A stretch of DNA of 64,000 bases from a virus: the IMG/VR virus record IMGVR_UViG_3300023170_000007, positions 116,376-180,375 of that record; one strand, given 5' to 3'. The stretch's first letter is position 1. Every line of letters begins with the position of its first letter. The notes below the pieces were generated by a model. That model was not told where the DNA came from and made no database searches. It saw only the letters and a list, made by a program, of their open reading frames with translations. The translations under genes were made by a program, and so were the position numbers. Below, one piece after another: positions 1-64,000 of the stretch.

Positions 1-144
1 TAAAGCTGATGGCAATCCCGAGCCAAGCCCGAAAGGGAAGGTGTAGAGACTTGACGGCCAGCCCTTAACAGGTAATGCTGAAGGTGAAGAGAAAGTCCAG
101 ACCACAAACAACTTCGGTTGGCAGTGAAAACTGTAGAGGGTAAG
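1..144 (+). ncRNA. group I intron (3' part) in tRNA-Leu
   Basis: A self-splicing group I intron is recognised from its core elements: Q-like AATCCCGAGCCAAG at 15-28, R-like GTGTAGAGACTTGACGG at 41-57 and S-like AAGTCC near 93-98. P7 pairs ACTT (49-52) with AAGT (93-96). A P6 hairpin CCC-GAAA-GGG has a GNRA loop, and a P9-region hairpin has a TTCG loop. The intron ends in G (144), as the terminal guanosine rule demands. There is no room for a homing endonuclease in the visible part. It is clearly related to the intron at 579-776. The 5' end is outside the window. Confidence 0.87.
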
Positions 145-196
145 AAAATCTCCCGGTCACATGACCTTGCGGGTTCGAGTCCCGCTTCAGCTACCA
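145..196 (+). tRNA. tRNA-Leu(UAA), 3' exon only (gene runs off the left edge)
   Basis: The 52 bases form the 3' half of a class II tRNA. They begin with AAAATCTCCC (end of the anticodon loop and 3' anticodon strand), then a variable-arm hairpin GGTCA-CA-TGACC, a T arm GCGGG-TTCGAGT-CCCGC, the 3' acceptor strand TTCAGCT, discriminator A and an encoded CCA. A loop ending in AAAA, with a group I intron ending directly before it, matches the classic intron position in tRNA-Leu(UAA), between bases 34 and 35. The 5' exon lies outside the window, so the UAA anticodon is inferred. Confidence 0.85.
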
Positions 197-352
197 ATCA
201 TCGATATATTTATCAACAACAAAATCGTCATTGGGTGTTTCGGTGACGTTGCAACGCCGCTGGCGCCATAGTACATTATACCTAGTACATGTGAACCCAG
301 GAGAAACACCCTCCTGGTAGTAACATCATTCCGACATATTCATAACACATAT
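197..352. other. spacer between tRNA-Leu and tRNA-Asn
   Basis: No convincing gene is seen. The stretch contains a hairpin CCAGGAG-AAACACC-CTCCTGG near 297-317 and the AT-rich sequence TACATTATACCTAGTAC near 271-288, which could hold a promoter or processing site. No T-run follows the hairpin, so it is not a standard terminator. Confidence 0.4.
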
Positions 353-427
353 TGGGGAGTAACTCAGTGGTAGAGTGCGCGGCTGTTAACCGCTCGGTCG
401 TGGGTTCGAATCCCACCTTCCCAGCCA
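353..427 (+). tRNA. tRNA-Asn(GUU)
   Basis: Cloverleaf: acceptor TGGGGAG/CTTCCCA with discriminator G and encoded CCA; D arm around ACTC-GAGT; anticodon loop CTGTTAA with anticodon GTT; T arm GTGGG-TTCGAAT-CCCAC. The encoded CCA is shared by every tRNA in this array. It is six bases upstream of tRNA-Glu, so the two are probably co-transcribed. Confidence 0.93.
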
Positions 428-433
428 TCTTTC

Positions 434-508
434 GCTCCCATAGTTTAACGGTAAGAATTCGGCGTTTTCACCGCTGCGGTAGGGGTTCGATTCCCCTTGG
501 GAGTACCA
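434..508 (+). tRNA. tRNA-Glu(UUC)
   Basis: Acceptor GCTCCCA pairs with TGGGAGT, followed by A and an encoded CCA. The anticodon stem CGGCG/CGCTG closes the loop TTTTCAC, giving anticodon TTC. The T arm is AGGGG-TTCGATT-CCCCT. The D arm AGTTTAACGGTAAGAATT is slightly irregular but typical of phage tRNAs. Confidence 0.9.
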
Positions 509-543
509 AAACTTTTCGCTATTTCAAATATTGATATAATTTA

Positions 544-817
544 GGGCCTATAGCTCAACAGGTAGAGCATCGGACTTTCAATGGGAGCTTCATCAGGTAA
601 CTGATGTCGAATAACTGCTCAAATTCGGGGAACTCTTAACAGGTAATGCTGATGACAATCCCGAGCCAAGCTTCGAAAGAAGAAGGTGTAGAGACTAGAC
701 GGGCAGCACCCCACGTGGGTGAAGGGATAGTCCAGACCACAAACACTTCGGTGGTAGCGAAAGCTATAGTGGTACGTAATCCGCAGGTTCAGGGTTCGAG
801 TCCCTGTGGGCCCACCA
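544..817 (+). tRNA. tRNA-Lys(UUU) interrupted by a group I intron
   Basis: Exons 544-578 and 777-817 join to a 76-base tRNA with an encoded CCA: acceptor GGGCCTA/TGGGCCC, D arm GCTC...GAGC, anticodon stem around a 7-base loop CTTTTAA (anticodon TTT), T arm CAGGG-TTCGAGT-CCCTG. The exact 76-base length and the complete 7-base loop after removing 198 bases fix the splice sites: after T578, and after G776, the terminal guanosine. One mismatch remains at the top of the anticodon stem. Without splicing, no functional tRNA can form. Confidence 0.9.
579..776 (+). ncRNA. group I self-splicing intron in the tRNA-Lys anticodon loop
   Basis: A 198-base ribozyme without an ORF. A P2 hairpin CATCAG-GTAA-CTGATG has a GNRA loop, the P element is near 621-632, Q AATCCCGAGCCAAG at 657-670, R GTGTAGAGACTAGACGG at 686-702 and S GGGATAGTCC at 724-733. 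P7 pairs ACTA (694-697) with TAGT (728-731). In the tRNA-Leu intron the same positions are ACTT and AAGT, a compensatory change. P6 is CTTC-GAAA-GAAG, and the 3' domain carries CAC-TTCG-GTG and AGC-GAAA-GCT hairpins. It resembles the small introns of bacterial tRNA-Leu, tRNA-Arg and tRNA-Ile genes. Confidence 0.92.
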
Positions 818-839
818 TTCTTCTTCAAGGAACACCACT

Positions 840-1031
840 ATGTTAGTTACAAGACTGTCAGCGCCTTCGCCGGGTATGCCAGATTACTTTGAACTGTACT
901 CTAAGTGGTGGGCTGTAGCTGTTCGCACTGGAGAAAATCATGCGCTACAGGAAGCTCATCGCTTTGCGAGACTAGCTGAAGAGTTCGGTCAAGCGATTAT
1001 TCATGATGACGAAACACAAGAAGATTTTTAG
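840..1031 (+). CDS. small protein of unknown function
   Basis: 63 residues with an AAGGAA ribosome-binding site ten bases before the ATG. The stop codon overlaps the first base of tRNA-Leu(CAA). The sequence is acidic and probably helical, rich in Glu, Ala and Trp (motif YSKWWAVAVRTGENHALQEA). No family is recognised. Position inside the tRNA array suggests co-transcription with tRNAs; a spurious frame cannot be fully excluded. Confidence 0.6.
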   Translation: MLVTRLSAPSPGMPDYFELYSKWWAVAVRTGENHALQEAHRFARLAEEFGQAIIHDDETQEDF

Positions 1032-1116
1032 CCTGAGTGATGGAATGGTAGACATGAAGCACTCAAAATGCTTTGCTCTTAAGAGCGTGTGAGTTCGAAT
1101 CTCACCTCAGGCACCA
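1031..1116 (+). tRNA. tRNA-Leu(CAA)
   Basis: Class II tRNA: acceptor GCCTGAG/CTCAGGC, discriminator A, encoded CCA. Anticodon stem AAGCA/TGCTT closes loop CTCAAAA, giving CAA. The long variable arm TGCTC-TTAA-GAGCG identifies the Leu type, and the T arm is TGTGAG-TTCGAAT-CTCACC. No intron. Confidence 0.92.
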
Positions 1117-1134
1117 GTTTATTTTTTATTTTGT

Positions 1135-1210
1135 TGGGGTATGGCGCAATAGGTAGCGCAGCGGCCTTTGACTCCGCAGGTTCTAGGTTCGAGTCCTAGT
1201 GCCCCAGCCA
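1135..1210 (+). tRNA. tRNA-Gln(UUG)
   Basis: Acceptor TGGGGTA/TGCCCCA with G discriminator and encoded CCA. The loop CTTTGAC gives anticodon TTG. The T arm is CTAGG-TTCGAGT-CCTAG and the D arm GCGC...GCGC. One mismatch closes the anticodon loop. Confidence 0.92.
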
Positions 1211-1231
1211 GTTTCTATAAGAGAGTGTGAT

Positions 1232-1366
1232 ATGGATACAGCAACTTTCATTCTAGGTCTTGGTGTAATTATTATAGGAGTTTTGTCCCTGATCGTGGTC
1301 AAGCTGCCTAAGTTCCCAGGACCGCCCACCGACGTAGAAGATGAAGATCCAGGACGTGAAGTATGA
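1232..1366 (+). CDS. 44-residue single-pass membrane protein
   Basis: A very short gene: MDTATFILGLGVIIIGVLSL is one transmembrane helix, followed by VVK and an acidic Pro-rich tail. AGAGAG precedes the ATG. Its stop overlaps the next start by four bases (ATGA), which supports it as a real, translationally coupled gene. Function unknown. Confidence 0.55.
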   Translation: MDTATFILGLGVIIIGVLSLIVVKLPKFPGPPTDVEDEDPGREV

Positions 1367-1452
1367 AGTTTCGACCTGAACTTCCTGACGTTTTTGGCTT
1401 TTTTGTTATCATTCTTTACGCTGTTTTTATTGTGAAGCTTTTTTGTGGTTAG
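1363..1452 (+). CDS. 29-residue membrane peptide
   Basis: Starts in the ATGA overlap with the preceding gene. MKFRPELPDVFGFFVIILYA, then VFIVKLFCG: a short polar head and one hydrophobic helix. Together with the upstream gene it looks like a pair of tiny membrane proteins between tRNAs. Function unknown. Confidence 0.45.
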   Translation: MKFRPELPDVFGFFVIILYAVFIVKLFCG

Positions 1453-1720
1453 CGCGGTGTAAATGATCTTGGGGTTTCCTATAATCCTATAGATAGATTA
1501 AAGGATAGAAAAAACTGATGAACAAAAGTGTTTAATACCTTCTTATCGGGGGTAGGCTTCAGAAGCTTAGGGTCCTGCGGTTTCTGGTGACATTCGGGAA
1601 GCTTTTTGCTGTGTATGTGAAACATGTCAAGGCCCCTTGGCATGAAGTAACTTTGGAAAAGTTGTTCTTTTGCGTTTAAATGAAGAAGGTTATGCCTTCC
1701 CGATTCTACCCCCACTTTTT
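1453..1720. other. spacer before tRNA-Thr
   Basis: 268 bases without a convincing gene. A TATAAT at about 1482 (context TTTCCTATAATCCTATAG) is a plausible -10 box and could start a transcript through tRNA-Thr. The rest could hide a small RNA, but I see no recognisable fold. Confidence 0.4.
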
Positions 1721-1796
1721 GCCGCCGTAGCTCAGTTGGTAGAGCCATCGATTTGTAATCGATCTGTCGGAGGTTCGAGTCCTCTCGGCGGCTCCA
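1721..1796 (+). tRNA. tRNA-Thr(UGU)
   Basis: Acceptor GCCGCCG/CGGCGGC, discriminator T, CCA encoded. D arm GCTC...GAGC. Anticodon stem ATCGA/TCGAT with loop TTTGTAA (anticodon TGT). T arm GGAGG-TTCGAGT-CCTCT. The structure is nearly perfect, and this is the last tRNA of the array. Confidence 0.95.
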
Positions 1797-1831
1797 TTTT
1801 GTTAGCAAGAGCAGGAGCTATATAAGAATTG

Positions 1832-2497
1832 ATGCCCGAAGTACTAGATCAAGCGATATACCTTTTAGCAGCCGCCTCTCTCGGTTCTATGATCGGACTA
1901 GAGAGAGAAGTGCATGGCCAACCTGCTGGTCTTAGGACACACATGATCCTCTCCACTGGGGCTGCGCTAGCTGCAATACTATCCATATCATATTCTCAAT
2001 TTCTGTCAAATCCAGACTTGCCGTCTGACCCTGGTCGCATTGTAGCTCAAGTAGTCAGCGGAGTGGGTTTTCTCGGCGCCGGCGCGATTATGAAGATGGG
2101 CGTTACTGTTAAGGGGCTAACAACGGCTAGCTCACTTTGGACGACTGCTATCGTAGGTATTGCGTGCGGTAGCGGCTATTTAGAGCTTGGGGCTATAACG
2201 ACGGTCCTCGTGTTTGTGATCTTGACAATTATTAATAAGGTTGAGAAAGCCTTGTTGACGACGTACAAAACTCACACTCTTAAAATTACTCTAGATGATA
2301 GACCTGGGATCGTGAAAGACGTCAAGACTTGCCTCGAGGAAAATAACGTCAAGCTTGTGTCTTTAAGCGCTGGTATGCCTGATAGAGAGAGTCTAAATCT
2401 TTCCATGGTGATCAGGAAACCTGAAGATCTTGGCATGGACAGTCTAATAAATACTTTGAACGGGTTCGCCGAGACTCGGTCGATGGATTTAAAATGA
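1832..2497 (+). CDS. MgtC/SapB-family inner-membrane protein
   Basis: 221 residues. The N-terminal half is the MgtC core: conserved GSMIGLEREVHGQPAGLRTH at about 20-39, then three or four transmembrane helices (SGVGFLGAGAIM is another family signature). The C-terminal ~80 residues are a soluble ACT-like domain, as in chromosomal MgtC. MgtC proteins inhibit or modulate the F-type ATP synthase and affect magnesium homeostasis and intramacrophage survival in bacteria. A phage copy may protect host energetics; that is inference. An AGGAG lies at 1813-1817; a TTG at 1829 is an alternative start with better spacing. Confidence 0.85.
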   Translation: MPEVLDQAIYLLAAASLGSMIGLEREVHGQPAGLRTHMILSTGAALAAILSISYSQFLSNPDLPSDPGRIVAQVVSGVGFLGAGAIMKMGVTVKGLTTASSLWTTAIVGIACGSGYLELGAITTVLVFVILTIINKVEKALLTTYKTHTLKITLDDRPGIVKDVKTCLEENNVKLVSLSAGMPDRESLNLSMVIRKPEDLGMDSLINTLNGFAETRSMDLK

Positions 2498-2560
2498 ACC
2501 ATGTAAATCTTCACCGACATTTCTATTATCTAATATAAAACCAGGAGGTAACTGTGCCAA

Positions 2561-2926
2561 GTGTACTATCAAGCTAAGCAGCTAGCAATGAACAATGGTC
2601 GTCCTTACCATCTAGCAGCTATTCTGAGAAGGAATGGTCGAGTCGTTAAGGTCGGCGAAAATACTAATAAGACACACCCACGGTTCAAGCGCCAATATAA
2701 AGACGGTACGTGGGGATCCCATATGCATGCTGAAATGAACGTTCTACGTTTCGCTCAGCCTGGCGATGAGATTGAGGTGATGCGCTTTACCAAGTGTAGT
2801 GATCATCCGACGATGGCAAAGCCTTGTTCCATTTGTGAGTCAGAGATTCGTAAGTCTGGAATCAAGCGTGTCAAGTACACAAACTGGGATGGTGACTGGG
2901 AAGTGCTTGAAGTATCGAATACTTAA
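2561..2926 (+). CDS. cytidine/dCMP deaminase-like zinc enzyme
   Basis: 121 residues with the deaminase signature H56-A57-E58 and P88-C-S-I-C92, which supply the three zinc ligands and the proton-shuttling Glu. It would deaminate a cytosine nucleotide or free base, feeding dUMP/dTTP synthesis; thymidine kinase is 3 kb downstream. It is shorter than T4 dCMP deaminase and lacks the extra regulatory zinc site, so the substrate is uncertain. Starts at GTG, 12 bases after a strong AGGAGG. Confidence 0.8.
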   Translation: MYYQAKQLAMNNGRPYHLAAILRRNGRVVKVGENTNKTHPRFKRQYKDGTWGSHMHAEMNVLRFAQPGDEIEVMRFTKCSDHPTMAKPCSICESEIRKSGIKRVKYTNWDGDWEVLEVSNT

Positions 2927-2950
2927 TCTCGAAAAAGAGGTAACATCTTA

Positions 2951-4423
2951 ATGATGCATTATAACACAGACTCAAAAATTCTCGCTGAGATATCAGTGAA
3001 TAAGGGGGAGAGCGTAAAGCTAAAGACAGGTGCTATCTGTACTGAGACTGGCACCTACAAGGGTCGAGCTCCTTCTGCTAAATCTTACGCTATAGATGAG
3101 ATTACGAGGGACAAAATTGACTGGTCTGCCAATAGAGGGATATCAGAAGATGAATTCGCGGAAGAGCTTTCTGCGTTCCAAGATTATAAGGGTACAATAG
3201 TTCCCTTATTTTGTCAAGAGCTGCAAGCGGTTAGAGATACAGGTCATAGAACTGACATTGTCGTTTTTACGGAAATGGCTCACCACGCATTGTTCGCCAG
3301 GAACATGTTCATTACGGATGTCGTGGGATTCGGGAAAACACAGCAGCCATGGCGGATTTATCACTTCCCAAAAAAAGAGGAAGAAGCTAAAGTACTAATA
3401 TCTTTCAAGAAGAAAGCGATTCTGATCACTGGGACATTTTATTCGGGAGAGATCAAGAAGAGTATTTTTTCGGTACTAAATTTCGAGTTTCCTCAATCTG
3501 GCCACTTGCCGATGCATTGCTCAGTGAATGTAGACAAAGAGCGAAGGAACCCTGCTGTTTTCTTCGGTCTGTCAGGAACAGGAAAGACAACTCTTTCTTC
3601 TGACGAAAATCGCATTTTGATCGGTGACGACGAGCATGGGTGGACCGATAGCGGCTTGACTAATTTCGAAGGCGGTTGCTATGCGAAGACGATTCGACTA
3701 TCTAAAGAAGCTGAACCCCAGATCTGGGATGCGTGCAATAAGCCTGGAACAATATTGGAGAATGTTGCCTTTAATGAAGACCTGATGCCGGATTTTGATG
3801 ACGGCACTCTTACCGAGAACAGCAGAGCTTCATACGCATGTTCTAGTGTTCCCGGCGCTGATCATAAAGGGTATGTCAATGAACACCCTGAGAACGTTAT
3901 CATGCTTACCTGTGACGCATTTGGTGTGCTACCTCCAGTGATGAAACTGTCACCTGACGAGGCTGTTACACAATTTTTGCTTGGTTATACCGCGAAAGTA
4001 GCCGGTACTGAAGCTGGTGTCGTAGAACCGCAAGCAACATTCTCTGCATGCTTTGGCGCTCCCTTCATGCCTCTGCACCCTCGAGAGTATGCTGCTATCT
4101 TAAGGGAAAAGTTGGTAAAACACGACACCTCGTGTTGGCTGGTGAATACTGGCTGGACAGGAGGCTCTTACGGAGTGGGAAGAAGAATGCCGATATCTAC
4201 TACGAGAGAGATTATCCAGAAGATTCATACCGGTGAGTTACGAGACTGCGCTACATTCGTTCATGAACCAACAGGCTTTACAGTACCGGACTGCGATAGT
4301 ATTGAAGAAACAATTCTTTACCCAGAAAAGGGCTGGAGCTCTAGAGAAGATTATGATTCCAAGTCTGCTGAGCTAATGTCTTTGTTCCGGGAACAGATGA
4401 AAAACATTGGGATCTCTAGTTAA
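2951..4423 (+). CDS. pckA: phosphoenolpyruvate carboxykinase (ATP)
   Basis: 490 residues, matching the ATP-dependent PEPCK family along its whole length except for a shorter N-terminus (bacterial enzymes about 520-540). It has the P-loop FFGLSGTGKTTLSSDE (about 203-218), kinase-2 motif LIGDDEHGW (about 223-231), the metal/oxaloacetate region NFEGGCYAKTIRLS, DAFGVLPPV, FSACFGAPF and LVNTGWTGG. It interconverts oxaloacetate + ATP and PEP + ADP + CO2. Key residues look intact, so an active enzyme is expected. I know of no common phage pckA; a role in redirecting host carbon during infection is inference. It follows the deaminase after 24 bases. Confidence 0.95.
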   Translation: MMHYNTDSKILAEISVNKGESVKLKTGAICTETGTYKGRAPSAKSYAIDEITRDKIDWSANRGISEDEFAEELSAFQDYKGTIVPLFCQELQAVRDTGHRTDIVVFTEMAHHALFARNMFITDVVGFGKTQQPWRIYHFPKKEEEAKVLISFKKKAILITGTFYSGEIKKSIFSVLNFEFPQSGHLPMHCSVNVDKERRNPAVFFGLSGTGKTTLSSDENRILIGDDEHGWTDSGLTNFEGGCYAKTIRLSKEAEPQIWDACNKPGTILENVAFNEDLMPDFDDGTLTENSRASYACSSVPGADHKGYVNEHPENVIMLTCDAFGVLPPVMKLSPDEAVTQFLLGYTAKVAGTEAGVVEPQATFSACFGAPFMPLHPREYAAILREKLVKHDTSCWLVNTGWTGGSYGVGRRMPISTTREIIQKIHTGELRDCATFVHEPTGFTVPDCDSIEETILYPEKGWSSREDYDSKSAELMSLFREQMKNIGISS

Positions 4424-4522
4424 CTGGCTGTTTTTCACTATTATATTTTCACATAATGAGACAAGTTCAGAGGTGAAAAGAGTTCGCTTCTAGTAACCGT
4501 TAATTAGTCTGAAAAGACATGA

Positions 4523-4544
4523 GAGGGAACCACGGTTCCCTCTT
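4523..4544 (+). terminator. stem-loop, possible terminator or leader hairpin
   Basis: AGAGGGAACC pairs perfectly with GGTTCCCTCT around a two-base loop, between pckA and the MotB-like gene. No T-run follows, so it may be a weak terminator, an mRNA-stabilising hairpin or a protein-binding site. Confidence 0.45.
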
Positions 4545-4568
4545 ACCATCTACAAAAAGGGTCTAGAC

Positions 4569-5273
4569 TTGAGTAACAGAAATTTGCAAATTCCTTGGGC
4601 AAATATCTCTGATATGATGTCTGCCTTGATGATGGTGTTTTTGCTGATCAGCGTTACATACAGCTCTCAAGTGAAAAACAAGTCTGAGCAGCTAGAAGAG
4701 AAAAATAAGAAGATCCACAAGATTACGGCGGATTTCTCAGACAGCAGGTATGAGATATACGCTAGTTTGAATGAAGCTTTTTCTCATAAGTTTGAAGAGT
4801 GGCACGCTACGCTAGACAGAGAAACTCTGACTTTACGCTTTAACAATCCTGCTATCTTATTCGAGCCGGGTAGCGACAGGTTGACGCCAGCTTTTGAAAA
4901 GATACTTGCTGACTTGTGGACAAATTACATAGAAGTGCTTCGTAGATACCCAGAAGATGTGGCTGAGGTCAAAATACAAGGTCATACTTCTTCTGAATGG
5001 TCTGATTCCACCATCGAAGAGTCTTATTTCAACAACATGAAACTGTCTCAAGAAAGGACTCGCTCTACGCTTATCTTCTGCTATAACTTGACCCCTATGG
5101 ACAAAAGGGATTGGGTGATAGAGAATGTTACTGCTAACGGTATGTCTTTTGCTAGAACAATTAAGGCACCTGACGGCTCTGAAGACGTGGTGAGGTCAAG
5201 AAGAGTAGAGTTTACAGTCGTTGTCAATTCACATATCGCTCTAGAAAAGATAGGAGAAGCTTTAGATGATTGA
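4569..5273 (+). CDS. MotB/ZorB-like protein: one TM helix plus OmpA-type peptidoglycan-binding domain
   Basis: 234 residues. NISDMMSALMMVFLLISVTY (about 12-31) is a single membrane helix with an Asp (D15) where MotB and ZorB carry the proton-binding Asp. A coiled coil follows at about 37-60. The C-terminal half is OmpA/MotB-like, with IQGHTSSEW near 140 and LSQERTRSTL near 160. The SDMMSALMMVF motif resembles ZorB more than flagellar MotB. It overlaps the MotA-like gene by 8 bases, so a membrane stator complex is inferred. TTG start; AAGGG lies upstream. No flagellar or other Zorya genes are nearby. Confidence 0.8.
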   Translation: MSNRNLQIPWANISDMMSALMMVFLLISVTYSSQVKNKSEQLEEKNKKIHKITADFSDSRYEIYASLNEAFSHKFEEWHATLDRETLTLRFNNPAILFEPGSDRLTPAFEKILADLWTNYIEVLRRYPEDVAEVKIQGHTSSEWSDSTIEESYFNNMKLSQERTRSTLIFCYNLTPMDKRDWVIENVTANGMSFARTIKAPDGSEDVVRSRRVEFTVVVNSHIALEKIGEALDD

Positions 5274-5997
5274 GCACATCACATGGACCACTTTTCTTCC
5301 ATTGATATTCTTGGTTCCGCTCATACCACCCTTAAATCGCGTATTTTCTTTCATTGACCCCTCGAAGATGTCATATGGAGCCGCGACTTCTGGGGTTCTT
5401 CTGACTTTTTTTGGCGTTTGGCAGGGTCTAATAGGCTTTGACATTACTAACACTTCTGAGAGTCTTCCTTTTTTGATCGAGGGCTTGAAGATTGCGTTTG
5501 GTTCGTCGGTGGTTGGCCTCGGCACGAGCATGGTCATTAATCTCATTTTCGTTACTAATGATTTATCTGAGGCTGACAGCACCGCTAAAATTGTGGAGCA
5601 TCTGGAAGAGGTAAGGGTGAGCTTAGAGAAGTTCTCTGAAACTTCCACACAGTTGCAGACCACAGCGCTTGTATCTGCTATCGAAACTCTTATAACAGAT
5701 CTAGAGATGGGAATTAATACGGAGACAAGGGAAGTGATGTCACGTTTTCGAACATCTGTTGAGTTTTTGAGAGAATGGCAAGAAAAATACGTCGATGAAA
5801 TCAAAAATGTTACTGAAGCTATGGATAAAAACGCGATTGTTACGCAGGCGACATCAGCACAGCTAGATAGGACTAATGAAGTGCTAGCAGAGCTAGCGCC
5901 CGTTACAGAAACCATAGCGGATAGCATTGGTTGGGTCCGGACAGCGCTTCCAGCGATGAGAAAGAGAAACAACACTGGAGATAAAAGTGAAGAATGA
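5266..5997 (+). CDS. MotA/TolQ/ExbB-like proton channel subunit, ZorA-like
   Basis: 243 residues. Three membrane helices at about 8-27, 37-58 and 78-103. The stretch SGVLLTFFGVWQGLIGFD and the Gly/Ser-rich GLKIAFGSSVVGLGTSM match the conserved TM2/TM3 core of MotA, TolQ, ExbB and ZorA. The remaining ~130 residues are a cytoplasmic helical/coiled-coil tail, much shorter than the tail of defence ZorA proteins. Overlaps the ZorB-like gene before it and thymidine kinase after it (11 bases). Known relatives form 5:2 proton-driven motors; what this pair drives is unknown. Confidence 0.8.
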   Translation: MIEHITWTTFLPLIFLVPLIPPLNRVFSFIDPSKMSYGAATSGVLLTFFGVWQGLIGFDITNTSESLPFLIEGLKIAFGSSVVGLGTSMVINLIFVTNDLSEADSTAKIVEHLEEVRVSLEKFSETSTQLQTTALVSAIETLITDLEMGINTETREVMSRFRTSVEFLREWQEKYVDEIKNVTEAMDKNAIVTQATSAQLDRTNEVLAELAPVTETIADSIGWVRTALPAMRKRNNTGDKSEE

Positions 5998-6547
5998 GTT
6001 CGTGATTTTTGTTGGTCCGATGTTCGGTGGCAAAACAACAAAGCTGTTAAGCGCGATTGACCGATACAAATACCAGGGCAGAGATATCCATGTCTTTAAG
6101 CCTATTGTTGACGAAAGATATTCTGCTTCTGAAGTGGTTACCCATTGGGGTGCAAAAATACCTGCGACCCGGATTAACTCCGAGTCGATGTACGATACAT
6201 TACAACCCTTTTTCTATCAGGCGTCTGACAAAGACAGGGCTGTTATCGCTGTTGATGAAGCTTTTATGATAGGTGGCATCGGTGATGCTTTGGTTCAGCT
6301 ATTTAAGAATGGTCACACAATATTGGCGTCGTCTTTACAGCTGTCCTCTGACTTCACACCATATAAGGAGCTTGCAGCCATGCTGCCTTACGCCACGAAG
6401 GTAGAAGTCTGTCCAGCTGTCTGTTCTATATGCGGGGCGGATGCATACTACACGGAAAAGATCGGAGGCAGATCTGACCACGGTATCGAGGTCGGCGGTG
6501 CAGATATGTATCAGCCGAGATGTTTTAATCATTTTTTGAAGGAGTAA
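5987..6547 (+). CDS. tdk: thymidine kinase
   Basis: 186 residues, the size of bacterial and T4-type thymidine kinases. Walker A GPMFGGKTTKL at about 10-20, the DEAF metal-binding motif near 85-88, and a zinc ribbon with CPAVCSICGADA then a last Cys near 180. It phosphorylates thymidine to dTMP, salvaging nucleosides for phage DNA. GTG start inside the end of the ZorA-like gene, so translation is probably coupled. Confident call. Confidence 0.93.
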   Translation: MKNEFVIFVGPMFGGKTTKLLSAIDRYKYQGRDIHVFKPIVDERYSASEVVTHWGAKIPATRINSESMYDTLQPFFYQASDKDRAVIAVDEAFMIGGIGDALVQLFKNGHTILASSLQLSSDFTPYKELAAMLPYATKVEVCPAVCSICGADAYYTEKIGGRSDHGIEVGGADMYQPRCFNHFLKE

Positions 6548-6551
6548 ATAC

Positions 6552-6977
6552 ATGAGGAAAGGGATAATTGCCGGTAATTTTGACGTGATCCATCCGGGGT
6601 ACGTTCGCTTTTTCAAAGATGCGAAAGAGAACGCATGCGATTGGCTCATAGTCGCTCTTCACGTTGATCCGACAATCGAACGTCCACTTAAGGCAAAGCC
6701 GATACTTTCGGCGGATGAGCGAACAGAGATCTTACTTTCCCTAAAGTACGTAGATGAAGTCTTATATTACAACACTGAGAAAGAGCTTACACAGGTCTTG
6801 TCGAGCGTACCAGACCATGTAAGAGTGATAGGATCAGATTACCTCGGGAAAGAATTCACTGGTAAGTCTCTCGCAGGTGATATTTATTACCATAAGCGCG
6901 ACCACAATTGGTCAACCACGAGGTTCAAGACTGAAATAGCACAGCAATGTATGAGACAGGGTTACATAGACAGATAG
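6552..6977 (+). CDS. cytidylyltransferase-family nucleotidyltransferase
   Basis: 141 residues. GIIAGNFDVIHPGYVRFFKD (about 4-23) is the HxGH-superfamily N-terminus; the usual HxGH is HPGY here, as in some glycerol-3-phosphate cytidylyltransferase or RfaE-C relatives. Later blocks fit the fold: ERTEILLSLKYVDEV, VIGSDYLGKEFTG and WSTTRFK near the C-terminus (an STTR motif). The substrate is unknown; a sugar-phosphate or glycerol-phosphate is likely. AAGGAG precedes the ATG. Confidence 0.85.
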   Translation: MRKGIIAGNFDVIHPGYVRFFKDAKENACDWLIVALHVDPTIERPLKAKPILSADERTEILLSLKYVDEVLYYNTEKELTQVLSSVPDHVRVIGSDYLGKEFTGKSLAGDIYYHKRDHNWSTTRFKTEIAQQCMRQGYIDR

Positions 6978-7264
6978 GCCACCAAGTCTTTTTTGTTATT
7001 TTAAATCTTCTCGATTATCTAACAACTCATACCTTGATCTCGACTGACGGGCAAGAGTTGATGCCTGTCGGTAACGCTGTTATAGAAAATTATGGTCTTA
7101 TCGGGCTCTTGGTATTTAAGCTGTCATTGACATTTTTAGTCATTCTACTGGGTAAGGTATTCAGGTTCAAAGATTCACTGTGGGAACTATTGAACGGCTT
7201 CCTGACAGCGGTCGTTGTTTGGAACAGCACAGGGATATTTCTGTCAATGTTCTTCCCCGTCTAG
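6947..7264 (+). CDS. small multi-pass membrane protein
   Basis: 105 residues with three predicted helices (about 12-30, 50-70, 83-103). The NLLDYLTTH element followed by a loop resembles DUF5658-type membrane proteins, a tentative match. Overlaps the previous gene by 31 bases and meets the minus-strand fibre gene tail to tail with a 4-base overlap. Function unknown. Confidence 0.65.
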   Translation: MYETGLHRQIGHQVFFVILNLLDYLTTHTLISTDGQELMPVGNAVIENYGLIGLLVFKLSLTFLVILLGKVFRFKDSLWELLNGFLTAVVVWNSTGIFLSMFFPV

Positions 7265-9159
7265 GCGGTGGGATCTTCGTACCATTCTTCCATGAATGAT
7301 TCACCGGTGATTTCTTCTAGTCTTCTGATCATTTTTTCCATATTGATTTTTACAACTTTACCAGTTTTGACATTTCTAGAAAAATACTGCCACTCACCTT
7401 CTTCGTTGTGAGGGGATATTTGCGTAACATTGCCTGCTTCGTCTCTTACAAAAACTTCAGCAGAAGAAGCAACGTCTTTGGAGTAAATGTGAGCGTAATT
7501 GGTTACAGTGCTAGGATCACTTGTTGCTTGCATCGCAATTCTGCCATCAATCTCTAAATCTCCTAAAAACCTAGAATTACCTTTTACATCTAGTTCAGCA
7601 CTTGGGTTGCTAGTTCCAATTCCCACACTTCCGGAAGTGTTAAAATGAATAGTACTCGACACATCACTTCCTAGTGTTGCTTCAGACACAATCGATGCAT
7701 CACCACCTAAAGTGCCATGATATCCTCCGACATAATCTTTTATTCCATCTTGACCTGTGGTGTCAATGTGGTCTCCCATTTTCCACCAGTGGACTAAATC
7801 ACTGTATGCAGAGTACTCTTCCATGTTCTTTACATTTCCGTCGTTGTAAAGTTCTTGAACTTCTGTGGGAGTAAGTACGCGATTAAACCTACACACATCT
7901 GCTAATTTACCAGCGAGCGCATTACTTGTTGAGTCGTTAACATCGATGCCGCCTAAAGTTGTTGGTATTGAGGTTTGAGGCATCCCGGAATAGTTCGTTG
8001 AGGTTTGTGTTGTGAAATATATTAGGTTGGGTACGTTCAAATCATTATTGATTGATGATCCACCGCCTCCCTCATAAATACTTCCATTCCCAACTGGATG
8101 TGAGTTCTTATAAACTCTTATTCCGGACGTCGCTTTGCTTCCATCGTAAGTAACACAAAGATGAAACCAAGTATTTTCTGCGTGGAAAAATTTACTATTT
8201 GCAGAGGTTTGGGCTACCGCTATCCTGTTTGATGTACTAAAGGTTCCAACACCGTTTTGATCTGGGTCTGCATATAAAATAATTTGTAGCAGACCGCTTC
8301 CAACCCCAATATAAATTTCGCCATCATTAGGTGAAGTAGACCTTTTTGTATATAACCCACCTGCATGCTTCCCGTTTGTTCCATCGTAGTCTATCTCTTC
8401 TAGATTGACCCACATAGAAATAGTGAATGCTTTGTCAGTGCCCTGGCCAGAACTAAATGAAGTGTCTGTTGTAGCATCAGAAATAGTTACTTCATCAAAC
8501 GGAGAGAGTCCGTCGAGCTGAATTGCCTTCTGGTTTACTAATGAGTCTGATTTTATTTGCACAGACCCAGTGACGCTAAAACTTCCTGTCACAAATGTAT
8601 TACCTTGAAGTTTTGAAGTACCTTCTACATGAAGCACGTCAGTTGGCGTTGACGTTCCAATTCCGACTTTATCGTTCGCACCATCAACATAAAGCATATG
8701 TGTGTTGTTGTCTGACTCAACTCGAAAGTTAACTAGCGAGTCTGATGTTTGGTTAACGACAACCTCTGGAACAGCACCATCCAATCGCAATCCTTCACGG
8801 GAAGTTCCTGCGTCACTTGCTTTAAAAACGATATGTTTGTTTGAGTATAGGTTTTCAATTAGGATATTATTTGATGAATTGATCCCAATCAGAGCTCGAT
8901 CACTATCATCTTCGGTAAATCTAATGAACGTTTCGTCACTCTGTCCTTCAACTCCGTTTATAGTGAGTTTCTCTGACGGAGTCTCGGTACCGATGCCTAC
9001 ATTCCCATGATCGTCGATGATAGCTCTTTCCGAACCGTTCGTTGAGAATCTAATTTTATTTTCATTAGGGTTCTGTTCAACTTCTACCTTCGTGTCTCCA
9101 TCTTTATCTTCTAGGGTGTCCTCAGTGATGGCACCGGCTCTAATTTTGGTAATTGGCAT
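7261..9159 (-). CDS. tail-fibre / receptor-binding-like protein with LamG domain
   Basis: 632 residues on the minus strand. Several GSVGIGTSNPSAELDVKGN-like blocks (near 55, 165 and 520) are the repeat unit of many phage tail fibres and spikes. The middle (about 210-440) reads as a concanavalin/LamG-type carbohydrate-binding domain (FTISMWVNL, GIRVYKNSHPVG, VCRFNRVLTPTEVQELYNDG). The C-terminus is acidic without a clear chaperone domain. A binding role at the virion surface is inferred. RBS AGGAGG (complement of 9167-9172). One of only two large minus-strand genes, with its own promoter region facing the next operon. Confidence 0.8.
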   Translation of the reverse strand: MPITKIRAGAITEDTLEDKDGDTKVEVEQNPNENKIRFSTNGSERAIIDDHGNVGIGTETPSEKLTINGVEGQSDETFIRFTEDDSDRALIGINSSNNILIENLYSNKHIVFKASDAGTSREGLRLDGAVPEVVVNQTSDSLVNFRVESDNNTHMLYVDGANDKVGIGTSTPTDVLHVEGTSKLQGNTFVTGSFSVTGSVQIKSDSLVNQKAIQLDGLSPFDEVTISDATTDTSFSSGQGTDKAFTISMWVNLEEIDYDGTNGKHAGGLYTKRSTSPNDGEIYIGVGSGLLQIILYADPDQNGVGTFSTSNRIAVAQTSANSKFFHAENTWFHLCVTYDGSKATSGIRVYKNSHPVGNGSIYEGGGGSSINNDLNVPNLIYFTTQTSTNYSGMPQTSIPTTLGGIDVNDSTSNALAGKLADVCRFNRVLTPTEVQELYNDGNVKNMEEYSAYSDLVHWWKMGDHIDTTGQDGIKDYVGGYHGTLGGDASIVSEATLGSDVSSTIHFNTSGSVGIGTSNPSAELDVKGNSRFLGDLEIDGRIAMQATSDPSTVTNYAHIYSKDVASSAEVFVRDEAGNVTQISPHNEEGEWQYFSRNVKTGKVVKINMEKMIRRLEEITGESFMEEWYEDPTA

Positions 9160-9199
9160 CTTAAAATCCTCCTGGCTTTAGTGTTTAAATATCTTCAAC

Positions 9200-9232
9200 A
9201 ATCGTGCAAAACTAAACCACGCTTGATATAAT
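9200..9232 (+). promoter_or_regulatory. AATCGTGCA-type promoter
   Basis: AATCGTGCA at 9200-9208, 18-base spacer, TATAAT at 9227-9232; 33 bases before the ATG of the ligase/NMNAT fusion gene. One of 11 well-matched copies in the window. Confidence 0.8.
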
Positions 9233-9265
9233 ACTTACATCATAGGATTAGAAACAGGAGAAAAA

Positions 9266-11203
9266 ATGGGAGCACTTGGCGGCCACATGGCTCATCTTCA
9301 TGAGTCATTAGAACTTACGTTTGATGAACTTTCGACTATTCTTGATAGTGTAGCAAACGCTGACATATCGGCGACTGAAAAGGTTGATGGTCAAAACCTG
9401 TTTTTGACAGTGAAGAGTGACGGGTCTATCAACACTGCCCGTAATGGCGGGGACCTAAAGAAGGGTGGAATGACTCCTAATGAGTTTGCTGCTAAGTGGA
9501 AGGGTCACCCCGCGGAGAGCGCTTTCACTAAGGGGTTCGAGGCAATCTCTCAAGCTATTAAATCCCTTGACCAGTCGACTTTAAATGACTTGTTTGCCAA
9601 TGGGACGAGATACGTTAATATGGAAGTCATGTACCCAGGCAATCCGAACATGATCGTGTATGATGCCGGCAACGTGGTACTTCATAACTTCCAAACGTTC
9701 GATTCTTCTGGCGCTCCCGTCGATGATCCAGACGCCCGCACCGCATTTCAACAGCTTGTTTCTGCTGTCGATGAAGCTGAGTCTGATGTCGATGGTGAAG
9801 CTTGGCTAGTGAAGGGTCCTGTAATCGCCCAGCTGCAGAGGCTAGCAGATGGGACAGCGCTCAAGGAAGTTCAAGCAGCGATCCAGAGGATTGCTTCGCC
9901 AGTGGGGATGTCTGCGACACTTGGGGATCTCGCAGAGTTGCGCTTGAGAGCCACGGCAATTCAGGCCGGTATACCAGAAAATAAGGTCGACCAGATGATG
10001 GACGCTGCGTTCGAGCGTGAGGGCGCTGCGTCTGTTAGGGACATCAAGAAAGGTTTGACGAAAGAACAGCAGGGCGTTGTTTCGAAGTTGGCAACTAAAG
10101 CCAACGCCAGGAAAGCGGTTGGTGCAGCCATGAAGCCGCTTGAATTAGCGATTACTGACTTTGCGATTGAAGTCCTCAGAGGGATGGAGAGCTACTTTGT
10201 TTCTGATACTGATAAGGAATTGGCCCGACAACGGAATGAGCTTTCTAGGGCCATTGACTACCTCGAGGGACTAGCTACATCAGGTGACGAGGAGGTCGGT
10301 AAGATGGTCGACCGCCAGCTTGAGAAGTTGACTGACATCGAGAATCAGATTAATAGTACGATGGAGGGTATCGTCTTTGAATATCCACCTGGATCGGGAG
10401 AACTTAAGAAGCTTACCGGATCATTTGCGATGATGAATCAATTGGTTGGGAGAGCAAAGCGAGCAGGTATGCCTTCTGGTAGTGCGGTCGAGGAATCGTA
10501 TGGTCGAGCTGCGTTCTCTTCTAGTGAATCAGCTTCGATTTACGACTTGATCTTGAATGAGCAAGCCTTCGTCGATAAGGGAAAGAGGGTCGGGTTGATT
10601 CCTGTCTCTGGAAAGCCGTATCACGCAGGACATCATTATCTTGTAGAGCAGGCAGCTGCCGATAATGACGAAGTTGTGCTTTTCGTTTCTACCTCTGATA
10701 GGAAAAGGAAAGGTGAAATGTCTATCTTGGGTGTAGACATGCTTCAAGTCTGGAAGCAAGAGCTAGAGAAGATTATGCCTACAAATGTCCGGGTAGAGTA
10801 CGGAGGATCTCCTGTTCGTAAAGTCTATGACACCATTGGGAAAGCGTGTGAAGCGGGTGACGCTGAGGAAACCTACGTCATCTATTCAGATCCCACAGAC
10901 ACGATGCAGAACTACCCGCAAGTGAATAGAGACAAATACATGCAGCCTATGTGTCGAATGGGACAAGTGGTTTTTGCGGCAGAAGAAGACCCGACAAGGT
11001 TTGAGAGAGGGGAGGGTTCACCAGATGTAAGCGGTACGAAAATGCGCGCCGCCATGGCAGCTGGAGATTTTGAAACCTTTGCAGCTGGTATGCCCGCAGG
11101 GGTTAACTCAAGAAATGTCTGGAGCATCTTGACTCACGATGAACCTTCTCCCACGTCGGAATCCAAGAAGTACTCTCTGGTATCAGCCCTTTACGGAAGT
11201 TAG
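9266..11203 (+). CDS. fusion of a ligase-type nucleotidyltransferase domain and an NMNAT-like domain
   Basis: 645 residues. N-terminal half: motifs of the RNA/DNA ligase covalent nucleotidyltransferase fold in order: I, EKVDGQN (38-44, candidate nucleophile K39); an ARN segment near 59; III, VNMEVMYP (about 116-123); IV, EGIVFEYPP (about 366-374); V, ELKKLTGSFA (about 378-387). C-terminal half (about 440-630): HxGH-superfamily adenylyltransferase with GLIPVSGKPYHAGHH (HxGH near 453) and a late SGTKMR motif near 589. A helical insert separates III and IV. One chain may make and use an adenylylated intermediate or NAD; speculative. RBS AGGAG. Ends near SESKKYSLVSALYGS. Confidence 0.75.
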   Translation: MGALGGHMAHLHESLELTFDELSTILDSVANADISATEKVDGQNLFLTVKSDGSINTARNGGDLKKGGMTPNEFAAKWKGHPAESAFTKGFEAISQAIKSLDQSTLNDLFANGTRYVNMEVMYPGNPNMIVYDAGNVVLHNFQTFDSSGAPVDDPDARTAFQQLVSAVDEAESDVDGEAWLVKGPVIAQLQRLADGTALKEVQAAIQRIASPVGMSATLGDLAELRLRATAIQAGIPENKVDQMMDAAFEREGAASVRDIKKGLTKEQQGVVSKLATKANARKAVGAAMKPLELAITDFAIEVLRGMESYFVSDTDKELARQRNELSRAIDYLEGLATSGDEEVGKMVDRQLEKLTDIENQINSTMEGIVFEYPPGSGELKKLTGSFAMMNQLVGRAKRAGMPSGSAVEESYGRAAFSSSESASIYDLILNEQAFVDKGKRVGLIPVSGKPYHAGHHYLVEQAAADNDEVVLFVSTSDRKRKGEMSILGVDMLQVWKQELEKIMPTNVRVEYGGSPVRKVYDTIGKACEAGDAEETYVIYSDPTDTMQNYPQVNRDKYMQPMCRMGQVVFAAEEDPTRFERGEGSPDVSGTKMRAAMAAGDFETFAAGMPAGVNSRNVWSILTHDEPSPTSESKKYSLVSALYGS

Positions 11204-11267
11204 TGAACAAGCACGGTTATTTTCTTATACTTGTTATGGCTTAAGCCGCAAGCAAAAGGAGAAAAAC

Positions 11268-12275
11268 TTGTTCCGTAAAGCCCTATCTTTTGACGACGTC
11301 TTACTCGTACCGAAGTATTCTGGCGTTCACTCACGTTCTGATATCGATCTCACTCTTGAGATTATGACAGACGAATCCATGAAGCTGCCGGTATTTGCAG
11401 CTCCAATGGATACCATCATGAATGCAGAGATGGCTAGAGTTTTATTCGAAGCTGGAGCTCGCGGTGTTATGCATAGATACTGCAGTATCGAAGAGCAGGT
11501 CGCAGTTGTCAAGGAGGTAACTGATCAGGCTGAAATATTCGCTGCAGTAGGTATAACAGGAGATTATTATGATAGAGCAGGAGCCCTTATCGATGCAGGA
11601 GCTGTTGGGATTTGTGTGGACGTGGCTCATGGACATCACCGATCTGCAATTGATGCTATTCGAAACCTTAGTCGCACTTACAGAAATACTCATATAATGG
11701 CAGGCAACGTTGCCACCCTACGGGCTTTTGATGATTTAGCGGAAGCTGGAGCCAACTCTATCCGTGTTGGTGTCGGAGGTGGTTCCATCTGTAGTACCAG
11801 GATTATGACCGGTCACGGTGTACCGACATTACAGAGTGTTCTGGACTGCGCGTTGTCAGAGTCGGATGCTTTGCTTATCGCTGATGGTGGTATTAAGAAC
11901 ACTGGAGATATGGTGAAAGCGTTGGCTGCAGGTGCTGATGCAGTAATGGTTGGTAGAATGCTGGCTGGAACCACCGAGACCCCTGGACAGGTTATTGTTA
12001 ACCCTGGAGAGAGGCCCACGAAAGTGTACAGGGGTATGGCAAGCCCGGAGGCTCAAGTTGCTTGGAGAGGTCGATATTCATCAAATGAAGGTGTAAGTAG
12101 GACTGTACCACTAAGAGGTTCTGCAAGAGCTGTGCTGTTTGAGATTGATAAGGGAATTCGTAGTGGTATATCTTATTCTGGAGCATTTTCTGTGAGAGAG
12201 CTACAGGCAAGGGCTGAGTTTATTGAGCAGTCTGCTGCTGGAGCTCGCGAGAGTTCGACGCATATTGACAACTAG
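11268..12275 (+). CDS. IMP dehydrogenase / GMP reductase family enzyme without CBS domains
   Basis: 335 residues from a TTG start 7 bases after AGGAG; longer upstream frames would lie inside the preceding gene. TIM-barrel motifs: FDDVLLVPKYS, the active-site Cys loop VGVGGGSICSTRIMTGHGVP (C about residue 180), ADGGIKNTGDMVKALAAGAD, then MLAGTTETPG and YRGMAS. The tail AEFIEQSAAGARESSTH matches IMPDH (SAGLRESH) better than GMP reductase. The regulatory CBS pair of about 120 residues is missing. Likely role: IMP to XMP with NAD+, for GTP/dGTP supply. Confidence 0.88.
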   Translation: MFRKALSFDDVLLVPKYSGVHSRSDIDLTLEIMTDESMKLPVFAAPMDTIMNAEMARVLFEAGARGVMHRYCSIEEQVAVVKEVTDQAEIFAAVGITGDYYDRAGALIDAGAVGICVDVAHGHHRSAIDAIRNLSRTYRNTHIMAGNVATLRAFDDLAEAGANSIRVGVGGGSICSTRIMTGHGVPTLQSVLDCALSESDALLIADGGIKNTGDMVKALAAGADAVMVGRMLAGTTETPGQVIVNPGERPTKVYRGMASPEAQVAWRGRYSSNEGVSRTVPLRGSARAVLFEIDKGIRSGISYSGAFSVRELQARAEFIEQSAAGARESSTHIDN

Positions 12276-12338
12276 GGGATAATAAACCTCGTTAACTCAA
12301 TATTTAGATTTGAACACCAACGTGGAGAAGATTGAGAT

Positions 12339-12791
12339 ATGGCGAGCACAATCAGTACAGCTACTCTACAAGTCCAGATACTTGAAGACATTGAGCTTAA
12401 TGGAGTCAAGAGGGGGTCTAGGGCGTACCACACATTTGCTAATATTAAGCAAATCGATGAGAGAATTCTAACGGTACCTACATATGAGGTAGATATTCTG
12501 CTTCTTAGCTCTTCAGCTGCTGCTGGTACTTATGCTACCAATAGCTTTAAGTACGCGAGGCTTACCAATCTAGATGATACTAATTATGTTTCGATCACCC
12601 TGCTGTCTGGTTCGCAGGGCTCGAAGTCAGTCCAGAAATTGCTTCCTAAGACGAGTATGATGATAACAGACCTTGCTCTATCAGGGTCATCAGCGGGTGT
12701 TTCTTTCGGGTCATTCAACGATATCACAGCTGTAAAGGCTAGCGCTAATTCTGCTAATGTTGATTTGTCGCTTTTTGTGGCTACAACTTAG
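12339..12791 (+). CDS. probable virion protein, unknown
   Basis: 150 residues, Ser/Thr/Ala-rich and beta-rich with no membrane helix. The pattern (ILLLSSSAAAGTY, FKYARLTNLDDTNYVSITLL, VDLSLFVATT) resembles small phage decoration or tail proteins that bind in repeated arrays; no family is named. It stands in a block of probable structural genes. The ATG follows a poorly matched GAGAAGA site. Confidence 0.7.
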   Translation: MASTISTATLQVQILEDIELNGVKRGSRAYHTFANIKQIDERILTVPTYEVDILLLSSSAAAGTYATNSFKYARLTNLDDTNYVSITLLSGSQGSKSVQKLLPKTSMMITDLALSGSSAGVSFGSFNDITAVKASANSANVDLSLFVATT

Positions 12792-12858
12792 TGTCTAACG
12801 AATATAATCCAAGGTGAGATTCATATGAACAGTAACCAAAGAACTGACAGAGGCAAGA

Positions 12859-13146
12859 ATGGTTGATCTTGAATTGAGCTTAAAGGCACTACAAGCGGGT
12901 ATTTTACCTGCCTTCTCCGGTGATGAGGTTGCCAAGCTGCTTGAGACATGTGATCCAGAAGAGGCTCATCGTCTTAAGCGGAGGTTTCGTAAGCTGTGGC
13001 GGAAAGAAATGAAAGCTCAACTTCGTGATTGTTCTTCTGATATTGAGATTAAGCGCACTGCCGCTACATTTTCGACGCCTGCTTCGAAAAGAGCAACTGT
13101 TAAGTTCAAGCTATTAAGCGAGATTTTAGGAAAAAAAGAAGAGTAA
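12859..13146 (+). CDS. small basic protein of unknown function
   Basis: 95 residues, helical, with a Lys/Arg-rich middle (HRLKRRFRKLWRKEMKAQLR). The N-terminus is LELSLKALQAGILPAFSG. Nucleic-acid binding is possible from charge alone. A 13-residue frame at 12825-12866 with a better RBS precedes and overlaps it and might act as a leader peptide. Lies between two probable virion proteins. Confidence 0.65.
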   Translation: MVDLELSLKALQAGILPAFSGDEVAKLLETCDPEEAHRLKRRFRKLWRKEMKAQLRDCSSDIEIKRTAATFSTPASKRATVKFKLLSEILGKKEE

Positions 13147-13153
13147 GAAAGCT

Positions 13154-14701
13154 ATGCCTTATAATAAAAGAAAGCAAAAGTGCACACAGTCAGACGGTGA
13201 CAAAGGAAACTATGTCCTTTCTTATACTGACAAGAAAGGGAAAAAGCACCGTGCCTGTCATACCAGTAAGAAGAACATGCAAGGTCAGATCGCTGCGATA
13301 GAAGCTGAAGCTGACACGTCTGAATCTGACATGCTCGAAGAAATTAGAGCTTTAGTAAGAGAAGAGGTGATGAGGCTTGGGGGATCTTCAGCAGAGGTTG
13401 GTCCAATCAAGCAAGATATGGATCTTATGTCTGTAGCTAAGGATATGTTGGAAGCAGGCGACTCTGAAGGACTTGAGGATCTAGTTGACCTTAACAACGC
13501 TATCTATACTTCTATCGATAAGCGGGACGCTTGGGAGTCTATTGGCGAACAGCTATTAACCGCTTGGGGCTTTGACGCTCCAGCTCAAGGTAAGAAGGCT
13601 GCTGCTGCTTCCGAGGGTGGTAGCGACGGCTCTGTCGCGACTTTTTGGGACGTGAGAAAAGAAGGTGTGCTATATTCTGTGAAGACGAGTTTTAAGACTC
13701 CAACGAAGCCGACTAACTACAAGCAAGCAACTCAAAGCTCCAATATAAAGTTGTCAGCACTTTTTTCTGCAATAAAAGAAAATCCGCCAGGAACAAAGCT
13801 GGGAAATATTGGCTGTATTTACTCTGAGGAAGAAAACTCTCGTGTTATTGGGTGGGGAAACGTGACAGCACCAATATCGTCTGACGATCTTAGTCAAAAA
13901 ATAAGGAGCATCATCCAGAAAAATGTTGCCCCTGAAAATGTTGAAATCATTTTAAGCTCGTACGATTCTTTAGTGGGAACTGCTACTGGCAAAAAAATGT
14001 CTAAAGACGAGACAGTTACAACAAAGCTTATCATTCGTGCACTCTCTTCAGCCGGACTATCGACCTCAGATGGAAGGCTTACAGGTAAGGCTGAACAATT
14101 TTTAGGCAGCTACTCTGAAGGAACACCGATAGCATCTCTCGCTGTTTATGAACCGTCATATTTCTTTAAGGAGACGATGGGTAAATTAGGTGACGTTGAT
14201 GATAACCAATTGTCTCTCTTTGATTTGCCAAAGGCAGATAAAGAATTTGCTTCTGACGGAGAAAGAAATGACGTTGTTAAGAGGCTTGGGACGCTAGCAA
14301 GAGGAATGTCTACGACACAGCTTGACAAGCTATTGTCAGCAGCCAGAGAAATTATGAATGAGTCATTAATACGTGAGTACATTAGTGAGGCCACACTAAT
14401 CAATGAAGAGTTAACGGGCTCTGATAAGTCTGAAATCAAGCGGATGATAAAGAAAGAGATCGAAGGTGCCACCAACCGTAAAGAGATCGATAAGGCTTTT
14501 AAGAAAGCTTTCGATTCAGAGCTCAAGAAATCCCTTAGCTCAAAGTCTGTTGTAGACGAGATCCAGAAAGAAGTTGAGAAGAGCATGGGCTCATCTGCGA
14601 ACCGAGAAGTGGTGGTCCGGATTTGCAAAGACGTTTTAGTCAAGCTGTACAGAGAGCTTAGTTTCTCGTATAAGCCAGTTATTGACAGAATGAAAGTGTA
14701 A
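13154..14701 (+). CDS. large probable virion-associated protein, possible nuclease-like segment
   Basis: 515 residues. N-terminus (1-50) is a basic Cys-containing module (KCTQSDGDKGNYVLSYTDKK, RACHTSKKN) followed by an acidic linker with LEEIRALVREEVMRLG, which resembles the helical tag of the proteins at 24.7-29 kb. The middle (about 150-300) contains FWDVRKEGVLYSVKTSF, a D-x(n)-SxK pattern reminiscent of PD-(D/E)XK folds, but catalytic residues are not convincing. The C-terminal ~120 residues are helical and charged (EIKRMIKKEIEGATNRKEID). Head or injected protein is a reasonable inference. Confidence 0.65.
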   Translation: MPYNKRKQKCTQSDGDKGNYVLSYTDKKGKKHRACHTSKKNMQGQIAAIEAEADTSESDMLEEIRALVREEVMRLGGSSAEVGPIKQDMDLMSVAKDMLEAGDSEGLEDLVDLNNAIYTSIDKRDAWESIGEQLLTAWGFDAPAQGKKAAAASEGGSDGSVATFWDVRKEGVLYSVKTSFKTPTKPTNYKQATQSSNIKLSALFSAIKENPPGTKLGNIGCIYSEEENSRVIGWGNVTAPISSDDLSQKIRSIIQKNVAPENVEIILSSYDSLVGTATGKKMSKDETVTTKLIIRALSSAGLSTSDGRLTGKAEQFLGSYSEGTPIASLAVYEPSYFFKETMGKLGDVDDNQLSLFDLPKADKEFASDGERNDVVKRLGTLARGMSTTQLDKLLSAAREIMNESLIREYISEATLINEELTGSDKSEIKRMIKKEIEGATNRKEIDKAFKKAFDSELKKSLSSKSVVDEIQKEVEKSMGSSANREVVVRICKDVLVKLYRELSFSYKPVIDRMKV

Positions 14702-14724
14702 ACTATTTCTTCGTCTGCTATAAT
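14696..14724 (+). promoter_or_regulatory. GTGTAA-N17-TATAAT promoter
   Basis: GTGTAA at 14696-14701 overlaps the stop of the upstream gene; 17-base spacer; TATAAT at 14719-14724. Transcription would start near 14731, which favours the ATG at 14761 for the next gene. Confidence 0.65.
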
Positions 14725-14760
14725 CTCTGTATGTATGGCAGAATCCCAAATGAAGAGAAG

Positions 14761-14949
14761 ATGTTTGAGCCAGGTGATACTTTCTTGTATCAGGGTTCTC
14801 AAGTGACAGTAGATCGTCTTATACCCCACACGGTATACTACGAACATCGCCCCATCGCTAGCTACCAAGCTTATTATTACGTCGTGACGTTACCTGATGG
14901 TTCTTCAAGGTCGCTGAGCTTGCAAGACATCAAGCCGGAGGAGCAGTGA
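14761..14949 (+). CDS. small SH3/KOW-like protein
   Basis: 62 residues beginning MFEPGDTFLYQGSQVTVDRL: the (x)xGDxV opening shared by about twenty tiny proteins here, expected to form a small SH3/KOW-like barrel. Ends in YVVTLPDGSSRSLSLQDIKP. An in-frame ATG at 14731 would lie at the transcription start, so 14761 is preferred. Overlaps the next gene. Confidence 0.7.
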   Translation: MFEPGDTFLYQGSQVTVDRLIPHTVYYEHRPIASYQAYYYVVTLPDGSSRSLSLQDIKPEEQ

Positions 14950-15176
14950 GTGAATCCTACAAAATTGGCGAAGTTGTGTATGTGACTCAATACTACGACG
15001 ACATGATAGTCAAGGAAAGGTCTATCGGCTTGATAACTGACATAGATAGATATTCTTGGCTGAATGTCCACGGGGGTAAGACGGAGTTTGAGATTTACAA
15101 AATACTAGACTCTAGAACTAACACAACCGTGACAGCTGAGAAATTTGCAATTAGCAAGCTCGAGGAGTATGTGTAA
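14946..15176 (+). CDS. small SH3/KOW-like protein
   Basis: 76 residues starting at GTG in the GTGA overlap with the previous stop. ESYKIGEVVYVTQYYDD opens like the other barrel proteins; the rest alternates beta strands (SIGLITDIDRYSWLNVHGG). Tandem with another member. Function unknown. Confidence 0.7.
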   Translation: MSESYKIGEVVYVTQYYDDMIVKERSIGLITDIDRYSWLNVHGGKTEFEIYKILDSRTNTTVTAEKFAISKLEEYV

Positions 15177-15412
15177 TGAGAGATTTCCTAATAAGCGCAG
15201 TTTCTTTTGCAATTATCGCAACAATTCTCTGGGGCTCTTTTTTACTGCTTTGTGTGGTGATCGACTTTTTATCTGGAATGGGCATATCTGCTGGCTTTTT
15301 GTGGTTTACGTCTGGTCTAGCTGTGGCTTACTGTAAGCCTGCCGCGGCCCTGCTAAAGTTGTGTGAGTCAGTTTATATTAAGGTTCACGATATATTCTGG
15401 AGACTTGATTGA
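15176..15412 (+). CDS. small membrane protein
   Basis: 78 residues with two predicted helices: FLISAVSFAIIATILWGSFL and a second around GMGISAGFLWFTSGLAVAY. The C-terminal ~25 residues are polar. Starts in the TAATG overlap with the preceding gene. No family recognised; holin-like topology is possible but nothing specific supports it. Confidence 0.65.
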   Translation: MRDFLISAVSFAIIATILWGSFLLLCVVIDFLSGMGISAGFLWFTSGLAVAYCKPAAALLKLCESVYIKVHDIFWRLD

Positions 15413-15672
15413 AGGTCACACCATCACCAAGCCTGATGAGACACCATCAGAGAGAGTACTATGACCCATCTCGTCTGATTCAGATCATCGACGAGCTGAT
15501 AATAACATCACCTGATATTCCAAATTCTTACAGATTTATGACCTCGACAGGACTAATCATACATGAGAAGTGTAGGTCTTTAGAGGAGTTTCTTAAAAAT
15601 AAGACTGATGCGAGGAGCTTGCGAGTCAAGAATCTTCTGTCCAGACTTCTAAGGCTTAATCAGGAGGTCTGA
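15409..15672 (+). CDS. small protein of unknown function
   Basis: 87 residues starting at TTG overlapping the previous stop. Helical, basic C-terminus ([20 protein letters not shown]). Sits directly before dnaJ, with an AGGAGG (15662-15667) inside its end that serves dnaJ. No recognisable domain. Confidence 0.6.
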
Positions 15673-15676
15673 TAAG

Positions 15677-16432
15677 ATGGACCCGTACGCTGTCTTAGGA
15701 GTGCAAAAGTCTGCATCACAAGATGAGATAAAGAAGTCATATCGAAAGTTAGCCCTTAAGTACCATCCTGACAGAAATACAGCCCCCGAAGCATCAGAAC
15801 AATTTAAGAAAGTCTCTGAAGCTTATTCCATGATAGGTGATCCGCAAGCTAGGAAAGACTACGAGTTGAAGTCTGGAAACCCGCGAAGCCGAGACTTTGA
15901 AGAGTTCTTCCGCGGAAGCCAGTGGGGATCATGGGATGAGATGTTCGGGACAAGATATCAAAAGACGCGACCTTACATTATAAAGGTGAAAATAGACTTC
16001 TCTCTGGAAGAGCTGAACAGCAGGCCCATGAAAAGCTTCCACTTGGATGGTCAGAGGATCGACTTTCGAGTCCCTCGTGGCGTTCGTCCAGGAGAAATCT
16101 TCAACGTCGAGTTAGGTGGTGGTCAGGAATTACATATAACTGCGGGAGTACTAAAGAATAAGCTGTTTGAGCTTAAGGGTGATGACCTGCATACACAAGT
16201 GAGTGTCCCTATTGACATTGCGCTGAAGGGTGGCGAGTTAAAGGTCCCGACGTTGTCAGGAACAATTAGTCTAAAGATTCCCGCGAGAACAAGTTCACAC
16301 ACAAAGCTAAGAGTGAAGTCATCTGGCCTACCTTTGAAAATTGCAGGTTTCGGATCTATAATCTATGAAGTGAGGTTGGATCTGAAGAAAATAAGTCCTG
16401 AATTATTATCATGGTCTTCTTCTTTCAATTAA
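15677..16432 (+). CDS. dnaJ: DnaJ/CbpA-type co-chaperone
   Basis: 251 residues. J domain at 3-66 with the essential HPD (KYHPDRN near 31-35). A short Gly-poor linker follows, and then a DnaJ C-terminal beta-sandwich pair ([40 protein letters not shown]). The Cys-rich zinc finger is absent, so this is a type B J-protein like CbpA. It would stimulate host DnaK, for example in virion protein folding. Strong AGGAGG start. Confidence 0.93.
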
Positions 16433-16433
16433 T

Positions 16434-16461
16434 TTGTACTTTACATTTTTGTTCGTATAAT
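16434..16461 (+). promoter_or_regulatory. TTGTAC-N16-TATAAT promoter
   Basis: TTGTAC 16434-16439, 16-base spacer, TATAAT 16456-16461, followed by AAGGAG and the ATG at 16492. Confidence 0.7.
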
Positions 16462-16491
16462 ATCAATAGTGGAGTTAAAGGAGTTTTAGCC

Positions 16492-16755
16492 ATGGGAGAA
16501 GTTGTGGACCTTCTTGAGTACAAACGGCTCAAGAAGACAGAGGAGGAAGAAGAGATAGAAAAGCTGAAGGCTGAACTACGTTCTCTCATTGGCGAGATAG
16601 GCGGGATTCATGTTGTACCTCTGGCGATGTCACGAGATATGACTGATCTTACGCACTTAGGTTTCGGATATTCTTTCGACCCGGGTGTGTACATGAGCTC
16701 TTCCTGTCCGTTCTACACGGTGAGTACATCAGGGGACAAAAGAGAAGATGAATAG
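16492..16755 (+). CDS. small protein with N-terminal coiled coil
   Basis: 87 residues. The N-terminal YKRLKKTEEEEEIEKLKAEL is a highly charged coiled coil; the C-terminal half (GFGYSFDPGVYMSS) is Gly/Tyr/Ser-rich. AAGGAG at 16478-16483 decides the ATG. Similar YKxxK-coiled-coil proteins occur in T4-like phages, from memory. Overlaps the following gene by 8 bases. Confidence 0.7.
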   Translation: MGEVVDLLEYKRLKKTEEEEEIEKLKAELRSLIGEIGGIHVVPLAMSRDMTDLTHLGFGYSFDPGVYMSSSCPFYTVSTSGDKREDE

Positions 16756-16963
16756 CGAACATTCTCTAAATACTGGAGATATTCTAGAAGATAGATATGG
16801 CAACAAAATGGTGATCGTAGATGTTTTGGCGCCTGAGAATACAGGTGCTGATTGTTTAGAATGCTTTGTTTTAGTTAACGGAAGAATCAAGAGGGTGAAC
16901 GCCAATAGTCCCTCTATTATCAAGTCTTATAAAAAAGAGAAAAGGAGCTTAAAAAATGGCTAA
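16748..16963 (+). CDS. small SH3/KOW-like protein
   Basis: 71 residues. SLNTGDILEDRYGNKMVIVD gives the TGDI strand-turn of the small-barrel family seen elsewhere in the window. A basic C-terminus (KSYKKEKRSLKNG) could bind nucleic acid. Its end overlaps the GapR-like gene. Confidence 0.65.
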   Translation: MNSEHSLNTGDILEDRYGNKMVIVDVLAPENTGADCLECFVLVNGRIKRVNANSPSIIKSYKKEKRSLKNG

Positions 16964-17189
16964 TCAGGAAATTGTTACAGAGTTCGTAGAGAAAGTACTT
17001 GCTTTCGAGTCTGAAAAGCGTGAGCTAGCAGAGGCAGAGAAGGAGCTGTACGCAGATTACAAGGACAAGCTTGACGTAAAGGCTTTCAAGATTGCCCTCC
17101 GGATTGCAAAGATGCGTGCAAAACTAGACTCCTCAGAAGATGCCGAAGTAGATCAAATTCTTGGTGTCGTTTCCACCCGCGTGCCATAA
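16956..17189 (+). CDS. GapR-like (DUF2312) DNA-binding protein
   Basis: 77 residues, helical: FVEKVLAFESEKRELAEAEK, LYADYKDKLDVKAFKIALRI and a short C-terminal helix. The order (I/V)E(R/K)...E.EK..L..........AK..G(L)DVK..R resembles the GapR/DUF2312 family of alphaproteobacteria, which binds overtwisted AT-rich DNA. The C-terminal part differs. Possible role: phage chromatin or transcription/replication support. Moderate confidence, based on pattern only. Confidence 0.6.
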   Translation: MANQEIVTEFVEKVLAFESEKRELAEAEKELYADYKDKLDVKAFKIALRIAKMRAKLDSSEDAEVDQILGVVSTRVP

Positions 17190-17232
17190 TTAACTGCGAC
17201 TTATTTATCACACTTTTTGGAGTTAATGTCCC

Positions 17233-17574
17233 ATGTTAGATATTAGAAATGATATGTATAAGGTCGGGCTGATTGGTGGAATAGTACTTTTATACGCCGC
17301 CTCAGCCTATAGTTATCTAAGCTCAACCGGTGATCGACAAACGTCTGGTGAATACTTGGCTACGCCTTCGACAGACAAAACGATGATCAGGGTTTTGGAA
17401 ACAGCGCGAGCTCATGGCGATCACAAGATACCTCACAAAAGCCTCCAGTCTGCGAATGTCATTGTACCGGGATCTACTTGCGTTATAACTAGTGAAAATC
17501 TAGACTTCAGTGGCGACTTTGTCGAGGTATCTGCCGACTGTTTTGCCGTGGGAAGCTCACAGGAAGCAGAGTGA
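17233..17574 (+). CDS. membrane-anchored exported protein, unknown
   Basis: 113 residues. One N-terminal helix (KVGLIGGIVLLYAASAYSYL), then a periplasmic part with two Cys. The order of short beta strands (VIVPGSTCVITSENLDFSGD) suggests a small beta domain. Overlaps the OmpA/vWA gene by 4 bases, so the two products are probably made together and may interact. Confidence 0.65.
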   Translation: MLDIRNDMYKVGLIGGIVLLYAASAYSYLSSTGDRQTSGEYLATPSTDKTMIRVLETARAHGDHKIPHKSLQSANVIVPGSTCVITSENLDFSGDFVEVSADCFAVGSSQEAE

Positions 17575-18467
17575 AATTTGCTGCCGGCCTGCTTACGCTA
17601 TTTCTACTATCCAGTAGCACCGCTGCTGATGAAAAGGCGTCTGAGTATATACTCTACAAGCATGAGCTACCAGACTGGGATGAAAGGTTTCAGTTAGCAG
17701 CTGGTACAGCGAAGGATAGATGCCAGCTCCATGAATGCTTGTGCTCTGTTTCTCGCCCGGTATCCTCTTCGCAATCGACCTTTGGCACAGGCACAGACCG
17801 CAGACATTCTCTCTATTTTTCAGAGGCAGGTTATGTCCCGAAAGAGAGTCAGAAAAGAAGTCTGGAGAACTGGATCAAGAAGCATTCTTTTAGTACGTCT
17901 ATCACACTCATCGGATACACAGATAGTTGCGGTACCCACGATTATAATGAGAAGCTGGTAAGAAACAGAGTCTCTGAAGTACGGCAAACGCTAACGGGCA
18001 TGGGATACCCGAAGGCTAGTTCTATCATTTTTAGGGCGGAAGCTAGTTACGGTCATGATCCTTCTTCCCGAAGGGTCGATGTGATAGTTCACCGAACAAG
18101 CCGGTTAACAACCATGATTGAAAAGGTACAAGCAGATGTCTACTTAATAGATGCCTCTGGTTCGATGTGGGGTAGCTGGAGAAAATGGTCTGATATAGTC
18201 GCTGTTTCTTTTAAACCCGGTTCGAGGATATACCTTTCGAAGTCTGAAGACTGCTATTCTGGACAATCACTTGACAAGGTGTCTCCGTCAGGCGCAACAG
18301 AAATATGGTACTCTTACTGGAAGGTATTGGATAAGATGAAGGCAGGAGAGACTCTAGTGGTGATATCAGACTTTCGATCAACTGTTCCACTTACTCGTAG
18401 AGAGGCGGAAATGATTGAAGAGAAAGTCAGGTCGAAGGGCATAAAGGTTATAGCTCTGAAGCCTTAA
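17571..18467 (+). CDS. exported protein with OmpA-like and von Willebrand A-like domains
   Basis: 298 residues, GTG start. Signal peptide (MKFAAGLLTLFLLSSSTAAD). Residues about 75-165 carry an OmpA-type peptidoglycan-binding motif, ITLIGYTDSCGTHDYNEKLV with RxxxV(R) following. The rest is a vWA-like Rossmann segment with a MIDAS-like DASGSMWGS (about 192-200) and VVISDFRST. A soluble periplasmic link between cell wall and a ligand is suggested. The fusion is unusual. Neighbouring genes have no obvious lysis role. Confidence 0.75.
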   Translation: MKFAAGLLTLFLLSSSTAADEKASEYILYKHELPDWDERFQLAAGTAKDRCQLHECLCSVSRPVSSSQSTFGTGTDRRHSLYFSEAGYVPKESQKRSLENWIKKHSFSTSITLIGYTDSCGTHDYNEKLVRNRVSEVRQTLTGMGYPKASSIIFRAEASYGHDPSSRRVDVIVHRTSRLTTMIEKVQADVYLIDASGSMWGSWRKWSDIVAVSFKPGSRIYLSKSEDCYSGQSLDKVSPSGATEIWYSYWKVLDKMKAGETLVVISDFRSTVPLTRREAEMIEEKVRSKGIKVIALKP

Positions 18468-18529
18468 CGTTACGCTTTTCCTTAATATGATATGAGGGTA
18501 AGGGATACAACATCAGGAGGGATCCTCAA

Positions 18530-18736
18530 ATGGCAAGAATGCAATCAGAAGACGTACAAGCTCTTCTAAACTTAAGGGCAAATTTAATCAACGATCACAT
18601 CCGGATGCTCGACGGCGCGACTAGCCCTCACACCGCGATGGTGAAGCAGGCCGATGTAGCTCGTTGCTTGTCAACAGCCATTCGAAATTTAGAGGAAATT
18701 CTAGCCACCGCCGGCGGCGTAGAATTTAATAAGTAG
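18530..18736 (+). CDS. small helical protein of unknown function
   Basis: 68 residues, strong AGGAGGGATCCTCAA leader before the ATG. All-helical, with NLRANLINDHIRMLDGATSP and VARCLSTAIRNLEEILA. The AGGAGGGATCCTC palindrome overlapping the ribosome-binding site could be a regulatory hairpin. Function unknown. Confidence 0.7.
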   Translation: MARMQSEDVQALLNLRANLINDHIRMLDGATSPHTAMVKQADVARCLSTAIRNLEEILATAGGVEFNK

Positions 18737-18738
18737 CT

Positions 18739-18767
18739 TTGTAAACTCCTCTTTCTAGAGTTATTAT
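18739..18767 (+). promoter_or_regulatory. TTGTAA-N17-TATTAT promoter
   Basis: TTGTAA 18739-18744, 17-base spacer, TATTAT 18762-18767; AGGAG and the ATG of the next gene follow. Confidence 0.65.
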
Positions 18768-18800
18768 AGAAATAGTTCTAGCAATCAAATAGGAGAACTT

Positions 18801-19208
18801 ATGAAGCAGTATCGTAACAACTATAAGAATATGCACCCACAGTCAGCAAGGCACATCGGCCGAGAGATTGTGCTAGCCACTCTTTCTGACTCTAATGCTG
18901 AGAATGTTAATCGACGTCTAAAGTCTGCCGGAGTTACCAATCCTGACGGTACAGACGTTGTGTTTTCAGAGCCACACTTGGATCAGATGAAGACAGGACT
19001 AGCTTCTATTATTGAGATGGTTCAGGATAGGGCTCCACATCGATTCGAGGAAGCTCTTGACCTTGTAATCAATATGCACACAGGTGGATCTTACGGCCCA
19101 TGGTATCGTAAGTGGTACATCCCATACGCTTTAGAGACCGGAGCTCCTCTTTGGGTATCTTCATCTGAAGCTCATGAAGTTGTAGACCGACTACGCAGCG
19201 CAGCGTAA
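18801..19208 (+). CDS. protein of unknown function, own transcription unit
   Basis: 135 residues, helical, no membrane segment. N-terminus is basic (MKQYRNNYKNMHPQSARHIG). A Trp/Tyr cluster GGSYGPWYRKWYIPYALETG sits near 100-119. It is flanked by a promoter (18739) and a strong terminator (19232), so it is transcribed alone; such isolation is typical of abundantly made phage proteins. No family recognised. Confidence 0.75.
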   Translation: MKQYRNNYKNMHPQSARHIGREIVLATLSDSNAENVNRRLKSAGVTNPDGTDVVFSEPHLDQMKTGLASIIEMVQDRAPHRFEEALDLVINMHTGGSYGPWYRKWYIPYALETGAPLWVSSSEAHEVVDRLRSAA

Positions 19209-19231
19209 CAACATTTCTTATATGAGTATAT

Positions 19232-19254
19232 GGGGGGGCTTTGCTCCCCTTTTT
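19232..19254 (+). terminator. rho-independent terminator
   Basis: GGGGGGC-TTT-GCTCCCC hairpin followed directly by a run of five T and then ACTTTT. Ends the single-gene unit 18801-19208. Confidence 0.85.
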
Positions 19255-19307
19255 ACTTTTTCGCTCTATTTATCTATAGATAACTTTGTTGTAAAGGGTA
19301 CAACGCC

Positions 19308-19772
19308 GTGAGCGGAAAAAACAATAAGGAAGAAGAGACTTTATTTGTAAAGGGTAACTATGTTGCCGTAATGAATGGTAAGGTCGACGCTAGCGGTCTT
19401 GTATCAACCTCTGTGACAGTATGTACCATTTTGCACGTAGGCTGTGATGACGTGTTTGTGCAGTCTACATCCAGCCAGTTTTCTAATCCAGTAAGGTATA
19501 TCGTTTCTAAACAAGCGTGCGTTCCTCTCTCCATAGATCCCGGGAATGTCGTTGGTTGTGTGCCTGCCCAGCCCTCAATCGGAGATATGGTTTTGTTTCA
19601 TGATAAGCTGACGTGGTCGAGTAAAGAGCTTGAACTTATAGTTGGTACTGTATATGAAATATCTTTTATGAAGGGACGTCCGTCAACCGCGACTGTAATG
19701 AGAGGCACTGACATGATCGAGCTACCGTACGCCAGTTTGCTGGTTTTACAGAAGGCACATTCGGTAGTGTAA
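19308..19772 (+). CDS. protein of unknown function, barrel-like
   Basis: 154 residues, GTG start. Beta-rich; VKGNYVAVMNGKV at the N-terminus and PSIGDMVLFHDKLTW near 90 resemble two successive SH3/KOW-like small barrels, suggesting a duplicated form of the window's tiny-barrel family. Several Cys. No catalytic motif seen. Confidence 0.65.
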   Translation: MSGKNNKEEETLFVKGNYVAVMNGKVDASGLVSTSVTVCTILHVGCDDVFVQSTSSQFSNPVRYIVSKQACVPLSIDPGNVVGCVPAQPSIGDMVLFHDKLTWSSKELELIVGTVYEISFMKGRPSTATVMRGTDMIELPYASLLVLQKAHSVV

Positions 19773-19801
19773 TTGTTCGACCAAACGCTTATAGTATAGC
19801 C

Positions 19802-20257
19802 ATGAGCAAAGAAAGCAGCAAACCAACAAGTAAGAAAGCATCGGCACGGGGCGCACGTAAGTCTCTCGTCGCGGAATATAAGGCGAAAGCAAGGGGCAAA
19901 AAAACTTCTAGCGTTTCCTCAAAGAAAAGTGCCGATAAGAGTAAGCCAGTTCGACGAACGCCCACGAAGATTACATACAACCCTATCACGGAAATGGAAG
20001 TGGCCGGAGAAGTTTATCGCACCGGTGACATCGCACACTTCGTTTTAGAGGGCCGGATGGAGTCCAAGAAGCCTCACACCGGTGAGATCAAGGAATGTTA
20101 TCCCAACGATCGGATGGAGCCGAGCGTGGCAGTTTGGGACCAGACCGACGGCAAATACAGAACAATCAGAGCCAGATTGGTTGGATGGACAGCCACAGAA
20201 GCAAAGAAGAAATGGCAGGAGTTCCTCGGTGACAACCCGGAAAAAGATTACTACTAA
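19802..20257 (+). CDS. protein with basic histone-like tail and barrel domain
   Basis: 151 residues. The first ~60 residues are Lys/Ala/Ser/Arg-rich (SKKASARGARKSLVAEYKAK) like H1/HU tails; residues 65-150 are beta-rich (GEVYRTGDIAHFVLEGR). DNA or RNA binding is inferred from charge. AGCC before ATG, weak RBS; a TTGTTC...TATAGC pair at 19772-19799 could be a weak promoter. Confidence 0.7.
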   Translation: MSKESSKPTSKKASARGARKSLVAEYKAKARGKKTSSVSSKKSADKSKPVRRTPTKITYNPITEMEVAGEVYRTGDIAHFVLEGRMESKKPHTGEIKECYPNDRMEPSVAVWDQTDGKYRTIRARLVGWTATEAKKKWQEFLGDNPEKDYY

Positions 20258-20270
20258 TAAAGAGAGTGAT

Positions 20271-20558
20271 GTGATTCAATCGTCACGCCGTAAGCGTGCC
20301 TCTAGAATCGACCCCCTCTCAGAGCACTGGTTCCACCCCAGAACCCCTTTCGCTCCCGGAGACATAGTTGCCATCAAGTGGGCAGATGATGCGCTTTCTC
20401 ACCTCATGAATGAGGGTCCTCGGAGAACAGGAGTTGTCCTGACCGTGCTTGACGATACCACACCTGAGGGTGTTGAAGTCATGTGGGACTCGGGGGATAT
20501 TGATTGGGATTACGCCGATGACCTCCGACACGTTGAGGAGAGTCCACGACATGAGTAA
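20271..20558 (+). CDS. small SH3/KOW-like protein
   Basis: 95 residues from a GTG following AGAGAG; the basic start SSRRKRASR precedes FAPGDIVAIKWADDAL, the GDIV barrel motif. The end DIDWDYADDLRHVEE is acidic. Overlaps the sulfotransferase gene by 8 bases, so the two are translationally coupled. Confidence 0.7.
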   Translation: MIQSSRRKRASRIDPLSEHWFHPRTPFAPGDIVAIKWADDALSHLMNEGPRRTGVVLTVLDDTTPEGVEVMWDSGDIDWDYADDLRHVEESPRHE

Positions 20559-21381
20559 AGAGAGAAAACACATACTTCACATTCACGTTCCCAAGACAGG
20601 CGGGACTTGGTTCAACAGAGTCATGCACGAGCACCTGGGTACCGCATTTACTAGTGCCGATCACAACGCTGTCGAGTGGGCCGTCGAGGGCACGATGAAG
20701 GTCCCGTTCTGGATCACAAGCGGAGCTGAGCACGTCGCTATAACGCTGCAAGGCATCGATGCCGAGGGTAACCGCGTCCCAAACCTCCTCCGCCCGGAGA
20801 TTTACACGCGAGTCGGCATCTGCCGGAATCCGTTCGAGCTGCTTGTGAGTCACTGGAGCCACGACCACCCCGCTGACCGCGAGCGTGCCGCTCGCTGGGG
20901 CGCGCTGCCAGCCGGCCCGGTCGGTTGGGACTGCACCAACGCGGTTCACGGCATCTCAAGTTTTGACGGCTTCATCAAACGCCTGACAGATCCTGAGTTT
21001 CCCTGGGCTCACGCAACGTTGCAGCAGTCGCTGCACTACCAGTTACTGACGACAAAACGCCCACCCCGGGTCACTGTTGACTATGTGCTGAGGAACGAGC
21101 GGTTGACGGAGGCAACGCGAGAGCTCTTGGGCTTTCTGGGCATTGAACCCAATGAGACCACGCTCGCGAGCGATCGCGCCAGCAACAGCAGCCGCCACCG
21201 AGACTACCGGAGCTACTATACCGACGAGTTGCGCGAGCTTGTGGAGACCCACTATGCCCGAGACCTGGACACGCTTGGGTACGATTTTGACGGGTCAACG
21301 ATCGACGCGGCGTGGTTTGCCATGGACCCTGCTGAAGAGCTGCCCGAGACCGCCATTGACACATATGTGTTAAAGGTGTAA
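20551..21381 (+). CDS. PAPS-dependent sulfotransferase-like protein
   Basis: 276 residues. ILHIHVPKTGGTWFNRVMHE at the N-terminus is the 5'-phosphosulfate-binding loop of the sulfotransferase-2 family; RNPFELLVSHWS near 90-101 is the 3'-phosphate-binding segment. Size and order fit a soluble carbohydrate or small-molecule sulfotransferase. It needs PAPS; an APS kinase gene is at 45300. Acceptor unknown (host surface glycan, virion or metabolite). The gene opens a GC-richer block, suggesting separate acquisition. The ATG at 20551 matches the family start. Confidence 0.8.
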   Translation: MSKERKHILHIHVPKTGGTWFNRVMHEHLGTAFTSADHNAVEWAVEGTMKVPFWITSGAEHVAITLQGIDAEGNRVPNLLRPEIYTRVGICRNPFELLVSHWSHDHPADRERAARWGALPAGPVGWDCTNAVHGISSFDGFIKRLTDPEFPWAHATLQQSLHYQLLTTKRPPRVTVDYVLRNERLTEATRELLGFLGIEPNETTLASDRASNSSRHRDYRSYYTDELRELVETHYARDLDTLGYDFDGSTIDAAWFAMDPAEELPETAIDTYVLKV

Positions 21382-21390
21382 TTGCTCGAC

Positions 21391-21424
21391 AATCGTGCAA
21401 AGGTGCACCCACTTAGTGTATAAT
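21391..21424 (+). promoter_or_regulatory. AATCGTGCA-type promoter
   Basis: AATCGTGCA 21391-21399, 19-base spacer, TATAAT 21419-21424. Drives the operon of small genes from 21468. Confidence 0.85.
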
Positions 21425-21429
21425 ATAGA

Positions 21430-21454
21430 TGTTGGTGGGGCTGATCCCCCAACA
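21430..21454 (+). promoter_or_regulatory. 5'-leader hairpin
   Basis: TGTTGGTGGGG...CCCCCAACA forms a long stem with one bulge, starting at the predicted 5' end of the transcript and placed just before the GGAG ribosome-binding site. Similar leaders follow the promoters at 22336, 29109 and 39182. Confidence 0.6.
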
Positions 21455-21467
21455 CTGGAGAGTGCTC

Positions 21468-21662
21468 ATGGACATCATCGTTACCGACAAGATCACCGCC
21501 GTCTGGGGCCGCGATGTTACCGGCGTCAAGTACGTCCTCAACATCATTGAGACCGAAAACCTGACTCTGCCCCGCACCGCCGCCACCGGTCTCACCGGTG
21601 CCGACCTGGGCTGGACTGCCTACCCCACGGCGCGGGTGACCCTCGACCGTCGGGCGCGATGA
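21468..21662 (+). CDS. small protein of unknown function
   Basis: 64 residues, ATG after GGAGAGTGCTC. Beta-rich start (DIIVTDKITAVWGRDVTGVK), Thr/Ala-rich middle and basic end. GC-rich codon use like its neighbours. First gene after an AATCGTGCA promoter and leader hairpin. Overlaps the next gene by 4 bases. Confidence 0.65.
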   Translation: MDIIVTDKITAVWGRDVTGVKYVLNIIETENLTLPRTAATGLTGADLGWTAYPTARVTLDRRAR

Positions 21663-21886
21663 CGCGCTATGATGATACCACCGGGCCTGCGCCGGGCACG
21701 CTTGTCGCTAACTGCAACGAGTTCAGCGCTTGTTACGGGAGTGTTGGCCTTGTCATTGAGGAAAACCGGTCGACGCTCGCCGCTCTCGTTTACTTTTTTG
21801 TTGACCAGAAAATGCGACCTGAACGCTGGGTGTACTGGCGACACTTGTGCGATGTGGAGGATGTAGATGACGCGCAACTCACTTGA
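21659..21886 (+). CDS. small SH3/KOW-like protein
   Basis: 75 residues. TGPAPGTLVANCNEFSACYG places PGTLV as the barrel opening, followed by SVGLVIEENRSTLAALVYFF. Likely one more member of the tiny-barrel set. ATGA overlap with the gene before it and 20-base overlap with the gene after. Confidence 0.6.
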   Translation: MTRYDDTTGPAPGTLVANCNEFSACYGSVGLVIEENRSTLAALVYFFVDQKMRPERWVYWRHLCDVEDVDDAQLT

Positions 21887-22328
21887 CTTTTTCTCTGGTC
21901 GATCACAGGATGGGTTTGACCGCTTTGATCCGGATCCCTATGTGACCCAAACCCGGGACCACTTCCTGGCGCTGGTCGGCGGCGAGTTTGATTACTACGG
22001 TGCTGACGGTGCCGAGCATGAGTTCAAGATTGACGGCATTGTCTTCAGGGTCCTTGAGGATCCCCAAGACGGGTACCGAAGCTGCCTGGGCGTGATCGAG
22101 TACAGCCCCGACCAGAGCCGCGGGATCTTCTTCACTCAACCTCTGGCGCGAGTCCGGCTGGAACAGTACGACTTGTACAAGGGCGATGACGTCTACAACG
22201 AGGCGTGTCAAGGGTACCGGTTGGTCGACGTTGATGACGCTCACGTCTGGCTTGAGTTCGGGACTGACAACTACAATGACTACTACCCGATATTCATCTT
22301 CCGGCACTGGGCAAAACCGCCGGCATAG
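21867..22328 (+). CDS. protein of unknown function
   Basis: 153 residues, rich in Asp, Tyr and Phe, very acidic (pI clearly below 5 by composition). FFSGRSQDGFDRFDPDPYVT, then alternating strands such as EFKIDGIVFRVLEDPQDGYR. No catalytic motif. Acidity and operon position suggest a DNA-mimic-like or regulatory early protein, which is only a guess. Confidence 0.6.
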   Translation: MTRNSLDFFSGRSQDGFDRFDPDPYVTQTRDHFLALVGGEFDYYGADGAEHEFKIDGIVFRVLEDPQDGYRSCLGVIEYSPDQSRGIFFTQPLARVRLEQYDLYKGDDVYNEACQGYRLVDVDDAHVWLEFGTDNYNDYYPIFIFRHWAKPPA

Positions 22329-22335
22329 TTTTGAA

Positions 22336-22369
22336 AATCGTGCAAAACGCACTCGCTCTATGGTATTAT
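22336..22369 (+). promoter_or_regulatory. AATCGTGCA-type promoter with leader hairpin
   Basis: AATCGTGCA 22336-22344, 19-base spacer, TATTAT 22364-22369. A GTGGGG-ATTGGA-CCCCAC hairpin follows at 22379-22396, then AAGAGG and the ATG at 22418. Confidence 0.8.
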
Positions 22370-22417
22370 AATGATGTTGGTGGGGATTGGACCCCACTCA
22401 CGAAACAAGAGGTGACA

Positions 22418-22585
22418 ATGCGTTGCAACTACAATTGGGTTCAGGTTCGCCGGCGTGGCGAGTGGGTTGACAACGATGAGGGGTATAACTACCGTTACTG
22501 CCCGTGCTGCGCTCGGACCACCGAGCATGATCTCGACAAGTGCGTTCCCTGTGACGACCGGCGCGCCCGCGCCCGGCGGCGCTAG
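22418..22585 (+). CDS. small zinc-ribbon-like protein
   Basis: 55 residues. Two Cys pairs, YRYCPCCARTTEHDLDKCVP then C: a CxxC-x(n)-CxxC arrangement typical of a zinc ribbon. A poly-Arg C-terminus (RRARARRR) suggests nucleic-acid binding. Opens an operon of tiny genes. Confidence 0.65.
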   Translation: MRCNYNWVQVRRRGEWVDNDEGYNYRYCPCCARTTEHDLDKCVPCDDRRARARRR

Positions 22586-22594
22586 GGGGTGGTG

Positions 22595-22849
22595 ATGAAG
22601 ACTGCTGAGGTTCACGTTTCTTTTGACGGCTCTGACTGGCGCAACCGGTTCACGATGCGGAGCCCGACAGGTCGTGTTGTCACTCTGCATTGCAACGGCA
22701 AGTGGAGCAAGATGAGCCGGGAGCTGCGGCGCCTCGTCAATAAGTACCAGTTCGCAGACGCGGCAGACATTCCCTGGGGTAGTACACGGAAAGAAACTGT
22801 TACTTACGACGTGATGGCTGAGATCCTGAGCCTCAGCAAGGTGTACTAA
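22595..22849 (+). CDS. small protein of unknown function
   Basis: 84 residues. GTG GTG ATG cluster at 22589-22597 right after AGGGGG; the ATG at 22595 is preferred. N-terminal beta hairpins (EVHVSFDGSDWRNRF) then helices (SRELRRLVNKYQFADAADIP). TAATG overlap with the next gene. Confidence 0.6.
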   Translation: MKTAEVHVSFDGSDWRNRFTMRSPTGRVVTLHCNGKWSKMSRELRRLVNKYQFADAADIPWGSTRKETVTYDVMAEILSLSKVY

Positions 22850-23016
22850 TGGAGCTCAACGTCGGAGACATCGTCACCTGCAACTGCGAGGCGAAGACGT
22901 GGTACCAGGGAATCCCTGGCATCATTGTCGAGATTGACGCGCTCAAGGACGTTCATGTCCTCTATGACAACGGTCGGGTCATTCGCCTTGCCCGTTCTGG
23001 GTTGGTGCTGGCATGA
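22849..23016 (+). CDS. tiny SH3/KOW-like protein
   Basis: 55 residues: MELNVGDIVTCNCEAKTWYQ, then GIIVEIDALKDVHVLYDNGR. The VGDIV opening plus the GxIxE(I) and VLYDNG strands are the clearest form of the family. Overlaps both neighbours, in a run of three such genes (22849-23370). Confidence 0.7.
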   Translation: MELNVGDIVTCNCEAKTWYQGIPGIIVEIDALKDVHVLYDNGRVIRLARSGLVLA

Positions 23017-23207
23017 AGGTCGGTGATGTTGTTCTCATGATCGGTGTTCGGGGCATGGGGGTCGAAGTCACAGCTGTTGTGGGAGTCATCATGGCACCCT
23101 GGAAGATTGATGACTGGTGGGAGGTCATGACACCGCATCACGGTATCATTCACTGGCCTGAGAGTCAGATGCAGAGAGTGGAGATGGGCGATGATGAAAC
23201 CCGGTGA
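23013..23207 (+). CDS. tiny SH3/KOW-like protein
   Basis: 64 residues: MKVGDVVLMIGVRGMGVEVT, then VVGVIMAPWKIDDWWEVMTP. Same opening and spacing as its neighbours. Starts in an ATGA overlap. Confidence 0.7.
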   Translation: MKVGDVVLMIGVRGMGVEVTAVVGVIMAPWKIDDWWEVMTPHHGIIHWPESQMQRVEMGDDETR

Positions 23208-23370
23208 TCTTGTGTACGATCATGACCTGGATATGATGGGCCTTGTGATCAATGAGTGGGCAAAGGGGGAGAAGTCAACACTGTTCCAGGTCATGTTCAG
23301 CACCAGCTTCCTCACCATCTGCTCAAGTTCGGACCCAAGCACGGAGGTGATTAGTGAAAATCAGAACTAG
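23191..23370 (+). CDS. tiny SH3/KOW-like protein
   Basis: 59 residues, MMKPGDLVYDHDLDMMGLVI at the N-terminus: the PGDLV opening and GLVI strand of the family. Its 3' end overlaps the HExxH gene by 17 bases. Confidence 0.65.
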   Translation: MMKPGDLVYDHDLDMMGLVINEWAKGEKSTLFQVMFSTSFLTICSSSDPSTEVISENQN

Positions 23371-23692
23371 CGCGCTTGACGGCGAGACGCTCGTCATTGA
23401 GATCGAAGAGGGAGACGACAACGAGCTTGTTCGGCTGCTTGACGGACCTCGTCCCAACGGCTTTGCTGTGTTCGGTCCTGAGGTCCCGGCACCTATTGCC
23501 GTCATTGACGGTCGGATCCTCAACACGGGTCTGACACCCGATCATTTGCTTGCCGTCGAGGCTCACGAGCTCGGGCACATCCACGAAAATACGATTGTTG
23601 AGCGCGTTGCAGAACAGTTCGCTGTCGACTTGCTTGAAGAGCTGGGTTTGGTGGAGGCTCGGCAGATCTTGCTCGCGAGGGGTATTGTCTAG
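23354..23692 (+). CDS. small HExxH metallopeptidase-like protein
   Basis: 112 residues, GTG start. VEAHELGHIHENTIVE (about 72-87) holds HELGH, the zincin HExxH, followed after ~10 residues by an E (VERVAEQFA) that could be the third ligand, as in compact DUF955/ImmA-like or minigluzincin-type proteases. Too small for most known proteases; could be an anti-defence or regulator-cleaving protease. GC-rich. Confidence 0.65.
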   Translation: MKIRTSALDGETLVIEIEEGDDNELVRLLDGPRPNGFAVFGPEVPAPIAVIDGRILNTGLTPDHLLAVEAHELGHIHENTIVERVAEQFAVDLLEELGLVEARQILLARGIV

Positions 23693-23700
23693 AATGCTCT

Positions 23701-23729
23701 CTGTACACACTTACACGATCCGTTAATAT
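23701..23729 (+). promoter_or_regulatory. CTGTAC-N17-TAATAT promoter
   Basis: CTGTAC 23701-23706, 17-base spacer, TAATAT 23724-23729; AAGGAG and the ATG at 23748 follow closely. Confidence 0.6.
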
Positions 23730-23747
23730 TATCCAAGGAGAACAGCA

Positions 23748-23963
23748 ATGCGTATCACAGTACCTTACACAGCCATCTTCCGCAACCCTGATGGGACCTA
23801 TGAGTTCGAATACATCGAGCTCCCACAAGGGATTCGAGCAGCTCGACAGTGGTTGGACACTGACTTGCACTTGAACCTGCAGGGCGATGTTGAAGTCGCG
23901 GCCCTGATCCCTGGAGTTCACACGACAGATCTTCCAAAGAGAATGGAGAAAAACTGCGCGTAA
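23748..23963 (+). CDS. small protein of unknown function
   Basis: 71 residues with a strong AAGGAG. MRITVPYTAIFRNPDGTYEF, then EYIELPQGIRAARQWLDTDL: a beta hairpin followed by a helix. No membrane segment. Transcribed from its own promoter at 23701. Confidence 0.65.
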   Translation: MRITVPYTAIFRNPDGTYEFEYIELPQGIRAARQWLDTDLHLNLQGDVEVAALIPGVHTTDLPKRMEKNCA

Positions 23964-24036
23964 CCTGTATAAGAGACTGCTGAGAGTGCTATATTAGATA
24001 TAAGGGCGCGCCCTACTCTTCTTAGGACACTCATCA

Positions 24037-24528
24037 ATGATACTCACACTACAGTTACTTCTCTTTGTGGGAGGGCACGCTATTAGCGCCCTCCTTTTTT
24101 ATTTTTTCCACAGGGTGATCTTTCACGGACCCTTGGCACGCTATCCAGTTTTCAAACAGTGGGCTGCCATTCACACTCGGCATCACGCTCGTCCCGGCGA
24201 ACCCGGAGCATTTTTCTTCACATGGTGGGCGAATGCTGCGATCTGGGCACTCACAGCATCAGCACTTTACGCTGCCCCCGCTTTCGGAGCCGGGATGATC
24301 AGCTTCTTCTGTGTGTATGCCTACAATCACATCTCGGCGCATGCTGGCTCTCCATCACGCCAGTCCCATCACCACCTGAGCCACCACTATGTTGCTCCAA
24401 AGGCGAACTTTTCAGTATCATATCCAGCGCTCGATAAGCTCTTTGGATCATACCACCGCGTAAGCCCGGATGCGTTAGCAGCGAAAATAATAAGAGTTCA
24501 GAGAAGTGAAAAGAAAAAATGTGATTGA
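24037..24528 (+). CDS. fatty-acid-hydroxylase / sterol-desaturase-superfamily membrane protein
   Basis: 163 residues. Histidine boxes of the di-iron membrane hydroxylases: FFHRVIFH (about 22-29), IHTRHH (about 45-50), an NHISAH (about 95-100), and HHHLSHHY (about 108-115). Three to four hydrophobic helices surround them. Enzymes of this family hydroxylate or desaturate lipids or carotenoids using O2. Presence in a phage suggests host-membrane or pigment modification; substrate unknown. It ends the GC-rich block. Weak RBS before the ATG. Confidence 0.75.
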   Translation: MILTLQLLLFVGGHAISALLFYFFHRVIFHGPLARYPVFKQWAAIHTRHHARPGEPGAFFFTWWANAAIWALTASALYAAPAFGAGMISFFCVYAYNHISAHAGSPSRQSHHHLSHHYVAPKANFSVSYPALDKLFGSYHRVSPDALAAKIIRVQRSEKKKCD

Positions 24529-24698
24529 AGCCGTGGACTTCCGTTAACTTTGCGCGGAGTCCATTATATTTAAAAGCATGGTGGGATTGCATGGTCTGAG
24601 CCCACCGTAAAATAAAATGAGACTGGACATAAGCACTTGCCTACGCATCCTGTTGAGCCCAGTCAGATTTTCGATGATTTAGACTTAGGAGTTCCAGA
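24529..24698. promoter_or_regulatory. upstream region of the tagged-protein cluster
   Basis: 170 bases without a gene. TATATT at about 24564 lies about 17 bases after TTTGCG (24547-24552), a possible promoter. A second, unassigned start may lie near 24600-24690, before TTAGGAG and the ATG at 24699. Confidence 0.4.
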
Positions 24699-24926
24699 AT
24701 GAAAATCACAAAGAACCAACTTAGAAGAATTATCCGGGAAGAGCGCGCTAAGCTTGCACGTGGCAGAGCTGTTAACGAACAGTACTCACCGGGTCCCGAG
24801 GAGCGCCGCGCACGGTCCGCGATCGACCAGATTGTCACAGACTTTCTAGAGAGCGATGAGGGTGATCCGGCGTTAATTGCAGAGATTCTGAGAGAGATTG
24901 CCAACGACGTCGACGAAGAAATGTAG
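24699..24926 (+). CDS. tagged protein 1 (MKITKNQLRRIIREE leader), probable internal head protein
   Basis: 75 residues. Residues 1-15 are the tag; the rest is acidic and helical (SAIDQIVTDFLESDEGDPAL). The tag resembles the T4 capsid-targeting sequence (MKTYQEFIxE): a short amphipathic leader ending in (I/L)xE, the cleavage pattern of the T4 gp21 prohead protease. First of about eleven tandem genes with the same leader, encoded by nearly identical DNA. Confidence 0.75.
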   Translation: MKITKNQLRRIIREERAKLARGRAVNEQYSPGPEERRARSAIDQIVTDFLESDEGDPALIAEILREIANDVDEEM

Positions 24927-24941
24927 TGGTCTGGGGGCGGC

Positions 24942-25478
24942 ATGAGAATCACAAAGAGACAACTTAGAAGAATTATCCGAGAAGCGATTGATGTTGTTGA
25001 TAGAGACACTGGCGAAGTTATGCGCTTTTCTGATGATAGTAGCGACAGCATGGCAGATCTTCCTGAAAAAGCCTGGCCTGACCTGGTAAAGCGGCTTGGG
25101 TTGAGCCCTAAAGACGTGGGTCTTGATGCTGCCGGTAATCAAGGATTTGAGCTAGACCAGAATGAGTTTATACGCCTTGACAACGAGACTCGTGAAAAAG
25201 CCTACAACCGTAAGATGAAAAAACAGGCAGCTGCCTACAAGGCTGATCGGGAAAGATTGGATATCGACAATCTCCTCGAGAGACTCCGCTATTGGGCACA
25301 AGACGCAGCGTCTGATTACATGGCTGACAATCCAGACACCGACCTGCAGGATATCGCCTATGACCTTGCGGACGCTTGGCAATTCGCGTTCGAAGAAGAT
25401 GAACGAGAAGAACTGTTGTGGCACTTTGACGGTGACCTTAACGACCTTAAGATTTTCGCAGCGGAGAGTATGGGATGA
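24942..25478 (+). CDS. tagged protein 2, probable internal head protein
   Basis: 178 residues, the longest simple member. MRITKRQLRRIIREAIDVVD carries the tag; the body is charged and helical and ends in an acidic region (DAWQFAFEEDEREELLWHFD). No known domain. Overlaps the next member by 4 bases. Confidence 0.75.
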   Translation: MRITKRQLRRIIREAIDVVDRDTGEVMRFSDDSSDSMADLPEKAWPDLVKRLGLSPKDVGLDAAGNQGFELDQNEFIRLDNETREKAYNRKMKKQAAAYKADRERLDIDNLLERLRYWAQDAASDYMADNPDTDLQDIAYDLADAWQFAFEEDEREELLWHFDGDLNDLKIFAAESMG

Positions 25479-25771
25479 AAATCACAAAACGTCAACTACG
25501 AAGAATCATTAAGGAAGAGAAAGCTCGCATTTTGGCTGAGCAACAACTTGATCCTCAAGTTGCCGCCCAAGCTCTTGCGGAGCTAAAGAACGATGGGTGG
25601 TTTAGTATGATACAAACAGCGGCTACTGACGCAGCTGGTGACCTTGAGCAGCTCAGTGATCAGGTTGATGTCAAGTTAATGGACGCCGGCCTGAACGAGC
25701 TTGCCGTAGATATCAGAAGTGTTGTTGAGCTATTGGACAAGATTAGACAAGCAGCGTACGGTCAGAGGTAA
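25475..25771 (+). CDS. tagged protein 3, probable internal head protein
   Basis: 98 residues: MKITKRQLRRIIKEEKARIL, followed by AEQQLDPQVAAQALAELKND and a helical body. Ends three bases before the small gene at 25773. Confidence 0.75.
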   Translation: MKITKRQLRRIIKEEKARILAEQQLDPQVAAQALAELKNDGWFSMIQTAATDAAGDLEQLSDQVDVKLMDAGLNELAVDIRSVVELLDKIRQAAYGQR

Positions 25772-25772
25772 C

Positions 25773-25880
25773 ATGATGAAAAAAAAGCTAATGGAGCTGC
25801 AAAAGCTCGCTAGAGATATTCGCGTGAATGTCCAACCGACAGCTGAGCAATCAGCAAGCAAACGAGGGAGTTTCGAATGA
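25773..25880 (+). CDS. 35-residue basic peptide within the tagged cluster
   Basis: MMKKKLMELQKLARDIRVNV then QPTAEQSASKRGSFE. Starts two bases after the previous stop and overlaps the next start (ATGA), so it fits the operon, but it has no canonical tag: the Lys-rich LMELQKLARDI helix may be a diverged form. Function unknown. Confidence 0.5.
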   Translation: MMKKKLMELQKLARDIRVNVQPTAEQSASKRGSFE

Positions 25881-26332
25881 AAATTACAAAGACGCAACTA
25901 AGACAGATTGTTAGAGAAAGCGCAGCGATGGACGATGCTGTTTATGAGGCTGGCTACAAAGACGCGATGCAAGATCGCCCACATGGTGCTAATGCAGATA
26001 TGCGTGATATGGATCCAAGATCATATGACTACGGTTTCGATAAGGGTACCGCTGACCGCATGGACATGCAGCGACCGCTTGGAACCAGAGGGTTTTACGA
26101 AGGTAAGGTGAGAATCAAAAAGAGCGACCTTCAAAGAATCGTCAAGGAAGAGCTTATGTCTGAAGTCCGGACCGACGCGGACCTTGAAATGGACGCTATG
26201 TGGGACGAACTGTTTCAGGCACTAAAGAACAAAAGCTTCGGACTTGACCACGGTCTAGAAAGAGATGAAATTTACATCATGACAGGTGCTGCTGAGGGCA
26301 TCACGGTCAAGATAATGCGAAGAGGTCGATAA
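25877..26332 (+). CDS. tagged protein 4 with two tag copies
   Basis: 151 residues. MKITKTQLRQIVRESAAMDD opens it, and a second copy VRIKKSDLQRIVKEELMSEV occurs near 78-97, dividing the protein into two modules. Module 1 holds YDYGFDKGTADRMDMQ. A polyprotein that the prohead protease could cut into two internal peptides is a good explanation. Confidence 0.75.
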   Translation: MKITKTQLRQIVRESAAMDDAVYEAGYKDAMQDRPHGANADMRDMDPRSYDYGFDKGTADRMDMQRPLGTRGFYEGKVRIKKSDLQRIVKEELMSEVRTDADLEMDAMWDELFQALKNKSFGLDHGLERDEIYIMTGAAEGITVKIMRRGR

Positions 26333-26559
26333 TGCGTATTGCAAAGTCAGAGCTTAGAAGAATTATTGCAGAAGAGAGAGCAAAGCTTCAAGAACAGCGC
26401 CGCGGCCCAAGCGAAGCGCAAATAGAAGACGCCGTCTCTGGGATCGAGTTTGAGTTAAACAGACTGTATGACCAAGGGATGGATAACGCTGGCTTGCACA
26501 AAGTGCTCGACCAGATTAAGATTGACATTGACCGTGGATTTGTAGGAGAGCCAAGATGA
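26332..26559 (+). CDS. tagged protein 5, probable internal head protein
   Basis: 75 residues, MRIAKSELRRIIAEERAKLQ: the most divergent tag among close copies. Body helical (GIEFELNRLYDQGMDNAGLH). Single-base overlap with the gene before it (TAATG) and 4-base overlap with the gene after it. Confidence 0.7.
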   Translation: MRIAKSELRRIIAEERAKLQEQRRGPSEAQIEDAVSGIEFELNRLYDQGMDNAGLHKVLDQIKIDIDRGFVGEPR

Positions 26560-26816
26560 AAATCACAAAGAACCAATTACGAAGAATCATCAAAGAAGAG
26601 CGTGCTAAGCTGCTCAAAGAAGGTGGATATCGTCACCCGAAAACCGGTGAGGATCTGCTTCTTATGTTAAATGACGTCGTCGACAAACTCATGGACGCTG
26701 GTATGGATTTCTACGAGCTTGCTGATGAACTTCGAGGTTTGGCTGATGATGTGGAAAACAGCCAGCCTGAAGAGTCTCCGAAATTTATCGACATGACAGA
26801 TCCAAGGGAGTTGTAA
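26556..26816 (+). CDS. tagged protein 6, probable internal head protein
   Basis: 86 residues with MKITKNQLRRIIKEERAKLL. Body: DLLLMLNDVVDKLMDAGMDF, similar in the VxxLMDAGM stretch to tagged protein 3 (VKLMDAGLNEL), so bodies as well as leaders are paralogous. Confidence 0.75.
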   Translation: MKITKNQLRRIIKEERAKLLKEGGYRHPKTGEDLLLMLNDVVDKLMDAGMDFYELADELRGLADDVENSQPEESPKFIDMTDPREL

Positions 26817-27205
26817 TGAAAATCACGAAGAGCCAACTAAGAAGAATCATTAAGGAAGAGAAGGCGAAGCTGCTCAAAGAGTATGGCGCTATGAACATGG
26901 AAGCCCTGAGCCCGCTGGTTCAGTTTGGACAGGCGTATGTTGGTCTCGGCGATGCAGTTCAGTCACAGCTGATTGATCTTGTCAATGCACACATCGAAGG
27001 ACGCATCGAAGACGCAGTATATGAGATGAATCCAAATGCACTTGACATGGCGTTCCAGAGATTACAGCAACCCTTATCTGCTCTAGCAAGAGCAGGTAGC
27101 GAAGACGCCGAGGAAGTGATGGATGCCATGGAGGCAGCTGCTGAAATATTCGCAGAGGGCGACGCAGAAGTGGACGCCGATGCACGAGCTGCAGGAGATA
27201 TATAA
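26816..27205 (+). CDS. tagged protein 7, probable internal head protein
   Basis: 129 residues. MKITKSQLRRIIKEEKAKLL tag, then Ala/Glu-rich helices (DAEEVMDAMEAAAEIFAEGD). Strongly acidic C-terminus, unlike the basic T4 internal proteins. Starts in a TAATG overlap. Confidence 0.75.
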   Translation: MKITKSQLRRIIKEEKAKLLKEYGAMNMEALSPLVQFGQAYVGLGDAVQSQLIDLVNAHIEGRIEDAVYEMNPNALDMAFQRLQQPLSALARAGSEDAEEVMDAMEAAAEIFAEGDAEVDADARAAGDI

Positions 27206-27206
27206 A

Positions 27207-27524
27207 ATGAAAATCACAAAGAACCAACTTAGAAGAATTATCAAAGAAGAGAAGACAAAACTTCTCGTTGAGATGAACGCTGTGGCAGACGCCGAGCGCT
27301 CCCTGGGTTTGTACGCTAACGCATCCACAGTCGACAAGCTGTCTAGCGCCCTACAAAGTCTTTTGATGGAAGTCGAAACAGGTGCGATTGAAGACGGTCT
27401 TGAAGAAGATGAAGCTGAAGACATGGCAGCGAACGCTGGACTCATGGCAGTCGCTAACGCATTCCAGTCAGTGGGTATGATTGCTGAATACGACGCACTA
27501 TACAGATTACTACAGCGGGGTTAA
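27207..27524 (+). CDS. tagged protein 8, probable internal head protein
   Basis: 105 residues from the ATG at 27207 (the upstream in-frame region lies in the preceding gene). MKITKNQLRRIIKEEKTKLL, then Ala-rich helices (EDMAANAGLMAVANAFQSVG). GAGAT before the start is the only RBS. Confidence 0.75.
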   Translation: MKITKNQLRRIIKEEKTKLLVEMNAVADAERSLGLYANASTVDKLSSALQSLLMEVETGAIEDGLEEDEAEDMAANAGLMAVANAFQSVGMIAEYDALYRLLQRG

Positions 27525-27530
27525 GACAAG

Positions 27531-27824
27531 ATGAAAATCACAAAGAACCAACTGCGAAGAATTATCAAGGAAGAGAAAGCGAAGCTTATGAACGAGCAGT
27601 TCAATTTTGCTGCTGCCGATCAAGAGATGATTAAGTGCGCTACACAGATGGGAGCTCTATTGGCAGGCCGGCCTGACGTTGCCACGGCAGTCCGTGATGC
27701 TCTAGCTGCAGGTCCTTTTAAGAAGGGAGCCGAGGCTCTTTTTAAAGCGTATGAGTCTGCACAAGCTGCTGCCGACACAGAGTACATGAGCTTTGGTGCC
27801 GGATACGATGACGACGATTTTTAG
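27531..27824 (+). CDS. tagged protein 9, probable internal head protein
   Basis: 97 residues. MKITKNQLRRIIKEEKAKLM tag, body with KCATQMGALLAGRPDVATAV and an acidic tail ending DDDDF. Separated from the genes on both sides by short spacers with AAGA/AGGAG sites. Confidence 0.75.
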   Translation: MKITKNQLRRIIKEEKAKLMNEQFNFAAADQEMIKCATQMGALLAGRPDVATAVRDALAAGPFKKGAEALFKAYESAQAAADTEYMSFGAGYDDDDF

Positions 27825-27839
27825 GACTAGGAGAACAAA

Positions 27840-28301
27840 ATGAAAATCACAAAAAGACAATTACTTAGAATAATCAGAGAAGAAAAGGCCCGCATCGCTG
27901 AGCAGACTGTAGGTGTTGAAGACGTTTCTCAGTCAGAGGATGCGTTCGGTGGTGGAGACGTCGAGGAGGAGATCTTTGTCGATGCAGATGCCGATTCTTT
28001 ACTGAACCAGAACGATGATCCCGGTGAGGTTACCGACATCGAGGTCATACCTGAGCGTGTACGTTTGAAGAGACACCTCCGCAAGATTGTGTCAGAAGTT
28101 GCTGGCGGTGGTGGAGCGCTTCCTCCCGTTGATGACCTCGCTACTAAGCTTGCTAGTGTTGGATCTGAAGAAGCTCTTGACTTTATCCAGCGTGTTCTTG
28201 CCGCTATGTCGCGTAAAGCTGGCGCCTCGGCGGCTCCCGCTGAAGATGCAGTGGTAGAACCACCGGCTCCAATGCCCCCGGTTCCTGACGAAGAAGTTTA
28301 A
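27840..28301 (+). CDS. tagged protein 10 with internal second tag-like helix
   Basis: 153 residues. MKITKRQLLRIIREEKARIA; a long acidic linker (VEEEIFVDADADSLLNQNDD); a second tag-like VRLKRHLRKIVSEV near 75-88; a Pro/Glu-rich tail (PPAPMPPVPDEEV). Like tagged protein 4, it looks designed for two processed parts. AGGAG before the ATG. Confidence 0.7.
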   Translation: MKITKRQLLRIIREEKARIAEQTVGVEDVSQSEDAFGGGDVEEEIFVDADADSLLNQNDDPGEVTDIEVIPERVRLKRHLRKIVSEVAGGGGALPPVDDLATKLASVGSEEALDFIQRVLAAMSRKAGASAAPAEDAVVEPPAPMPPVPDEEV

Positions 28302-28325
28302 TTAGCTAGAAGAGGAGGATGCCTC

Positions 28326-29090
28326 ATGGAAAGCAAAAGCTTACGTCTTATAAGACAACTTATACGCGAATCTCTCCTCGCTGAAGGTGTCTATGATCCG
28401 GGGGTCCTGAAAGCTGTTTTTATGGCTGGCGGACCAGGAAGTGGAAAAAGCTTCACTGCTAAGAAGATCTTTGGTGTACCGAGAGAAGTTGCAGCATACG
28501 CGACAGGTACTGCTAGCGGCTTGAAGCTTGTCAATTCAGATCCAGCATTTGAACATTTCCTCAAGAAAGCGGGTATCGATCCTGCTAGCCTTGGAAAGAT
28601 GTCAAAAGAGGAGTTCGAAGCTGTAACAGTCGGACCCGATAGTCCACGTGGTAAGGCAAAGACTCTCAGGGGCCAAGCTCAAGAACTATATCAGGGCGGC
28701 CGACTAGGGCTAGTCATCGACGGCACTGGAGACGACTTTGAAAAGATTAGTCGGAAGAAAGGTGAGCTTGAAAAGCTTGGGTACGATACCTACATGATTT
28801 TCGTCAACACCTCAGAAGAAGTGGCACTACAAAGAAACAGAGATCGTGAACGCAAGCTTCCTGACGAACTCGTATCTCAGATCTGGGGTGATGTCCAAAA
28901 GAACCTCGGCGCGTTTCAACAACTCTTCGGTTCTGACCGCATCGCGATTATTGACAATACAGAGTACGGTCCAGTTCCAGAAAAAGTCCAGAAAGCCGTT
29001 GACAAGTTCATCTCTCAACCAGTTAAGAATATCATCGGTAAGAAGTGGATTGAGAACGAGCTTCGTATGAAAGACCGCTCTGACAAATAA
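28326..29090 (+). CDS. P-loop kinase (zeta-toxin/AAA_33-like) with tag-like leader
   Basis: 254 residues. MESKSLRLIRQLIRESLLAE resembles the leader of the upstream cluster (LIRQLIRES for LRRIIREE), suggesting it too is packaged. The body is a kinase: Walker A FMAGGPGSGKSFTAKK near 37-52, LVIDGTGDDF near 128-137, RNRDRERKLPDELV near 170-183. The layout matches phage and zeta-toxin-type kinases that phosphorylate nucleotide sugars or small RNAs/polynucleotides. Last gene of the cluster. Confidence 0.8.
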   Translation: MESKSLRLIRQLIRESLLAEGVYDPGVLKAVFMAGGPGSGKSFTAKKIFGVPREVAAYATGTASGLKLVNSDPAFEHFLKKAGIDPASLGKMSKEEFEAVTVGPDSPRGKAKTLRGQAQELYQGGRLGLVIDGTGDDFEKISRKKGELEKLGYDTYMIFVNTSEEVALQRNRDRERKLPDELVSQIWGDVQKNLGAFQQLFGSDRIAIIDNTEYGPVPEKVQKAVDKFISQPVKNIIGKKWIENELRMKDRSDK

Positions 29091-29108
29091 ATAACCAATA
29101 ATTTTGAA

Positions 29109-29141
29109 AATCGTGCAATTGACTGCTCCCTGTGGTATAAT
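29109..29141 (+). promoter_or_regulatory. AATCGTGCA-type promoter with leader hairpin
   Basis: AATCGTGCA 29109-29117, 18-base spacer, TATAAT 29136-29141 with an extended TGTGG. A leader stem GGTAGGGGAA-ATGG-TTCCCCACC follows at about 29154-29177, then AGGAG and the ATG at 29195. Confidence 0.85.
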
Positions 29142-29194
29142 AAGAATGTAAGAGGGTAGGGGAAATGGTTCCCCACCTAACCATAGGAGTCAAC

Positions 29195-30010
29195 ATGCCC
29201 CGTAAGTCCCGCACTCTTCGTCTTCAGCAGGCTCAAGCCCTCGAGGCTGCGTGGGCAAAGTCTCCCTTCATCAACGACTACCGCCACCGGTTCATCCGTG
29301 ATATGATCGCTCGGCTCGAGCGTGATCGCGGTACATCCACCAAGCAGCGAAACTGGCTGGACACTCTCATCGAGGAGGGCGTCCCGGTTGTCGAGAACAA
29401 GAACCCCGAGCTCACGGCGCAGATTGATGCTGCCATTGCGGCTTTCGCCGCAGCTGGCACTTCCTACGACTGGGAGCACAACGTCCTCGTCGACATGCGA
29501 CCTCGAGTTCTTCTCGGTAAGTCGATGTCGGAAAAGCAGATGGGCCTTCTTACTCGGCTCTGCTTTGACGGCGAGCAGCTCGCGAAGGGTAACGTCTGGA
29601 CACCAGACGAAGAAACAATCGAACAACTCAAGAACGCCGTACGCCTCTACAAGGGTTACGCCGTGCAGTGGCGGGCAGAGCGCCCAGCGGTTTTCCGAGC
29701 TGTCACCGATGTCGAAAACTTCCTAAACCTGGGTGATCAGCTCAAAGCAGCCGCGGCCGATAAGCTCCTCAATGCTGTTTCTGGCAAGCTCAAGAAGGTC
29801 AATAAGCCTCGCTTCAAGACTGGAGACGTTGGCAAGAAAACCGTGACCAAATGGAACCCGTCCACCCACCGCCACGAAGCTGTTGAAACCCAGCGCCTTG
29901 TCTGCGTGAGTGATGTGTATGTCACTAAAGACGGGTTGATCGTCAATGACTGGCTACTCCCCACTGGTGAGTTCAAGACTATTGCTGCTGAGCAGGTGGC
30001 AAAGCGATGA
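29195..30010 (+). CDS. protein of unknown function with tandem SxKQ helical motifs
   Basis: 271 residues from the ATG after CATAGGAGTCAAC. GC-richer than its neighbours. N-terminus is basic (PRKSRTLRLQQAQALEAAW). Two similar helical stretches, GTSTKQRNWLDTLIEEG near 46-62 and KSMSEKQMGLLTRLCFDG near 108-125, look like a duplicated module known to me from other phage hypothetical proteins. The C-terminal 80 residues are beta-rich and barrel-like (PRFKTGDVGKKTV). No enzyme motif seen. Confidence 0.75.
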   Translation: MPRKSRTLRLQQAQALEAAWAKSPFINDYRHRFIRDMIARLERDRGTSTKQRNWLDTLIEEGVPVVENKNPELTAQIDAAIAAFAAAGTSYDWEHNVLVDMRPRVLLGKSMSEKQMGLLTRLCFDGEQLAKGNVWTPDEETIEQLKNAVRLYKGYAVQWRAERPAVFRAVTDVENFLNLGDQLKAAAADKLLNAVSGKLKKVNKPRFKTGDVGKKTVTKWNPSTHRHEAVETQRLVCVSDVYVTKDGLIVNDWLLPTGEFKTIAAEQVAKR

Positions 30011-30222
30011 ATAAAAGCCAGCTCAATTGGTATGTCGGCAAAGTTGTCTATGATCACGCGTACTTCAAGACTGGTCTTGTGATTCGTACTCCCGCTAGCT
30101 GGACAGATACTGATGGTCAAGACCATGCTTGGGATTTCGATATCTTGTACGAAGATGGTGAACTCGGGCAAGCTGATCTAGATGAGCTAGAGGTGGTAAA
30201 TGCCGAAACTCAAGAAGGGTGA
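30007..30222 (+). CDS. small SH3/KOW-like protein
   Basis: 71 residues, ATGA overlap with the gene before. YVGKVVYDHAYFKTGLVIRT and FDILYEDGELGQADLDELEV give the family's strand pattern (V-V-Y, GLVI, ILYEDG, EL-V). Overlaps the next member. Confidence 0.7.
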   Translation: MNKSQLNWYVGKVVYDHAYFKTGLVIRTPASWTDTDGQDHAWDFDILYEDGELGQADLDELEVVNAETQEG

Positions 30223-30400
30223 TCTGGTCCGGCTTAAAGGCGATTGGACACCTGAAGATGAATACTACAAACCAATGCTCGTTGTTGGTACATTCACTCG
30301 AAACAAGAGAGAAGGACAATGGGTTGTGTGCTTACGAGGCGAAGAAACCATATCGTATACTGCGCTGATGCTGGATAAAGTAGGAGATGACAATGACTGA
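30200..30400 (+). CDS. tiny SH3/KOW-like protein
   Basis: 66 residues, PKLKKGDLVRLKGDWTPEDE opening. Acidic end (LDKVGDDND). Overlaps both neighbours. Confidence 0.7.
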   Translation: MPKLKKGDLVRLKGDWTPEDEYYKPMLVVGTFTRNKREGQWVVCLRGEETISYTALMLDKVGDDND

Positions 30401-30602
30401 CAAGTGGCCACAATGCTGGGACTGCGGCGACGAGTTCAATCCGAAGAGAAAAGCTCTTGGATACGAGCACTGCCTTAGCTGTGGAGACGATTACGCTCAG
30501 AAAGAGGCGATCAGAAAAAGTAAGTGCACGGCCCCAGCTTATAATAAAGGTAACTATGTGTACATCAGTTCTAAAGCTGACGCTAGAGATATTGGGAGGT
30601 AG
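30393..30602 (+). CDS. small zinc-ribbon protein
   Basis: 69 residues. CWDCGDEFNPKRKALGYEHC then LSCG: two CxxC pairs, a compact zinc ribbon found in many T4-like phages. The C-terminus has KCTAPAYNKGNYVYISSKAD. AGGAG at 30379-30383 fits the ATG at 30393; a second ATG at 30387 is two codons upstream. Confidence 0.75.
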   Translation: MTDKWPQCWDCGDEFNPKRKALGYEHCLSCGDDYAQKEAIRKSKCTAPAYNKGNYVYISSKADARDIGR

Positions 30603-30604
30603 AA

Positions 30605-30814
30605 ATGGGATTTGAAGTCGGTGATACAGTCATGTGGACAGACACAGAGTCACCCTACTCTAAGTGGTTCTATAGCCAGATAGGTGTAATTAAGAACATC
30701 ACCAACGGTCACTGTAGGGTAAACTGGCTCTTTCCAGTGAAGTATTACAACACATACGTAAAGTCTAGCGATTTTGGGTTAGTGCACTTTTCAAAGCCGC
30801 AGATGAAAAGCTAG
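30605..30814 (+). CDS. small SH3/KOW-like protein
   Basis: 69 residues: MGFEVGDTVMWTDTESPYSK, then GVIKNITNGHCRVNWLFPVK. VGDTV opening and GVI strand match the family. GGGAGG lies directly before the start. Confidence 0.7.
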   Translation: MGFEVGDTVMWTDTESPYSKWFYSQIGVIKNITNGHCRVNWLFPVKYYNTYVKSSDFGLVHFSKPQMKS

Positions 30815-30845
30815 TACTTCGAAACTATTATTTTAAGGGGGCGTC

Positions 30846-30995
30846 ATGAAAACAAAGAACCAGAAAAAGTTGTTTAAGACACGGAACTGGCTTGCTGTCA
30901 CCGCGCACTTTAAGACCGGTGCTGGTCATCATGGCGACAAGAACAAGTACAGCCGTAAGAAGAAGCATAAGAAATCACTAGCAGGAGATGAATAA
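30846..30995 (+). CDS. 49-residue basic protein
   Basis: MKTKNQKKLFKTRNWLAVTA, then HFKTGAGHHGDKNKYSRKKK: very Lys-rich and soluble. The central NWLAVTAHFKTGAGHHGDKN is a pattern I recall from many phage small proteins (function unknown). AAGGGGG precedes the ATG. Nucleic-acid binding is plausible. Confidence 0.7.
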   Translation: MKTKNQKKLFKTRNWLAVTAHFKTGAGHHGDKNKYSRKKKHKKSLAGDE

Positions 30996-31187
30996 ATGTA
31001 CGTTACTGAAATCATACGTATTGAGTCTTGTCGGTCCATTGGACCTATTTTTTTCTCTGGAGAACTTGCGTCATCGCAGTTTAGGGAAGTAAGTGATGCT
31101 CGAAAAGCCGCTAGAGACTGGTGCGAAAAGAATAGTGTTGATATGGATACGATCAAGATCGTCAGTAGCATCGTGGGGTGCTTATGA
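30996..31187 (+). CDS. small protein of unknown function
   Basis: 63 residues, starting directly after the preceding stop, with AGGAGATGAATAA providing the RBS. Contains EIIRIESCRSIGPIFFSGEL and an amphipathic helix ARKAARDWCEKN. No recognised domain. ATGA overlap with the next gene. Confidence 0.65.
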   Translation: MYVTEIIRIESCRSIGPIFFSGELASSQFREVSDARKAARDWCEKNSVDMDTIKIVSSIVGCL

Positions 31188-31336
31188 TCGAACTGATACC
31201 TGTCGTAGCAATCACCGCTCTCGTTTACATCATAGCTCGTACTGTTAGTTACGCTGAAGCAAGTCACAAAGCTGCGCAAAAAGAAAAGCTGGAACAAGAG
31301 CGAAAAAAGCGAATCGCTGAGCTTTACGGAAGATAA
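31184..31336 (+). CDS. 50-residue single-pass membrane protein
   Basis: MIELIPVVAITALVYIIART, one helix, followed by a charged coiled coil (KAAQKEKLEQERKKRIAEL). An anchor-plus-coil design like small phage inner-membrane proteins or Rz-like fragments; no specific assignment. Its stop overlaps an AATCGTGCA promoter. Confidence 0.6.
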   Translation: MIELIPVVAITALVYIIARTVSYAEASHKAAQKEKLEQERKKRIAELYGR

Positions 31337-31368
31337 TCGTGCAAGCACAGGTCAAACTGTTGTATAAT
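31335..31368 (+). promoter_or_regulatory. AATCGTGCA-type promoter
   Basis: AATCGTGCA 31335-31343 (overlapping a stop codon), 19-base spacer, TATAAT 31363-31368; AAGGAGG at 31381-31387 follows. Confidence 0.85.
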
Positions 31369-31391
31369 ATAAATGTTGGTAAGGAGGTCAA

Positions 31392-31532
31392 TTGGAAAAC
31401 TTGACGAACATTGAGAACTGGATTATCGTTGGAAAAGCAATGATTCAGATCACTTACAACTTTTGGCCCTGTGTTGCTCTGTTCATGGGGTATTGTGTGT
31501 ACGAAACTTTTTTTATGAAGGAAGAGCGATAA
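31392..31532 (+). CDS. 46-residue membrane protein
   Basis: TTG start five bases after AAGGAGG. ENLTNIENWIIVGKAMIQIT, then YNFWPCVALFMGYCVYETFF: one hydrophobic helix with an aromatic surround. Ends with the TAATG overlap into the next gene. Function unknown. Confidence 0.55.
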   Translation: MENLTNIENWIIVGKAMIQITYNFWPCVALFMGYCVYETFFMKEER

Positions 31533-31987
31533 TGAAGTACGAGACTTTGGTAAAGAAACTTAAGAAACGACTTGGTGAAGACATCGATATTCAAGTTGGT
31601 GAATACAAGGATTTCCTTGTCTACGGGGGTAGAGTCCTCTCTTGGCGGAAGGACATCGATGGTCAAGTCCGAGGGTTTCACACAAAAGGCGTCGGCCAGG
31701 AGTCTTGTCCACACACTGATTATTATCCGGGAACGTGGTGGGATAACGCAACACAGATGATCGACAGCGTCTGCCCACCACCTCCGAAGTTTGTTCCAGG
31801 ACAGTACGTCCGATTCAAAGACAACAAGCGAAATCAACGCGCAGGTCTAGTCGGTAAGTCAGACTTGGTGGTTGAAGCTAAAAGTAAGTATTCAGTCACT
31901 TTGATGAATATGTCTACTAGCACCCATCCAGTCTGGGGTCAGCAAACAATCGTTTTCAATGAAAGAGATCTAGAGCTAGTAAGCTAG
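31532..31987 (+). CDS. protein of unknown function with C-terminal barrel
   Basis: 151 residues. N-terminal helix-rich part (YETLVKKLKKRLGEDIDIQV), middle with VCPPPPKFVPGQYVRFKDNK (near 85-104) that opens a PGQYV SH3/KOW-like barrel, ending FNERDLELVS. So it links an extra N-terminal domain to the tiny-barrel fold. Confidence 0.65.
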   Translation: MKYETLVKKLKKRLGEDIDIQVGEYKDFLVYGGRVLSWRKDIDGQVRGFHTKGVGQESCPHTDYYPGTWWDNATQMIDSVCPPPPKFVPGQYVRFKDNKRNQRAGLVGKSDLVVEAKSKYSVTLMNMSTSTHPVWGQQTIVFNERDLELVS

Positions 31988-31998
31988 AAGGGAAAATA

Positions 31999-32364
31999 AT
32001 GGCCTTCGCGGTTAAGAACAACAAGGGTGATATCGACAAACGGAAGACAAACACTCTTGCGAAACAACTAGAAAAGTCTTGCAAGAATATTAATAAGACA
32101 GTCTTGAAAGAGGTTACTACATTCAAGAAGATGGCCGAAGAGTTCGAGGTTGATGATTCTTTCTGGCGTGCGGCAGCTCACCGAGCGATGCTTACGCTAC
32201 ACAAAGACAATATGGATGTCTGGCTGTCTGCCGAGTTTGGTGATCTCTTTGGTAATGCAGATTTGCATAATCCAACCAACATTAACAGCTGGGTCGACAT
32301 CGAGAGGCTAGAAAGCGCTCGACAGAAATGGGAAGAAAAACAAAAGAAGAAGGAGAACAAATGA
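31999..32364 (+). CDS. protein of unknown function
   Basis: 121 residues, basic, helical, no membrane segment. VKNNKGDIDKRKTNTLAKQL near the start, and KENK at the end overlapping the HAD gene (ATGA). A central WRAAAHRAMLTLHKDNMDVW helix. No family recognised. Confidence 0.65.
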   Translation: MAFAVKNNKGDIDKRKTNTLAKQLEKSCKNINKTVLKEVTTFKKMAEEFEVDDSFWRAAAHRAMLTLHKDNMDVWLSAEFGDLFGNADLHNPTNINSWVDIERLESARQKWEEKQKKKENK

Positions 32365-32723
32365 AGAAGTATCACACGTATTTTTTTGATATCGATGGAA
32401 CGATTTTCGTATATCGAAAGTTTGAGACATACGGAGATTCGCCTGCGGTGCTGACCCCAGGAGCCCTTGAGAAGCTTCGAGAGATCAAGGATGCTGGTCA
32501 CACCATCATTCTTACTACAGCCCGGCCAGAAGAGCTCCGCGACCTTACAGTGGTAGAGTTGAGAGGTGCCGGAGTTCCTTACGACCAGCTGGTAATGGGA
32601 CTAGCTCGAGGGCCCCGCCATCTTGTGAATGATATGTCGCCGAATGAACCGGGTGAGAGGGCCACTGGCTGGAACCTAACCAGAGATGAAGGTCTTGAAA
32701 AAATTGAAGTTGTTAGAGTCTAA
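32361..32723 (+). CDS. HAD-superfamily phosphatase
   Basis: 120 residues. Motif I YFFDIDGTIF (D9, D11), motif II ILTTARPEELR (Thr near 53) and a DDMSPNEP-like motif III/IV at VNDMSPNEPGE near 92-102. Small, cap-less HAD of the kind phages use as polynucleotide or nucleotide phosphatases. Convergent with the vWA lipoprotein, sharing four bases at the stops. AAGGAGAA RBS. Confidence 0.85.
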   Translation: MKKYHTYFFDIDGTIFVYRKFETYGDSPAVLTPGALEKLREIKDAGHTIILTTARPEELRDLTVVELRGAGVPYDQLVMGLARGPRHLVNDMSPNEPGERATGWNLTRDEGLEKIEVVRV

Positions 32724-33682
32724 CTGCTGACCACGTAGCCGACTTCAACTAGAGCACCGCCACTGGGTATGACTGTGAAAAGCACAGTGTTAGTTGCGAC
32801 GTCGAACGTCCAATCAAGATATTCTGACCCGTCGACAAATACTCTTATTGTCTGTTCTATCGGAGTGTATGACAACGTGATGGATTCATAGGGTTCTATT
32901 TGATCGGTCGCCGCACTGACTCCGGGGGTCCAGTCTTCAGAACATATATCAACGATCGTACCGAACATCAGGTTAGTTGCATCCATGTATCGTACACCAA
33001 CGTCTGAGCTCCCTACGGGAACCTCACACACTGACTGGTCTTCTTCTTGCATAACAATGCTTGCAAGAAAAACGTTCCCGAACCGTCTAGAGGTATACCA
33101 CATCACAAACTCATTAGCTGTAGCGAATGTAGTGCTTTGATCATCTTCATCGCTAACGAAAACAACGAGAAGCGCAGCATCATGTCTCATCCAAGACGCA
33201 GCGTATGGATTATATTGCATATAGTGATATAACGCGTCAAAACCCTCTTCGTCAGCTCCCGTGCCCATCGCCGCGTACATGTCCTCTGCGTCAGTTATTG
33301 TATCACCCGGTACCAGAGGGAACTGCTGTTCCACCTCTGCTTCTTCCGGGTCTGTTGGTATCATTATCAACCGCCAACCAGTTGGGGGTAAAGATAGCAT
33401 CATTTGCTCAATGCCTACCAACAATCGATCTTGGAATTGCTGCATTGATCCGCTAGTATCAATAACCCATATGATATCGACACCATCGACAGCAGAAACC
33501 TGTACAAATGAATCAATCCAAATGTCTGCTTCCTCGATCGGTGTCTCGACTTCGACTGGCACTTCGACGACGACTTCGACTTCGACTGGTACTTCAACAA
33601 CTTTTTCGTATACTAGAGTCTGATCAGAGCCACAGCCGGCGAGCAGTGATATTGATAGGATGATGTGTGGGAAGAGCTTCAT
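32720..33682 (-). CDS. lipoprotein with von Willebrand A domain
   Basis: 320 residues on the minus strand. Lipobox signal MKLFPHIILSISLLAGCGSD (Cys 17). A Val/Glu/Pro-rich linker (VEVPVEVEVVVEVPVEVETP) is followed by a vWA fold with MIDAS DTSGSM near 75-80 and VVFVSDEDDQSTTF near 175. The same DE(D/E)DQS stretch occurs in the vWA lipoprotein at 55663, so the two are paralogous. It ends in a beta domain (RVFVDGSEYLDWTFDVATN). Expected in the host envelope, facing outward or periplasmic. Rare in phages, common in Myxococcota-type bacteria. Confidence 0.85.
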   Translation of the reverse strand: MKLFPHIILSISLLAGCGSDQTLVYEKVVEVPVEVEVVVEVPVEVETPIEEADIWIDSFVQVSAVDGVDIIWVIDTSGSMQQFQDRLLVGIEQMMLSLPPTGWRLIMIPTDPEEAEVEQQFPLVPGDTITDAEDMYAAMGTGADEEGFDALYHYMQYNPYAASWMRHDAALLVVFVSDEDDQSTTFATANEFVMWYTSRRFGNVFLASIVMQEEDQSVCEVPVGSSDVGVRYMDATNLMFGTIVDICSEDWTPGVSAATDQIEPYESITLSYTPIEQTIRVFVDGSEYLDWTFDVATNTVLFTVIPSGGALVEVGYVVSS

Positions 33683-33774
33683 TGTGGTCCCTTATTTGTA
33701 ACTATACAGAAGAGAGCTATTTGTGTTTACCTAACACTCAAAGGCGTATATTTATATCTGCAAGGAGTTTGACT

Positions 33775-34164
33775 ATGAAAATAACAGAAAGCAACATCAG
33801 AAAGATAATCAGAGAAGAGCTCTCCTCACTTATGGAGCAGGACGAGGCGAAGCCAAAGAAGCTCGATGATCTTGACTTTAAGTCTGATGACCGAATGGAG
33901 TATGAGAGATGGGCTCGTTCTGCTGGTCACGTTTCTCCTGAAGTCCAATCAACTCTAGTTTCGTATTTCTTAAACCAAAATCTACAGAATGCTCATGACT
34001 TGCACCAGAGGCTCTGTGACGAACTCGGTTTAGACCATGATGCAGTGATGGCGGCTATGGAAAACCGACTAGAAAAAGAAGAAGATCCAGCTGCAGAGGA
34101 ATCTGCTCGAGAGCTCGATCTAGCACGCGTCGCAGAAGCAGTATCTGCAATCTCTAAGCTGTAA
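33775..34164 (+). CDS. tagged protein 11 (MKITESNIRKIIREE leader), probable internal head protein
   Basis: 129 residues, the same leader as the cluster at 24.7-28.3 kb but 5 kb away: MKITESNIRKIIREELSSLM. The body is acidic and helical (RLEKEEDPAAEESARELDLA). AAGGAG RBS. Lies just after the divergent minus-strand lipoprotein, with its own promoter region. Confidence 0.75.
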   Translation: MKITESNIRKIIREELSSLMEQDEAKPKKLDDLDFKSDDRMEYERWARSAGHVSPEVQSTLVSYFLNQNLQNAHDLHQRLCDELGLDHDAVMAAMENRLEKEEDPAAEESARELDLARVAEAVSAISKL

Positions 34165-34221
34165 CATCTCATCAGGTTCCTGAAGAAAGAATACTTATAG
34201 AGTAAGGAACTGGAGATAGCG

Positions 34222-34518
34222 ATGAAAATTGAAGAGCTTGCGCCCGGAATGCTACTCAAGCCGATCCCGGGTTATGTCTGGGTAGAAATACCGTGGAAGG
34301 GCAGCTCTGGTAAAGTGGTCGGGTCGTACATCAAGGTTTGTACCGATAGGTATAACCCTGCTCCAGAAGAGATGGTTCGTTGCGAAAGAGTCTTGTACCT
34401 CGGAGATTCAAGCTTAACAGGTGTTATGCCCACTCCCGGTAAGCAGGTAGTCCTTGCATGGGGATCAAAAATGACGATCGATCCGACGAGCTGGCGTTTC
34501 ATCTGTCAAGTTACCTAA
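34222..34518 (+). CDS. protein of unknown function, barrel-like
   Basis: 98 residues. MKIEELAPGMLLKPIPGYVW opens with a PGM(L)L strand like the SH3/KOW group; later PTPGKQVVLAWGSKMTIDPT. Beta-rich without a membrane segment. RBS AGGAACTGGAG. No function can be assigned. Confidence 0.65.
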   Translation: MKIEELAPGMLLKPIPGYVWVEIPWKGSSGKVVGSYIKVCTDRYNPAPEEMVRCERVLYLGDSSLTGVMPTPGKQVVLAWGSKMTIDPTSWRFICQVT

Positions 34519-34531
34519 AATTGTACATTGA

Positions 34532-34560
34532 TTGTACAGAAGCATATTTCCCTATAGAAT
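34532..34560 (+). promoter_or_regulatory. TTGTAC-N17-TAGAAT promoter (weaker match)
   Basis: TTGTAC 34532-34537, 17-base spacer, TAGAAT 34555-34560. A second TTGTAC at 34521 is less well spaced. The following gene starts near 34601. Confidence 0.5.
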
Positions 34561-34600
34561 AAATGGTGTACAGTATTACTCGGTGGGAAATATTACTCAG

Positions 34601-34873
34601 ATGAAGAATATAGACATTAAACTTAGCTCTGGTGAAGGCGCGATAGTGTTTCGCGGTGAAGGAGTGGAGTTCTATTATCCAGATGGCGGGCCCATCGATC
34701 TTCGAGAAACGTTTGAGTTTTTAACTTTCGCGCTTATGAAGCACGAGTGGTTAGCTGAGTGGTACGAGTATCTCGCATCTGCCGAAGCGCTTAGAGACCT
34801 TGCTGGTGAAAATGATAAGCCGCATCTTAGGTTGATAGTTGGAGGAAAATCAGACGATGAAATTGAGTCATAG
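34601..34873 (+). CDS. protein of unknown function
   Basis: 90 residues from the ATG at 34601 after GGTGGGAAATA; a longer frame to TTG 34532 would overlap the promoter. MKNIDIKLSSGEGAIVFRGE, then helices (FEFLTFALMKHEWLAEWYEY). No known family. Overlaps the next gene by 17 bases. Confidence 0.6.
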   Translation: MKNIDIKLSSGEGAIVFRGEGVEFYYPDGGPIDLRETFEFLTFALMKHEWLAEWYEYLASAEALRDLAGENDKPHLRLIVGGKSDDEIES

Positions 34874-35075
34874 CACACAGAGAGCTATCGTTCTTGCTAC
34901 TTTTGTAGCTGGACTTTTAGTTATACTATACCCATTCTTAGAAGGTGTCGTCCTCGCTCCTTCTTCACAAGAGTTTCTTGCAAAACCAACGCAAGCTCCT
35001 GAAGAAAACCCAGCCTTCACCCCATTATATCCTGAGGGCTCTGGAGAGAGGGTTCCAGCAATTGGAAAACAGTAA
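34857..35075 (+). CDS. single-pass membrane protein with Pro-rich tail
   Basis: 72 residues. GGAGG 12 bases before the ATG. One helix (AIVLATFVAGLLVILYPFLE), then a Pro/Gly-rich external tail (PTQAPEENPAFTPLYPEGSG). Overlaps the NlpC/P60-like gene. Could be an accessory lysis or envelope protein. Confidence 0.6.
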   Translation: MKLSHSTQRAIVLATFVAGLLVILYPFLEGVVLAPSSQEFLAKPTQAPEENPAFTPLYPEGSGERVPAIGKQ

Positions 35076-35574
35076 CATCAAGATTGCTTTTTATAAAGGG
35101 AGCCACGACAGTCGTCTTCATCAGTTCATAAAGTGGTACACGAAAAGCAAATACAGCCACGCTGAGTTGGTACTACCTGATGGGAAAACGTGGGTCAGTA
35201 TTAGTCCTTTCCTTTCATCTACGGTAGAGACCAGGATCGTCGATCATCCAAACCCAGAAAATTGGGACTACCTGACTCTTAAGTTACACTGGCGCGAGCC
35301 TGTGAGGAAATACCAGCTTGAACAATTAGGGAAGTTCATAGGAATGACCGAAGGTTCTGGGTATGACTGGGTTGGAATGATTCTTTCTCAGCTTTGTCCG
35401 TTTGTAATAAAGCACAAAAAGAAGTGGTATTGCTCAGAGTGGATTGCATATGCATTGGTACATTCTAGGATCGTGATGTGGGACGATATAAAGCTATATA
35501 GGACACCTGATCTTCACCCTGGAAAGCTGTATAACATCCTGAGTAGTATTGACGAAAATGCGATGTACAAATAG
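35062..35574 (+). CDS. permuted papain-fold (YiiX/NlpC-P60-like) protein
   Basis: 170 residues, TTG start after GGAGAGAGGG. Conserved pattern: YSHAELVLPDGKTWVSIS (His near 32) and KKWYCSEWIAYALVHSR (Cys near 122). The His-before-Cys order is the circularly permuted NlpC/P60 arrangement (YaeF/YiiX). Such enzymes act on peptides, lipids or cell-wall amides. No signal peptide, so an intracellular or virion role is more likely than lysis. Confidence 0.75.
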   Translation: MENSNIKIAFYKGSHDSRLHQFIKWYTKSKYSHAELVLPDGKTWVSISPFLSSTVETRIVDHPNPENWDYLTLKLHWREPVRKYQLEQLGKFIGMTEGSGYDWVGMILSQLCPFVIKHKKKWYCSEWIAYALVHSRIVMWDDIKLYRTPDLHPGKLYNILSSIDENAMYK

Positions 35575-35650
35575 ACAGCTTTTCTTATATTGACACATCA
35601 AATAATTTAGCGACTCAGGAACACGCTAACGAAGTCAAGGAGATGAAATA

Positions 35651-36088
35651 ATGAGTCAAGTTGTAGAGAATGGTAACACGATTGCCGTAAATTATGTTGG
35701 TACCCTCGAGGACGGTTCAGAGTTTGATAACTCATATGAGCGTGGAGAGCCGATCGGCTTTGAAGTCGGGGGAGCGCAGGTGATCAAAGGTTTCAGCAAT
35801 GCCGTCTTGGGTATGCAGGTCGGTGAGAAGAAATCTGTTACCATTGCACCTGAAGACGCCTACGGTGAACGTCAACTTGAGGCAGTACAAGTATTTCCTC
35901 GTGAAGCTTTTCCTGAAGATATGGAGCTAGCTCCAGGGATGCAAGTTACCGGGGCTGGACCCGAGGGGCAAGAGTTCCCTGCAATTGTTACAGCTATCGC
36001 ATTCAATGGTGTTATTCTTGATATGAACCACCCTCTTGCTGGTAGAACCTTAAACTTCGATATCGAAGTTGTAAGTATTGAGCAGTAA
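35651..36088 (+). CDS. FKBP-type peptidyl-prolyl isomerase, SlyD-like
   Basis: 145 residues. FKBP core YVGTLEDGSEFDNSYERGEP and VIKGFSNAVLGMQVGEKKSV, followed by the insert-in-flap region and NHPLAGRTLNFDIEVVSIEQ, the SlyD signature. The His-rich metal-binding tail of E. coli SlyD is missing. Catalyses prolyl isomerisation and acts as a chaperone. Unusual in phages but with Hsp20 and DnaJ in the window, a folding role in virion assembly is plausible. AAGGAG start. Confidence 0.9.
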   Translation: MSQVVENGNTIAVNYVGTLEDGSEFDNSYERGEPIGFEVGGAQVIKGFSNAVLGMQVGEKKSVTIAPEDAYGERQLEAVQVFPREAFPEDMELAPGMQVTGAGPEGQEFPAIVTAIAFNGVILDMNHPLAGRTLNFDIEVVSIEQ

Positions 36089-36090
36089 AC

Positions 36091-36119
36091 TTGTACAATC
36101 AGAAGTGCTCTGATAATAT
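36091..36119 (+). promoter_or_regulatory. TTGTAC-N17-TAATAT promoter
   Basis: TTGTAC 36091-36096, 17-base spacer, TAATAT 36114-36119, leading to the repeat-containing lipoprotein gene. Confidence 0.65.
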
Positions 36120-36177
36120 CTGATGGATTCACAGGTTGTGAACATCTTTATTGTTTAAAAAGAAAGGAGGAAAATCA

Positions 36178-36549
36178 ATGAAGAACATTATTTTGACGCT
36201 GCTCGCCGGAGTTGCTATCTATGGTTTTGGTGGATTCATGGTCGGTTGCGGTGATGGTGAAGATGAGACTGTAGAGACTGGAACTGAAGCAGAGACTGAT
36301 GCTGGAACTGAAGCAGAAGCAGAAGCAGAAGCTGGAACTGAAGCAGAAGCTGGAACTGAAGCAGAAGCTGGAACTGAAGCAGAAGCTGGAACTGAAGCAG
36401 AAGCTGGAACTGAAGCAGAAGCTGGAACTGAAGCAGAAGCTGGATCTGAGACTGAGACTGATGCTGGAGCGGAAGCTGGGGCTGGGGCAGACGCCGGCGT
36501 TGAAGAAGACGAAGATGCAGGCGCCGACCCTGAAGAATCTCAGGACTAA
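36178..36549 (+). CDS. lipoprotein with EAGTEA tandem repeats
   Basis: 123 residues, ATG after AAAGGAGG. MKNIILTLLAGVAIYGFGGF then MVGCGDGE: lipobox Cys near 24. The rest is Glu/Ala/Gly/Thr repeats (EAGTEA x6 and variants) and an acidic tail ending DPEESQD. A lipid-anchored, disordered, strongly acidic surface protein. The repeat is encoded by perfect 18-base copies, so copy number may vary between isolates. Confidence 0.8.
   Translation: MKNIILTLLAGVAIYGFGGFMVGCGDGEDETVETGTEAETDAGTEAEAEAEAGTEAEAGTEAEAGTEAEAGTEAEAGTEAEAGTEAEAGSETETDAGAEAGAGADAGVEEDEDAGADPEESQD
36331..36438 (+). repeat. six perfect tandem copies of an 18-bp unit
   Basis: Unit GCTGGAACTGAAGCAGAA, six exact copies at 36331-36438, with imperfect copies at 36301-36330 and after 36439. 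In frame (18 = 6 codons, AGTEAE), so copy-number change alters protein length without frameshift. Confidence 0.9.
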
Positions 36550-36634
36550 TAAAACAAGCCGCAGGAAGGCACGGGCTGAAATGGTTTCGATAGGTGCCTA
36601 AACCCATTAACACACACACACAAAGGAGAAAAAA

Positions 36635-36838
36635 ATGGGTAAAGAAAATAAGAGTGGTTACGAACTACGCACTGAATTGCTTGGTATGGCAATTGGAATT
36701 GTTGACCAGAAGACACAACGTCTTTTTGAAAATGAGCATCTCAAGCCAGAAGGTACGAGATCTCCGGTTTCACCATTCACAACTGAGGACGTAATTGCTG
36801 AGGCTGAGAAGCTTTACAATTTTGTTCAGCAGAAGTAG
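36635..36838 (+). CDS. small conserved phage protein
   Basis: 67 residues, AAAGGAG before the ATG. YELRTELLGMAIGIVDQKTQ, then TTEDVIAEAEKLYNFVQQK. The (Y/F)xLRxxLLxxA...DVI..AEKLY(x)FV pattern is widespread in T4-like phages as a small protein of unknown function. Followed by a strong terminator. Confidence 0.75.
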   Translation: MGKENKSGYELRTELLGMAIGIVDQKTQRLFENEHLKPEGTRSPVSPFTTEDVIAEAEKLYNFVQQK

Positions 36839-36860
36839 CCGTGAATAGCTAGTTCTACTT

Positions 36861-36893
36861 GAGGGGGAAGTTAATTCTTCCCCCTCTTTTTTT
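36861..36893 (+). terminator. strong rho-independent terminator
   Basis: GAGGGGGAAG-TTAATT-CTTCCCCCTC perfect 10-bp stem followed by seven T. Confidence 0.95.
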
Positions 36894-36907
36894 GTTCGGA
36901 GGTTCAC

Positions 36908-37156
36908 ATGATAACTTTTCTGTTATTCTGTTTCGGTTTCACCGTCGGAACACTATTTGGCATGGCACTAGCCAAAGTCAGGTTTAGTATGATGTCATGG
37001 GAACTCTTAAAGTGGCATCCTGAATCCCTTGGTTATAGGATCGTCCCAGGTCCCAAGCCCAAAATTAAGAGGGGCGAAAGAGCTTATCTTGCTCTTCCTC
37101 TCGATACGTCAGGCCTCAGTCCGGGAGAAGAAATCGTCGTAAAGAGGCCTGAGTAA
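36908..37156 (+). CDS. small membrane-anchored protein
   Basis: 82 residues. MITFLLFCFGFTVGTLFGMA is a membrane helix; the C-terminal part LGYRIVPGPKPKIKRGERAY ... LSPGEEIVVKRPE resembles a small barrel. RBS GGAGG. Single-gene unit between two terminator-promoter boundaries. Function unknown. Confidence 0.65.
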   Translation: MITFLLFCFGFTVGTLFGMALAKVRFSMMSWELLKWHPESLGYRIVPGPKPKIKRGERAYLALPLDTSGLSPGEEIVVKRPE

Positions 37157-37162
37157 ATTTCT

Positions 37163-37191
37163 TTGTACAAACTGATTTTTATGATTATTTA
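37163..37191 (+). promoter_or_regulatory. TTGTAC-N17-TATTTA promoter (weaker -10)
   Basis: TTGTAC 37163-37168, 17-base spacer, TATTTA 37186-37191, followed by an ATTATAC alternative -10. About 78 bases before the Hsp20 ATG. Confidence 0.5.
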
Positions 37192-37268
37192 TTATACAGA
37201 TGGCAGGAACGCCATAACGGGTTCTTGACATCTAGCAGTAACTCGCTTGAATAAAAAGGAGGTAAGCA

Positions 37269-37709
37269 ATGAACACTGCACTTACTCGACGTACAAACGT
37301 CTCATTCCCAAGTCTTCTTGGACGTTCCGTATTTGATGATGTATTTGATACATTCTTCAATGATATGCCGACCCATGTAAAACAATCTACGCAGGGTTAC
37401 CCGGTAGCTGATATCTACAGCGACGCGGATGGAAATACGGTCATGGAGTTTGCGCTGGCTGGATTCTCTAAGGAGAACCTCACCATTGAAGTGAAGCCAG
37501 AAGAACGCACTCTGACTGTTGCCGCTAACACCGACGAAGGTGGTGTAAGTGAGCGCCGCATCGCTCGTCGTAGTTTCAGTAAGACGTATGTCAATTATGA
37601 CGACAACCTCGACCTCGCACAGGCGAAGGCCCGATTTGAGAATGGACTTCTCTCTATCACAGTGCCGCGCCGACCTGAGGTAGCGCCTGTCGCAATTGAT
37701 ATCGCTTGA
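37269..37709 (+). CDS. Hsp20-type small heat-shock protein
   Basis: 146 residues with the alpha-crystallin domain: YPVADIYSDADGNTVMEFAL, FSKENLTIEVKPEERTLTVA, the C-terminal consensus ARFENGLLSITVPRRPEVAP. Holdase chaperones of this kind occur in cyanophages and other large phages. AAGGAGG RBS and a terminator directly after mark a single-gene, probably highly expressed unit. Confidence 0.92.
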   Translation: MNTALTRRTNVSFPSLLGRSVFDDVFDTFFNDMPTHVKQSTQGYPVADIYSDADGNTVMEFALAGFSKENLTIEVKPEERTLTVAANTDEGGVSERRIARRSFSKTYVNYDDNLDLAQAKARFENGLLSITVPRRPEVAPVAIDIA

Positions 37710-37731
37710 TCCGACGGTCAGCTATTCGGGT

Positions 37732-37764
37732 GGGGGAGAAGGTTTCGGCCTTCTCCCCCTTTTT
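37732..37764 (+). terminator. strong rho-independent terminator
   Basis: GGGGGAGAAGG-TTTCGG-CCTTCTCCCCC, 11-bp perfect stem followed by TTTTT. Confidence 0.95.
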
Positions 37765-37767
37765 CAT

Positions 37768-37795
37768 TTGTAAACTTAGATTCGTCCGTTAGAAT
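37768..37795 (+). promoter_or_regulatory. TTGTAA-N16-TAGAAT promoter
   Basis: TTGTAA 37768-37773, 16-base spacer, TAGAAT 37790-37795. Directly behind the terminator, before AGGAGAG and the GIY-YIG gene. Confidence 0.65.
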
Positions 37796-37812
37796 CATCT
37801 TAGGAGAGTAGT

Positions 37813-38124
37813 ATGTCACAGGACACTATCTGGTGGGTTTATGTTGTAGAATGCAGTGATAATAGTCTCTACACAGGGACGACCACAGATGTACAACGGA
37901 GGGTAAAAGAACACAACTCTCGAAGCCAGGGAGCAAAGTACACACGTTCTAGACGCCCGGTGAGGCTGAAAGTCTGTTTTCCTTGTGCTGATAGATCACA
38001 AGCACTGAAGGAAGAGTATAAGTTCAAGCAGCTCTCTAGAGAAAAGAAACTCCGATTTATTGAAGAGTACTGTGGCACGTGCCGACAGATGCCGTGTGAC
38101 TGTAACGTTATGTTTGGGTTTTAA
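37813..38124 (+). CDS. GIY-YIG domain protein (UPF0213/YhbQ-like)
   Basis: 103 residues. WWVYVVECSDNSLYTGTTTD (GIY-YIG as VYV...LYTG), then RRVKEHN and KYTRSRRPVRL. Length and order match the small UPF0213/YhbQ GIY-YIG proteins. A C-terminal Cys cluster (CGTCRQMPCDC) could bind zinc. Nuclease activity is predicted but the YhbQ group's function is unclear; a free-standing homing nuclease is an alternative. Confidence 0.85.
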   Translation: MSQDTIWWVYVVECSDNSLYTGTTTDVQRRVKEHNSRSQGAKYTRSRRPVRLKVCFPCADRSQALKEEYKFKQLSREKKLRFIEEYCGTCRQMPCDCNVMFGF

Positions 38125-38125
38125 G

Positions 38126-38581
38126 ATGGAAATATCGAAGAGTTTAAGGATACGTATTCCGAATGTTATAACACACCAAGAAGCGAATCATTTGGTATCA
38201 ACAGCTCGAAGAGACTGGAACATCACCTTCTTAGAGTCGACTCCGCCCGTCGTCAACCGGGTGTTAGATAGCTTGAGAGAACACTTTGAGTTTGAGCTAA
38301 CTGACAATTCATACTGGCGTTTACAGGACACTCCAGAAGCTGGAGTGTGGTGGCATAAGGATGTTGGAAGTCATGGGCACATGTCATGGTGTAAGTTCGG
38401 TGTTAGCGTTCTTCTCACCGAAGAATGTGGAGGTCGATTTAAGTACCGAAAAGACGGGATCGAGGAAACTATAAATGATCGCGAAACTTTTGATGCTCTT
38501 GTCCACTCGAGTGACTGGGAACACATGGTAGAAGCTCCTGACCCAGGCGCAACCAGAACGGTGTTACTATTTTTCATCTAG
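38126..38581 (+). CDS. 2-oxoglutarate/Fe(II) oxygenase-like protein
   Basis: 151 residues. Fe ligands: WWHKDVGSHGHMSW gives HxD (about 75-77); SSDWEHMVEAPDPG gives the distal His (near 133); the ARTVLL-like TRTVLLFF gives the Arg that binds 2-oxoglutarate. A small free-standing dioxygenase; phages use similar proteins to hydroxylate proteins or modify bases, so the substrate is open. Starts two bases after the previous stop. Confidence 0.8.
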   Translation: MEISKSLRIRIPNVITHQEANHLVSTARRDWNITFLESTPPVVNRVLDSLREHFEFELTDNSYWRLQDTPEAGVWWHKDVGSHGHMSWCKFGVSVLLTEECGGRFKYRKDGIEETINDRETFDALVHSSDWEHMVEAPDPGATRTVLLFFI

Positions 38582-38751
38582 AGCCTGGCGATCTCGTATT
38601 AAGCCTCACTCATGACGAGGCTGGAGTTGTTGTGTCACCGCCACGTAAGAGGTTCATGGTCGGCTATGTTGTAGAAGTGCTAATCTCTGGTCAGATCGAA
38701 ACTCTCGTGCTAGAGAGAGTTGAGCTTCTTGAAAAAAATGCAACGAAATAA
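38569..38751 (+). CDS. SH3/KOW-like segment without a normal start codon
   Basis: The reading frame IFHLEPGDLVLSLTHDEAGV ... QIETLVLERVELLEKNATK is open and has the PGDLV barrel opening, but no ATG/GTG/TTG or RBS. Possible starts: ATT at 38569, or -1 frameshifting from the 2OG oxygenase gene at the ATTTTTC before its stop (38579-38581), making a fusion. A sequence error is a third option. The coding signal itself is good. Confidence 0.45.
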   Translation: MFHLEPGDLVLSLTHDEAGVVVSPPRKRFMVGYVVEVLISGQIETLVLERVELLEKNATK

Positions 38752-38795
38752 TACAAAGACTTACATCATGCGGCGTGATCTATTTGCTGGTTGAC

Positions 38796-38829
38796 AATCG
38801 TGCAAAAGAGGTGCTTACTTTGTTATAAT
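38796..38829 (+). promoter_or_regulatory. AATCGTGCA-type promoter
   Basis: AATCGTGCA 38796-38804, 19-base spacer, TATAAT 38824-38829. A short leader stem ATGAG...CTCAT follows at about 38843-38862. Confidence 0.85.
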
Positions 38830-38880
38830 GGTAACATAGGAAATGAGGGAATCAACTCTCATGTAGACAAGGAAGACCGC

Positions 38881-39159
38881 ATGTCTGATAACCGTCCAAT
38901 ACTGCAGATGCCACCAGCAATCTTTAAAAGCACCGTAAGTGGAAAGACGTATATCGTCGGTGGCCGCTGGGTCGAAGTTCCTGAGGGCACTCGCTTGGAA
39001 GATGCTCACAAGTACGTAAACTACGTAAAGCCTGTGTATGAAACAAAGACGTGGCAGGTCCGCCAGTATACAGTCAGAAAGACTAGCCACGGTCTAACAT
39101 GCAGCTGTCCTGGATTCAGGTGGCACAGAAAGTGTAAGCACCTCAAGGAAGCAGCATAA
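38881..39159 (+). CDS. SWIM-type zinc-finger protein
   Basis: 92 residues. HGLTCSCPGFRWHRKCKHLK (about 69-88) is CxC-x(n)-CxH, the SWIM zinc finger; preceded by a beta region (YIVGGRWVEVPEGTRLEDAH). SWIM domains bind DNA or proteins. RBS AAGGAAG. First gene after an AATCGTGCA promoter. Confidence 0.8.
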   Translation: MSDNRPILQMPPAIFKSTVSGKTYIVGGRWVEVPEGTRLEDAHKYVNYVKPVYETKTWQVRQYTVRKTSHGLTCSCPGFRWHRKCKHLKEAA

Positions 39160-39181
39160 AAAAATGTCGTCAGAGCTTGAC

Positions 39182-39215
39182 AATCGTGCAAAAGCTGGTT
39201 TGACTGTGGTATTAT
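39182..39215 (+). promoter_or_regulatory. AATCGTGCA-type promoter with leader hairpin
   Basis: AATCGTGCA 39182-39190, 19-base spacer, TATTAT 39210-39215; a GGTGGGG...CCCCCAC leader stem at about 39224-39251 precedes AAGGAG. Confidence 0.85.
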
Positions 39216-39264
39216 ATAAATGAAGGTGGGGAAGGAATAAAGACCCCCACTAAGGAGAGACACC

Positions 39265-39546
39265 ATGCTAGCAAAGCCCAAACTTTTCGGACCCCTCATT
39301 GGCGACCGCGTTCGGTCCTTTGACTTCCACGGCAACAAGGATCTTGATGGCGAACGAGCCTGCTACATGGAAGGCCAGATCACTGGGCTCGAGCAGATTG
39401 AGGGTTGCTGGCGGTACAAAATTGAGGTCCGCAAGTCGATTTTTGGGGGAATGGAAGTGAGTGACTTTCCATCGGTCATCTTTCCACCGGTCAACGGAAC
39501 TCCTCGATTGTTCGGTGGAGAATGCAACGGCGTGGAGGTCATCTAA
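39265..39546 (+). CDS. protein of unknown function, barrel-like
   Basis: 93 residues. LFGPLIGDRVRSFDFHGNKD opens with GDRV and continues as beta strands (ACYMEGQITGLEQIEGCWRY, KIEV). A larger relative of the tiny barrels; I recall similar 90-residue phage proteins of unknown role. TAATG overlap with the next gene. GC-richer codon use. Confidence 0.7.
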   Translation: MLAKPKLFGPLIGDRVRSFDFHGNKDLDGERACYMEGQITGLEQIEGCWRYKIEVRKSIFGGMEVSDFPSVIFPPVNGTPRLFGGECNGVEVI

Positions 39547-39947
39547 TGAATGCTGTAACAGTTCCAGCCACAAAGAGGAATCTTCCTTCTTGGCGTACGA
39601 TTGCCAACGCCTATCGCGATGGCCTGAAACAGGTCTTCGGATGCGGTTGTGATGACGTCGATGACTATCTCATCAAGGCGCTGAAGAGTGATGTCCACAA
39701 GGCAGACAGAGCCCCGGGACAGTGGTCGCCCAACTCGATCCTCGAAATCTACTGCGAGAACGGAATCCCTAACGCGACTGACATTAACGAGTTCCGTTGG
39801 GAAGGGAAGTGGCACTGCTCTTACAACAGTGAGAAGTGGTGCAAAGTCGATGATTATGTTAATCAGACACTAGCGCTCAAAGGGTATCGTGAGCGTGTTT
39901 ATCACGAACCCTACAACAGCGCAGTTGTCAACATTGGGTGGAGCTGA
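39546..39947 (+). CDS. protein of unknown function
   Basis: 133 residues, soluble. RTIANAYRDGLKQVFGCGCD, DVDDYLIKALKSDVHKADRA and WEGKWHCSYNSEKWCKVDDY give six Cys and many aromatics. No known motif. Ends just before the gene at 39950. Confidence 0.65.
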   Translation: MNAVTVPATKRNLPSWRTIANAYRDGLKQVFGCGCDDVDDYLIKALKSDVHKADRAPGQWSPNSILEIYCENGIPNATDINEFRWEGKWHCSYNSEKWCKVDDYVNQTLALKGYRERVYHEPYNSAVVNIGWS

Positions 39948-39949
39948 AA

Positions 39950-40150
39950 ATGCTGGTACAACGTCGTTCAATCCTTACTGGTGTGGTCCGGGCTCGCGAG
40001 CTGGACATTACAGAAGAGCAGCTCAACGCTTGGCAGAATGGTGCTCTGATTCAGGATGTCATGCCGAATCTCTCGGTTTCTGACCGGGAGTTTCTCATCA
40101 ACGGCGTCACTGATGAAGAGTGGGCTGCAACCTTCGGAGATGATGCATGA
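39950..40150 (+). CDS. small conserved phage protein
   Basis: 66 residues. GVVRARELDITEEQLNAWQN, GALIQDVMPNLSVSDREFLI, then GVTDEEWAATFGD. The LDIT..QL..W..G.LIQDAMPNLS..EREFL(I/M)TG.T..EW pattern is very common in phage genomes, function unknown. GTG at 39938 is an alternative start; GGAG at 39939-39942 favours 39950. Confidence 0.85.
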   Translation: MLVQRRSILTGVVRARELDITEEQLNAWQNGALIQDVMPNLSVSDREFLINGVTDEEWAATFGDDA

Positions 40151-40332
40151 AGATTGGTGATCTGGTGAAGATGTCTGGAGGGGATGATCCAGGCGTGGGC
40201 TTGATACTAGAAGAACCGGTGCCTTGTGGGCCTCATGGCAACCGTGAACGTGTCAAGCTTCTGTGGCTCGACTGTGATGAAGTTTGTTTTGAACGCGTAG
40301 ACTGGCTGGAGATCGTTAATGAAAGTCGGTGA
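40147..40332 (+). CDS. tiny SH3/KOW-like protein
   Basis: 61 residues, MKIGDLVKMSGGDDPGVGLI opening, a textbook member of the family; ending WLEIVNESR. ATGA overlap with 39950 gene; 14-base overlap with the next member. Three consecutive members here. Confidence 0.75.
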   Translation: MKIGDLVKMSGGDDPGVGLILEEPVPCGPHGNRERVKLLWLDCDEVCFERVDWLEIVNESR

Positions 40333-40492
40333 TGTGATAAAGCTCAAAGGGTCTTTCAAAGAAACCCGGGTTGGTGTGTTGGTTAGTGAGACAAAGGGAA
40401 ACTGGAACGGCTGGTGGAATATTCTGGACTCTGACGGCTTGATGGTGATGTGGCCCGAGACGATGATCGAGGTGCTTAATGCAGATCGGTGA
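40319..40492 (+). CDS. tiny SH3/KOW-like protein
   Basis: 57 residues: MKVGDVIKLKGSFKETRVGV, then NWNGWWNILDSDGLMVMWPE. Overlaps both neighbouring members, so it was not separable by spacing alone, but the MKVGD opening and GVLVSE strand are clear. Confidence 0.7.
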   Translation: MKVGDVIKLKGSFKETRVGVLVSETKGNWNGWWNILDSDGLMVMWPETMIEVLNADR

Positions 40493-40661
40493 CTTGGTGA
40501 CGGTGGAAAAGAAGGTTGGGATTGTAGATGAAGGTATTATCGTCGGCATCGAGAACTCCGGTAACTGCTTCAAGGCTTTTGAAGTGCTCTGTTTTGGAAC
40601 AGGAAAGGTCTGTTCCGCCCACCCCCTTGACGTAAAGAAGATGACAGGAGAAAAAAAATGA
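40479..40661 (+). CDS. tiny SH3/KOW-like protein
   Basis: 60 residues: MQIGDLVTVEKKVGIVDEGI, then IVGIENSGNCFKAFEVLCFG. Third of the tandem set. ATGA overlap with the next gene. Confidence 0.7.
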   Translation: MQIGDLVTVEKKVGIVDEGIIVGIENSGNCFKAFEVLCFGTGKVCSAHPLDVKKMTGEKK

Positions 40662-40975
40662 CTCGTAAAGATTTTGCAGATGCGCTCCGGCGACACGACT
40701 GGTATTACGCTTACAGCGATGACCACCGCTACTGGACCCGCGGACGAGATGAGGCCGCAGCTCTTAACGCAAGCCACTCTGCGCTTGAGTGCCCTTTTGA
40801 CATGGCTACTCTACGTAAGTGGGCTCATGATATGGTCGTTGACCACTTCGCTGAGGAGGAACCCGGCAATTGGTATCGCCAACCACGATTGTACAAGTGC
40901 GTTGCCCCAACTCCCCGCGCCGATTTGATCACGAACGAAGAACACAACAACATTTCACGATGGATGGAAGAATAA
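40658..40975 (+). CDS. protein of unknown function
   Basis: 105 residues, helical. MTRKDFADALRRHDWYYAYS, aromatic-rich, with many His (SDDHRYWTRGRDEAAALNAS). From memory, similar proteins of about 100 residues are frequent in T4-like phages. AGGAG RBS inside the preceding gene. Next gene starts one base after its stop. Confidence 0.7.
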   Translation: MTRKDFADALRRHDWYYAYSDDHRYWTRGRDEAAALNASHSALECPFDMATLRKWAHDMVVDHFAEEEPGNWYRQPRLYKCVAPTPRADLITNEEHNNISRWMEE

Positions 40976-41161
40976 ATGACTGAGAATGAACTTGATCGTC
41001 TACTAGCGATGCTGAACCCCGCATGTGATGATACCACAGTAGAGTTCGTAAAAGAGCGATTGATCAATGCAGGAGCTGTTAGGCGCCCACGCTCGATGAG
41101 TGAAGCGCAGACAATCAATCCTTTTGAAAGACCGCCTGCAAACGATCCAGTGGAGTGGTAA
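40976..41161 (+). CDS. small protein of unknown function
   Basis: 61 residues starting directly after the previous stop. TENELDRLLAMLNPACDDTT, then a Pro/Arg-rich tail. No domain recognised. Its stop overlaps the next ATG (TAATG). Confidence 0.6.
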   Translation: MTENELDRLLAMLNPACDDTTVEFVKERLINAGAVRRPRSMSEAQTINPFERPPANDPVEW

Positions 41162-41601
41162 TGGCCCGTACGATTCGAATGTCTGCTCAAGACCGAGCAG
41201 ATCTGCAAAAGATCTTGGATGAAGGGAAGAACCCAGTTGGTGGAGGATCGTGCAGGATCTCCGCCACGAAGCTTGTCAGGAACAACGGCATTCTGTTCGT
41301 CGATGGCGAACGCCAAGAGTCCGTGGGACTACGAGAAGCAAAGTACGCTGTCGACAAGATGCTAATTGACCAAAATCACCCATCAGCACCAAGAGAATCT
41401 CCGCCTACGCAAGTGAGTATTTTCCCGATGCTGCAGATCAAAAGCATCACTGTCGATACCGGAGCTGGTTGCGTCGAGCTAGATATTGACGGCTTGCAAC
41501 TTAAGCTACTCGAGGGGATGGATACTATCCCGCTTGATATTCTTGCACCATCTACTCAGCTGATTCAATACATTCGAGATTGGCATGAGGGTAAAGTGTA
41601 A
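41161..41601 (+). CDS. protein of unknown function
   Basis: 146 residues. MARTIRMSAQDRADLQKILD, a helix, then SCRISATKLVRNNGILFVDG beta strands and a C-terminal segment (VELDIDGLQLKLLEGMDTIP). GTG 41155 is an alternative start. No function recognised. Confidence 0.65.
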   Translation: MARTIRMSAQDRADLQKILDEGKNPVGGGSCRISATKLVRNNGILFVDGERQESVGLREAKYAVDKMLIDQNHPSAPRESPPTQVSIFPMLQIKSITVDTGAGCVELDIDGLQLKLLEGMDTIPLDILAPSTQLIQYIRDWHEGKV

Positions 41602-41612
41602 AAGGAGTTGTA

Positions 41613-41813
41613 ATGCGTAACATGAGGTCAGAGTACTATGAAGGTCTAGCAGCCGTTGTTTTCATGGTTGCAGCTTGTATTGTCTGGTATTTCGCATATG
41701 TCAAACCGAACGATGAAGCGCGCGGAGAGATTGTAAAGTGTATGCGTGCAACGGACGACATGAGCTTCGAGAACTGGCAAAAGTGTAGTAAAGAGCTTGA
41801 TGCTCTTAGATAA
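41613..41813 (+). CDS. 66-residue single-pass membrane protein
   Basis: One helix (GLAAVVFMVAACIVWYFAYV) and a charged C-terminal part with two Cys. AAAGGAG precedes the ATG. Its stop codon partly overlaps the next promoter. Function unknown. Confidence 0.65.
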   Translation: MRNMRSEYYEGLAAVVFMVAACIVWYFAYVKPNDEARGEIVKCMRATDDMSFENWQKCSKELDALR

Positions 41814-41845
41814 TCGTGCAAGAGGCCTCCCTCCTTTGATATAAT
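41812..41845 (+). promoter_or_regulatory. AATCGTGCA-type promoter
   Basis: AATCGTGCA 41812-41820, 19-base spacer, TATAAT 41840-41845; GAGAGGAGG at about 41855-41863 is the ribosome-binding site for the next gene. Confidence 0.85.
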
Positions 41846-41869
41846 AGTAATATAGAGAGGAGGTCGCTA

Positions 41870-42040
41870 GTGTTAGAGTTCTTATTCTTTTTCTTCCTTA
41901 TAGCCTGGCTTTTCGGTGCCAAGTTTTGGGATCTCTTTAAGCTCTTTCTTTTCGGGTCAGCAGCGTATATGCTTATTTGTCTGCTGTGGCTTCTTTTCTT
42001 GTATTTGTTTTCTTCGTGGGTCTTCCACTTAATTTTCTAA
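41870..42040 (+). CDS. 56-residue, highly hydrophobic membrane protein
   Basis: GTG start after AGAGGAGG. LEFLFFFFLIAWLFGAKFWD, FKLFLFGSAAYMLICLLWLL: two helices, Phe-rich. Could be a holin-like or membrane-disrupting peptide. Next gene begins 11 bases later. Confidence 0.6.
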   Translation: MLEFLFFFFLIAWLFGAKFWDLFKLFLFGSAAYMLICLLWLLFLYLFSSWVFHLIF

Positions 42041-42051
42041 AGGAGCGACAA

Positions 42052-42168
42052 TTGCTATACAATAATCCAATCTACAGAGATACAGTAACCAAGTTGGCGT
42101 TCGCCAGTGCGTTCACGACCATGCTAGTTTTGTGTACACACTTAGTGCTATACCTCGGTAATCTGTAA
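42052..42168 (+). CDS. 38-residue membrane peptide
   Basis: TTG start after AAAGGAG (42040-42045). LYNNPIYRDTVTKLAFASAF then TTMLVLCTHLVLYLGNL, one helix. Forms a pair with the preceding membrane protein. Function unknown. Confidence 0.5.
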   Translation: MLYNNPIYRDTVTKLAFASAFTTMLVLCTHLVLYLGNL

Positions 42169-42206
42169 ACCCCGCGAAAACAAATAAAATAAATCAGGAG
42201 GTTCAT

Positions 42207-43145
42207 ATGTCATCAGTCAACCTTGGATATGCGTGTATCAACATGACGCTCCAGAAATCTCGCAAAGTTCAGTGCAATCGTGGCATGATCAAACGCACGT
42301 TTGCAGCAAAAGGCATCTCGTATGCTAGCGAGCTAGCTCTGAAGAATGTTACAGATCTTCGTGAAGTCATAAAGTGGAACAACGAAAACGGTGTCAGCGT
42401 TTATCGTATGACATCGTGCTTGTTTCCGTGGTTCTCAGAATATGACATGTTCGATCTTCCAGACATTGATAAGATCGCAGAGGTTATGGCAGACGCTGGT
42501 AAGATCGCTATGGATGCCGGACAGCGGCTAAGCTTCCATCCTGGCCCCTTCAACTGTCTGGCTTCACCAAGCGAAAGTGTAGTTCTTAAGACCATCAAAG
42601 AGCTTAATGATCATGCCGCGCAGATGGACCTCATGGGTCTACCAGCCTCCCCCATGGCTAAGATTAATATCCATGTTGGTGGAGCATATGGTGAGCATGA
42701 CAAAGCACTGGAGAGGTTCTGTAAGAACTTCGAACGTCTTGGTGAAACTACTCGAGCTCGGCTGACTGTGGAAAATGACGACAAGCCCGCCTTATATTCT
42801 ACCAAGATGCTGGTTGAAGGTGTCTCGAATCGAGTTGGGGCTCCAGTAGTCTTCGACTCTCATCACCATGAGCTAGGCCCGCAGGATTTGGATTACCACG
42901 ATGCGTTCCATCTTGCTCGTGAAACTTGGGAAAAGCGCAGTGCCAAGCAGCAGTGTCACCATTCAAACTCTCGTAAGAACTACGAAGACCCTACCGCGAA
43001 CGCAGTAGCGCACTCTGACTGGTACTATACTCCTTTCGAGAGCTTTGGTAAGCAGGTAGATGTTGTTCTAGAATGTAAGAAGAAAGAAGTTGCTCTATTC
43101 AAATACAGGAATGATTTCGTCGACAGTCTTCAAAAGGTGGCATAA
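42207..43145 (+). CDS. uvsE: UV damage endonuclease (UvdE/UvsE)
   Basis: 312 residues. UVDE family: NLGYACINMTLQ at the start, a TIM barrel, RLSFHPGPFNCLASPSESVV, NIHVGGAYGEHDKALERFCK, VENDDKPALYST, VVFDSHHHELGP and AHSDWYY. The His/Glu/Asp metal-binding residues expected for the manganese site are present. It nicks DNA 5' of UV photoproducts and other lesions, starting an alternative excision repair. AGGAGG start. Its presence suits a phage exposed to sunlight, a marine or surface habitat (inference). Confidence 0.93.
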   Translation: MSSVNLGYACINMTLQKSRKVQCNRGMIKRTFAAKGISYASELALKNVTDLREVIKWNNENGVSVYRMTSCLFPWFSEYDMFDLPDIDKIAEVMADAGKIAMDAGQRLSFHPGPFNCLASPSESVVLKTIKELNDHAAQMDLMGLPASPMAKINIHVGGAYGEHDKALERFCKNFERLGETTRARLTVENDDKPALYSTKMLVEGVSNRVGAPVVFDSHHHELGPQDLDYHDAFHLARETWEKRSAKQQCHHSNSRKNYEDPTANAVAHSDWYYTPFESFGKQVDVVLECKKKEVALFKYRNDFVDSLQKVA

Positions 43146-43325
43146 ATGAAAGATGTAAGGATAACAGATAAGTTTAGCGAGCTCAATATCAGAATGTGTG
43201 AAAAACATTTTCGGTCCTATAGAGTCCATATGATGAATGCAGCAGCTGGTGGTACTAGCTACAGTTTCCAATCCACATCTGGTAGGGGCTGTGATATCTG
43301 TAAAAAGGAGAGAAGTAATGAATAG
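43146..43325 (+). CDS. small zinc-binding-like protein
   Basis: 59 residues starting directly after uvsE. CEKHFRSYRVHMMN and GRGCDICKKERSNE provide Cys/His pairs (C-x2-H, CxxC) for one zinc. Similar CEKH...CxxC proteins occur in phage genomes. Overlaps the next gene by 8 bases. Confidence 0.65.
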   Translation: MKDVRITDKFSELNIRMCEKHFRSYRVHMMNAAAGGTSYSFQSTSGRGCDICKKERSNE

Positions 43326-43557
43326 TAGAACGCTTAAGCGAAATAAAGAGCGAGCACAAAAGAAACTGGCAAAGAAAGCCATGAAGAATGTATCGAAAGC
43401 TCTAGAACGGATGCCTCAGAGGTGTGATGAGTGCTCGACTGTCTTCGACCGCGAAAATAAAGAATCCCTTGAGTGGCGCATCGCTGTATACGACGATGGA
43501 AGGGTTCACCTTGTATGCCCAAGCTGTGTACCTGATGATGTAAAGAACCAACAGTGA
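43318..43557 (+). CDS. small zinc-ribbon protein with basic N-terminus
   Basis: 79 residues. Lys/Arg-rich start (RTLKRNKERAQKKLAKKAMK), then CDECSTVFDRENKESLEWRI and VCPSCVPDD: two CxxC pairs. A nucleic-acid-binding ribbon protein is likely. AAAGGAG RBS. Confidence 0.75.
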   Translation: MNSRTLKRNKERAQKKLAKKAMKNVSKALERMPQRCDECSTVFDRENKESLEWRIAVYDDGRVHLVCPSCVPDDVKNQQ

Positions 43558-43606
43558 TCTAGCGCTCCTCACCATATATTTAATTGTATGCGCCAAGGAG
43601 AAGCAA

Positions 43607-43912
43607 ATGGTTACAGCTGTTATCATACTGATCATCGGTACGCTATTTTGCATCTTGGCTCTTGTACTATATGGAGCCCGACAAGATTCAGAAGCTAGTC
43701 TTGACGTCAGGTTGAGGAAAGCTTTAGGGAACCATGAGATCATAGGTCTTGTGATGAGACTGTCTGACGCGAGGGTCCGAATGAGGTCCCATGAAAAAAG
43801 AGACATAGCGAGATATAATCTTTTGAGAGCACGTCTAAAAGAGAAAGTATCAGATCAAGATGTGCTAGATGTGTTACACAAGATTGTTGAAAGAATAAGC
43901 AACAAGAAATGA
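43607..43912 (+). CDS. membrane-anchored helical protein
   Basis: 101 residues. N-terminal helix (VTAVIILIIGTLFCILALVL), then a basic helical domain (RKALGNHEIIGLVMRLSDAR). AAGGAG. ATGA-type overlap with the next gene. Unknown function. Confidence 0.65.
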   Translation: MVTAVIILIIGTLFCILALVLYGARQDSEASLDVRLRKALGNHEIIGLVMRLSDARVRMRSHEKRDIARYNLLRARLKEKVSDQDVLDVLHKIVERISNKK

Positions 43913-44223
43913 GTGATGACAAAAAAATAGAGGCAGGATACTTCTCCAAAGACCCATGGATGTTAGGGTTTATCAGCGACTGTCTCGACATATATGGTTG
44001 TCCTACAGACGAATCTGTATGCGTTAGCAGAGAGGAAGAGATCTGGTTCATGTATTCTTCCATGTTTCTCATGGGTGCAATAGAGAACATGCCAGAAGAA
44101 CGGCTGGAAGAGTTAAGGCAGCTCAGTACCAGGGATGCTGCGTACCTGTATGCAAAGTTCTATGAAACTATGTACAGTGAACCGCTTGTGATGCCTTTCG
44201 CAGGCAAGGAGGAACCACAATGA
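43909..44223 (+). CDS. protein of unknown function
   Basis: 104 residues, acidic, helical (YSSMFLMGAIENMPEERLEE). Overlaps the transglycosylase gene by 4 bases (AATGA). No family recognised. Could be a regulator of the lysis genes it precedes, from position alone. Confidence 0.65.
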   Translation: MSDDKKIEAGYFSKDPWMLGFISDCLDIYGCPTDESVCVSREEEIWFMYSSMFLMGAIENMPEERLEELRQLSTRDAAYLYAKFYETMYSEPLVMPFAGKEEPQ

Positions 44224-44732
44224 CTACCAGTCTGCTACTAGCGACTCTGTGTACGGTCTTTTCAGACCCAAGCTTCTACATGAGTAACACTCGCCAGAAA
44301 CAGGTATGTGATATTATGCCAGAAGTGCTCAATGAAGCTACGAAAAATAATCTCGATCCATTTCTCTTAATGGGACTGATAACTGTAGAGTCTAATTGGA
44401 AGACTACGGCAGTCAGTCACGCCGGCGCGTGCGGACTAACTCAAGTCATGCCGAAATATACTGGAGGCTCTGCTACATCGAGAGTCAAATATACCTGCAA
44501 ACAGCTTCAAGTACCTCGAACGGGAGTCCGCGTGGGAGCTAAGGTACTAGCTTGGTGGATCTATAGATACGGAAAGGGAGATGTACAGACAGGACTGTGC
44601 GGATATTTCTCAGGGTTTAGATGTCGGCCACCAACAAAAGCAGGTAAGAACTACAGCATGAAGGTGCTTAAATATCGTGATAAAATTAAGCGGTTATACG
44701 AGGCAAAGGCTTCGGGAGGAAACGGTGGTTAA
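44220..44732 (+). CDS. lytic transglycosylase (SLT domain), probable endolysin or virion lysin
   Basis: 170 residues. Hydrophobic N-terminus (TTSLLLATLCTVFS) like a signal/anchor. SLT signature: LMGLITVESNWKTTAVSHAG (catalytic Glu near 59), ACGLTQVMPKYTGG, then GLCGYFSGFRC near the C-terminus with Cys pairs. Cleaves peptidoglycan to form 1,6-anhydro-MurNAc. The next gene is a tiny membrane protein, which could be a holin, giving a small lysis unit. Confidence 0.85.
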   Translation: MTTSLLLATLCTVFSDPSFYMSNTRQKQVCDIMPEVLNEATKNNLDPFLLMGLITVESNWKTTAVSHAGACGLTQVMPKYTGGSATSRVKYTCKQLQVPRTGVRVGAKVLAWWIYRYGKGDVQTGLCGYFSGFRCRPPTKAGKNYSMKVLKYRDKIKRLYEAKASGGNGG

Positions 44733-44734
44733 TC

Positions 44735-44833
44735 GTGTGGCAAGTCGCTGGAGATCTTGTACTAGCAGGTTTGATAATAGCTAGCGGAATACTTTTCGTA
44801 GTTGTCAATGTGAATTATGAGGGTGATGATTGA
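44735..44833 (+). CDS. 32-residue membrane peptide next to the transglycosylase
   Basis: GTG start two bases after the previous stop. MWQVAGDLVLAGLIIASGIL then FVVVNVNYEGDD. One helix with an acidic end. Size and position would suit a pinholin-like or auxiliary lysis peptide; unproven. Overlaps the next gene. Confidence 0.5.
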   Translation: MWQVAGDLVLAGLIIASGILFVVVNVNYEGDD

Positions 44834-45077
44834 AAACACCAGAGCCCACATGACTGGGTCGTGTGTACTTCATCTATCAGGCACCTTGCAACAGAGTGTG
44901 ATTGAAGATCTACATACTCAAGCTAATTGTTCACAGTCTAACTTCTATCATGATCCCTTTATAAACAAACTGGTACTTACCAGTTATTATTTATCAAATC
45001 GAGGCCACTGTTGCGGAAGCGGATGCAGACACTGTCCGTACCAAGGTGACCTGTTAGGGGATAACAGTGGTATCTAG
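44817..45077 (+). CDS. DUF5522-like cysteine-motif protein
   Basis: 86 residues. The C-terminal half DPFINKLVLTSYYLSNRGHC then CGSGCRHCPYQG carries CCxSGCRHCPY, the DUF5522 signature (four Cys and His, probable metal site). The N-terminus is not conserved, and ATG 44850 is a possible later start. Bacterial DUF5522 genes are of unknown function. Overlaps the DUF2061 gene. Confidence 0.7.
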   Translation: MRVMIENTRAHMTGSCVLHLSGTLQQSVIEDLHTQANCSQSNFYHDPFINKLVLTSYYLSNRGHCCGSGCRHCPYQGDLLGDNSGI

Positions 45078-45303
45078 AAAGCGCCATATGGCTAAGGCTT
45101 TAAGCTGGCGGGCTGTCGGTACACTAGACACAATGCTTGTGAGCTGGATAGTGACCGGCGATGCGTTGGTGGGATTATCAATAGGCCTCTTCGAAATAGT
45201 TTCAAAAACAGCTCTTTATTATTTTCACGAAAGAGTGTGGTATAGACTGTCTGACTTCGGTCTAGACAAAGAAAACACAGGGAAGGAAAACCAAACTAAA
45301 TGA
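45067..45303 (+). CDS. DUF2061 membrane protein
   Basis: 78 residues, GTG start. SRKRHMAKALSWRAVGTLDT, then MLVSWIVTGDALVGLSIGLF and KTALYYFHERVWYRL: the DUF2061 pattern (KxxSWRxxGTxDT ... SKxxLYYxHERxW), two membrane helices. In bacteria DUF2061 is frequently encoded with sulfate-activation genes, as here: the stop overlaps cysC. Probably involved in sulfur assimilation at the membrane. Confidence 0.88.
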   Translation: MVSRKRHMAKALSWRAVGTLDTMLVSWIVTGDALVGLSIGLFEIVSKTALYYFHERVWYRLSDFGLDKENTGKENQTK

Positions 45304-45908
45304 AAGCAACGAACTTGCACTATCACTCAGAAACTGTGACGACAGAAGCGAAAGCTGCGAGAAATGGGCATAACCCATGCGTGATTTGGCTTACTGGACT
45401 GTCTGGTTCAGGAAAATCAACCATAGCCAACGCCTTAGAGTCCACTTTATTTGGGATGGGTTTACAAACTCATCTTCTGGACGGTGATAACGTGAGGATG
45501 GGTCTAAACTCAGATCTGGGGTTTTCGCCTGAAGATAGGGCTGAAAACATCAGGCGGATCGGTGAAGTCGCAAACCTCTTCGCTCAAGCAGGTACAATCG
45601 TGATAACAGCATTTATATCTCCATATGAAAGCGACCGTTCGATTGCCAGAAGTGCAAGTAAACAAGACTTCCTTGAAGTGCACGTCCATGCAGATCTAGA
45701 AACTTGCGAATCTAGAGACCCAAAAGGATTGTATAAAAAAGCTCGGGCCGGGGTGATTAAAGGTTTTACAGGTATTGACGCTCCCTATGAAGCGCCGGAC
45801 CTGGAGAGAGAGAACACTACTGTTGTTGACACAAGTGTGTTGACAGTTCAAGAGTGTGTAGATTTAATAATCAAAGAATTAAGAGAGATGAAAGTGATTG
45901 GAGCATAA
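45300..45908 (+). CDS. cysC: adenylylsulfate (APS) kinase
   Basis: 202 residues. Walker A WLTGLSGSGKSTIANALE (about 29-46), LDGDNVRMGLNSDLGFSPED (the DGD(N)xR motif and flexible loop), RRIGEVANLF, then ITAFISPYESDR. All family motifs are intact. Phosphorylates APS to PAPS, the sulfate donor. With the sulfotransferase at 20551 it could supply sulfation. ATGA overlap with the DUF2061 gene. Confidence 0.95.
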   Translation: MKATNLHYHSETVTTEAKAARNGHNPCVIWLTGLSGSGKSTIANALESTLFGMGLQTHLLDGDNVRMGLNSDLGFSPEDRAENIRRIGEVANLFAQAGTIVITAFISPYESDRSIARSASKQDFLEVHVHADLETCESRDPKGLYKKARAGVIKGFTGIDAPYEAPDLERENTTVVDTSVLTVQECVDLIIKELREMKVIGA

Positions 45909-45909
45909 G

Positions 45910-46302
45910 ATGAGAAGAGCAATGTTCGTAGGAAGATGGCAACCACTACATAATGGTCATAAGTGGTTAATAGGTCAAAAGTTGGATGAGGGAGTTCCAG
46001 TCCTAATATGTGTAAGAGACATTCCTCCTGATGAAAAGAACCCATTCACAACAGAGCAAACAGTCGAGATGCTTGAGACTGCATATGCTGATCAGGATGT
46101 TGTTGTGATGGCTATCCCCGACATTGAGAGCGTGAATTACGGACGTGGGGTAGGATATGGCATCGTTGAACACGTGCCACCGCAGGATATTGGGTTCATT
46201 TCAGCGACTGATATCCGTGCAAAGATCTCAACGGGAGATGATTCTTGGAGAGAGAAAGTTGACCCCAAAATCCACGATCTGGTGATCCAGGGACTAAGCT
46301 GA
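45910..46302 (+). CDS. HxGH-superfamily nucleotidyltransferase
   Basis: 130 residues. RAMFVGRWQPLHNGHKWLIG (HNGH near 15-18) and ISATDIRAKI near 100 (ISSTxxR-type) identify the cytidylyl/adenylyltransferase fold. Directly after cysC, so it may act on an APS-pathway substrate or on NMN/FMN. ATP sulfurylase belongs to the same superfamily but is far longer; a minimal sulfurylase is only a hypothesis. TTG 45898 would be an alternative start. Confidence 0.8.
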   Translation: MRRAMFVGRWQPLHNGHKWLIGQKLDEGVPVLICVRDIPPDEKNPFTTEQTVEMLETAYADQDVVVMAIPDIESVNYGRGVGYGIVEHVPPQDIGFISATDIRAKISTGDDSWREKVDPKIHDLVIQGLS

Positions 46303-46325
46303 TAGTTATTTTTGATATACCTGCA

Positions 46326-46357
46326 AACTCGTGCAGAATTGTATATAATAGTACTAT
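46326..46357 (+). promoter_or_regulatory. degenerate AATCGTGCA-like promoter
   Basis: AACTCGTGCA 46326-46335, followed by TATAAT (46344-46349, 8-base spacer) and TACTAT (46352-46357, 16-base spacer). Sequence close to the family but with changed spacing, so weaker; it stands at the right distance from the next gene. Confidence 0.45.
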
Positions 46358-46383
46358 AAGAAAGGGTTGACTTAGGAGTTAAC

Positions 46384-46866
46384 ATGAAAGTACTTTTTCT
46401 GCATGGACTTGAATCGAAGCCGGGTGGAACGAAAGCCAGGTTTTTAAAAGAAAATGGGTGTGAGGTTCTCAACCCGGGGCTCCCCAGAGAGAGCTTCGAA
46501 GAGTCTGTCCAAATTGCGCAAGATGTTATTGACAAAGAGAGTCCTGATGTTGTAGTTGGGTCGTCGAGAGGCGGAGCAGTTGCTATGAGTGTTAATACTT
46601 GTGGTGCTGCTGTCGTCTTGATCGCTCCAGCTTGGCGCCGATTCATGAATGAAAATCAGCGTAAAGCTTGGGACATTAGATGTGAGCAGCAGAAAACGAT
46701 TGTCCTACACTCGAAAAATGATGCTATAGTTCCCTATGCAGATAGTGAGTATCTAAACGAAGAGTGGGGAGTGAAAGTCATGGATGTCGGTGATAACCAC
46801 CGGATGAGTGATGAAGACGCACTAGCAGCGCTTCTGGATGTTGTCCAGTGGCTCGGAAGACGATGA
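46384..46866 (+). CDS. alpha/beta hydrolase (YqiA/RBBP9-like)
   Basis: 160 residues. MKVLFLHGLESKPGGTKARF (oxyanion HG), nucleophile elbow VVGSSRGGAVAMSV (Ser near 61), VLHSKNDAIVPYADSEYL (Asp near 117) and GDNHRMSD (His near 139). Catalytic triad complete. Small size and sequence resemble YqiA-type esterases. Probably an intracellular esterase; possibly linked to the lipid-like genes that follow. GGAG start. Confidence 0.85.
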   Translation: MKVLFLHGLESKPGGTKARFLKENGCEVLNPGLPRESFEESVQIAQDVIDKESPDVVVGSSRGGAVAMSVNTCGAAVVLIAPAWRRFMNENQRKAWDIRCEQQKTIVLHSKNDAIVPYADSEYLNEEWGVKVMDVGDNHRMSDEDALAALLDVVQWLGRR

Positions 46867-47144
46867 AGGTTGACCACATAGCGCTACAAGTTGAAGACCC
46901 TAGAGCGGCAGCTGAGTGGTACATAGAAAACTTCTCTGCAGAACCGTTATATGTCGACGATACCTGGGGAATCGTTCAGTTTGAAAATATCAAATTAGCG
47001 TTCGTCGTCAAAAACCAACATCCGCCTCATTTTGCGTTTGATGTGCCAGACCTCGAGAGTGGGACCCTACACAGAGATGGGTCAATATCCCAATATAAGA
47101 AAGACCCATGGGGTAACATCTACGAGCTGATCAAATACGAGTAG
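46863..47144 (+). CDS. glyoxalase/VOC-fold protein
   Basis: 93 residues from the ATG overlapping the hydrolase stop. MKVDHIALQVEDPRAAAEWY, then FAFDVPDLES and KKDPWGNIYELIKYE: the VOC pattern with His, Glu metal ligands (H5, E at the C-terminus). Only one betaalphabetabetabeta pair is present, so it may act as a dimer. Substrate unknown. Confidence 0.8.
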   Translation: MKVDHIALQVEDPRAAAEWYIENFSAEPLYVDDTWGIVQFENIKLAFVVKNQHPPHFAFDVPDLESGTLHRDGSISQYKKDPWGNIYELIKYE

Positions 47145-47154
47145 GGGCGTAAAA

Positions 47155-47502
47155 GTGATCTACACCAACAGATACCTCGTAACACAACCTGACCTTAATG
47201 CTCACGGTACTCTGCACGGTGGCGTTTTGATGAAGTGGGTAGATGAGGCGTGCGGAATGCAAGCTCGCATGCTTACGAAGGGTGTTTGTGCAACTAGATT
47301 TATTGGTGAGATAGAGTTCGTCTCCACTGCAAAAGCTGGTGACATTTTAGAAGTCTCATTCCACATCGTGAGAGGTGGCAAAACAAGTATTACCTTCAAG
47401 GCAGAAGTTATTAACATCACTTCCTTTAATTCTCTTGTGGCGCTATTCGATAAAGTAGTATTTGTTGCGATCGACAAAGACCATAAGCCAAGAACGTATT
47501 AA
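47155..47502 (+). CDS. hot-dog acyl-CoA thioesterase
   Basis: 115 residues, GTG start. YLVTQPDLNAHGTLHGGVLM, then KWVDEACGMQARMLTKGVCA and GDILEVSFHIVRGGKTSITF: the YciA/BFIT-type hot-dog signature (N/D..G..(L/H)GG..(M/L).W.DE) with the catalytic Asp/Glu of DEA. Would hydrolyse acyl-CoA. Unusual in phages; with the hydrolase and the hydroxylase at 24037 it hints at fatty-acid or lipid modification. Confidence 0.85.
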   Translation: MIYTNRYLVTQPDLNAHGTLHGGVLMKWVDEACGMQARMLTKGVCATRFIGEIEFVSTAKAGDILEVSFHIVRGGKTSITFKAEVINITSFNSLVALFDKVVFVAIDKDHKPRTY

Positions 47503-47506
47503 ATGT

Positions 47507-47535
47507 CTGTAAAGCCCGACCTGCAAGACTATTAT
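47507..47535 (+). promoter_or_regulatory. CTGTAA-N17-TATTAT promoter
   Basis: CTGTAA 47507-47512, 17-base spacer, TATTAT 47530-47535, followed by AAAGGAG and the ATG at 47578. Confidence 0.65.
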
Positions 47536-47577
47536 TGAAATGCCTTTCGGGCTTTGGTGTAAAAGGAGAAAAAACAC

Positions 47578-48057
47578 ATGACATCATTCGCAGATAAGAT
47601 CAAGAACCTCAACGTCGCTACTGACACTTTCGTAACTCTCACCTACGAAGAGGGTGCTGACGTTTTCCACTTTAACGAGACAGAAATTGAGACAGCGCTA
47701 TCAGAGACTAACGTCGTTGAAACTCTCTGTTCCCTTCTTCTAACAAAGGGGCTCGATGTCCGAGACTCGTGGCAGGGCGAAAGTATTATTCAGAATTTGC
47801 GTGATCAAGACCTGTTAGAGGATTATGAGCGGGGCTCATTTGATTTCGAGTCTTACCTTGTAGAGACGATCAAGGAAAACTTCTACGATGTAGAGCTTGT
47901 AGATTACTCTACTGAGAAATACGATCACAAGCGTGGGTTTACGACGCTGACTGCAACTGTCAAGGTTCCAGTTGAGAACTTTTTAGCAATTGACCCTGCA
48001 TGTTCAGAGTGGACGGTTTCTGTAGAAACTGACGCTGGTACTCTTACACTTTCTTGA
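47578..48057 (+). CDS. conserved phage protein, paralogue of the 53482 gene product
   Basis: 159 residues. It shares with the protein at 53482-54198 the blocks VTLTYEEGADVFHFNETEIE/VELFMEDGADVIHYNDTQDE, DYERGSFDF/DYERGSYEF and STEKYDHKRGFTTLTATV/STEQYDHKRGYTTLTARL. Mostly alpha/beta, acidic, no known fold. Own promoter and strong RBS suggest good expression. Possibly virion-associated. Confidence 0.75.
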   Translation: MTSFADKIKNLNVATDTFVTLTYEEGADVFHFNETEIETALSETNVVETLCSLLLTKGLDVRDSWQGESIIQNLRDQDLLEDYERGSFDFESYLVETIKENFYDVELVDYSTEKYDHKRGFTTLTATVKVPVENFLAIDPACSEWTVSVETDAGTLTLS

Positions 48058-48069
48058 TTCATAAACAAC

Positions 48070-48114
48070 TCACCCCTTGCCTTTACTATTCAAAAGAAGA
48101 AAGGCAAGGGGTGA
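48070..48114 (+). promoter_or_regulatory. perfect 15-bp inverted repeat covering a ribosome-binding site
   Basis: TCACCCCTTGCCTTT (48070-48084) pairs perfectly with AAAGGCAAGGGGTGA (48100-48114). The AGGGG of the 3' arm is the RBS of the ATG at 48121. No T-run follows, so a terminator is unlikely; it would hide the RBS unless opened by a ribosome, protein or processing. Confidence 0.7.
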
Positions 48115-48120
48115 TGTCGT

Positions 48121-48300
48121 ATGACCAATACAGAGTTCCATAAAGAGATTAGAAAGATTATTAAAGCCGCGCTGGATGACTTCTCTGGAAACCAGTTAAA
48201 TCTGGATTCAGACTCCTGCAAAGAGGCTGTCTCCTACCGAGTGGCGACTGACATCATAGAAAACTTCGAGTTCTTATACGAGGATAAAAAGAAAGGATAG
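48121..48300 (+). CDS. small protein of unknown function
   Basis: 59 residues. MTNTEFHKEIRKIIKAALDD, then SDSCKEAVSYRVATDIIENF. The N-terminal EFHKEIRKIIKAAL is slightly like the capsid-targeting tag, but lacks MKITK. Its RBS is within a perfect hairpin. Three bases separate it from the next gene. Confidence 0.6.
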   Translation: MTNTEFHKEIRKIIKAALDDFSGNQLNLDSDSCKEAVSYRVATDIIENFEFLYEDKKKG

Positions 48301-48303
48301 GAC

Positions 48304-48588
48304 GTGTCGCGAGCGATTCTAGATCTTATACAGCAACGGTACAAGTCAAAAGTCAAGCGTGAGATGCAATTGATCGAAAACAGCTTAGGTGCCGAGCTAA
48401 GAGAAGTCCCGGTAAAATTTAGGTACCGTCCAGCAGGAAGCAAAGAGAGCCATGTTGTGGAAGGAACAGTTTCTAGGGCGACATGGGATATTCATAGCGA
48501 TGATGTAACTCTTGTGATAGACTTCCTGTGCCCAGAAAGAAAGAGTCCTAATACAACAGTCAGAAAAATTTCAGAGCTTTATGAGTGA
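48304..48588 (+). CDS. protein of unknown function
   Basis: 94 residues, GTG start. SRAILDLIQQRYKSKVKREM (basic helix), then beta strands (VPVKFRYRPAGSKESHVVEG). No domain recognised. The next gene follows after 6 bases with AGGTGAA. Confidence 0.65.
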   Translation: MSRAILDLIQQRYKSKVKREMQLIENSLGAELREVPVKFRYRPAGSKESHVVEGTVSRATWDIHSDDVTLVIDFLCPERKSPNTTVRKISELYE

Positions 48589-48594
48589 GGTGAA

Positions 48595-48912
48595 GTGGAA
48601 AAGTTAGTCCGTGATTTCATTCCAGCTGTTATTCAAGAATCAGGTAACTCCTGTAAATGGCGGTATGTCGATAGCAAGACAGAGCATGTAAGCTTTCTAA
48701 TAAAGAAGCTGACTGAAGAAGCGAAAGAGCTAACTGATGCGATCGCTTTTTCAGATGTGAAGCAGGAAGCGGGTGATCTGTACGAAGTGTTTCAAACCCT
48801 TCTCAACATTACAGGCGTCTCATTAGAAGAAGCGCAAGCTGCCGCTAAGAAAAAAGCGTTGAGGCGTGGCGGCTTCAAAGAAGGTATTATCCTAGAAATG
48901 AAAGAGCGATGA
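48595..48912 (+). CDS. MazG-like nucleotide pyrophosphohydrolase
   Basis: 105 residues, GTG start. LVRDFIPAVIQESG, LIKKLTEEAKELTDA, SDVKQEAGDLYEVFQTLLNI: the phosphoribosyl-ATP pyrophosphohydrolase/MazG-like EExxE...ExxD metal-binding helices. Phage MazG-like enzymes degrade non-canonical NTPs or (p)ppGpp; the exact substrate is not clear. ATGA-type overlap with the next gene. Confidence 0.85.
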   Translation: MEKLVRDFIPAVIQESGNSCKWRYVDSKTEHVSFLIKKLTEEAKELTDAIAFSDVKQEAGDLYEVFQTLLNITGVSLEEAQAAAKKKALRRGGFKEGIILEMKER

Positions 48913-49214
48913 CCGCGTCGCTGGTGTTGTTGTTGGCCAGCTTACCTGCCGTTGAATGCCCTCGCTGGTTACCAGGAACAGATCAGGTTCTTCCTCCGCA
49001 AGTCCACCTGACGCCAGACCAACAGTTATCTAATAACCTTCGATGCTATTGCGAATTCGTAAAGCCCGCCGAGAGGGAGTGCGCACGAAATAATCCTCTA
49101 GACCAGTGTAAGCAGCGGACTCTAGAATGGATAAATCGAAACCTTAGATTGAATACTTCTGGCAATGTTCCCGGCGTCCCACGACGGCTAAGGATGATAT
49201 CTGTTGAGCCGTAA
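48909..49214 (+). CDS. exported cysteine-containing protein, unknown
   Basis: 101 residues. Signal peptide TASLVLLLASLPAVEC. The mature part has five Cys (NNLRCYCEFVKPAERECARN, LDQCKQRTLEW), so disulfides are likely. Overlaps the pilin-like gene by 11 bases, so co-expression with it is expected. No family recognised. Confidence 0.7.
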   Translation: MTASLVLLLASLPAVECPRWLPGTDQVLPPQVHLTPDQQLSNNLRCYCEFVKPAERECARNNPLDQCKQRTLEWINRNLRLNTSGNVPGVPRRLRMISVEP

Positions 49215-49569
49215 AGGGTTTGCGCTAGTGACCGTATTATTTCTAGCGGCAGTGATTGTGTCTGGTGCATATCTAGTTTGGTCGATGGTGAACACAGATC
49301 AACAGATTGTACTCAACACCCGCAAAATATCTTTAGCAAGGGCAGCAGCGCAATCAGGCCTCAACCATTTTGTTGCTCTCGGCCTGTCTGACTCTGACGT
49401 GTCTGATCGGTTCGTGATACCAGAGACTAGCCTATCAAATAACACTACCTATGAAGTCATCGCGACTTGGATCGATCAACAAACACTCTTGGTAGTCAGC
49501 ACGGGAAAATACAAAAAGAATGGTATGACTTTATTCTCATATCCCATGAGAGCAGTCTTTGGAAGATAG
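49204..49569 (+). CDS. PilX-like type IV pilin protein
   Basis: 121 residues, TTG start. SRKGFALVTVLFLAAVIVSG is a prepilin-like N-terminus: basic K, G-F cleavage site, then a hydrophobic helix, lacking Glu5 as in many PilX minor pilins. The C-terminal part has VIPETSLSNNTTYEVI and TGKYKKNG(M)TLFSYPMRAV, shared with the protein at 57782. Predicted cargo for the host type IV pilus machinery; possible receptor blocking or pilus modification. Confidence 0.75.
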   Translation: MSRKGFALVTVLFLAAVIVSGAYLVWSMVNTDQQIVLNTRKISLARAAAQSGLNHFVALGLSDSDVSDRFVIPETSLSNNTTYEVIATWIDQQTLLVVSTGKYKKNGMTLFSYPMRAVFGR

Positions 49570-49570
49570 T

Positions 49571-49599
49571 TTGTAATCTGCTACTATTTCTTTTATATT
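49571..49599 (+). promoter_or_regulatory. TTGTAA-N17-TATATT promoter
   Basis: TTGTAA 49571-49576, 17-base spacer, TATATT 49594-49599 with another TATTAT a little later. Precedes AAGGAGG and the ATG at 49633. Confidence 0.65.
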
Positions 49600-49632
49600 T
49601 TATATTATAGGGCAAATCACTAAGGAGGCCAC

Positions 49633-49821
49633 ATGAGACACGATACGATTGTTGAAATTACTCCCGACGGCAGACCAGCTTTGCGGCTGGTAATCGTTCC
49701 AGACAGCTACTCTAGACCTCCAGAGAATGACCACCCAGAACCAGAAAGTGTAGTAATCATTTCCTACGAAGAAGATGACCCTTACGTCGTGAAGGAAAAT
49801 ACCGTCACTTGGGAAGTCTAA
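49633..49821 (+). CDS. small acidic protein of unknown function
   Basis: 62 residues. MRHDTIVEITPDGRPALRLV, then IVPDSYSRPPENDHPEPESV. Acidic, beta at both ends. AAGGAGG start. Single-base overlap with the next gene (TAATG). Confidence 0.65.
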   Translation: MRHDTIVEITPDGRPALRLVIVPDSYSRPPENDHPEPESVVIISYEEDDPYVVKENTVTWEV

Positions 49822-50048
49822 TGAAGCCCGGCGACTTAGTGAGGTTTCACCAGTGGGGTGATTTAGCTGATGTTAACGACTGGTCAACTACCCCGAAGTC
49901 TAAAGTCGGTGTTCTGATAGAGCACAATAAGCTCTTCGGTCACGTCGACATCTTGTATGAAGGTAATGTCATAAGAGAGCGCTCTGCTTTCGTAGAAAAA
50001 GCTGGAAAACGAGATTTAGCCAGAGAAGAAGATGAATTGCCAAACTGA
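49821..50048 (+). CDS. small SH3/KOW-like protein
   Basis: 75 residues: MKPGDLVRFHQWGDLADVND, then SKVGVLIEHNKLFGHVDILY. Clear family opening and GVLIE/VDILYEG strands. Overlaps the following gene by 17 bases. Confidence 0.7.
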   Translation: MKPGDLVRFHQWGDLADVNDWSTTPKSKVGVLIEHNKLFGHVDILYEGNVIRERSAFVEKAGKRDLAREEDELPN

Positions 50049-50223
50049 GCCTTTTTGTAGTTTCTGCGGTGAAGAGATGCCCCAGGGCTCACGTACGTTG
50101 GGCCAGATTTTTTGTAACTTGCTTTGTCAGCTTAAAGCTGATCCTATAGAACCGGTGACGCATGAAGAAAGAAAAGGTAGACCACCCTTCCCACTACAAC
50201 AAGGGGAAGATAGAAGTAATTGA
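50032..50223 (+). CDS. small zinc-finger-like protein
   Basis: 63 residues. CQTEPFCSFCGEEMPQGSRT and FCNLLCQLK give two Cys pairs (CxxC-like) for zinc. The C-terminal third overlaps the DUF3310 gene by 62 bases, so the frame is plausible but less certain than its neighbours. Confidence 0.5.
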   Translation: MNCQTEPFCSFCGEEMPQGSRTLGQIFCNLLCQLKADPIEPVTHEERKGRPPFPLQQGEDRSN

Positions 50224-50407
50224 CGCTATCGAAGATTGGGATCTCAATTTCTCTGAAGGCAACGTCATAAAGTATGTCGCAAGACATCGTTTCAAAGGCG
50301 AACCGCTTGAAGACCTAAGGAAAGCAGAGTGGTATATTCAGCGCCTTATTAGAAATTTAGAAAAAAAACGTGAACAAGAGTTGTCAAATCGCTATACTCA
50401 ATTATGA
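50162..50407 (+). CDS. DUF3310 protein
   Basis: 81 residues. DHPSHYNKGKIEVIDAIEDW, then NVIKYVARHRFKGEPLEDLR and KAEWYIQRLIRNLEK: the DUF3310 pattern (HYxxGxIEvIDxI.......GNviKYixRy..Kg...DLkKAxwYl..li). Very common in phages, annotated only by family; a nucleotide-related role is suspected. ATGA overlap with the cytochrome gene. Confidence 0.9.
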   Translation: MKKEKVDHPSHYNKGKIEVIDAIEDWDLNFSEGNVIKYVARHRFKGEPLEDLRKAEWYIQRLIRNLEKKREQELSNRYTQL

Positions 50408-50820
50408 AGAGAGGAATAGCATTTTTGATAGTAGCGCTGTGTGCAGGCGCCGAAGTTGCACATGCAGATGTGATAAACACTGTAGACGATAATTGGAATA
50501 AGCATTGTAAGAAATGCCATGGCGTCGACGGAGAAGCGACAAAGATTGGGCTAAAGCTCAAGGCTCCCCCCGACTTATTCTCGGCTGTTGGGGCAAAATC
50601 AAGAGATGTCATAACTGACTATATTGAAAACGGCAAAAACAAAATGCCGAAATATAGAAAGAAGCTCTCAACCGAAGAAATAGCAGCGCTGGTAGAGTTT
50701 GTTGAGTACGCGTCTCTTACGAAGAGAATGCGTGAAAATGAAGACAGGATAGATTCGACTCTGGAGCAGATTAAAAAAGATTATAAAAATTTGCCCGAGT
50801 GTGACTCTGTTACTCAATAA
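50404..50820 (+). CDS. c-type cytochrome (class I)
   Basis: 138 residues. Signal peptide RGIAFLIVALCAGAEVAHAD, then heme-binding WNKHCKKCHGVDGE (C-K-K-C-H near 39-43), distal Met region KNKMPKYRKKLS (near 80-91) and EIAALVEFVEYA as the last helix. All class I features are present: Cys pair, axial His and Met, about 80-residue core. A C-terminal charged extension follows. Expected as a periplasmic electron carrier made with the host maturation system. I know of no common phage cytochrome c. Confidence 0.9.
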   Translation: MKRGIAFLIVALCAGAEVAHADVINTVDDNWNKHCKKCHGVDGEATKIGLKLKAPPDLFSAVGAKSRDVITDYIENGKNKMPKYRKKLSTEEIAALVEFVEYASLTKRMRENEDRIDSTLEQIKKDYKNLPECDSVTQ

Positions 50821-50829
50821 GGGGGACTC

Positions 50830-51540
50830 ATGAATAAATTGTCTATGATCGTAGGCGGTTTGGTACTACTGTTTTCTTCTCTTGCTAACGGTGCTGAAAA
50901 ACTAGAGTATCAAATAAAAGTTCTCAACGTCGACTTTGGAGATGCTACACTATACACTTCTGAGGAACGCTTGTATGGTGAGATGAAGACTAATGATAAG
51001 TGGGGTAGCTTATACGCTGTTGATAACAAGATGGCAACGTGGTTATCTCCTGAGGATTCACCGAAGAAGACAGAAATAGTATATAGAAAGCCCAGCAGAG
51101 TCATTAAATTTGAGCTCTTTTTTACCGCTGTGAACAATGTAAAAGTGAAGCTTTCAAGGCCTCATAAAAATCCCAAGTCCTATGTGACAAAGTCAAAGAG
51201 TGAAGTCTATGACTTTCTTACAATGCTCGCGATTATGAGAAAAAAAGTGGGAGCCGATGAGACTGTTTTCTCAGTGATCACAGGTAAGAAGATTTATGAC
51301 GTCGTGTTTACAAAGCAGAAGGATCAGAGTATTACGACTTTATTGGGGCCCAAGGAAGCGGCGGTATATGATATCGTTGTGACGAGACCTGGAAAATTCC
51401 GACAAGAAATGAGAGTTTGGTTTGAGAAGAATCCCGAGGCAACCCCCTTGAAGTTGGCTGGTAAAACCAAGCTCGGCGCTTTTGATGTGTCGATCCTAAA
51501 GCGCTCCCTCAACACGAATCAAGAAAGTTATCAAAAATGA
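50830..51540 (+). CDS. DUF3108-like exported protein
   Basis: 236 residues. Signal peptide (SMIVGGLVLLFSSLANG), then a beta-rich periplasmic domain (EYQIKVLNVDFGDATLYTSE ... TGKKIYDVVF). The strand order resembles DUF3108, a bacterial periplasmic family of unknown role. Follows the cytochrome after 9 bases and may work with it. Overlaps the next gene by 4 bases. Confidence 0.75.
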   Translation: MNKLSMIVGGLVLLFSSLANGAEKLEYQIKVLNVDFGDATLYTSEERLYGEMKTNDKWGSLYAVDNKMATWLSPEDSPKKTEIVYRKPSRVIKFELFFTAVNNVKVKLSRPHKNPKSYVTKSKSEVYDFLTMLAIMRKKVGADETVFSVITGKKIYDVVFTKQKDQSITTLLGPKEAAVYDIVVTRPGKFRQEMRVWFEKNPEATPLKLAGKTKLGAFDVSILKRSLNTNQESYQK

Positions 51541-51722
51541 AGATTACGCTTACAAAGGATGAAGTTGAAAAACTTATAAGGACGCTCGACTGGGTCAACT
51601 TTGCAACTCAAGATACTGAGGAGTCAAGAGAGCAAATTAAGACCATAATCGCAAAGCTAGCGGTTGGACTAAAGAATGCGAGACAAACAACAGAGCTGAA
51701 GATTGATATTGTAGATGTCTAG
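51537..51722 (+). CDS. small helical protein
   Basis: 61 residues. MKITLTKDEVEKLIRTLDWV: starts like the tag MKIT, but continues as an ordinary helical protein (EESREQIKTIIAKLAVGLKN). Not clearly a member of the tagged set. ATGA overlap with the preceding gene. Confidence 0.6.
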   Translation: MKITLTKDEVEKLIRTLDWVNFATQDTEESREQIKTIIAKLAVGLKNARQTTELKIDIVDV

Positions 51723-51827
51723 TGAATAATTAAACACAGTTCCCGGAACCCCTAAGTTTGTAATCGGGTGGAGGGCAGACATCAACACGGCTTGAGCTTA
51801 ACAGCTTGCCGTTATAAAGGACAGACG

Positions 51828-53174
51828 ATGAGGTTCATTTTTCTTAGTGTTATTGCACTTAGTTCTCTTACGTTCCCCGCATATTCACAGGATATCAGCG
51901 ACAGTGAGACGTCATATTCTGGAGCTACAATATTAGAGGGAGACACCGACGTCTTCTTTTTTGATTTTGAGCCTATCAATGATCCGGACGGAGAAACAGA
52001 TCCCTACGCATTTTTTGAGGGTAACACTCTGTATGCGGGAAATTCAGACCAGTACGGAAATACAGTAGATGCTATCATCGAATTCTTCTGGTTCGAATCC
52101 TCAATTGATCGTGGTTCTGATTTCTATGTTGCCGTTATCAAGACGAGAGTCACTCCTGGCGATGATTGCCAATGGGCTCCGTTTTCGTGGGCGGATGGAG
52201 TCAAGTGTAGGTTATGGACAGACCAGTGGCAGGACTGGGGGGAACATCCGGTGATGTCGGTCGAAGCCCATACTGATATATCCCTTGAACAAGGTGCGTT
52301 CAGGTGGGACTGGTCCATCCCTTTTGAAACGTATGGTATCGATGCTTATGGGCAAGTCACACTTAAGAATGAGTATGGGTTGGGTATTGAGTCTGAAGGC
52401 GCCGCAGTCGCCCACGGTGAATATCAGCTTGACGAAGAGGGTAATGTAGAAGCAGAGGGTGAAGTACAAATCAAAGGGTTCGCTAATGAAGAGTACAGTG
52501 TTAAGACCCAGTACAACATTACGCTCTGGGAGTGGGAGATCTTTGTTGATGGACGAGCTGATCTGATGGCTTGGGACATGTACCTAAACCTTTCTGCTCG
52601 AGATGAACAGTCGGCTTACCATGAGTATTTCCTCAGCATTCAAGTTGCAGAAGGAGAGATGTTTACACTCAACGAAATCAAGATTCTTTCAAATTTCGAT
52701 ACGGGATGGTACAACCCAATTCACCATGAAGTGGGTTTAAGCATCGGACCCATCATGATAAATCGACCCTTCTACGAAATCGTAACGCCTGAAGAGCCAG
52801 AGGAAGAGCCAGAGCAGAACCCAGGAAAGAGATACGAATTTCCCGTCTTGCCAGTTCCAGATGAGCAATCTGAGCCTGATCAGGTCGACATTGACGCTCC
52901 TTCGATGATGTCTGAAACACGAGGAGAGAGCGATCCCGTAGCCTCTGAGGCTTCAAAGGAAGCTCAAGAGACGCAGCAGGATGAGTTTAGCGGGCTTAGA
53001 GATATGTCATGGGATTATTTTGATGGGGGCCAGAGCGTAGAGTCTCCAGAAGCGCCGCCGCCCACTGAAACTATATACTCTAATGGATCTGGCTGCACCA
53101 CCGCTAGTTCTGCTCCTTCACTTTTCATGTTCCTATTCATGATTCTGCCTCTAGTTGCCCGAAGCAAACATTAA
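51828..53174 (+). CDS. exported protein with MYXO-CTERM-like C-terminal sorting signal
   Basis: 448 residues. Signal peptide MRFIFLSVIALSSLTFPAYS. A beta-rich region rich in Tyr, Trp, Asp and Glu (DISDSETSYSGATILEGDTD, TLKNEYGLGIESEGAAVAHG). A Glu/Pro linker (EEPEEEPEQNPGK). The end is SNGSGCTTASSAPSLFMFLF then MILPLVARSKH: Cys, short linker, one helix, basic end, as in MYXO-CTERM/GlyGly-CTERM sorting tails. Predicted to be surface-anchored on the host. The middle has no assigned family. This tail is a host-lineage hint for Myxococcota-like bacteria. Confidence 0.75.
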   Translation: MRFIFLSVIALSSLTFPAYSQDISDSETSYSGATILEGDTDVFFFDFEPINDPDGETDPYAFFEGNTLYAGNSDQYGNTVDAIIEFFWFESSIDRGSDFYVAVIKTRVTPGDDCQWAPFSWADGVKCRLWTDQWQDWGEHPVMSVEAHTDISLEQGAFRWDWSIPFETYGIDAYGQVTLKNEYGLGIESEGAAVAHGEYQLDEEGNVEAEGEVQIKGFANEEYSVKTQYNITLWEWEIFVDGRADLMAWDMYLNLSARDEQSAYHEYFLSIQVAEGEMFTLNEIKILSNFDTGWYNPIHHEVGLSIGPIMINRPFYEIVTPEEPEEEPEQNPGKRYEFPVLPVPDEQSEPDQVDIDAPSMMSETRGESDPVASEASKEAQETQQDEFSGLRDMSWDYFDGGQSVESPEAPPPTETIYSNGSGCTTASSAPSLFMFLFMILPLVARSKH

Positions 53175-53175
53175 T

Positions 53176-53204
53176 CTGTAAACTCTCATTCCCGCCTCTA
53201 TAAT
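53176..53204 (+). promoter_or_regulatory. CTGTAA-N17-TATAAT promoter
   Basis: CTGTAA 53176-53181, 17-base spacer, TATAAT 53199-53204: the best-matched member of its class. Confidence 0.75.
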
Positions 53205-53266
53205 AAAACAGCAACTATAAAACGATTCCGTAAATACAGAAAGTGAACTGATTGAAAGGTCATGTA

Positions 53267-53482
53267 ATGGCTTGGACAAAAGAAACGCTGCTCGACAGCT
53301 TTTATCGCAAGAAGGGCAAAGCGCTGAAACAAGAAAAGAGCTTGCTAAAAATTAGAATGAACAGGGGGGACATCACACACGCTGAATACCTTGAGATCTT
53401 AGAAGAAACTAAAGAATACTATGCACAGTGGAAAGACCACAAAGAACCAAAGACACGTCAACGACGACAAGGGTTAAGATAA
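53267..53482 (+). CDS. small basic coiled-coil protein
   Basis: 71 residues. MAWTKETLLDSFYRKKGKAL, helical and Lys-rich; ends EPKTRQRRQGLR. TTG 53252 is an alternative start, but the ATG at 53267 has AAAGG upstream. Single-base overlap with the next gene. Function unknown. Confidence 0.6.
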   Translation: MAWTKETLLDSFYRKKGKALKQEKSLLKIRMNRGDITHAEYLEILEETKEYYAQWKDHKEPKTRQRRQGLR

Positions 53483-54198
53483 TGAGTACAGATTTCGCAG
53501 CAAGAATGGCAAAGATCAAAGCAGCAGAACCTTTTAAGGTTGGTGCAAAAGTAACACATAACGGAGATATCGGCACAGATGCGGAAGGTACTGTGTACGA
53601 GATATCAGTTCAGCAAGGGGTAGGTGCGCGCATCTGGCTGGATCCGTATCGAAGCGGCACTCCATGTAGTTTTGAGGAGCTAGCTCTAGTCTCGACTGCA
53701 GTTAGTCGACGAGAGAAACTGAACAATACCTTCGACAAAACAGAGGTATCGGGTGATACCCGAGTCGAACTCTTCATGGAGGATGGCGCGGATGTTATTC
53801 ACTACAACGACACTCAAGACGAAACCGTAATGGAGGAGACAACTGTGATCGAGAGCTTGGTGGAGGCATCTCGTTCCGGTATTAAGTTTGAAGAAGACCT
53901 GATTCAGACACTTCGGGACTGGGACATGCTGAAAGACTACGAGCGCGGTTCGTACGAATTTGACAGCTACTGTTTAGAAAAGATTAAGGAGAATGCATAT
54001 GACTTCTGCGACTTTATCGATTTCAGCACAGAACAGTACGATCACAAACGAGGTTATACAACTTTGACAGCACGTCTTTATACTACAGTAGATAACTTGA
54101 GGTCGGCTAACGAAGGACAAGTCAATGCGTTGTCAGGTTGGTCAGCAAAGTTTGAGTCGAAGGCTGTCGGTAACAGCACGATCACGATTGAAATTTAA
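53482..54198 (+). CDS. conserved phage protein with N-terminal barrel, paralogue of the 47578 product
   Basis: 238 residues. It has an extra N-terminal ~70 residues forming an SH3/KOW-like barrel (PFKVGAKVTHNGDIGTDAEG) that the 47578 protein lacks. The rest is homologous to that protein (DGADVIHYND; DYERGSYEF; YDHKRGYTTLTA). Thus the tiny-barrel module can be fused to a larger domain. Own promoter at 53176. Confidence 0.75.
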   Translation: MSTDFAARMAKIKAAEPFKVGAKVTHNGDIGTDAEGTVYEISVQQGVGARIWLDPYRSGTPCSFEELALVSTAVSRREKLNNTFDKTEVSGDTRVELFMEDGADVIHYNDTQDETVMEETTVIESLVEASRSGIKFEEDLIQTLRDWDMLKDYERGSYEFDSYCLEKIKENAYDFCDFIDFSTEQYDHKRGYTTLTARLYTTVDNLRSANEGQVNALSGWSAKFESKAVGNSTITIEI

Positions 54199-54215
54199 TT
54201 TAACAAAAATTACAC

Positions 54216-54248
54216 AATCGTGCAAACGACTCCCTGGCGTGGTACTAT
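54216..54248 (+). promoter_or_regulatory. AATCGTGCA-type promoter
   Basis: AATCGTGCA 54216-54224, 18-base spacer, TACTAT 54243-54248 with an upstream GTGG. Precedes AAGGAGG and the ATG at 54290. Confidence 0.8.
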
Positions 54249-54289
54249 AAAAATATAAAGGATAGCAACCACAAGGAAGGAGGTCAAAG

Positions 54290-54484
54290 ATGACCAAGAA
54301 GATCAAAGTTGGAGATAGAGTTTACTACAGAGCTCCCCGGTTGGCAGATCGTAAGAAGGGCTCAAAGCCAGAATTCACAGTGGTAGAACTTTACGACGGT
54401 GGTACGATGGCTAATGTCAAACATGACGACGGTTATATCTTCACTGGCTACATCGTAGACCGAATGACTAAATACGAAGGATAG
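54290..54484 (+). CDS. tiny SH3/KOW-like protein
   Basis: 64 residues: MTKKIKVGDRVYYRAPRLAD, then FTVVELYDGGTMANVKHDDG. Opens with VGDRVYY and keeps the family strand pattern. First gene after an AATCGTGCA promoter; the lipoprotein gene follows after 8 bases. Confidence 0.7.
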   Translation: MTKKIKVGDRVYYRAPRLADRKKGSKPEFTVVELYDGGTMANVKHDDGYIFTGYIVDRMTKYEG

Positions 54485-54492
54485 GTGTCAGT

Positions 54493-55086
54493 ATGAAAAA
54501 CTATCTATTGCTCACTTCTATTATTCTTGCTGCATGCGGAGAAAACCCTGATATTACAGTTAGCGAAGAATCTTTGATTGAAGATCATGATGTAGCAACT
54601 CAGAATCTTCCTTATGTAGATTTTCTTCTTGATATAGGGAACCTTAAAGCGAACGGAGATTTTCATTTCATGAATTCTTCTCTTAAAACCAGCGAAGACA
54701 TTCATACGATATACGCTCAAGTCGGAGCGTTCATGGTGGATGTTGGGGATCATAATCCCGAACTGCTTCGAGTGCACTTTCGGAGTGACTATGAAGAGTG
54801 GGTAAGCTTTGATGACATCCTTTCTCCTGTTCATGCCACACAAGAAGAATGTGAAGAAAGTTCTTCTTACTGCGAAAGGGTTGACATCGTCCACGGCGAG
54901 AGCGGTTTGGTGGATTCTCAAGAGGGTCTGGTAGGCCTCAAGAATGTATACTGTCGTCACCTTGAAGAATCATATGAGTATGAGGTAGAAGCATGGGTAA
55001 CAACCTTAGAGACTTACCCACCAACGATTGTAAGTGAAATAGAAGTTCTGACAGTTCAGTGCGAAAATGTAGATAGAGGAGAGTAA
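54493..55086 (+). CDS. lipoprotein of unknown function
   Basis: 197 residues. MKNYLLLTSIILAACGENPD, lipobox LAAC with Cys 15. The mature protein is Asp/Glu-rich and beta-rich, with an acidic loop (TQEECEESSSYCERVDIVHG) that has a Cys pair, plus one Cys in NVYCRHLEES and another near the end (LTVQCEN). No recognised domain. Expected on the periplasmic or outer face of a host membrane. Confidence 0.75.
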   Translation: MKNYLLLTSIILAACGENPDITVSEESLIEDHDVATQNLPYVDFLLDIGNLKANGDFHFMNSSLKTSEDIHTIYAQVGAFMVDVGDHNPELLRVHFRSDYEEWVSFDDILSPVHATQEECEESSSYCERVDIVHGESGLVDSQEGLVGLKNVYCRHLEESYEYEVEAWVTTLETYPPTIVSEIEVLTVQCENVDRGE

Positions 55087-55087
55087 G

Positions 55088-55177
55088 ATGAGTTTAAATT
55101 ATAAAGAGTTCGGTATTGCTAGTGTTGTAACTGTAGCTTACTTGTTGGTAGTTTTTGGTAGTTTGTTTGCCCAATAA
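55088..55177 (+). CDS. 29-residue membrane peptide
   Basis: MSLNYKEFGIASVVTVAYLL then VVFGSLFAQ: polar head and one helix. Starts two bases after the lipoprotein stop with AGAGGAGAGTAAG upstream. Function unknown. Confidence 0.5.
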   Translation: MSLNYKEFGIASVVTVAYLLVVFGSLFAQ

Positions 55178-55186
55178 AGGAGAAGC

Positions 55187-55405
55187 TTGAAAGTTGGAGA
55201 ATTAGTCAATGTTCGGGTTCGCCTTGGTTGTGTTGATCCTCCTGTCTTCCAGGAACGTGGGATTGGATTAGTACTGGATATTAAGCGGACTGTGCCTCTC
55301 ACTCTAAAGGGAGAAACTTTCTGTTTAGGAAACGACATCGTGGTTTGTCTTGACGGTCGGGTTGAGAAATTCCACGAAAGTGATGTGCAAGAGGTACCTC
55401 ACTAA
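55187..55405 (+). CDS. small SH3/KOW-like protein
   Basis: 72 residues, TTG start after AAAGGAGAAGC. KVGELVNVRVRLGCVDPPVF, then GIGLVLDIKRTVPLTLKGET. VGELV opening, GLVLDI strand, VCLDGR: typical of the family. Confidence 0.7.
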   Translation: MKVGELVNVRVRLGCVDPPVFQERGIGLVLDIKRTVPLTLKGETFCLGNDIVVCLDGRVEKFHESDVQEVPH

Positions 55406-55423
55406 CTTGAGAGAAGGAAAGTT

Positions 55424-55648
55424 ATGAAAAAACTATGGTTTCTTAGCGTTACCGCGATCATCTCAACCTCGGCGATCTTCTTTCTTTTGAAAGAAAATAT
55501 CGAGATCAAAGAAGGCTTGGGCAGTTGCATAGAGAACGTACAGAAGCAGTGCGGACCAATAATAAACTACGGAGTAGCTTTAGAGAATGAAAACGCGCGG
55601 CTGAACAGAAAGCTAGCCGCCTGTATCTGTCCAGAAAAGCTGGACTGA
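55424..55648 (+). CDS. membrane-anchored coiled-coil protein, spanin-like layout
   Basis: 74 residues. MKKLWFLSVTAIISTSAIFF is an N-terminal anchor; the rest is a charged periplasmic helix with Cys (SCIENVQKQCGPIINYGVAL, ENENARLNRKLAACICPEKL). The anchor-plus-coiled-coil form resembles an inner-membrane spanin, but no outer-membrane partner is evident. AGAAGG start. Confidence 0.6.
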   Translation: MKKLWFLSVTAIISTSAIFFLLKENIEIKEGLGSCIENVQKQCGPIINYGVALENENARLNRKLAACICPEKLD

Positions 55649-55662
55649 AAGATTCGGGGGAG

Positions 55663-57771
55663 ATGACCAACAGAAGACTAGCAGCTTCATTTTTCTTTCT
55701 TGCTGCTATCGGGTGCTCAGAAGATCAAGTCTCTCAGATGACCGTCGACTCTGGTGTAAGGACTATCACTCAAGATGACAGCAGTGCTGCAGATGTAATG
55801 ATAGTCACAGTTCAAGACGCCTCTATAGATATGTTCATTGATCCATGTCTCGACATCCAGAACACCGATGATATGTACTGTGAGTGTCACCCCAGATGCT
55901 GTCAAAATCAAACATGGTACTGCCCTCCTAGAGGTACTGAAGTTTTGGCAAAAGATGCTGTCTTAGACATCTGCGATACTGACTATGTACCGTGTGATAG
56001 AAACATTGATGAATCATGTCCTCCGGCAGAAATTATCTACGAAAGTTCTTGTAACCATATGTTTGACTGTCCACCGGGCATAGACGAAGACTTTACAGTT
56101 TTCTATGATTGTGAGGTGGATGGTAACCCGGGCACTCAGAGGGTGCGTTGTGACAAGGGAAGGTTAGACTATGGACAGTGCGTCGTTTGTGTCTTGGCGG
56201 ACGAGATCTGTGACGGCCAAGATAATGACTGCGATGGCGAAATAGACGAACACCAATTGAATGAATGTGGTCAATGTGGATTGTTACCCCAAGATGCTTG
56301 TGATGGGCTCGATAACGACTGCGATGGTCTTGTTGATGAAGATCTGGTTCAAGCATGTGTCACTACATGTGAGCGTGGTGTAGAGGTTTGTGAAAACGGA
56401 GCCTGGGTGGGTTGTACAGCAAGACAGCCATCCGAAGAAATCTGCGACGGCTTCGATAATGACTGCGACGGTTTGATTGATGAAGAGCTTAATTGCGGAT
56501 GCCCACCTGAGATGGTCGGCGCGTTGCTACCCTGTATGGAACCACCACTAACTTGTGGGATGGGATTCAAGACGTGCGAGTGTGAAGATGAAGACTGCTT
56601 GACAACTCGAATGTCTGACTGCTTCGCTTTGTGCGCTTGGTTACCGGCAGAGATAGTCCAGCATGATGAGCCAGACACTTGTGACAGATACGCAGGAATG
56701 CCTGTTAATCCAGAAGTTTGTAATAACTTCGACGAAGACTGTGACGGTTTAATCGATGAGAGACTAAACAAGCCTTGCTATTCTGGTCCTCAAGATACTA
56801 TAGGGGTAGGTGTGTGTCGAGGTGGTAGTCAAGTCTGCGAACAAGGTCGCTGGTACGGAGAAACAACAGCCGGCAGTTTTGTTCACGATTTTTGTGCAGG
56901 TGAGATCGTACCCAGCAGAGAGATTTGCGACGGTAGTGATAATGACTGCGATGGTGTTACCGACTTTGGTCGAGAGATTCCAGACACAGACATTCTTTTC
57001 ATTCTTGATTGGTCTGGATCTATGGCATACCAGATCAACGCTGTAAAGATGGCGATGAATAGATTTGCAAACCATTTCGCTGCAGAGGGTAAGTTAAAAT
57101 GGGGATTAATAACCGGACCTCGGATTTTTCCAAGAGAAGGTCAAGATCCTTCACAGGCTAAACAATACCTGAGGTTAGAAACTGACATAACATCATTCTC
57201 AGATTTTATCGCTGCATTCTCTGCAGCTGGTGCTTTTGAGACTGGAGCAACCCATGAAATGTTAATTGACGCGCTGCTGCTTTCTGTCGCGACTATTTCA
57301 TCTAACATGACTTATGACCTGTCAACCGCACAGTGGTTCAATGGTTTCTCTGACGCCGGATCGATTCCGAGTCTACAAGACTTTCGAATAAACTGGCGAC
57401 ATAACGCTGACAGGGTTATCGTAGTGTTTACAGACGAGGAGGATCAGTCTTTCCTCGTACCGAAAGTGACTAGCGAACAAGCTATAGCAGCCCTCGAGGG
57501 ATCACCAGATACTACACTTTATGTGTTCACACAAAGATACTTTTTTTCGAGGTGGGACGATTATGTAGACCCGACAGGTGGAAGACTGTTCCCATTATCT
57601 TCTAACTCTGAGCAGATGTATGATGATCTCATGTCTATACTCGATGAGATCTGCCTTAACGCAGGCTCTTCTGTACAGATGGAAGAAGCTTCGTATAATG
57701 GTAATATGTCAAGCCAGCTATACAATCCAGTGATTTCAAGATATAATTTTTCTGGTGGCTATTGCTACTAA
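55663..57771 (+). CDS. lipoprotein with MopE-type Cys repeats and a von Willebrand A domain
   Basis: 702 residues. Lipobox signal LAASFFFLAAIGCSED (Cys near 20). A Cys-rich region follows. Five CDGxDNDCDGxxDE-type repeats (EICDGQDNDCDGEIDE, DACDGLDNDCDGLVDE, EICDGFDNDCDGLIDE, a variant with NNFDED, and EICDGSDNDCDGVTDF) span about 185-435; this metal/Cys-rich repeat is abundant in Myxococcota. A vWA domain follows with MIDAS DILFILDWSGSMAYQ (near 446) and VVFTDEEDQSFL, which also occurs in the 32720-33682 product. A large surface-exposed host-envelope protein is predicted. The pilin-like gene follows after 10 bases. Confidence 0.9.
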   Translation: MTNRRLAASFFFLAAIGCSEDQVSQMTVDSGVRTITQDDSSAADVMIVTVQDASIDMFIDPCLDIQNTDDMYCECHPRCCQNQTWYCPPRGTEVLAKDAVLDICDTDYVPCDRNIDESCPPAEIIYESSCNHMFDCPPGIDEDFTVFYDCEVDGNPGTQRVRCDKGRLDYGQCVVCVLADEICDGQDNDCDGEIDEHQLNECGQCGLLPQDACDGLDNDCDGLVDEDLVQACVTTCERGVEVCENGAWVGCTARQPSEEICDGFDNDCDGLIDEELNCGCPPEMVGALLPCMEPPLTCGMGFKTCECEDEDCLTTRMSDCFALCAWLPAEIVQHDEPDTCDRYAGMPVNPEVCNNFDEDCDGLIDERLNKPCYSGPQDTIGVGVCRGGSQVCEQGRWYGETTAGSFVHDFCAGEIVPSREICDGSDNDCDGVTDFGREIPDTDILFILDWSGSMAYQINAVKMAMNRFANHFAAEGKLKWGLITGPRIFPREGQDPSQAKQYLRLETDITSFSDFIAAFSAAGAFETGATHEMLIDALLLSVATISSNMTYDLSTAQWFNGFSDAGSIPSLQDFRINWRHNADRVIVVFTDEEDQSFLVPKVTSEQAIAALEGSPDTTLYVFTQRYFFSRWDDYVDPTGGRLFPLSSNSEQMYDDLMSILDEICLNAGSSVQMEEASYNGNMSSQLYNPVISRYNFSGGYCY

Positions 57772-57781
57772 TGGGGAAGCC

Positions 57782-58168
57782 ATGAGCTTTAATCTAAGAG
57801 AAACTAAGATATTTGTTGCGCTCGCTTCAGTATTTATGTTATGCTACGCGGCTTTACTTATAAAGGGCGCCAACAGGTTCGAGGCTCATTCTGCGACGTC
57901 ACAATCTGCTGCTGAGGTTGAGTATGCAAGGACAGCGGCCCAAGAAGGAATGAGCGAGTTTATCTCTATCCACCTCTCCAATGAACCAATAGAAAGCGGT
58001 GTTTTGATTCCAGAAACGCAGTTGAGACATGGCTCGTCTTATGAAGTAGAAATCCAGCATAATGAGGCTGGTAACATCGTTGTCACGAGTAGAGGGAAAT
58101 ACAAGAGTTCGAATGATATAATCTATGAGTATCCTATACGGGCAGTCCTCAGCCCCAAAAGTGACTAA
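57782..58168 (+). CDS. pilin-like protein, paralogue of the 49204 product
   Basis: 128 residues from the ATG after GGGGAAGCC. N-terminal helix (IFVALASVFMLCYAALLIKG) then RTAAQEGMSEF, IPETQLRHGSSYEVE, SRGKYKSSNDIIYEYPIRAV. These match RAAAQSGLNHF, IPETSLSNNTTYEV and STGKYKKNG...YPMRAV of the protein at 49204. No prepilin G-F cleavage motif, so it may be a membrane-anchored rather than assembled form. Directly behind the vWA/MopE lipoprotein, reminiscent of PilX/PilY1 pairs. Confidence 0.75.
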   Translation: MSFNLRETKIFVALASVFMLCYAALLIKGANRFEAHSATSQSAAEVEYARTAAQEGMSEFISIHLSNEPIESGVLIPETQLRHGSSYEVEIQHNEAGNIVVTSRGKYKSSNDIIYEYPIRAVLSPKSD

Positions 58169-58521
58169 TGATGCGAGTACCGTCAAGTCGTATACCGAAA
58201 GGGTGGGAACAAGTGCTGTCTGGTCACTCTTTATTAGAAGGGGATTATTTCTGGTGTGCGATAGAAGGGAATTGGAAGCCTATTTCTTTACGAAACGTAG
58301 GCCTGATTATTAGTGAAAAAGCGGGGGTTTTATATATCAGACAGAAAGGTCCACCCCTAGCTGAAGCAAGTCTGCAAGTTATACGTAGACATCTCGGTGG
58401 TGTTTTTGAAGACCTACTTCGGGCTGGGTATAGAGGCGAACATTTCGGAGCTGCCTATGATGATGTGCTGCTCTGGGAGATTGCGTCTGCATGCGTCGAA
58501 TGGGACAAGAGGAGTAAGTAG
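58168..58521 (+). CDS. protein of unknown function
   Basis: 117 residues, TAATG overlap with the pilin-like gene. MMRVPSSRIPKGWEQVLSGH, then beta strands (LRNVGLIISEKAGVLYIRQK) and a helical C-terminus (EASLQVIRRHLGGVFEDLLR). No domain recognised. Confidence 0.65.
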   Translation: MMRVPSSRIPKGWEQVLSGHSLLEGDYFWCAIEGNWKPISLRNVGLIISEKAGVLYIRQKGPPLAEASLQVIRRHLGGVFEDLLRAGYRGEHFGAAYDDVLLWEIASACVEWDKRSK

Positions 58522-58523
58522 AC

Positions 58524-58829
58524 TTGCTTAAAAGTGATTACATAAGAAAAGAACATGAGAACACGCTATTGTACCAAGGATATATCTGCGTAAAGACAGA
58601 CACAACAGGCACCCAGACATGGGCTGACATGACTGAAGGCGGACCAGACATCTATCATCACACTGAAGAGTATGATATGTATGTGGAAGAGTTAGGACAT
58701 TTCGCGCCGACAAAGGCAGAAGCCGCCGGAGCGCGCTACTTCACAATCCACCACGAGAACATAAAAGAGACATATCAGACAGCGATCGTCAGCAAGGCGA
58801 TAGCGTACGCCAGAACCAAAATTTATTAA
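58524..58829 (+). CDS. small protein of the GYICV/QTWxD family
   Basis: 101 residues, TTG start after GAGGAGTAAGTAGAC. LLYQGYICVKTDTTGTQTWA then DMTEGGPDIYHHTEEYDMYV; shares GYI(C/R)(V/I)E(...)G(x)QTW(V/A)D with the proteins at 59301 and 62375. Unknown function. Confidence 0.7.
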   Translation: MLKSDYIRKEHENTLLYQGYICVKTDTTGTQTWADMTEGGPDIYHHTEEYDMYVEELGHFAPTKAEAAGARYFTIHHENIKETYQTAIVSKAIAYARTKIY

Positions 58830-58848
58830 GTAAACCATATTTAATACC

Positions 58849-59250
58849 ATGGCTCGCCGAAAGAAAAAAAAGTCGAAGCTCTGGAAGTCGATAAAGAAGG
58901 TCAACTACACTCGAGTTAGCGATGGGAAAGTTATCCAGATGGATAGCAGTTGGGAAGTTAAGTGTGCTGAAAAACTAGACGAGCTGAATGTCGAGTGGGA
59001 ACGAACCGAAGACATAAAGCTACAATACATTGATAAGAAAGCGCAGACTAGAAACTACATCCCTGACTTTTACCTCCCAGAGTATGACATTTATTTAGAA
59101 GTGAAAGGATACTGGACGACACCAGCCAGATGGAAAATGAGATCCGTTATGGATAGGAATCCTGGGAAAATTCGTCTGCTCCAGAGTCTAGATGAAATAT
59201 CAGAGTTAGAGCTTCCCGTTCTGGCAACGACCAGTAGCGTTCCGCTATGA
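58849..59250 (+). CDS. PD-(D/E)XK-type endonuclease-like protein
   Basis: 133 residues. Basic start RRKKKKSKLWKSIKKVNYTR; SSWEVKCAEKLDELNVEWER; YIPDFYLPEYDIYLEVKGYW, which gives the P-D...E-x-K catalytic pattern (D near 66, E and K near 78-80). Resembles Vsr/T7 endonuclease I-like and other small phage nucleases. Phage DNA processing or a free-standing homing role are both possible. Confidence 0.85.
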   Translation: MARRKKKKSKLWKSIKKVNYTRVSDGKVIQMDSSWEVKCAEKLDELNVEWERTEDIKLQYIDKKAQTRNYIPDFYLPEYDIYLEVKGYWTTPARWKMRSVMDRNPGKIRLLQSLDEISELELPVLATTSSVPL

Positions 59251-59253
59251 TGT

Positions 59254-59282
59254 CTGTACAAGCCGATGTCTTTCTCTATAAT
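59254..59282 (+). promoter_or_regulatory. CTGTAC-N17-TATAAT promoter
   Basis: CTGTAC 59254-59259, 17-base spacer, TATAAT 59277-59282, before the GTG at 59301. Confidence 0.7.
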
Positions 59283-59300
59283 CTAACTGGATAGAACAGA

Positions 59301-59543
59301 GTGCTAAAAACCACACATCCCTTGAATGCATTTGAAAAAACGCTTCTGGCTAGTGGTTATATCTGTGTTGAAAGGGTAGCAGGGGTTCAGACTTGGGTTG
59401 ACTTACTTTTTGATGGTAAACCTATCACTTACAGAAAGACTCGAGGCTCAAAGAAAGCTTTCTTTACCGGAGGCACGAAATATAAGAGTCTTGAAGCTGT
59501 GATAATAGCGTCACGATCAGATGGATTCACGGAGCTTCCATGA
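59301..59543 (+). CDS. small protein of the GYICV/QTWxD family
   Basis: 80 residues, GTG start. NAFEKTLLASGYICVERVAG, then VQTWVDLLFDGKPITYRKTR. The conserved GYICVE...G.QTW.DL block and a following G-rich loop (FFTGGTKYKS, also FSTGGVD in the 62375 product) define the family. Unknown function. Confidence 0.7.
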   Translation: MLKTTHPLNAFEKTLLASGYICVERVAGVQTWVDLLFDGKPITYRKTRGSKKAFFTGGTKYKSLEAVIIASRSDGFTELP

Positions 59544-59572
59544 ACAGCTCGTATAATAGTGGGTAAAAGAAC

Positions 59573-59770
59573 TTGAAGATTGGTGATTATGTCGGTCTAT
59601 ACGCGAGCTCGCCTTCCTCTGATACCGAGGATTCGCCTCTTGGTGTCGTCATCGGATTTAACGAAACTGGAGAGGGCGGGAGACACTTCGTACACGTCTT
59701 GACAGATGCGGGCATCGAGATATTTTCAGCTTGGAACCTTTACGTTATCACAGACCATGAAGAAGATTGA
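59573..59770 (+). CDS. tiny SH3/KOW-like protein
   Basis: 65 residues, TTG start: KIGDYVGLYASSPSSDTEDS, then GVVIGFNETGEGGRHFVHVL. GDYV opening and GVVIGF strand match the family. Overlaps the next gene by 14 bases. Confidence 0.7.
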   Translation: MKIGDYVGLYASSPSSDTEDSPLGVVIGFNETGEGGRHFVHVLTDAGIEIFSAWNLYVITDHEED

Positions 59771-59978
59771 AAGTGAAGATAAGATGGAAGACGATTGGGA
59801 AGATAAAGAGCTTGAGGTGTCCGACGAAGAGTGGTATCCTGTGACCCTACAATTTGAGATCCCGGGTACCGGTGAATTTCACCGCATTGACATTCTAGAC
59901 AAAGATGAAGAAGAGGCTGCGTTAGCTTGGATGTATGAACAGTGCGGAGAAGACTTTGAAGACTACGAATGGCGATGA
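59757..59978 (+). CDS. acidic protein of unknown function
   Basis: 73 residues from the ATG at 59757. About one third of the residues are Asp/Glu (DKMEDDWEDKELEVSDEEWY), followed by YPVTLQFEIPGTGEFHRIDI. A DNA-mimic-like composition. Overlaps both neighbours. Confidence 0.6.
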   Translation: MKKIESEDKMEDDWEDKELEVSDEEWYPVTLQFEIPGTGEFHRIDILDKDEEEAALAWMYEQCGEDFEDYEWR

Positions 59979-60198
59979 GATCAAGCTCGGAAGCATCGTT
60001 AAAGCCAATGGTCATGTATCTGGCTCTACGAAAGTGTGGGACATAAAGTACCGGTCTGGTATCGTTATTGAACTACACACTCCGAAATGGGACTCGGTAT
60101 ATACATCGCTTCCTTCTGCTACTGTATTGTGGGAAGACGGAAAGACAAATGTTCTGTGGGTTCAAGACCTTGAACTAGTTGAAGAAGCTGACAACTAG
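59956..60198 (+). CDS. small SH3/KOW-like protein
   Basis: 80 residues from TTG 59956, which has GGAG seven bases upstream; ATG 59935 is a longer alternative. KTTNGDEIKLGSIVKANGHV, then SGIVIELHTPKWDSVYTSLP. LGSIV opening and IVIELH strand fit the family. Confidence 0.6.
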   Translation: MKTTNGDEIKLGSIVKANGHVSGSTKVWDIKYRSGIVIELHTPKWDSVYTSLPSATVLWEDGKTNVLWVQDLELVEEADN

Positions 60199-60214
60199 TA
60201 ACAAAAAAATTTAA

Positions 60215-60248
60215 AATCGTGCAAACCTACCAACAAGTATGGTACTAT
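60215..60248 (+). promoter_or_regulatory. AATCGTGCA-type promoter
   Basis: AATCGTGCA 60215-60223, 19-base spacer, TACTAT 60243-60248; GAGGAG at 60291-60296 precedes the ATG at 60303. Confidence 0.8.
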
Positions 60249-60302
60249 GAATCATAAAGAAACAAAGGACTTGGAGGTAAAAATAAGTGAGGAGTACTGA
60301 TT

Positions 60303-60467
60303 ATGTCTAACATACCTGCATTCATTTTGTTATGTCTCTTTTCTGTTGGAGCCAACCTATATGTTGTCTATAAGTTGTTCGAGATAGAAGATTATCTCAA
60401 AAGGCGAGACAGGGATGACCCTCAAAATGCACCAACAGAGAAAGTTGCGATTAGGAGAGCCCGATGA
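60303..60467 (+). CDS. 54-residue single-pass membrane protein
   Basis: MSNIPAFILLCLFSVGANLY is the anchor; then an acidic/basic tail (FEIEDYLKRRDRDDPQNAPT). GAGGAG before the ATG. ATGA overlap with the lipoprotein gene, so probably co-translated. Confidence 0.6.
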   Translation: MSNIPAFILLCLFSVGANLYVVYKLFEIEDYLKRRDRDDPQNAPTEKVAIRRAR

Positions 60468-60739
60468 AATCCAGCACCTTGATTCTGGTTCTGGGTTTTC
60501 TCGCTGGGTGTGGCGATCATATGGAGCTATCTGTAGATGAAGACTGTTCACCGCAGCATGAAGAGTATACGCATTCTGTACTGTACTGTAACAACCAGCT
60601 GAGCACTATCGCTGTCGTCTGCGATCCATCTGAAGAACTTCCACAAGAGCAGTGCTCGACCTCAGAAGACTTGCTTACTGATAATTGCGAGCTGGTGTCT
60701 GTCTGCTGCATCGATTATGAGTGTAGGACGAATTACTGA
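60464..60739 (+). CDS. small cysteine-rich lipoprotein
   Basis: 91 residues. MKSSTLILVLGFLAGCGDHM, lipobox LAGC with Cys 16. Mature part has nine further Cys (EDCSPQHEEYTHSVLYCNNQ, VCDPSEELPQEQCSTSEDLL, CCIDYEC), so a disulfide-stabilised knob on the host envelope. Unknown function. Confidence 0.75.
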   Translation: MKSSTLILVLGFLAGCGDHMELSVDEDCSPQHEEYTHSVLYCNNQLSTIAVVCDPSEELPQEQCSTSEDLLTDNCELVSVCCIDYECRTNY

Positions 60740-60740
60740 T

Positions 60741-60774
60741 AATCGTGTAACCAGAACATTGACTGTTGTATAAT
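60741..60774 (+). promoter_or_regulatory. AATCGTGTA-type promoter
   Basis: AATCGTGTA 60741-60749 (one change from the family box), 19-base spacer, TATAAT 60769-60774. The leader starts with the palindrome ACTCCCGGGAGT at 60781-60792. Confidence 0.75.
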
Positions 60775-60795
60775 AGTAATACTCCCGGGAGTGGA

Positions 60796-60978
60796 ATGGA
60801 AACAGTATCATTCACGATCAAGTTCGGAGACACTTCCGACCCCCACCAGCTTGCACGGCAGATCGCTGAGGAGCTAGACCTTCGAAGTTGGAGGGTCAAG
60901 GAATCTGACTCATCCTCTGAGGATGAGGGTATCGCTGCCACAAAATACATTATCCAAGGATGGAGCACCGAATGGTGA
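60796..60978 (+). CDS. small protein of unknown function
   Basis: 60 residues. METVSFTIKFGDTSDPHQLA, then a helix (ARQIAEELDLRSWRVKESDS) and acidic Ser-rich end. A GGGAGTGG region precedes the ATG; GTG 60791 is a possible alternative. Overlaps the next gene. Confidence 0.6.
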   Translation: METVSFTIKFGDTSDPHQLARQIAEELDLRSWRVKESDSSSEDEGIAATKYIIQGWSTEW

Positions 60979-61091
60979 AAGAAGAGGTAAGGGACATCGT
61001 TATCGCTACCACCGTTAACGCTATCACCGTTGGCGCAGGTATCTTACTCGGGTACACCATGTATCCTATTATCGTCGAGTTTATGAAGTGA
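60972..61091 (+). CDS. 39-residue membrane peptide
   Basis: MVKEEVRDIVIATTVNAITV then GAGILLGYTMYPIIVEFMK: one helix, 7-base overlap with the previous gene and 4-base overlap with the next. Function unknown. Confidence 0.5.
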   Translation: MVKEEVRDIVIATTVNAITVGAGILLGYTMYPIIVEFMK

Positions 61092-61282
61092 TACATCTCA
61101 TTGGTGACATCGTCCGGTTTGTGGGGTCTAGTGCTGATGAGATGTACATGATTATCGACAGAGCATATCCCGGCGATGATGAGGAGTGGGAGTGGGAGTG
61201 GGTCTTGATGAACTTTCACGGTGGACATATCATTTATTGTGCTGATGAAGAGATCACCCTCGTCTCAGAGGGTGAAGAGTGA
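61088..61282 (+). CDS. small SH3/KOW-like protein
   Basis: 64 residues, GTG start. MIHLIGDIVRFVGSSADEMY, then MIIDRAYPGDDEEWEWEWVL. GDIV opening plus an acidic Trp-rich insert. Overlaps the next member. Confidence 0.65.
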   Translation: MIHLIGDIVRFVGSSADEMYMIIDRAYPGDDEEWEWEWVLMNFHGGHIIYCADEEITLVSEGEE

Positions 61283-61464
61283 AAGTGGGTGACTTGGTAA
61301 GAGTTCAGTATCCGGATGATGATACTTGGTATTCGGGTTTTCTAGTCGAGGTTGCTCACGACGACGATCCGATGTCAACCTATCAGATGTATTGTGTTGA
61401 GCGTGAAGCTCTTCATATTCTAAGTCCGGGCCGCGATCTAATCGAGGTGATTAGTGAAGAATAG
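61279..61464 (+). CDS. tiny SH3/KOW-like protein
   Basis: 61 residues, GTG start in a GTGA overlap: MKVGDLVRVQYPDDDTWYSG, then FLVEVAHDDDPMSTYQMYCV. Classical family member. Confidence 0.7.
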   Translation: MKVGDLVRVQYPDDDTWYSGFLVEVAHDDDPMSTYQMYCVEREALHILSPGRDLIEVISEE

Positions 61465-61510
61465 ATGCCACCAGCAGTGTAAAACAGCATACTTAAGATT
61501 AGAATAGAAT

Positions 61511-61957
61511 ATGAGTGATTACCGTCTTGAAATTGTTACCAACCGTCCTGAGCTTTGGAAAGACGGTGATCCAGTCCGCCCTGAACTGGGCGTATCCTAC
61601 AAGACATACCCGGGAAGAGAAGTATACGGTCTAAGAAATCCTGCCGGTGGATATGATGCTTTCTGCTGCATCGCTAGAACGTTTAGCGTACCTCAAGATA
61701 TTATGTCATTGAGCAACCTGACTAGCCTAGACGGCTCTGTATGGGTACCCTATACAGTCTGGTCTAGCCGCCGCGGCGCAGGAAGAGAGATCATAAAGAA
61801 GATCTTGGAGTACTCTCAAATAGTGAGTCCTCGAGCGGACAGGATCGTAACACTCTCTCCAAACAATGACATGGCTAGAAAGTTCCACCTCAGGAACGGT
61901 GCCACAGAGATAGCGACATTCGCGTCGACTGCAAACTTCGAGTATACTATCAAGTAA
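61511..61957 (+). CDS. GNAT-like acetyltransferase
   Basis: 148 residues. VPYTVWSSRRGAGREIIKKI (near 84-103) is a plausible RxxGxG/A acetyl-CoA loop; the last third SPNNDMARKFHLRNGATEIA resembles the GNAT C-terminal motif (N..A..fy.k.GF). A similar protein is a common T4-like phage hypothetical. Moderate confidence; substrate unknown. Confidence 0.65.
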   Translation: MSDYRLEIVTNRPELWKDGDPVRPELGVSYKTYPGREVYGLRNPAGGYDAFCCIARTFSVPQDIMSLSNLTSLDGSVWVPYTVWSSRRGAGREIIKKILEYSQIVSPRADRIVTLSPNNDMARKFHLRNGATEIATFASTANFEYTIK

Positions 61958-62005
61958 GCTCCCAACCCACTTCACAAACAACAACTACATTTTTCAAGGA
62001 GTCTT

Positions 62006-62053
62006 ATGACTAGATTTTTTGCTCTCATCGGAATTATAAGACGCCGGTCATAG
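62006..62053 (+). CDS. 15-residue possible leader peptide
   Basis: MTRFFALIGIIRRRS with a strong CAAGGAG eight bases upstream. Too short to judge by codon use. Could be a regulatory leader peptide for the downstream small membrane and barrel genes. Confidence 0.3.
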   Translation: MTRFFALIGIIRRRS

Positions 62054-62057
62054 TGCT

Positions 62058-62150
62058 GTGACCTTCCTTTTGGGGACTCTTTGCAGAAGTCTATTCATTT
62101 ACATATCGTGGTACTTGTTTAGCGCTATAGCTTGGATGGTTTTACAATGA
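62058..62150 (+). CDS. 30-residue membrane peptide
   Basis: GTG start: TFLLGTLCRSLFIYISWYLF then SAIAWMVLQ. One helix. Ends in an ATGA overlap with the barrel gene. No clear RBS; plausible but unproven. Confidence 0.4.
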   Translation: MTFLLGTLCRSLFIYISWYLFSAIAWMVLQ

Positions 62151-62344
62151 AAGTTGGTGATCTGGTCGAGGTTTACGACGTCTGTAACGGTTGGTCTCTC
62201 GGCGTAATCGTTGAGATCAACGCACGACCCACCGGGTCAGACTTTATCAAGGTGTTTAGGGACGGTGCAGTTGAAGCAACGACTTCGCTGTGGTGTCGAG
62301 ATCCCATAACGCAAAAGCGACACCGTTACGGAACTGAGACTTGA
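62147..62344 (+). CDS. tiny SH3/KOW-like protein
   Basis: 65 residues: MKVGDLVEVYDVCNGWSLGV, then IVEINARPTGSDFIKVFRDG. The ATG at 62147 gives the standard MKVGD start. Overlaps the preceding membrane peptide gene by 4 bases. Confidence 0.7.
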   Translation: MKVGDLVEVYDVCNGWSLGVIVEINARPTGSDFIKVFRDGAVEATTSLWCRDPITQKRHRYGTET

Positions 62345-62374
62345 AAAGAGACTTCATAACAGCGGGAGGTGCTG

Positions 62375-62614
62375 ATGTTGACAGAAGAAGAAGTCCAGCT
62401 TTTTGAAGCTGGATACATAAGGATAGAAACGAACGAAGAGACGGGTGAGCAAACTTGGGTCGACCTTCAGCAGGGCGGCCTTGATATCATTCATAGTCCT
62501 CTAGACTTTTTTCGAAGGTTTAGGGTCGAGAATGGCACCAAGAGCTTTTCTACTGGAGGTGTCGACAATGCAATTAGAGGAAGCAGAGGGGACGCAAAAC
62601 TAGACTCATGGTAA
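62375..62614 (+). CDS. small protein of the GYICV/QTWxD family
   Basis: 79 residues, ATG after GGGAGG. LTEEEVQLFEAGYIRIETNE, then ETGEQTWVDLQQGGLDIIHS and FSTGGVDNAIRGSRGD. Third family member. Overlaps the following tiny gene by 7 bases. Confidence 0.7.
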   Translation: MLTEEEVQLFEAGYIRIETNEETGEQTWVDLQQGGLDIIHSPLDFFRRFRVENGTKSFSTGGVDNAIRGSRGDAKLDSW

Positions 62615-62688
62615 ATTTTCTTCCGAATGAAGAGTTCTGGAATCTCGACTCAATCCCGGGTGAGTACTTGAACAACCTCCTCACCTGA
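62608..62688 (+). CDS. 26-residue possible peptide
   Basis: MVNFLPNEEFWNLDSIPGEY then LNNLLT; starts inside the end of the preceding gene. Soluble, acidic. May be spurious. Confidence 0.3.
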   Translation: MVNFLPNEEFWNLDSIPGEYLNNLLT

Positions 62689-62795
62689 GTTATGATTTGA
62701 TGAACAAAGATTGAAATCTTCTAGAAAGACGGGATATTTTATATTAAAGAACCAGAGCTATAAGATAATTAAATTAGATAGAGGATGGAAACACT

Positions 62796-63947
62796 ATGAC
62801 TTATGCACAAGAGCTTCTCATAAAGGAGCACATAGAATTATTTGAAACCCGTGTTCAGTTGAGAAAACCCATGCATCATATCCCTATGGTGTACACTGTC
62901 CAGGAAGGAGTTGTTGACGACGCGCTTGAAGCTCTGGCAACGGCAGGTGAAGGTGCGATTCTAAATATCGTCCAATGGGCAGTAGCAGGCGCCGCTGAAT
63001 ACGGATTGGTCGCAACTGGTGCCGGAGCTCCAGCTGCACCCTTCGCAGAAACCTTAATTGATGTAGGGTTCACTGCGGGTGACCTTGCTAGTGCAACCTC
63101 TTCAATGGCATCTATTCAAACGAATTTCTCAGAATTCTCGAAAATGATAGGTGACGCAATAGAAAGTTATGGTGAAAGCTGGTCTGCTTTCTACAAAAAG
63201 GTTCGAAAAATCATCCGTGAAGGCTTGAGAGCTCTTGGTAAAGGCGCGACAGGAAAAGTAGATGAGCTAGCGGAGAAACTAAAAAAGGGACTCAAGAATA
63301 TCCTCAAGAAGTTGAACCGTACAATTGGCAACCTCATTCAGGCTATTATACCAGATGCGACTATAGGGGCAACAGTTGCTACCGCGATTGAAACCTTACT
63401 GACTGGATTGACACAAAGTCCTTTCAGCGCTGTCACAAGTACCATGGGTAAAATACCAGTAGTCAAAGATCTCATTCTTGAACCTGCTAAGTTTGTACAA
63501 TTCTTCAAAGACGGGTTTCAGTCACTTATCAAAGGCATCATTGCATTAGGTAAGAAAATTGATGCAGGCGGTTTCATGGAAAAAGCTGCACTGGCTACCG
63601 TGAGTCCAATCCTTGGAGCTCTCGCCGCTGCCGGCGCTGTGGGCAAAGGACTCGAGTGGATTGCTAAGAATGTCATCGAGCCAGTTATTGAACCGGCGAC
63701 GAAAGTGATCACACAAATCCTCGAAGTTGTAATGCCTACCGTGATGTCACTCCTCGCAGTATATCAGATACTAGTAAAAGGTGAATACAAAGAGCAAAAA
63801 GTTACAAGCGAAAGCAGAAAGCTGCGCGCCTCTGACATTGAGTTTGCTTACGTTGACAACCTGATAGAGCAAAGGGTCAAATTGTATGAGCAGGCAAAAA
63901 TCGATTTGTCGCTAAACACAAAAAGTCTCTCTGCTTTTATTGCGTAA
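62796..63947 (+). CDS. hydrophobic/lysine-rich protein, possibly virion-internal or membrane-acting
   Basis: 383 residues. A polar helix (TYAQELLIKEHIELFETRVQ) opens it. Residues about 45-110 are Ala/Gly-rich and hydrophobic. Residues about 137-185 are amphipathic and Lys-rich (KKVRKIIREGLRALGKGATG, LAEKLKKGLKNILKKLNRTI). Further hydrophobic helices follow (SPILGALAAAGAVGKG, VVMPTVMSLLAVYQILVKG), then a charged tail. The composition resembles pore-forming or injected proteins. KVRKIIREGLR recalls the tag helix. No family recognised. GAGGATG start region. Confidence 0.6.
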   Translation: MTYAQELLIKEHIELFETRVQLRKPMHHIPMVYTVQEGVVDDALEALATAGEGAILNIVQWAVAGAAEYGLVATGAGAPAAPFAETLIDVGFTAGDLASATSSMASIQTNFSEFSKMIGDAIESYGESWSAFYKKVRKIIREGLRALGKGATGKVDELAEKLKKGLKNILKKLNRTIGNLIQAIIPDATIGATVATAIETLLTGLTQSPFSAVTSTMGKIPVVKDLILEPAKFVQFFKDGFQSLIKGIIALGKKIDAGGFMEKAALATVSPILGALAAAGAVGKGLEWIAKNVIEPVIEPATKVITQILEVVMPTVMSLLAVYQILVKGEYKEQKVTSESRKLRASDIEFAYVDNLIEQRVKLYEQAKIDLSLNTKSLSAFIA

Positions 63948-63951
63948 AGAG

Positions 63952-64000
63952 TGAAAGTCGGTGAAACCTCACAAAGCACCGCACAAAGCACCTTGAACAA
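63952..64000 (+). CDS. start of a gene cut by the window edge (uncertain)
   Basis: GTGAAAGTCGGTGAAACC gives MKVGET, like the starts of the tiny-barrel proteins, but the next residues (SQSTAQST) do not fit a barrel. It follows the stop at 63947 by four bases. Open to the window edge. Confidence 0.3.

What the first reader, a model, noticed from the sequence alone, without database searches (positions are those of the whole stretch)
544..817. Group I intron inside the anticodon loop of a phage tRNA-Lys(UUU)
Removing 198 bases leaves an exact 76-base tRNA with a 7-base loop CTTTTAA. The insert has P, Q, R, S elements and GNRA/UUCG-capped stems and no ORF. Group I introns in tRNA genes are known from bacteria and plastids (Leu-UAA, Arg, Ile), but I know of no common case in phage tRNA-Lys.
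Basis: partly seen in the sequence, partly recalled or inferred. Interest (0 to 1): 0.85.

Follow-up and report, generated by a model that had tools for sequence, protein, structure and literature searches.

The report
Self-splicing introns in phage tRNA genes
A large T4-like phage carries three related self-splicing (group I) introns inside the anticodon loops of neighbouring tRNA genes for lysine, leucine and arginine, a kind of gene in which a 2014 review said no phage intron had been seen.

Summary
Window 544-817 is a tRNA-Lys(UUU) gene split by a 198-nt insert (579-776). A covariance model built from 44 other tRNA introns, none from this phage, scores the insert at 178.8 bits (E 9.6e-48). 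Rfam RF00028 gives 49.2 bits, just under its curated 50. The group I core covaries strongly. Six viral contigs hold an uninterrupted tRNA-Lys gene 92% identical to the spliced product.

A near-identical 280,913-bp record gives the same three and no other.

Phage tRNA introns are not rare. Genome contigs of bacteria also show introns at the same tRNA-Lys site.

The ribozyme is an ordinary tRNA-type group I intron. The gene class is new for phages in the text I could search. Splicing is inferred, not shown; the origin of this copy is unresolved.

The parts
544..578 (+). 5' exon of tRNA-Lys(UUU), nt 1-35, ending C32-U33-U34-U35
579..776 (+). 198-nt group I intron, ending in the terminal G (776)
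   Evidence: RF00028 49.2 bits; held-out model R1 178.8 bits, E 9.6e-48; covariation
777..817 (+). 3' exon of tRNA-Lys(UUU), from nt 36 to the CCA end
575..587 (+). P1: C575-U578 with G584-G587, U578-G584 wobble at the splice site
   Evidence: 4 contiguous pairs
582..778 (+). P10: U777-G583 and A778-U582 (2 pairs)
591..606 (+). P2 hairpin with GUAA loop
   Evidence: 6 of 6 pairs change on both sides, 88.1% of cells paired
615..706 (+). P3: 615-620 with 701-706
   Evidence: 6 of 6 pairs change on both sides, 100% of cells paired
624..665 (+). P4 (624-629 with 660-665) and P5 (634-635 with 654-655); P and Q stretches
   Evidence: 97.2% and 100% of cells paired; the inner P5 pairs 640-642/649-651 only 52%
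666..686 (+). P6 (666-667 with 685-686) and P6a (671-674 with 679-682) with GAAA loop
   Evidence: 98.3% and 92.5% of cells paired
693..732 (+). P7 pseudoknot: 693-697 with 728-732; R and S stretches
   Evidence: 100% of cells paired; one pair of five varies, on both sides in 15 of 30 rows
707..721 (+). P8 hairpin
   Evidence: four outer pairs 97.5%, last pair 60.7% of cells paired
737..772 (+). P9 three-way junction with UUCG and GAAA hairpins
   Evidence: 97.5%, 83.1% and 100% of cells paired
1..144 (+). 3' part of the second group I intron (237 nt, begins upstream of the window), in tRNA-Leu(UAA)
   Evidence: R1 111.1 bits, cut 5'; whole copy RF00028 70.2 bits; ARAGORN -i intron of 237
145..196 (+). 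3' exon of tRNA-Leu(UAA)
353..508 (+). Uninterrupted tRNA-Asn(GUU) 353-427 and tRNA-Glu(UUC) 434-508 of the same cluster
1031..1796 (+). Uninterrupted tRNA-Leu(CAA) 1031-1116, tRNA-Gln(UUG) 1135-1210 and tRNA-Thr(UGU) 1721-1796

Best explanation
A small group I intron of the bacterial tRNA type, without an endonuclease gene, sits between anticodon positions 35 and 36 of a phage tRNA-Lys(UUU) gene. The pre-tRNA folds into the P1-P9 core. The intron's GGAG guide pairs with C32-U35 of the 5' exon, putting a U-G wobble at 578. Exogenous guanosine attacks there; the freed U then attacks after G776, aided by P10, so the tRNA is joined and the intron leaves. It has two sister introns, after U34 in tRNA-Arg(UCU) and tRNA-Leu(UAA) of the same cluster. 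Shown: sequence, structure by covariation, family membership, empty sites in other viruses. Inferred: the chemistry, splicing in infection, and that the copies persist as near-neutral elements that reach new tRNA genes through a short target (CUU or CUUU) shared by many anticodon loops, by recombination, reverse splicing or the endonucleases of longer relatives.
For: Held-out model: Lys 178.8 bits E 9.6e-48, Arg 188.5, Leu 176.2; three hits and no other in G000 and in a near-identical 280,913-bp record. Structure on 30 rows: 94.4% of cells paired, covariation score 0.553 against 0.168 shuffled (0 of 500 as high) and at most 0.107 when slid; P3 6 of 6 pairs with changes on both sides. Guide follows anticodon: GAG in 47 of 47 UAA, 15 of 15 UCU and 12 of 12 UUU introns at site 34; GGAG or GAAG in 7 of 7 UUU at site 35; GCAG in 6 of 6 GUU. 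P10: mean 2.11 bp over 97 different introns (CAU ones left out) against 0.93 with 3' exons shuffled, maximum 1.34 of 500. Uninterrupted tRNA-Lys 92.1% identical over all 76 nt in 6 of 31 matching viral loci. RF00028 62.6 and 70.2 bits for the paralogues.
Against: No RNA data. RF00028 for the Lys copy is 0.8 bits under the curated score. Minimum free energy no better than many shuffles (z -1.33, 19 of 200). P1 has two U-G pairs and only 4 contiguous pairs; P10 only 2 pairs. U27-C43 is unpaired in the spliced tRNA. The guide test picks the best-pairing site, so it is biased towards pairing, and its overall margin is small (3.73 pairs against 3.29 shuffled); one of 79 site-34 introns (L179, UUC) has GGGA, and 29 of 97 have 0 or 1 P10 pair. 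The structure was drawn on the window row, which favours it over slid versions. No sister phage with an empty tRNA-Lys at this very locus was found.
Confidence: 0.91

Rival explanations
1. The intron is a decayed relic that no longer splices, so the tRNA-Lys gene is a pseudogene and the host's tRNA-Lys serves the phage.
For: P1 and P10 are short, tRNA pair 27-43 is broken, RF00028 score is borderline.
Against: All 50 drawn pairs, P3 and P7 among them, are standard pairs in this copy (it was the row they were drawn on); the exons form an exact 76-nt tRNA; bacterial tRNA-Lys introns at the same site have the same short P1, and 4 of 5 have the same ATG before the guide.
Confidence: 0.07
2. This intron came with its exons from a bacterial tRNA-Lys(UUU) gene that already had an intron at site 35/36, rather than by copying within the phage. 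(A rival on origin only; compatible with the best explanation of what it is.)
For: tRNA-Lys(UUU) introns at the same site exist in 5 genome contigs; 4 of these 5 read ATG-GGAG at the guide, like this intron.
Against: Its best matches are the other two introns of the same phage (136 and 131 bits; next 121). Exons agree with those 5 genes at only 55-58 of 76 sites. The tree leaves it open: p-AU 0.171 for a clade with those 5 loci and L059, 0.237 for the three of this phage.
Confidence: 0.3
3. The two halves are chance tRNA-like pieces around an unrelated structured RNA, or an assembly artefact.
For: tRNA arrays are repetitive and assemblers err there.
Against: Random anchors gave a split tRNA at my threshold in 4 of 666 trials, against 46 of 123 at intron-core matches. 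Two other records hold all three introns, with 2-3 mismatches over 12,666 bp, and a third holds the Arg and Leu introns at 100% over 9,703 bp.
Confidence: 0.01

Closest known systems
[quoted passage not shown] Leu, fMet and Ile named in passages)
   Same: Small ribozyme in an anticodon loop, U-G at the 5' splice site, terminal G, GNRA loops on P2 and P9 (their features recalled).
   Different: Here in a phage, in Lys(UUU) after nt 35, with two related copies in one tRNA cluster.
Group I introns of phages (T4 td/nrdB/nrdD, SPO1, Twort, Bastille; recalled and passages)
   Same: Self-splicing introns in tailed phages, some in T4-like phages.
   Different: Those are in protein genes; Hausner et al. 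2014 (PMC3984707, passages seen) says all phage introns observed to date were in protein-coding genes.
tRNA-Lys(UUU) introns in genome contigs (Gluconobacter, Acetobacter, Brytella, Sphingomonas, an alphaproteobacterial MAG)
   Same: Same tRNA, same site 35/36, guide GGAG or GAAG.
   Different: Tree does not group them with this intron with support.
Agrobacterium phage Atu_ph07 tRNA-Leu(UAA), Microcoleus phage tRNA-Arg(CCU), 735-kb phage LR756501 tRNA-Leu(UAA)
   Same: Phage tRNA genes split by introns that match model R1 at 139.5-207.6 bits.
   Different: Other tRNAs. Atu_ph07 has only protein genes annotated there, LR756501 no annotation at all, and the Microcoleus record labels the whole 286-nt stretch tRNA-Arg.

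Membership tests
Group I intron (RF00028) | Covariance-model match | tested here: inconclusive
   49.2 bits against gathering score 50, E 5.3e-11; paralogues 62.6 and 70.2, above it
Group I intron (RF00028) | Conserved core P3-P8 with the P3/P7 pseudoknot | tested here: met
   P3 and P7 100% of cells paired; P3 varies on both sides in 6 of 6 pairs; P7 varies in only 1 of 5, so it is supported mainly by conservation
Group I intron (RF00028) | U-G wobble at the 5' splice site and terminal G | tested here: met
   U578-G584 and G776; the scanner rewarded the U and required the G, so in the survey these are partly built in
Group I intron (RF00028) | Guanosine-dependent self-splicing | not testable with these tools
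   needs an in vitro reaction
tRNA-type introns of bacteria, subgroup IC3 | Resembles tRNA introns more than phage protein-gene introns | tested here: inconclusive
   A model of tRNA introns alone scores it 178.8 bits; introns beside split reductase or RNA polymerase genes of phages score 26.5-47.7 (L504, L505, L507), but one before a helicase gene scores 100.4 (L503) and those in or beside capsid genes 98-167.5 (L500, L506), so the line is not sharp
tRNA-type introns of bacteria, subgroup IC3 | Subgroup IC3 as such | not tested
   No subgroup models on hand; recalled from structure
Mobile intron with homing endonuclease | Endonuclease gene in the intron | tested here: not met
   No ORF of 60 aa or more wholly inside 579-776; a relative in LR756511 has one
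Archaeal or eukaryotic enzyme-spliced tRNA intron | Canonical position 37/38 and no ribozyme core | tested here: not met
   Insert is after nt 35 and has a group I core; a bulge-helix-bulge was not searched for

The most novel reading that the evidence does not exclude
Phages carry their own roving population of tRNA introns. A minimal ribozyme that recognises only C32-U33-U34 (or one base more) can settle in many U34 or U35 tRNAs and retune its guide and P10 to the new anticodon, so introns hop between tRNA species inside phage tRNA arrays and pass to and from cells. Supporting: the guide and P10 follow the anticodon; lineages mix tRNA species, with 20 anticodon changes for 11 states on a weakly supported tree; one starred clade holds Arg, Leu and Ala introns. 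A further untested twist is that an uncut anticodon loop shields phage tRNA-Lys from anticodon nucleases such as PrrC until splicing.
Probability: 0.3. Interest if true: 0.75.

Novelty: new member of a known kind. Interest (0 to 1): 0.56.

Why it matters
A published review treats phage group I introns as confined to protein genes despite many phage tRNA genes (PMC3984707, passages). If these splice, that generalisation falls, phage tRNA counts made with standard tools are too low (ARAGORN without introns misses all three here; tRNAscan-SE is said not to be designed to detect such introns, PMC8450103, passage), and phages become candidates for moving tRNA introns between bacteria. Cultured phages with such genes make it testable.

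Tried and rejected
Folding energy as evidence: z -1.33, dropped. RF00028 at its curated threshold: window copy missed; lax search found it. ARAGORN with introns calls the Lys gene tRNA-SeC(tca) with a 189-nt intron; rejected because a 198-nt intron ending in G leaves an exact tRNA-Lys. First tree (155 rows) put the Lys intron beside two long, probably mis-called rows; I dropped 27 loci by hand, among them bacterial and viral Lys introns on long branches, removed introns over 270 nt, thinned the CAU introns of genome contigs and rebuilt (80 rows): still unresolved. Orthologous empty locus in a relative: L487 and L490 encode relatives of flanking genes (71% and 56%), but R1 found no intron in them and ARAGORN no uninterrupted tRNA (one doubtful split tRNA-Leu call in L490). 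Klebsiella phage Muenster: R1 87.2 bits and by eye a split tRNA-Met(CAU), but ARAGORN did not call the spliced product; left as possible. Vibrio phage L509: no R1 match. HNH genes in long introns of L057, L100 and L122: tRNA or intron limits uncertain, not used. Some rows of the survey have doubtful registers (single AAG, CTA, TGT; sites 32 and 33).

Model R1 used 44 of 52 thinned introns (8 dropped: 6 CAU ones of genome contigs, L098, L168); alignment A3 used 30 rows: the 3 of this phage and 27 of those 52. Random anchors lie in the same loci, so some may fall near real introns.

Full report
What is there. Window 544-578 and 777-817 are the halves of a tRNA-Lys(UUU) gene; 579-776 is a 198-nt insert. 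Joined in silico the halves give 76 nt with loop CTTTTAA, called tRNA-Lys(ttt) by ARAGORN. The split lies after U35. ARAGORN without the intron option finds five tRNAs in the window and misses this one.

Is it a group I intron? RF00028 scores 568-752 at 49.2 bits, E 5.3e-11, against a gathering score of 50. A model built from 44 introns of other phages and of genome contigs, with none from this phage, scores 570-781 at 178.8 bits, E 9.6e-48. The hand-drawn structure (P2 to P9, P7 as pseudoknot, 50 pairs), counted on 30 rows, pairs in 94.4% of cells; 36 of 50 pairs change on both sides; covariation 0.553 against 0.168 when shuffled and at most 0.107 when slid by 1 to 3 columns. It was drawn on the window row, which favours it over the slid versions. 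The inner P5 pairs (52%) and the last P8 pair (61%) are poorly supported. P7 rests mostly on conservation. Folding energy alone gives z -1.33.

Splice sites. I paired the end of each 5' exon with the intron. The guide differs with the anticodon: GAG in 78 of 79 introns at site 34 (the exception is one UUC intron), GGAG or GAAG for Lys(UUU) at site 35 (7 of 7), GCAG for Asn(GUU) (6 of 6). Over all 161 introns the mean is 3.73 contiguous P1 pairs against 3.29 with exons shuffled (maximum 3.45 of 50). The 3' exon also pairs with the bases just before the guide (P10): mean 2.11 pairs over 97 different introns, against 0.93 with 3' exons shuffled and a maximum of 1.34 in 500; 29 of the 97 have 0 or 1 pair (CAU introns left out). 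The window intron has 4 P1 pairs and 2 P10 pairs.

Empty sites. A pattern for the uninterrupted tRNA-Lys matched 31 viral loci; in 6 of them the gene agrees with the spliced window gene at 92.1% over all 76 nt. These are other viruses, not the same locus.

Three introns, not one. The insert matches two more places in the same record: one in tRNA-Arg(UCU) (205 nt, after U34) and one in tRNA-Leu(UAA) (237 nt, after U34). The second runs into the window; its last 144 nt are window 1-144, and the Leu 3' exon is 145-196. R1 finds three in G000 and no other, and the same three in a 280,913-bp record that is 99.98% identical over the 12,666 bp compared. RF00028 gives 62.6 and 70.2 bits for the whole Arg and Leu copies.

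The host genome. G000 is a virus record of 180,375 bp with a T4-type portal (251.4 bits), a Gp23-type capsid protein (223.4 bits) and a terminase (62 bits), so a T4-like phage. Its bacterial host is unknown. It has a small GIY-YIG protein at window 37813-38124, far from the tRNA cluster; no HNH_3 match at E 0.001.

How common. At matches to a core pattern, 46 of 123 sites showed a split tRNA; random anchors in the same loci did so in 4 of 666 trials. A wider scan, checked by ARAGORN on spliced products, gave 157 intron-bearing tRNAs in the fetched loci; with four added from the earlier scan, 161: 97 in 93 phage or viral loci and 64 in 64 genome contigs. The 97 include five from this phage and its twin L176 and one from the named Microcoleus phage (L125). 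Types among the 97: Leu(UAA) 49, Arg(UCU) 13, CAU 10, Lys(UUU) 6, Asn(GUU) 6, Arg(CCU) 4, Glu 2, and seven single ones. Genome contigs, found with a pattern aimed at 3' exons that hold TAATC: CAU 44, Lys(UUU) 8 at site 34 and 5 at site 35, Arg(UCU) 4, Lys(CUU) 3.

Named phages. Agrobacterium phage Atu_ph07 has a tRNA-Leu(UAA) with a 278-nt intron and no tRNA annotated there; the 735-kb phage LR756501 has one of 205 nt; Microcoleus phage My-WqHQDG has a 286-nt stretch annotated tRNA-Arg that splits by a 213-nt intron. The 595-kb phage LR756511 has a tRNA-Leu(UAA) with a 700-nt intron overlapping a 189-aa ORF with an HNH match over Pfam's cut-off (26.3 against 21.4 bits). Of 12 phage regions that I opened, four split into a tRNA that ARAGORN accepts; six have the intron in or beside genes such as reductase, RNA polymerase, helicase and capsid; one is undecided (Klebsiella phage Muenster) and one has no R1 match (L509). 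I opened 12 of the records listed, not all.

Origin. The best matches of the Lys intron are its two sisters, but neither their being one clade (p-AU 0.237) nor a clade with the site-35 Lys introns of five genome contigs and L059 (p-AU 0.171) is rejected. Anticodon labels change 20 times for 11 states on the tree, against 43.5 when shuffled: introns mostly stay with a tRNA type but have moved between types. The tree is weakly supported, so this is suggestive.

Literature. Hausner et al. [quoted passage not shown] A paper on cyanobacterial tRNAs (PMC5733544, passages) claims group I introns of 22-49 nt in tRNA-Arg, Gly and Lys; that is far too short for the core seen here. The huge-phage papers PMC7162821 and PMC10747093 hold no word beginning with intron in their main text; the first used tRNAscan-SE 2.0. 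Three papers that name both group I introns and phage tRNA (PMC13096335, PMC1524935, PMC4177764; passages) put no intron in a phage tRNA gene in the passages shown. The searches showed me no report of a group I intron in a phage tRNA gene; several lists were cut (30 of 78, 40 of 142, 15 of 109, 5 of 326), I read titles, abstract starts and passages only, the library is open-access only, and no preprints are held.

Verdict. Real, ordinary in chemistry, unusual in place. High confidence that it is a group I intron in a phage tRNA-Lys; moderate to high that it splices; low on how it got there.

Noticed in passing
L502 609-1308 (phage LR756511): A tRNA-Leu(UAA) intron of 700 nt overlaps a 189-aa ORF (646-1215) with an HNH endonuclease match; R1 gives two partial-looking hits on either side (601-809 and 1097-1313).
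   Followed up: partly
L027, L062, L121, L139, L161, L166, L195, L210: Eight viral tRNAs with anticodon UAA, split by such introns, have a 5-nt variable region instead of the long arm expected of tRNA-Leu. Their amino-acid identity is unclear.
   Followed up: partly
window 37813-38124: Small GIY-YIG protein (103 aa, Pfam 58.2 bits), free-standing, far from the tRNA cluster.
   Followed up: partly
window 2951-4423: A phosphoenolpyruvate carboxykinase-like gene in a phage (DNA match to a gene so annotated; no PHROG); a relative at 56% identity lies in another viral contig.
   Followed up: no
window 55663-57771: 702-aa protein with repeated cysteine-rich CDGxDNDCDG motifs, recalled as common in Myxococcota, a possible hint at the host.
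   Followed up: no
L500 1149-1358 and L506 1125-1298, 1839-2007: Introns close to the tRNA type in or beside capsid genes of two marine phages (R1 98-167.5 bits): tRNA-like introns also live in protein genes.
   Followed up: no
genome contigs L330, L351, L345, L354, L390: tRNA-Lys introns of a longer, clearly different type (Microbacterium, Agromyces, Planctomycetes, Chloroflexi), on a long branch of the first tree.
   Followed up: no
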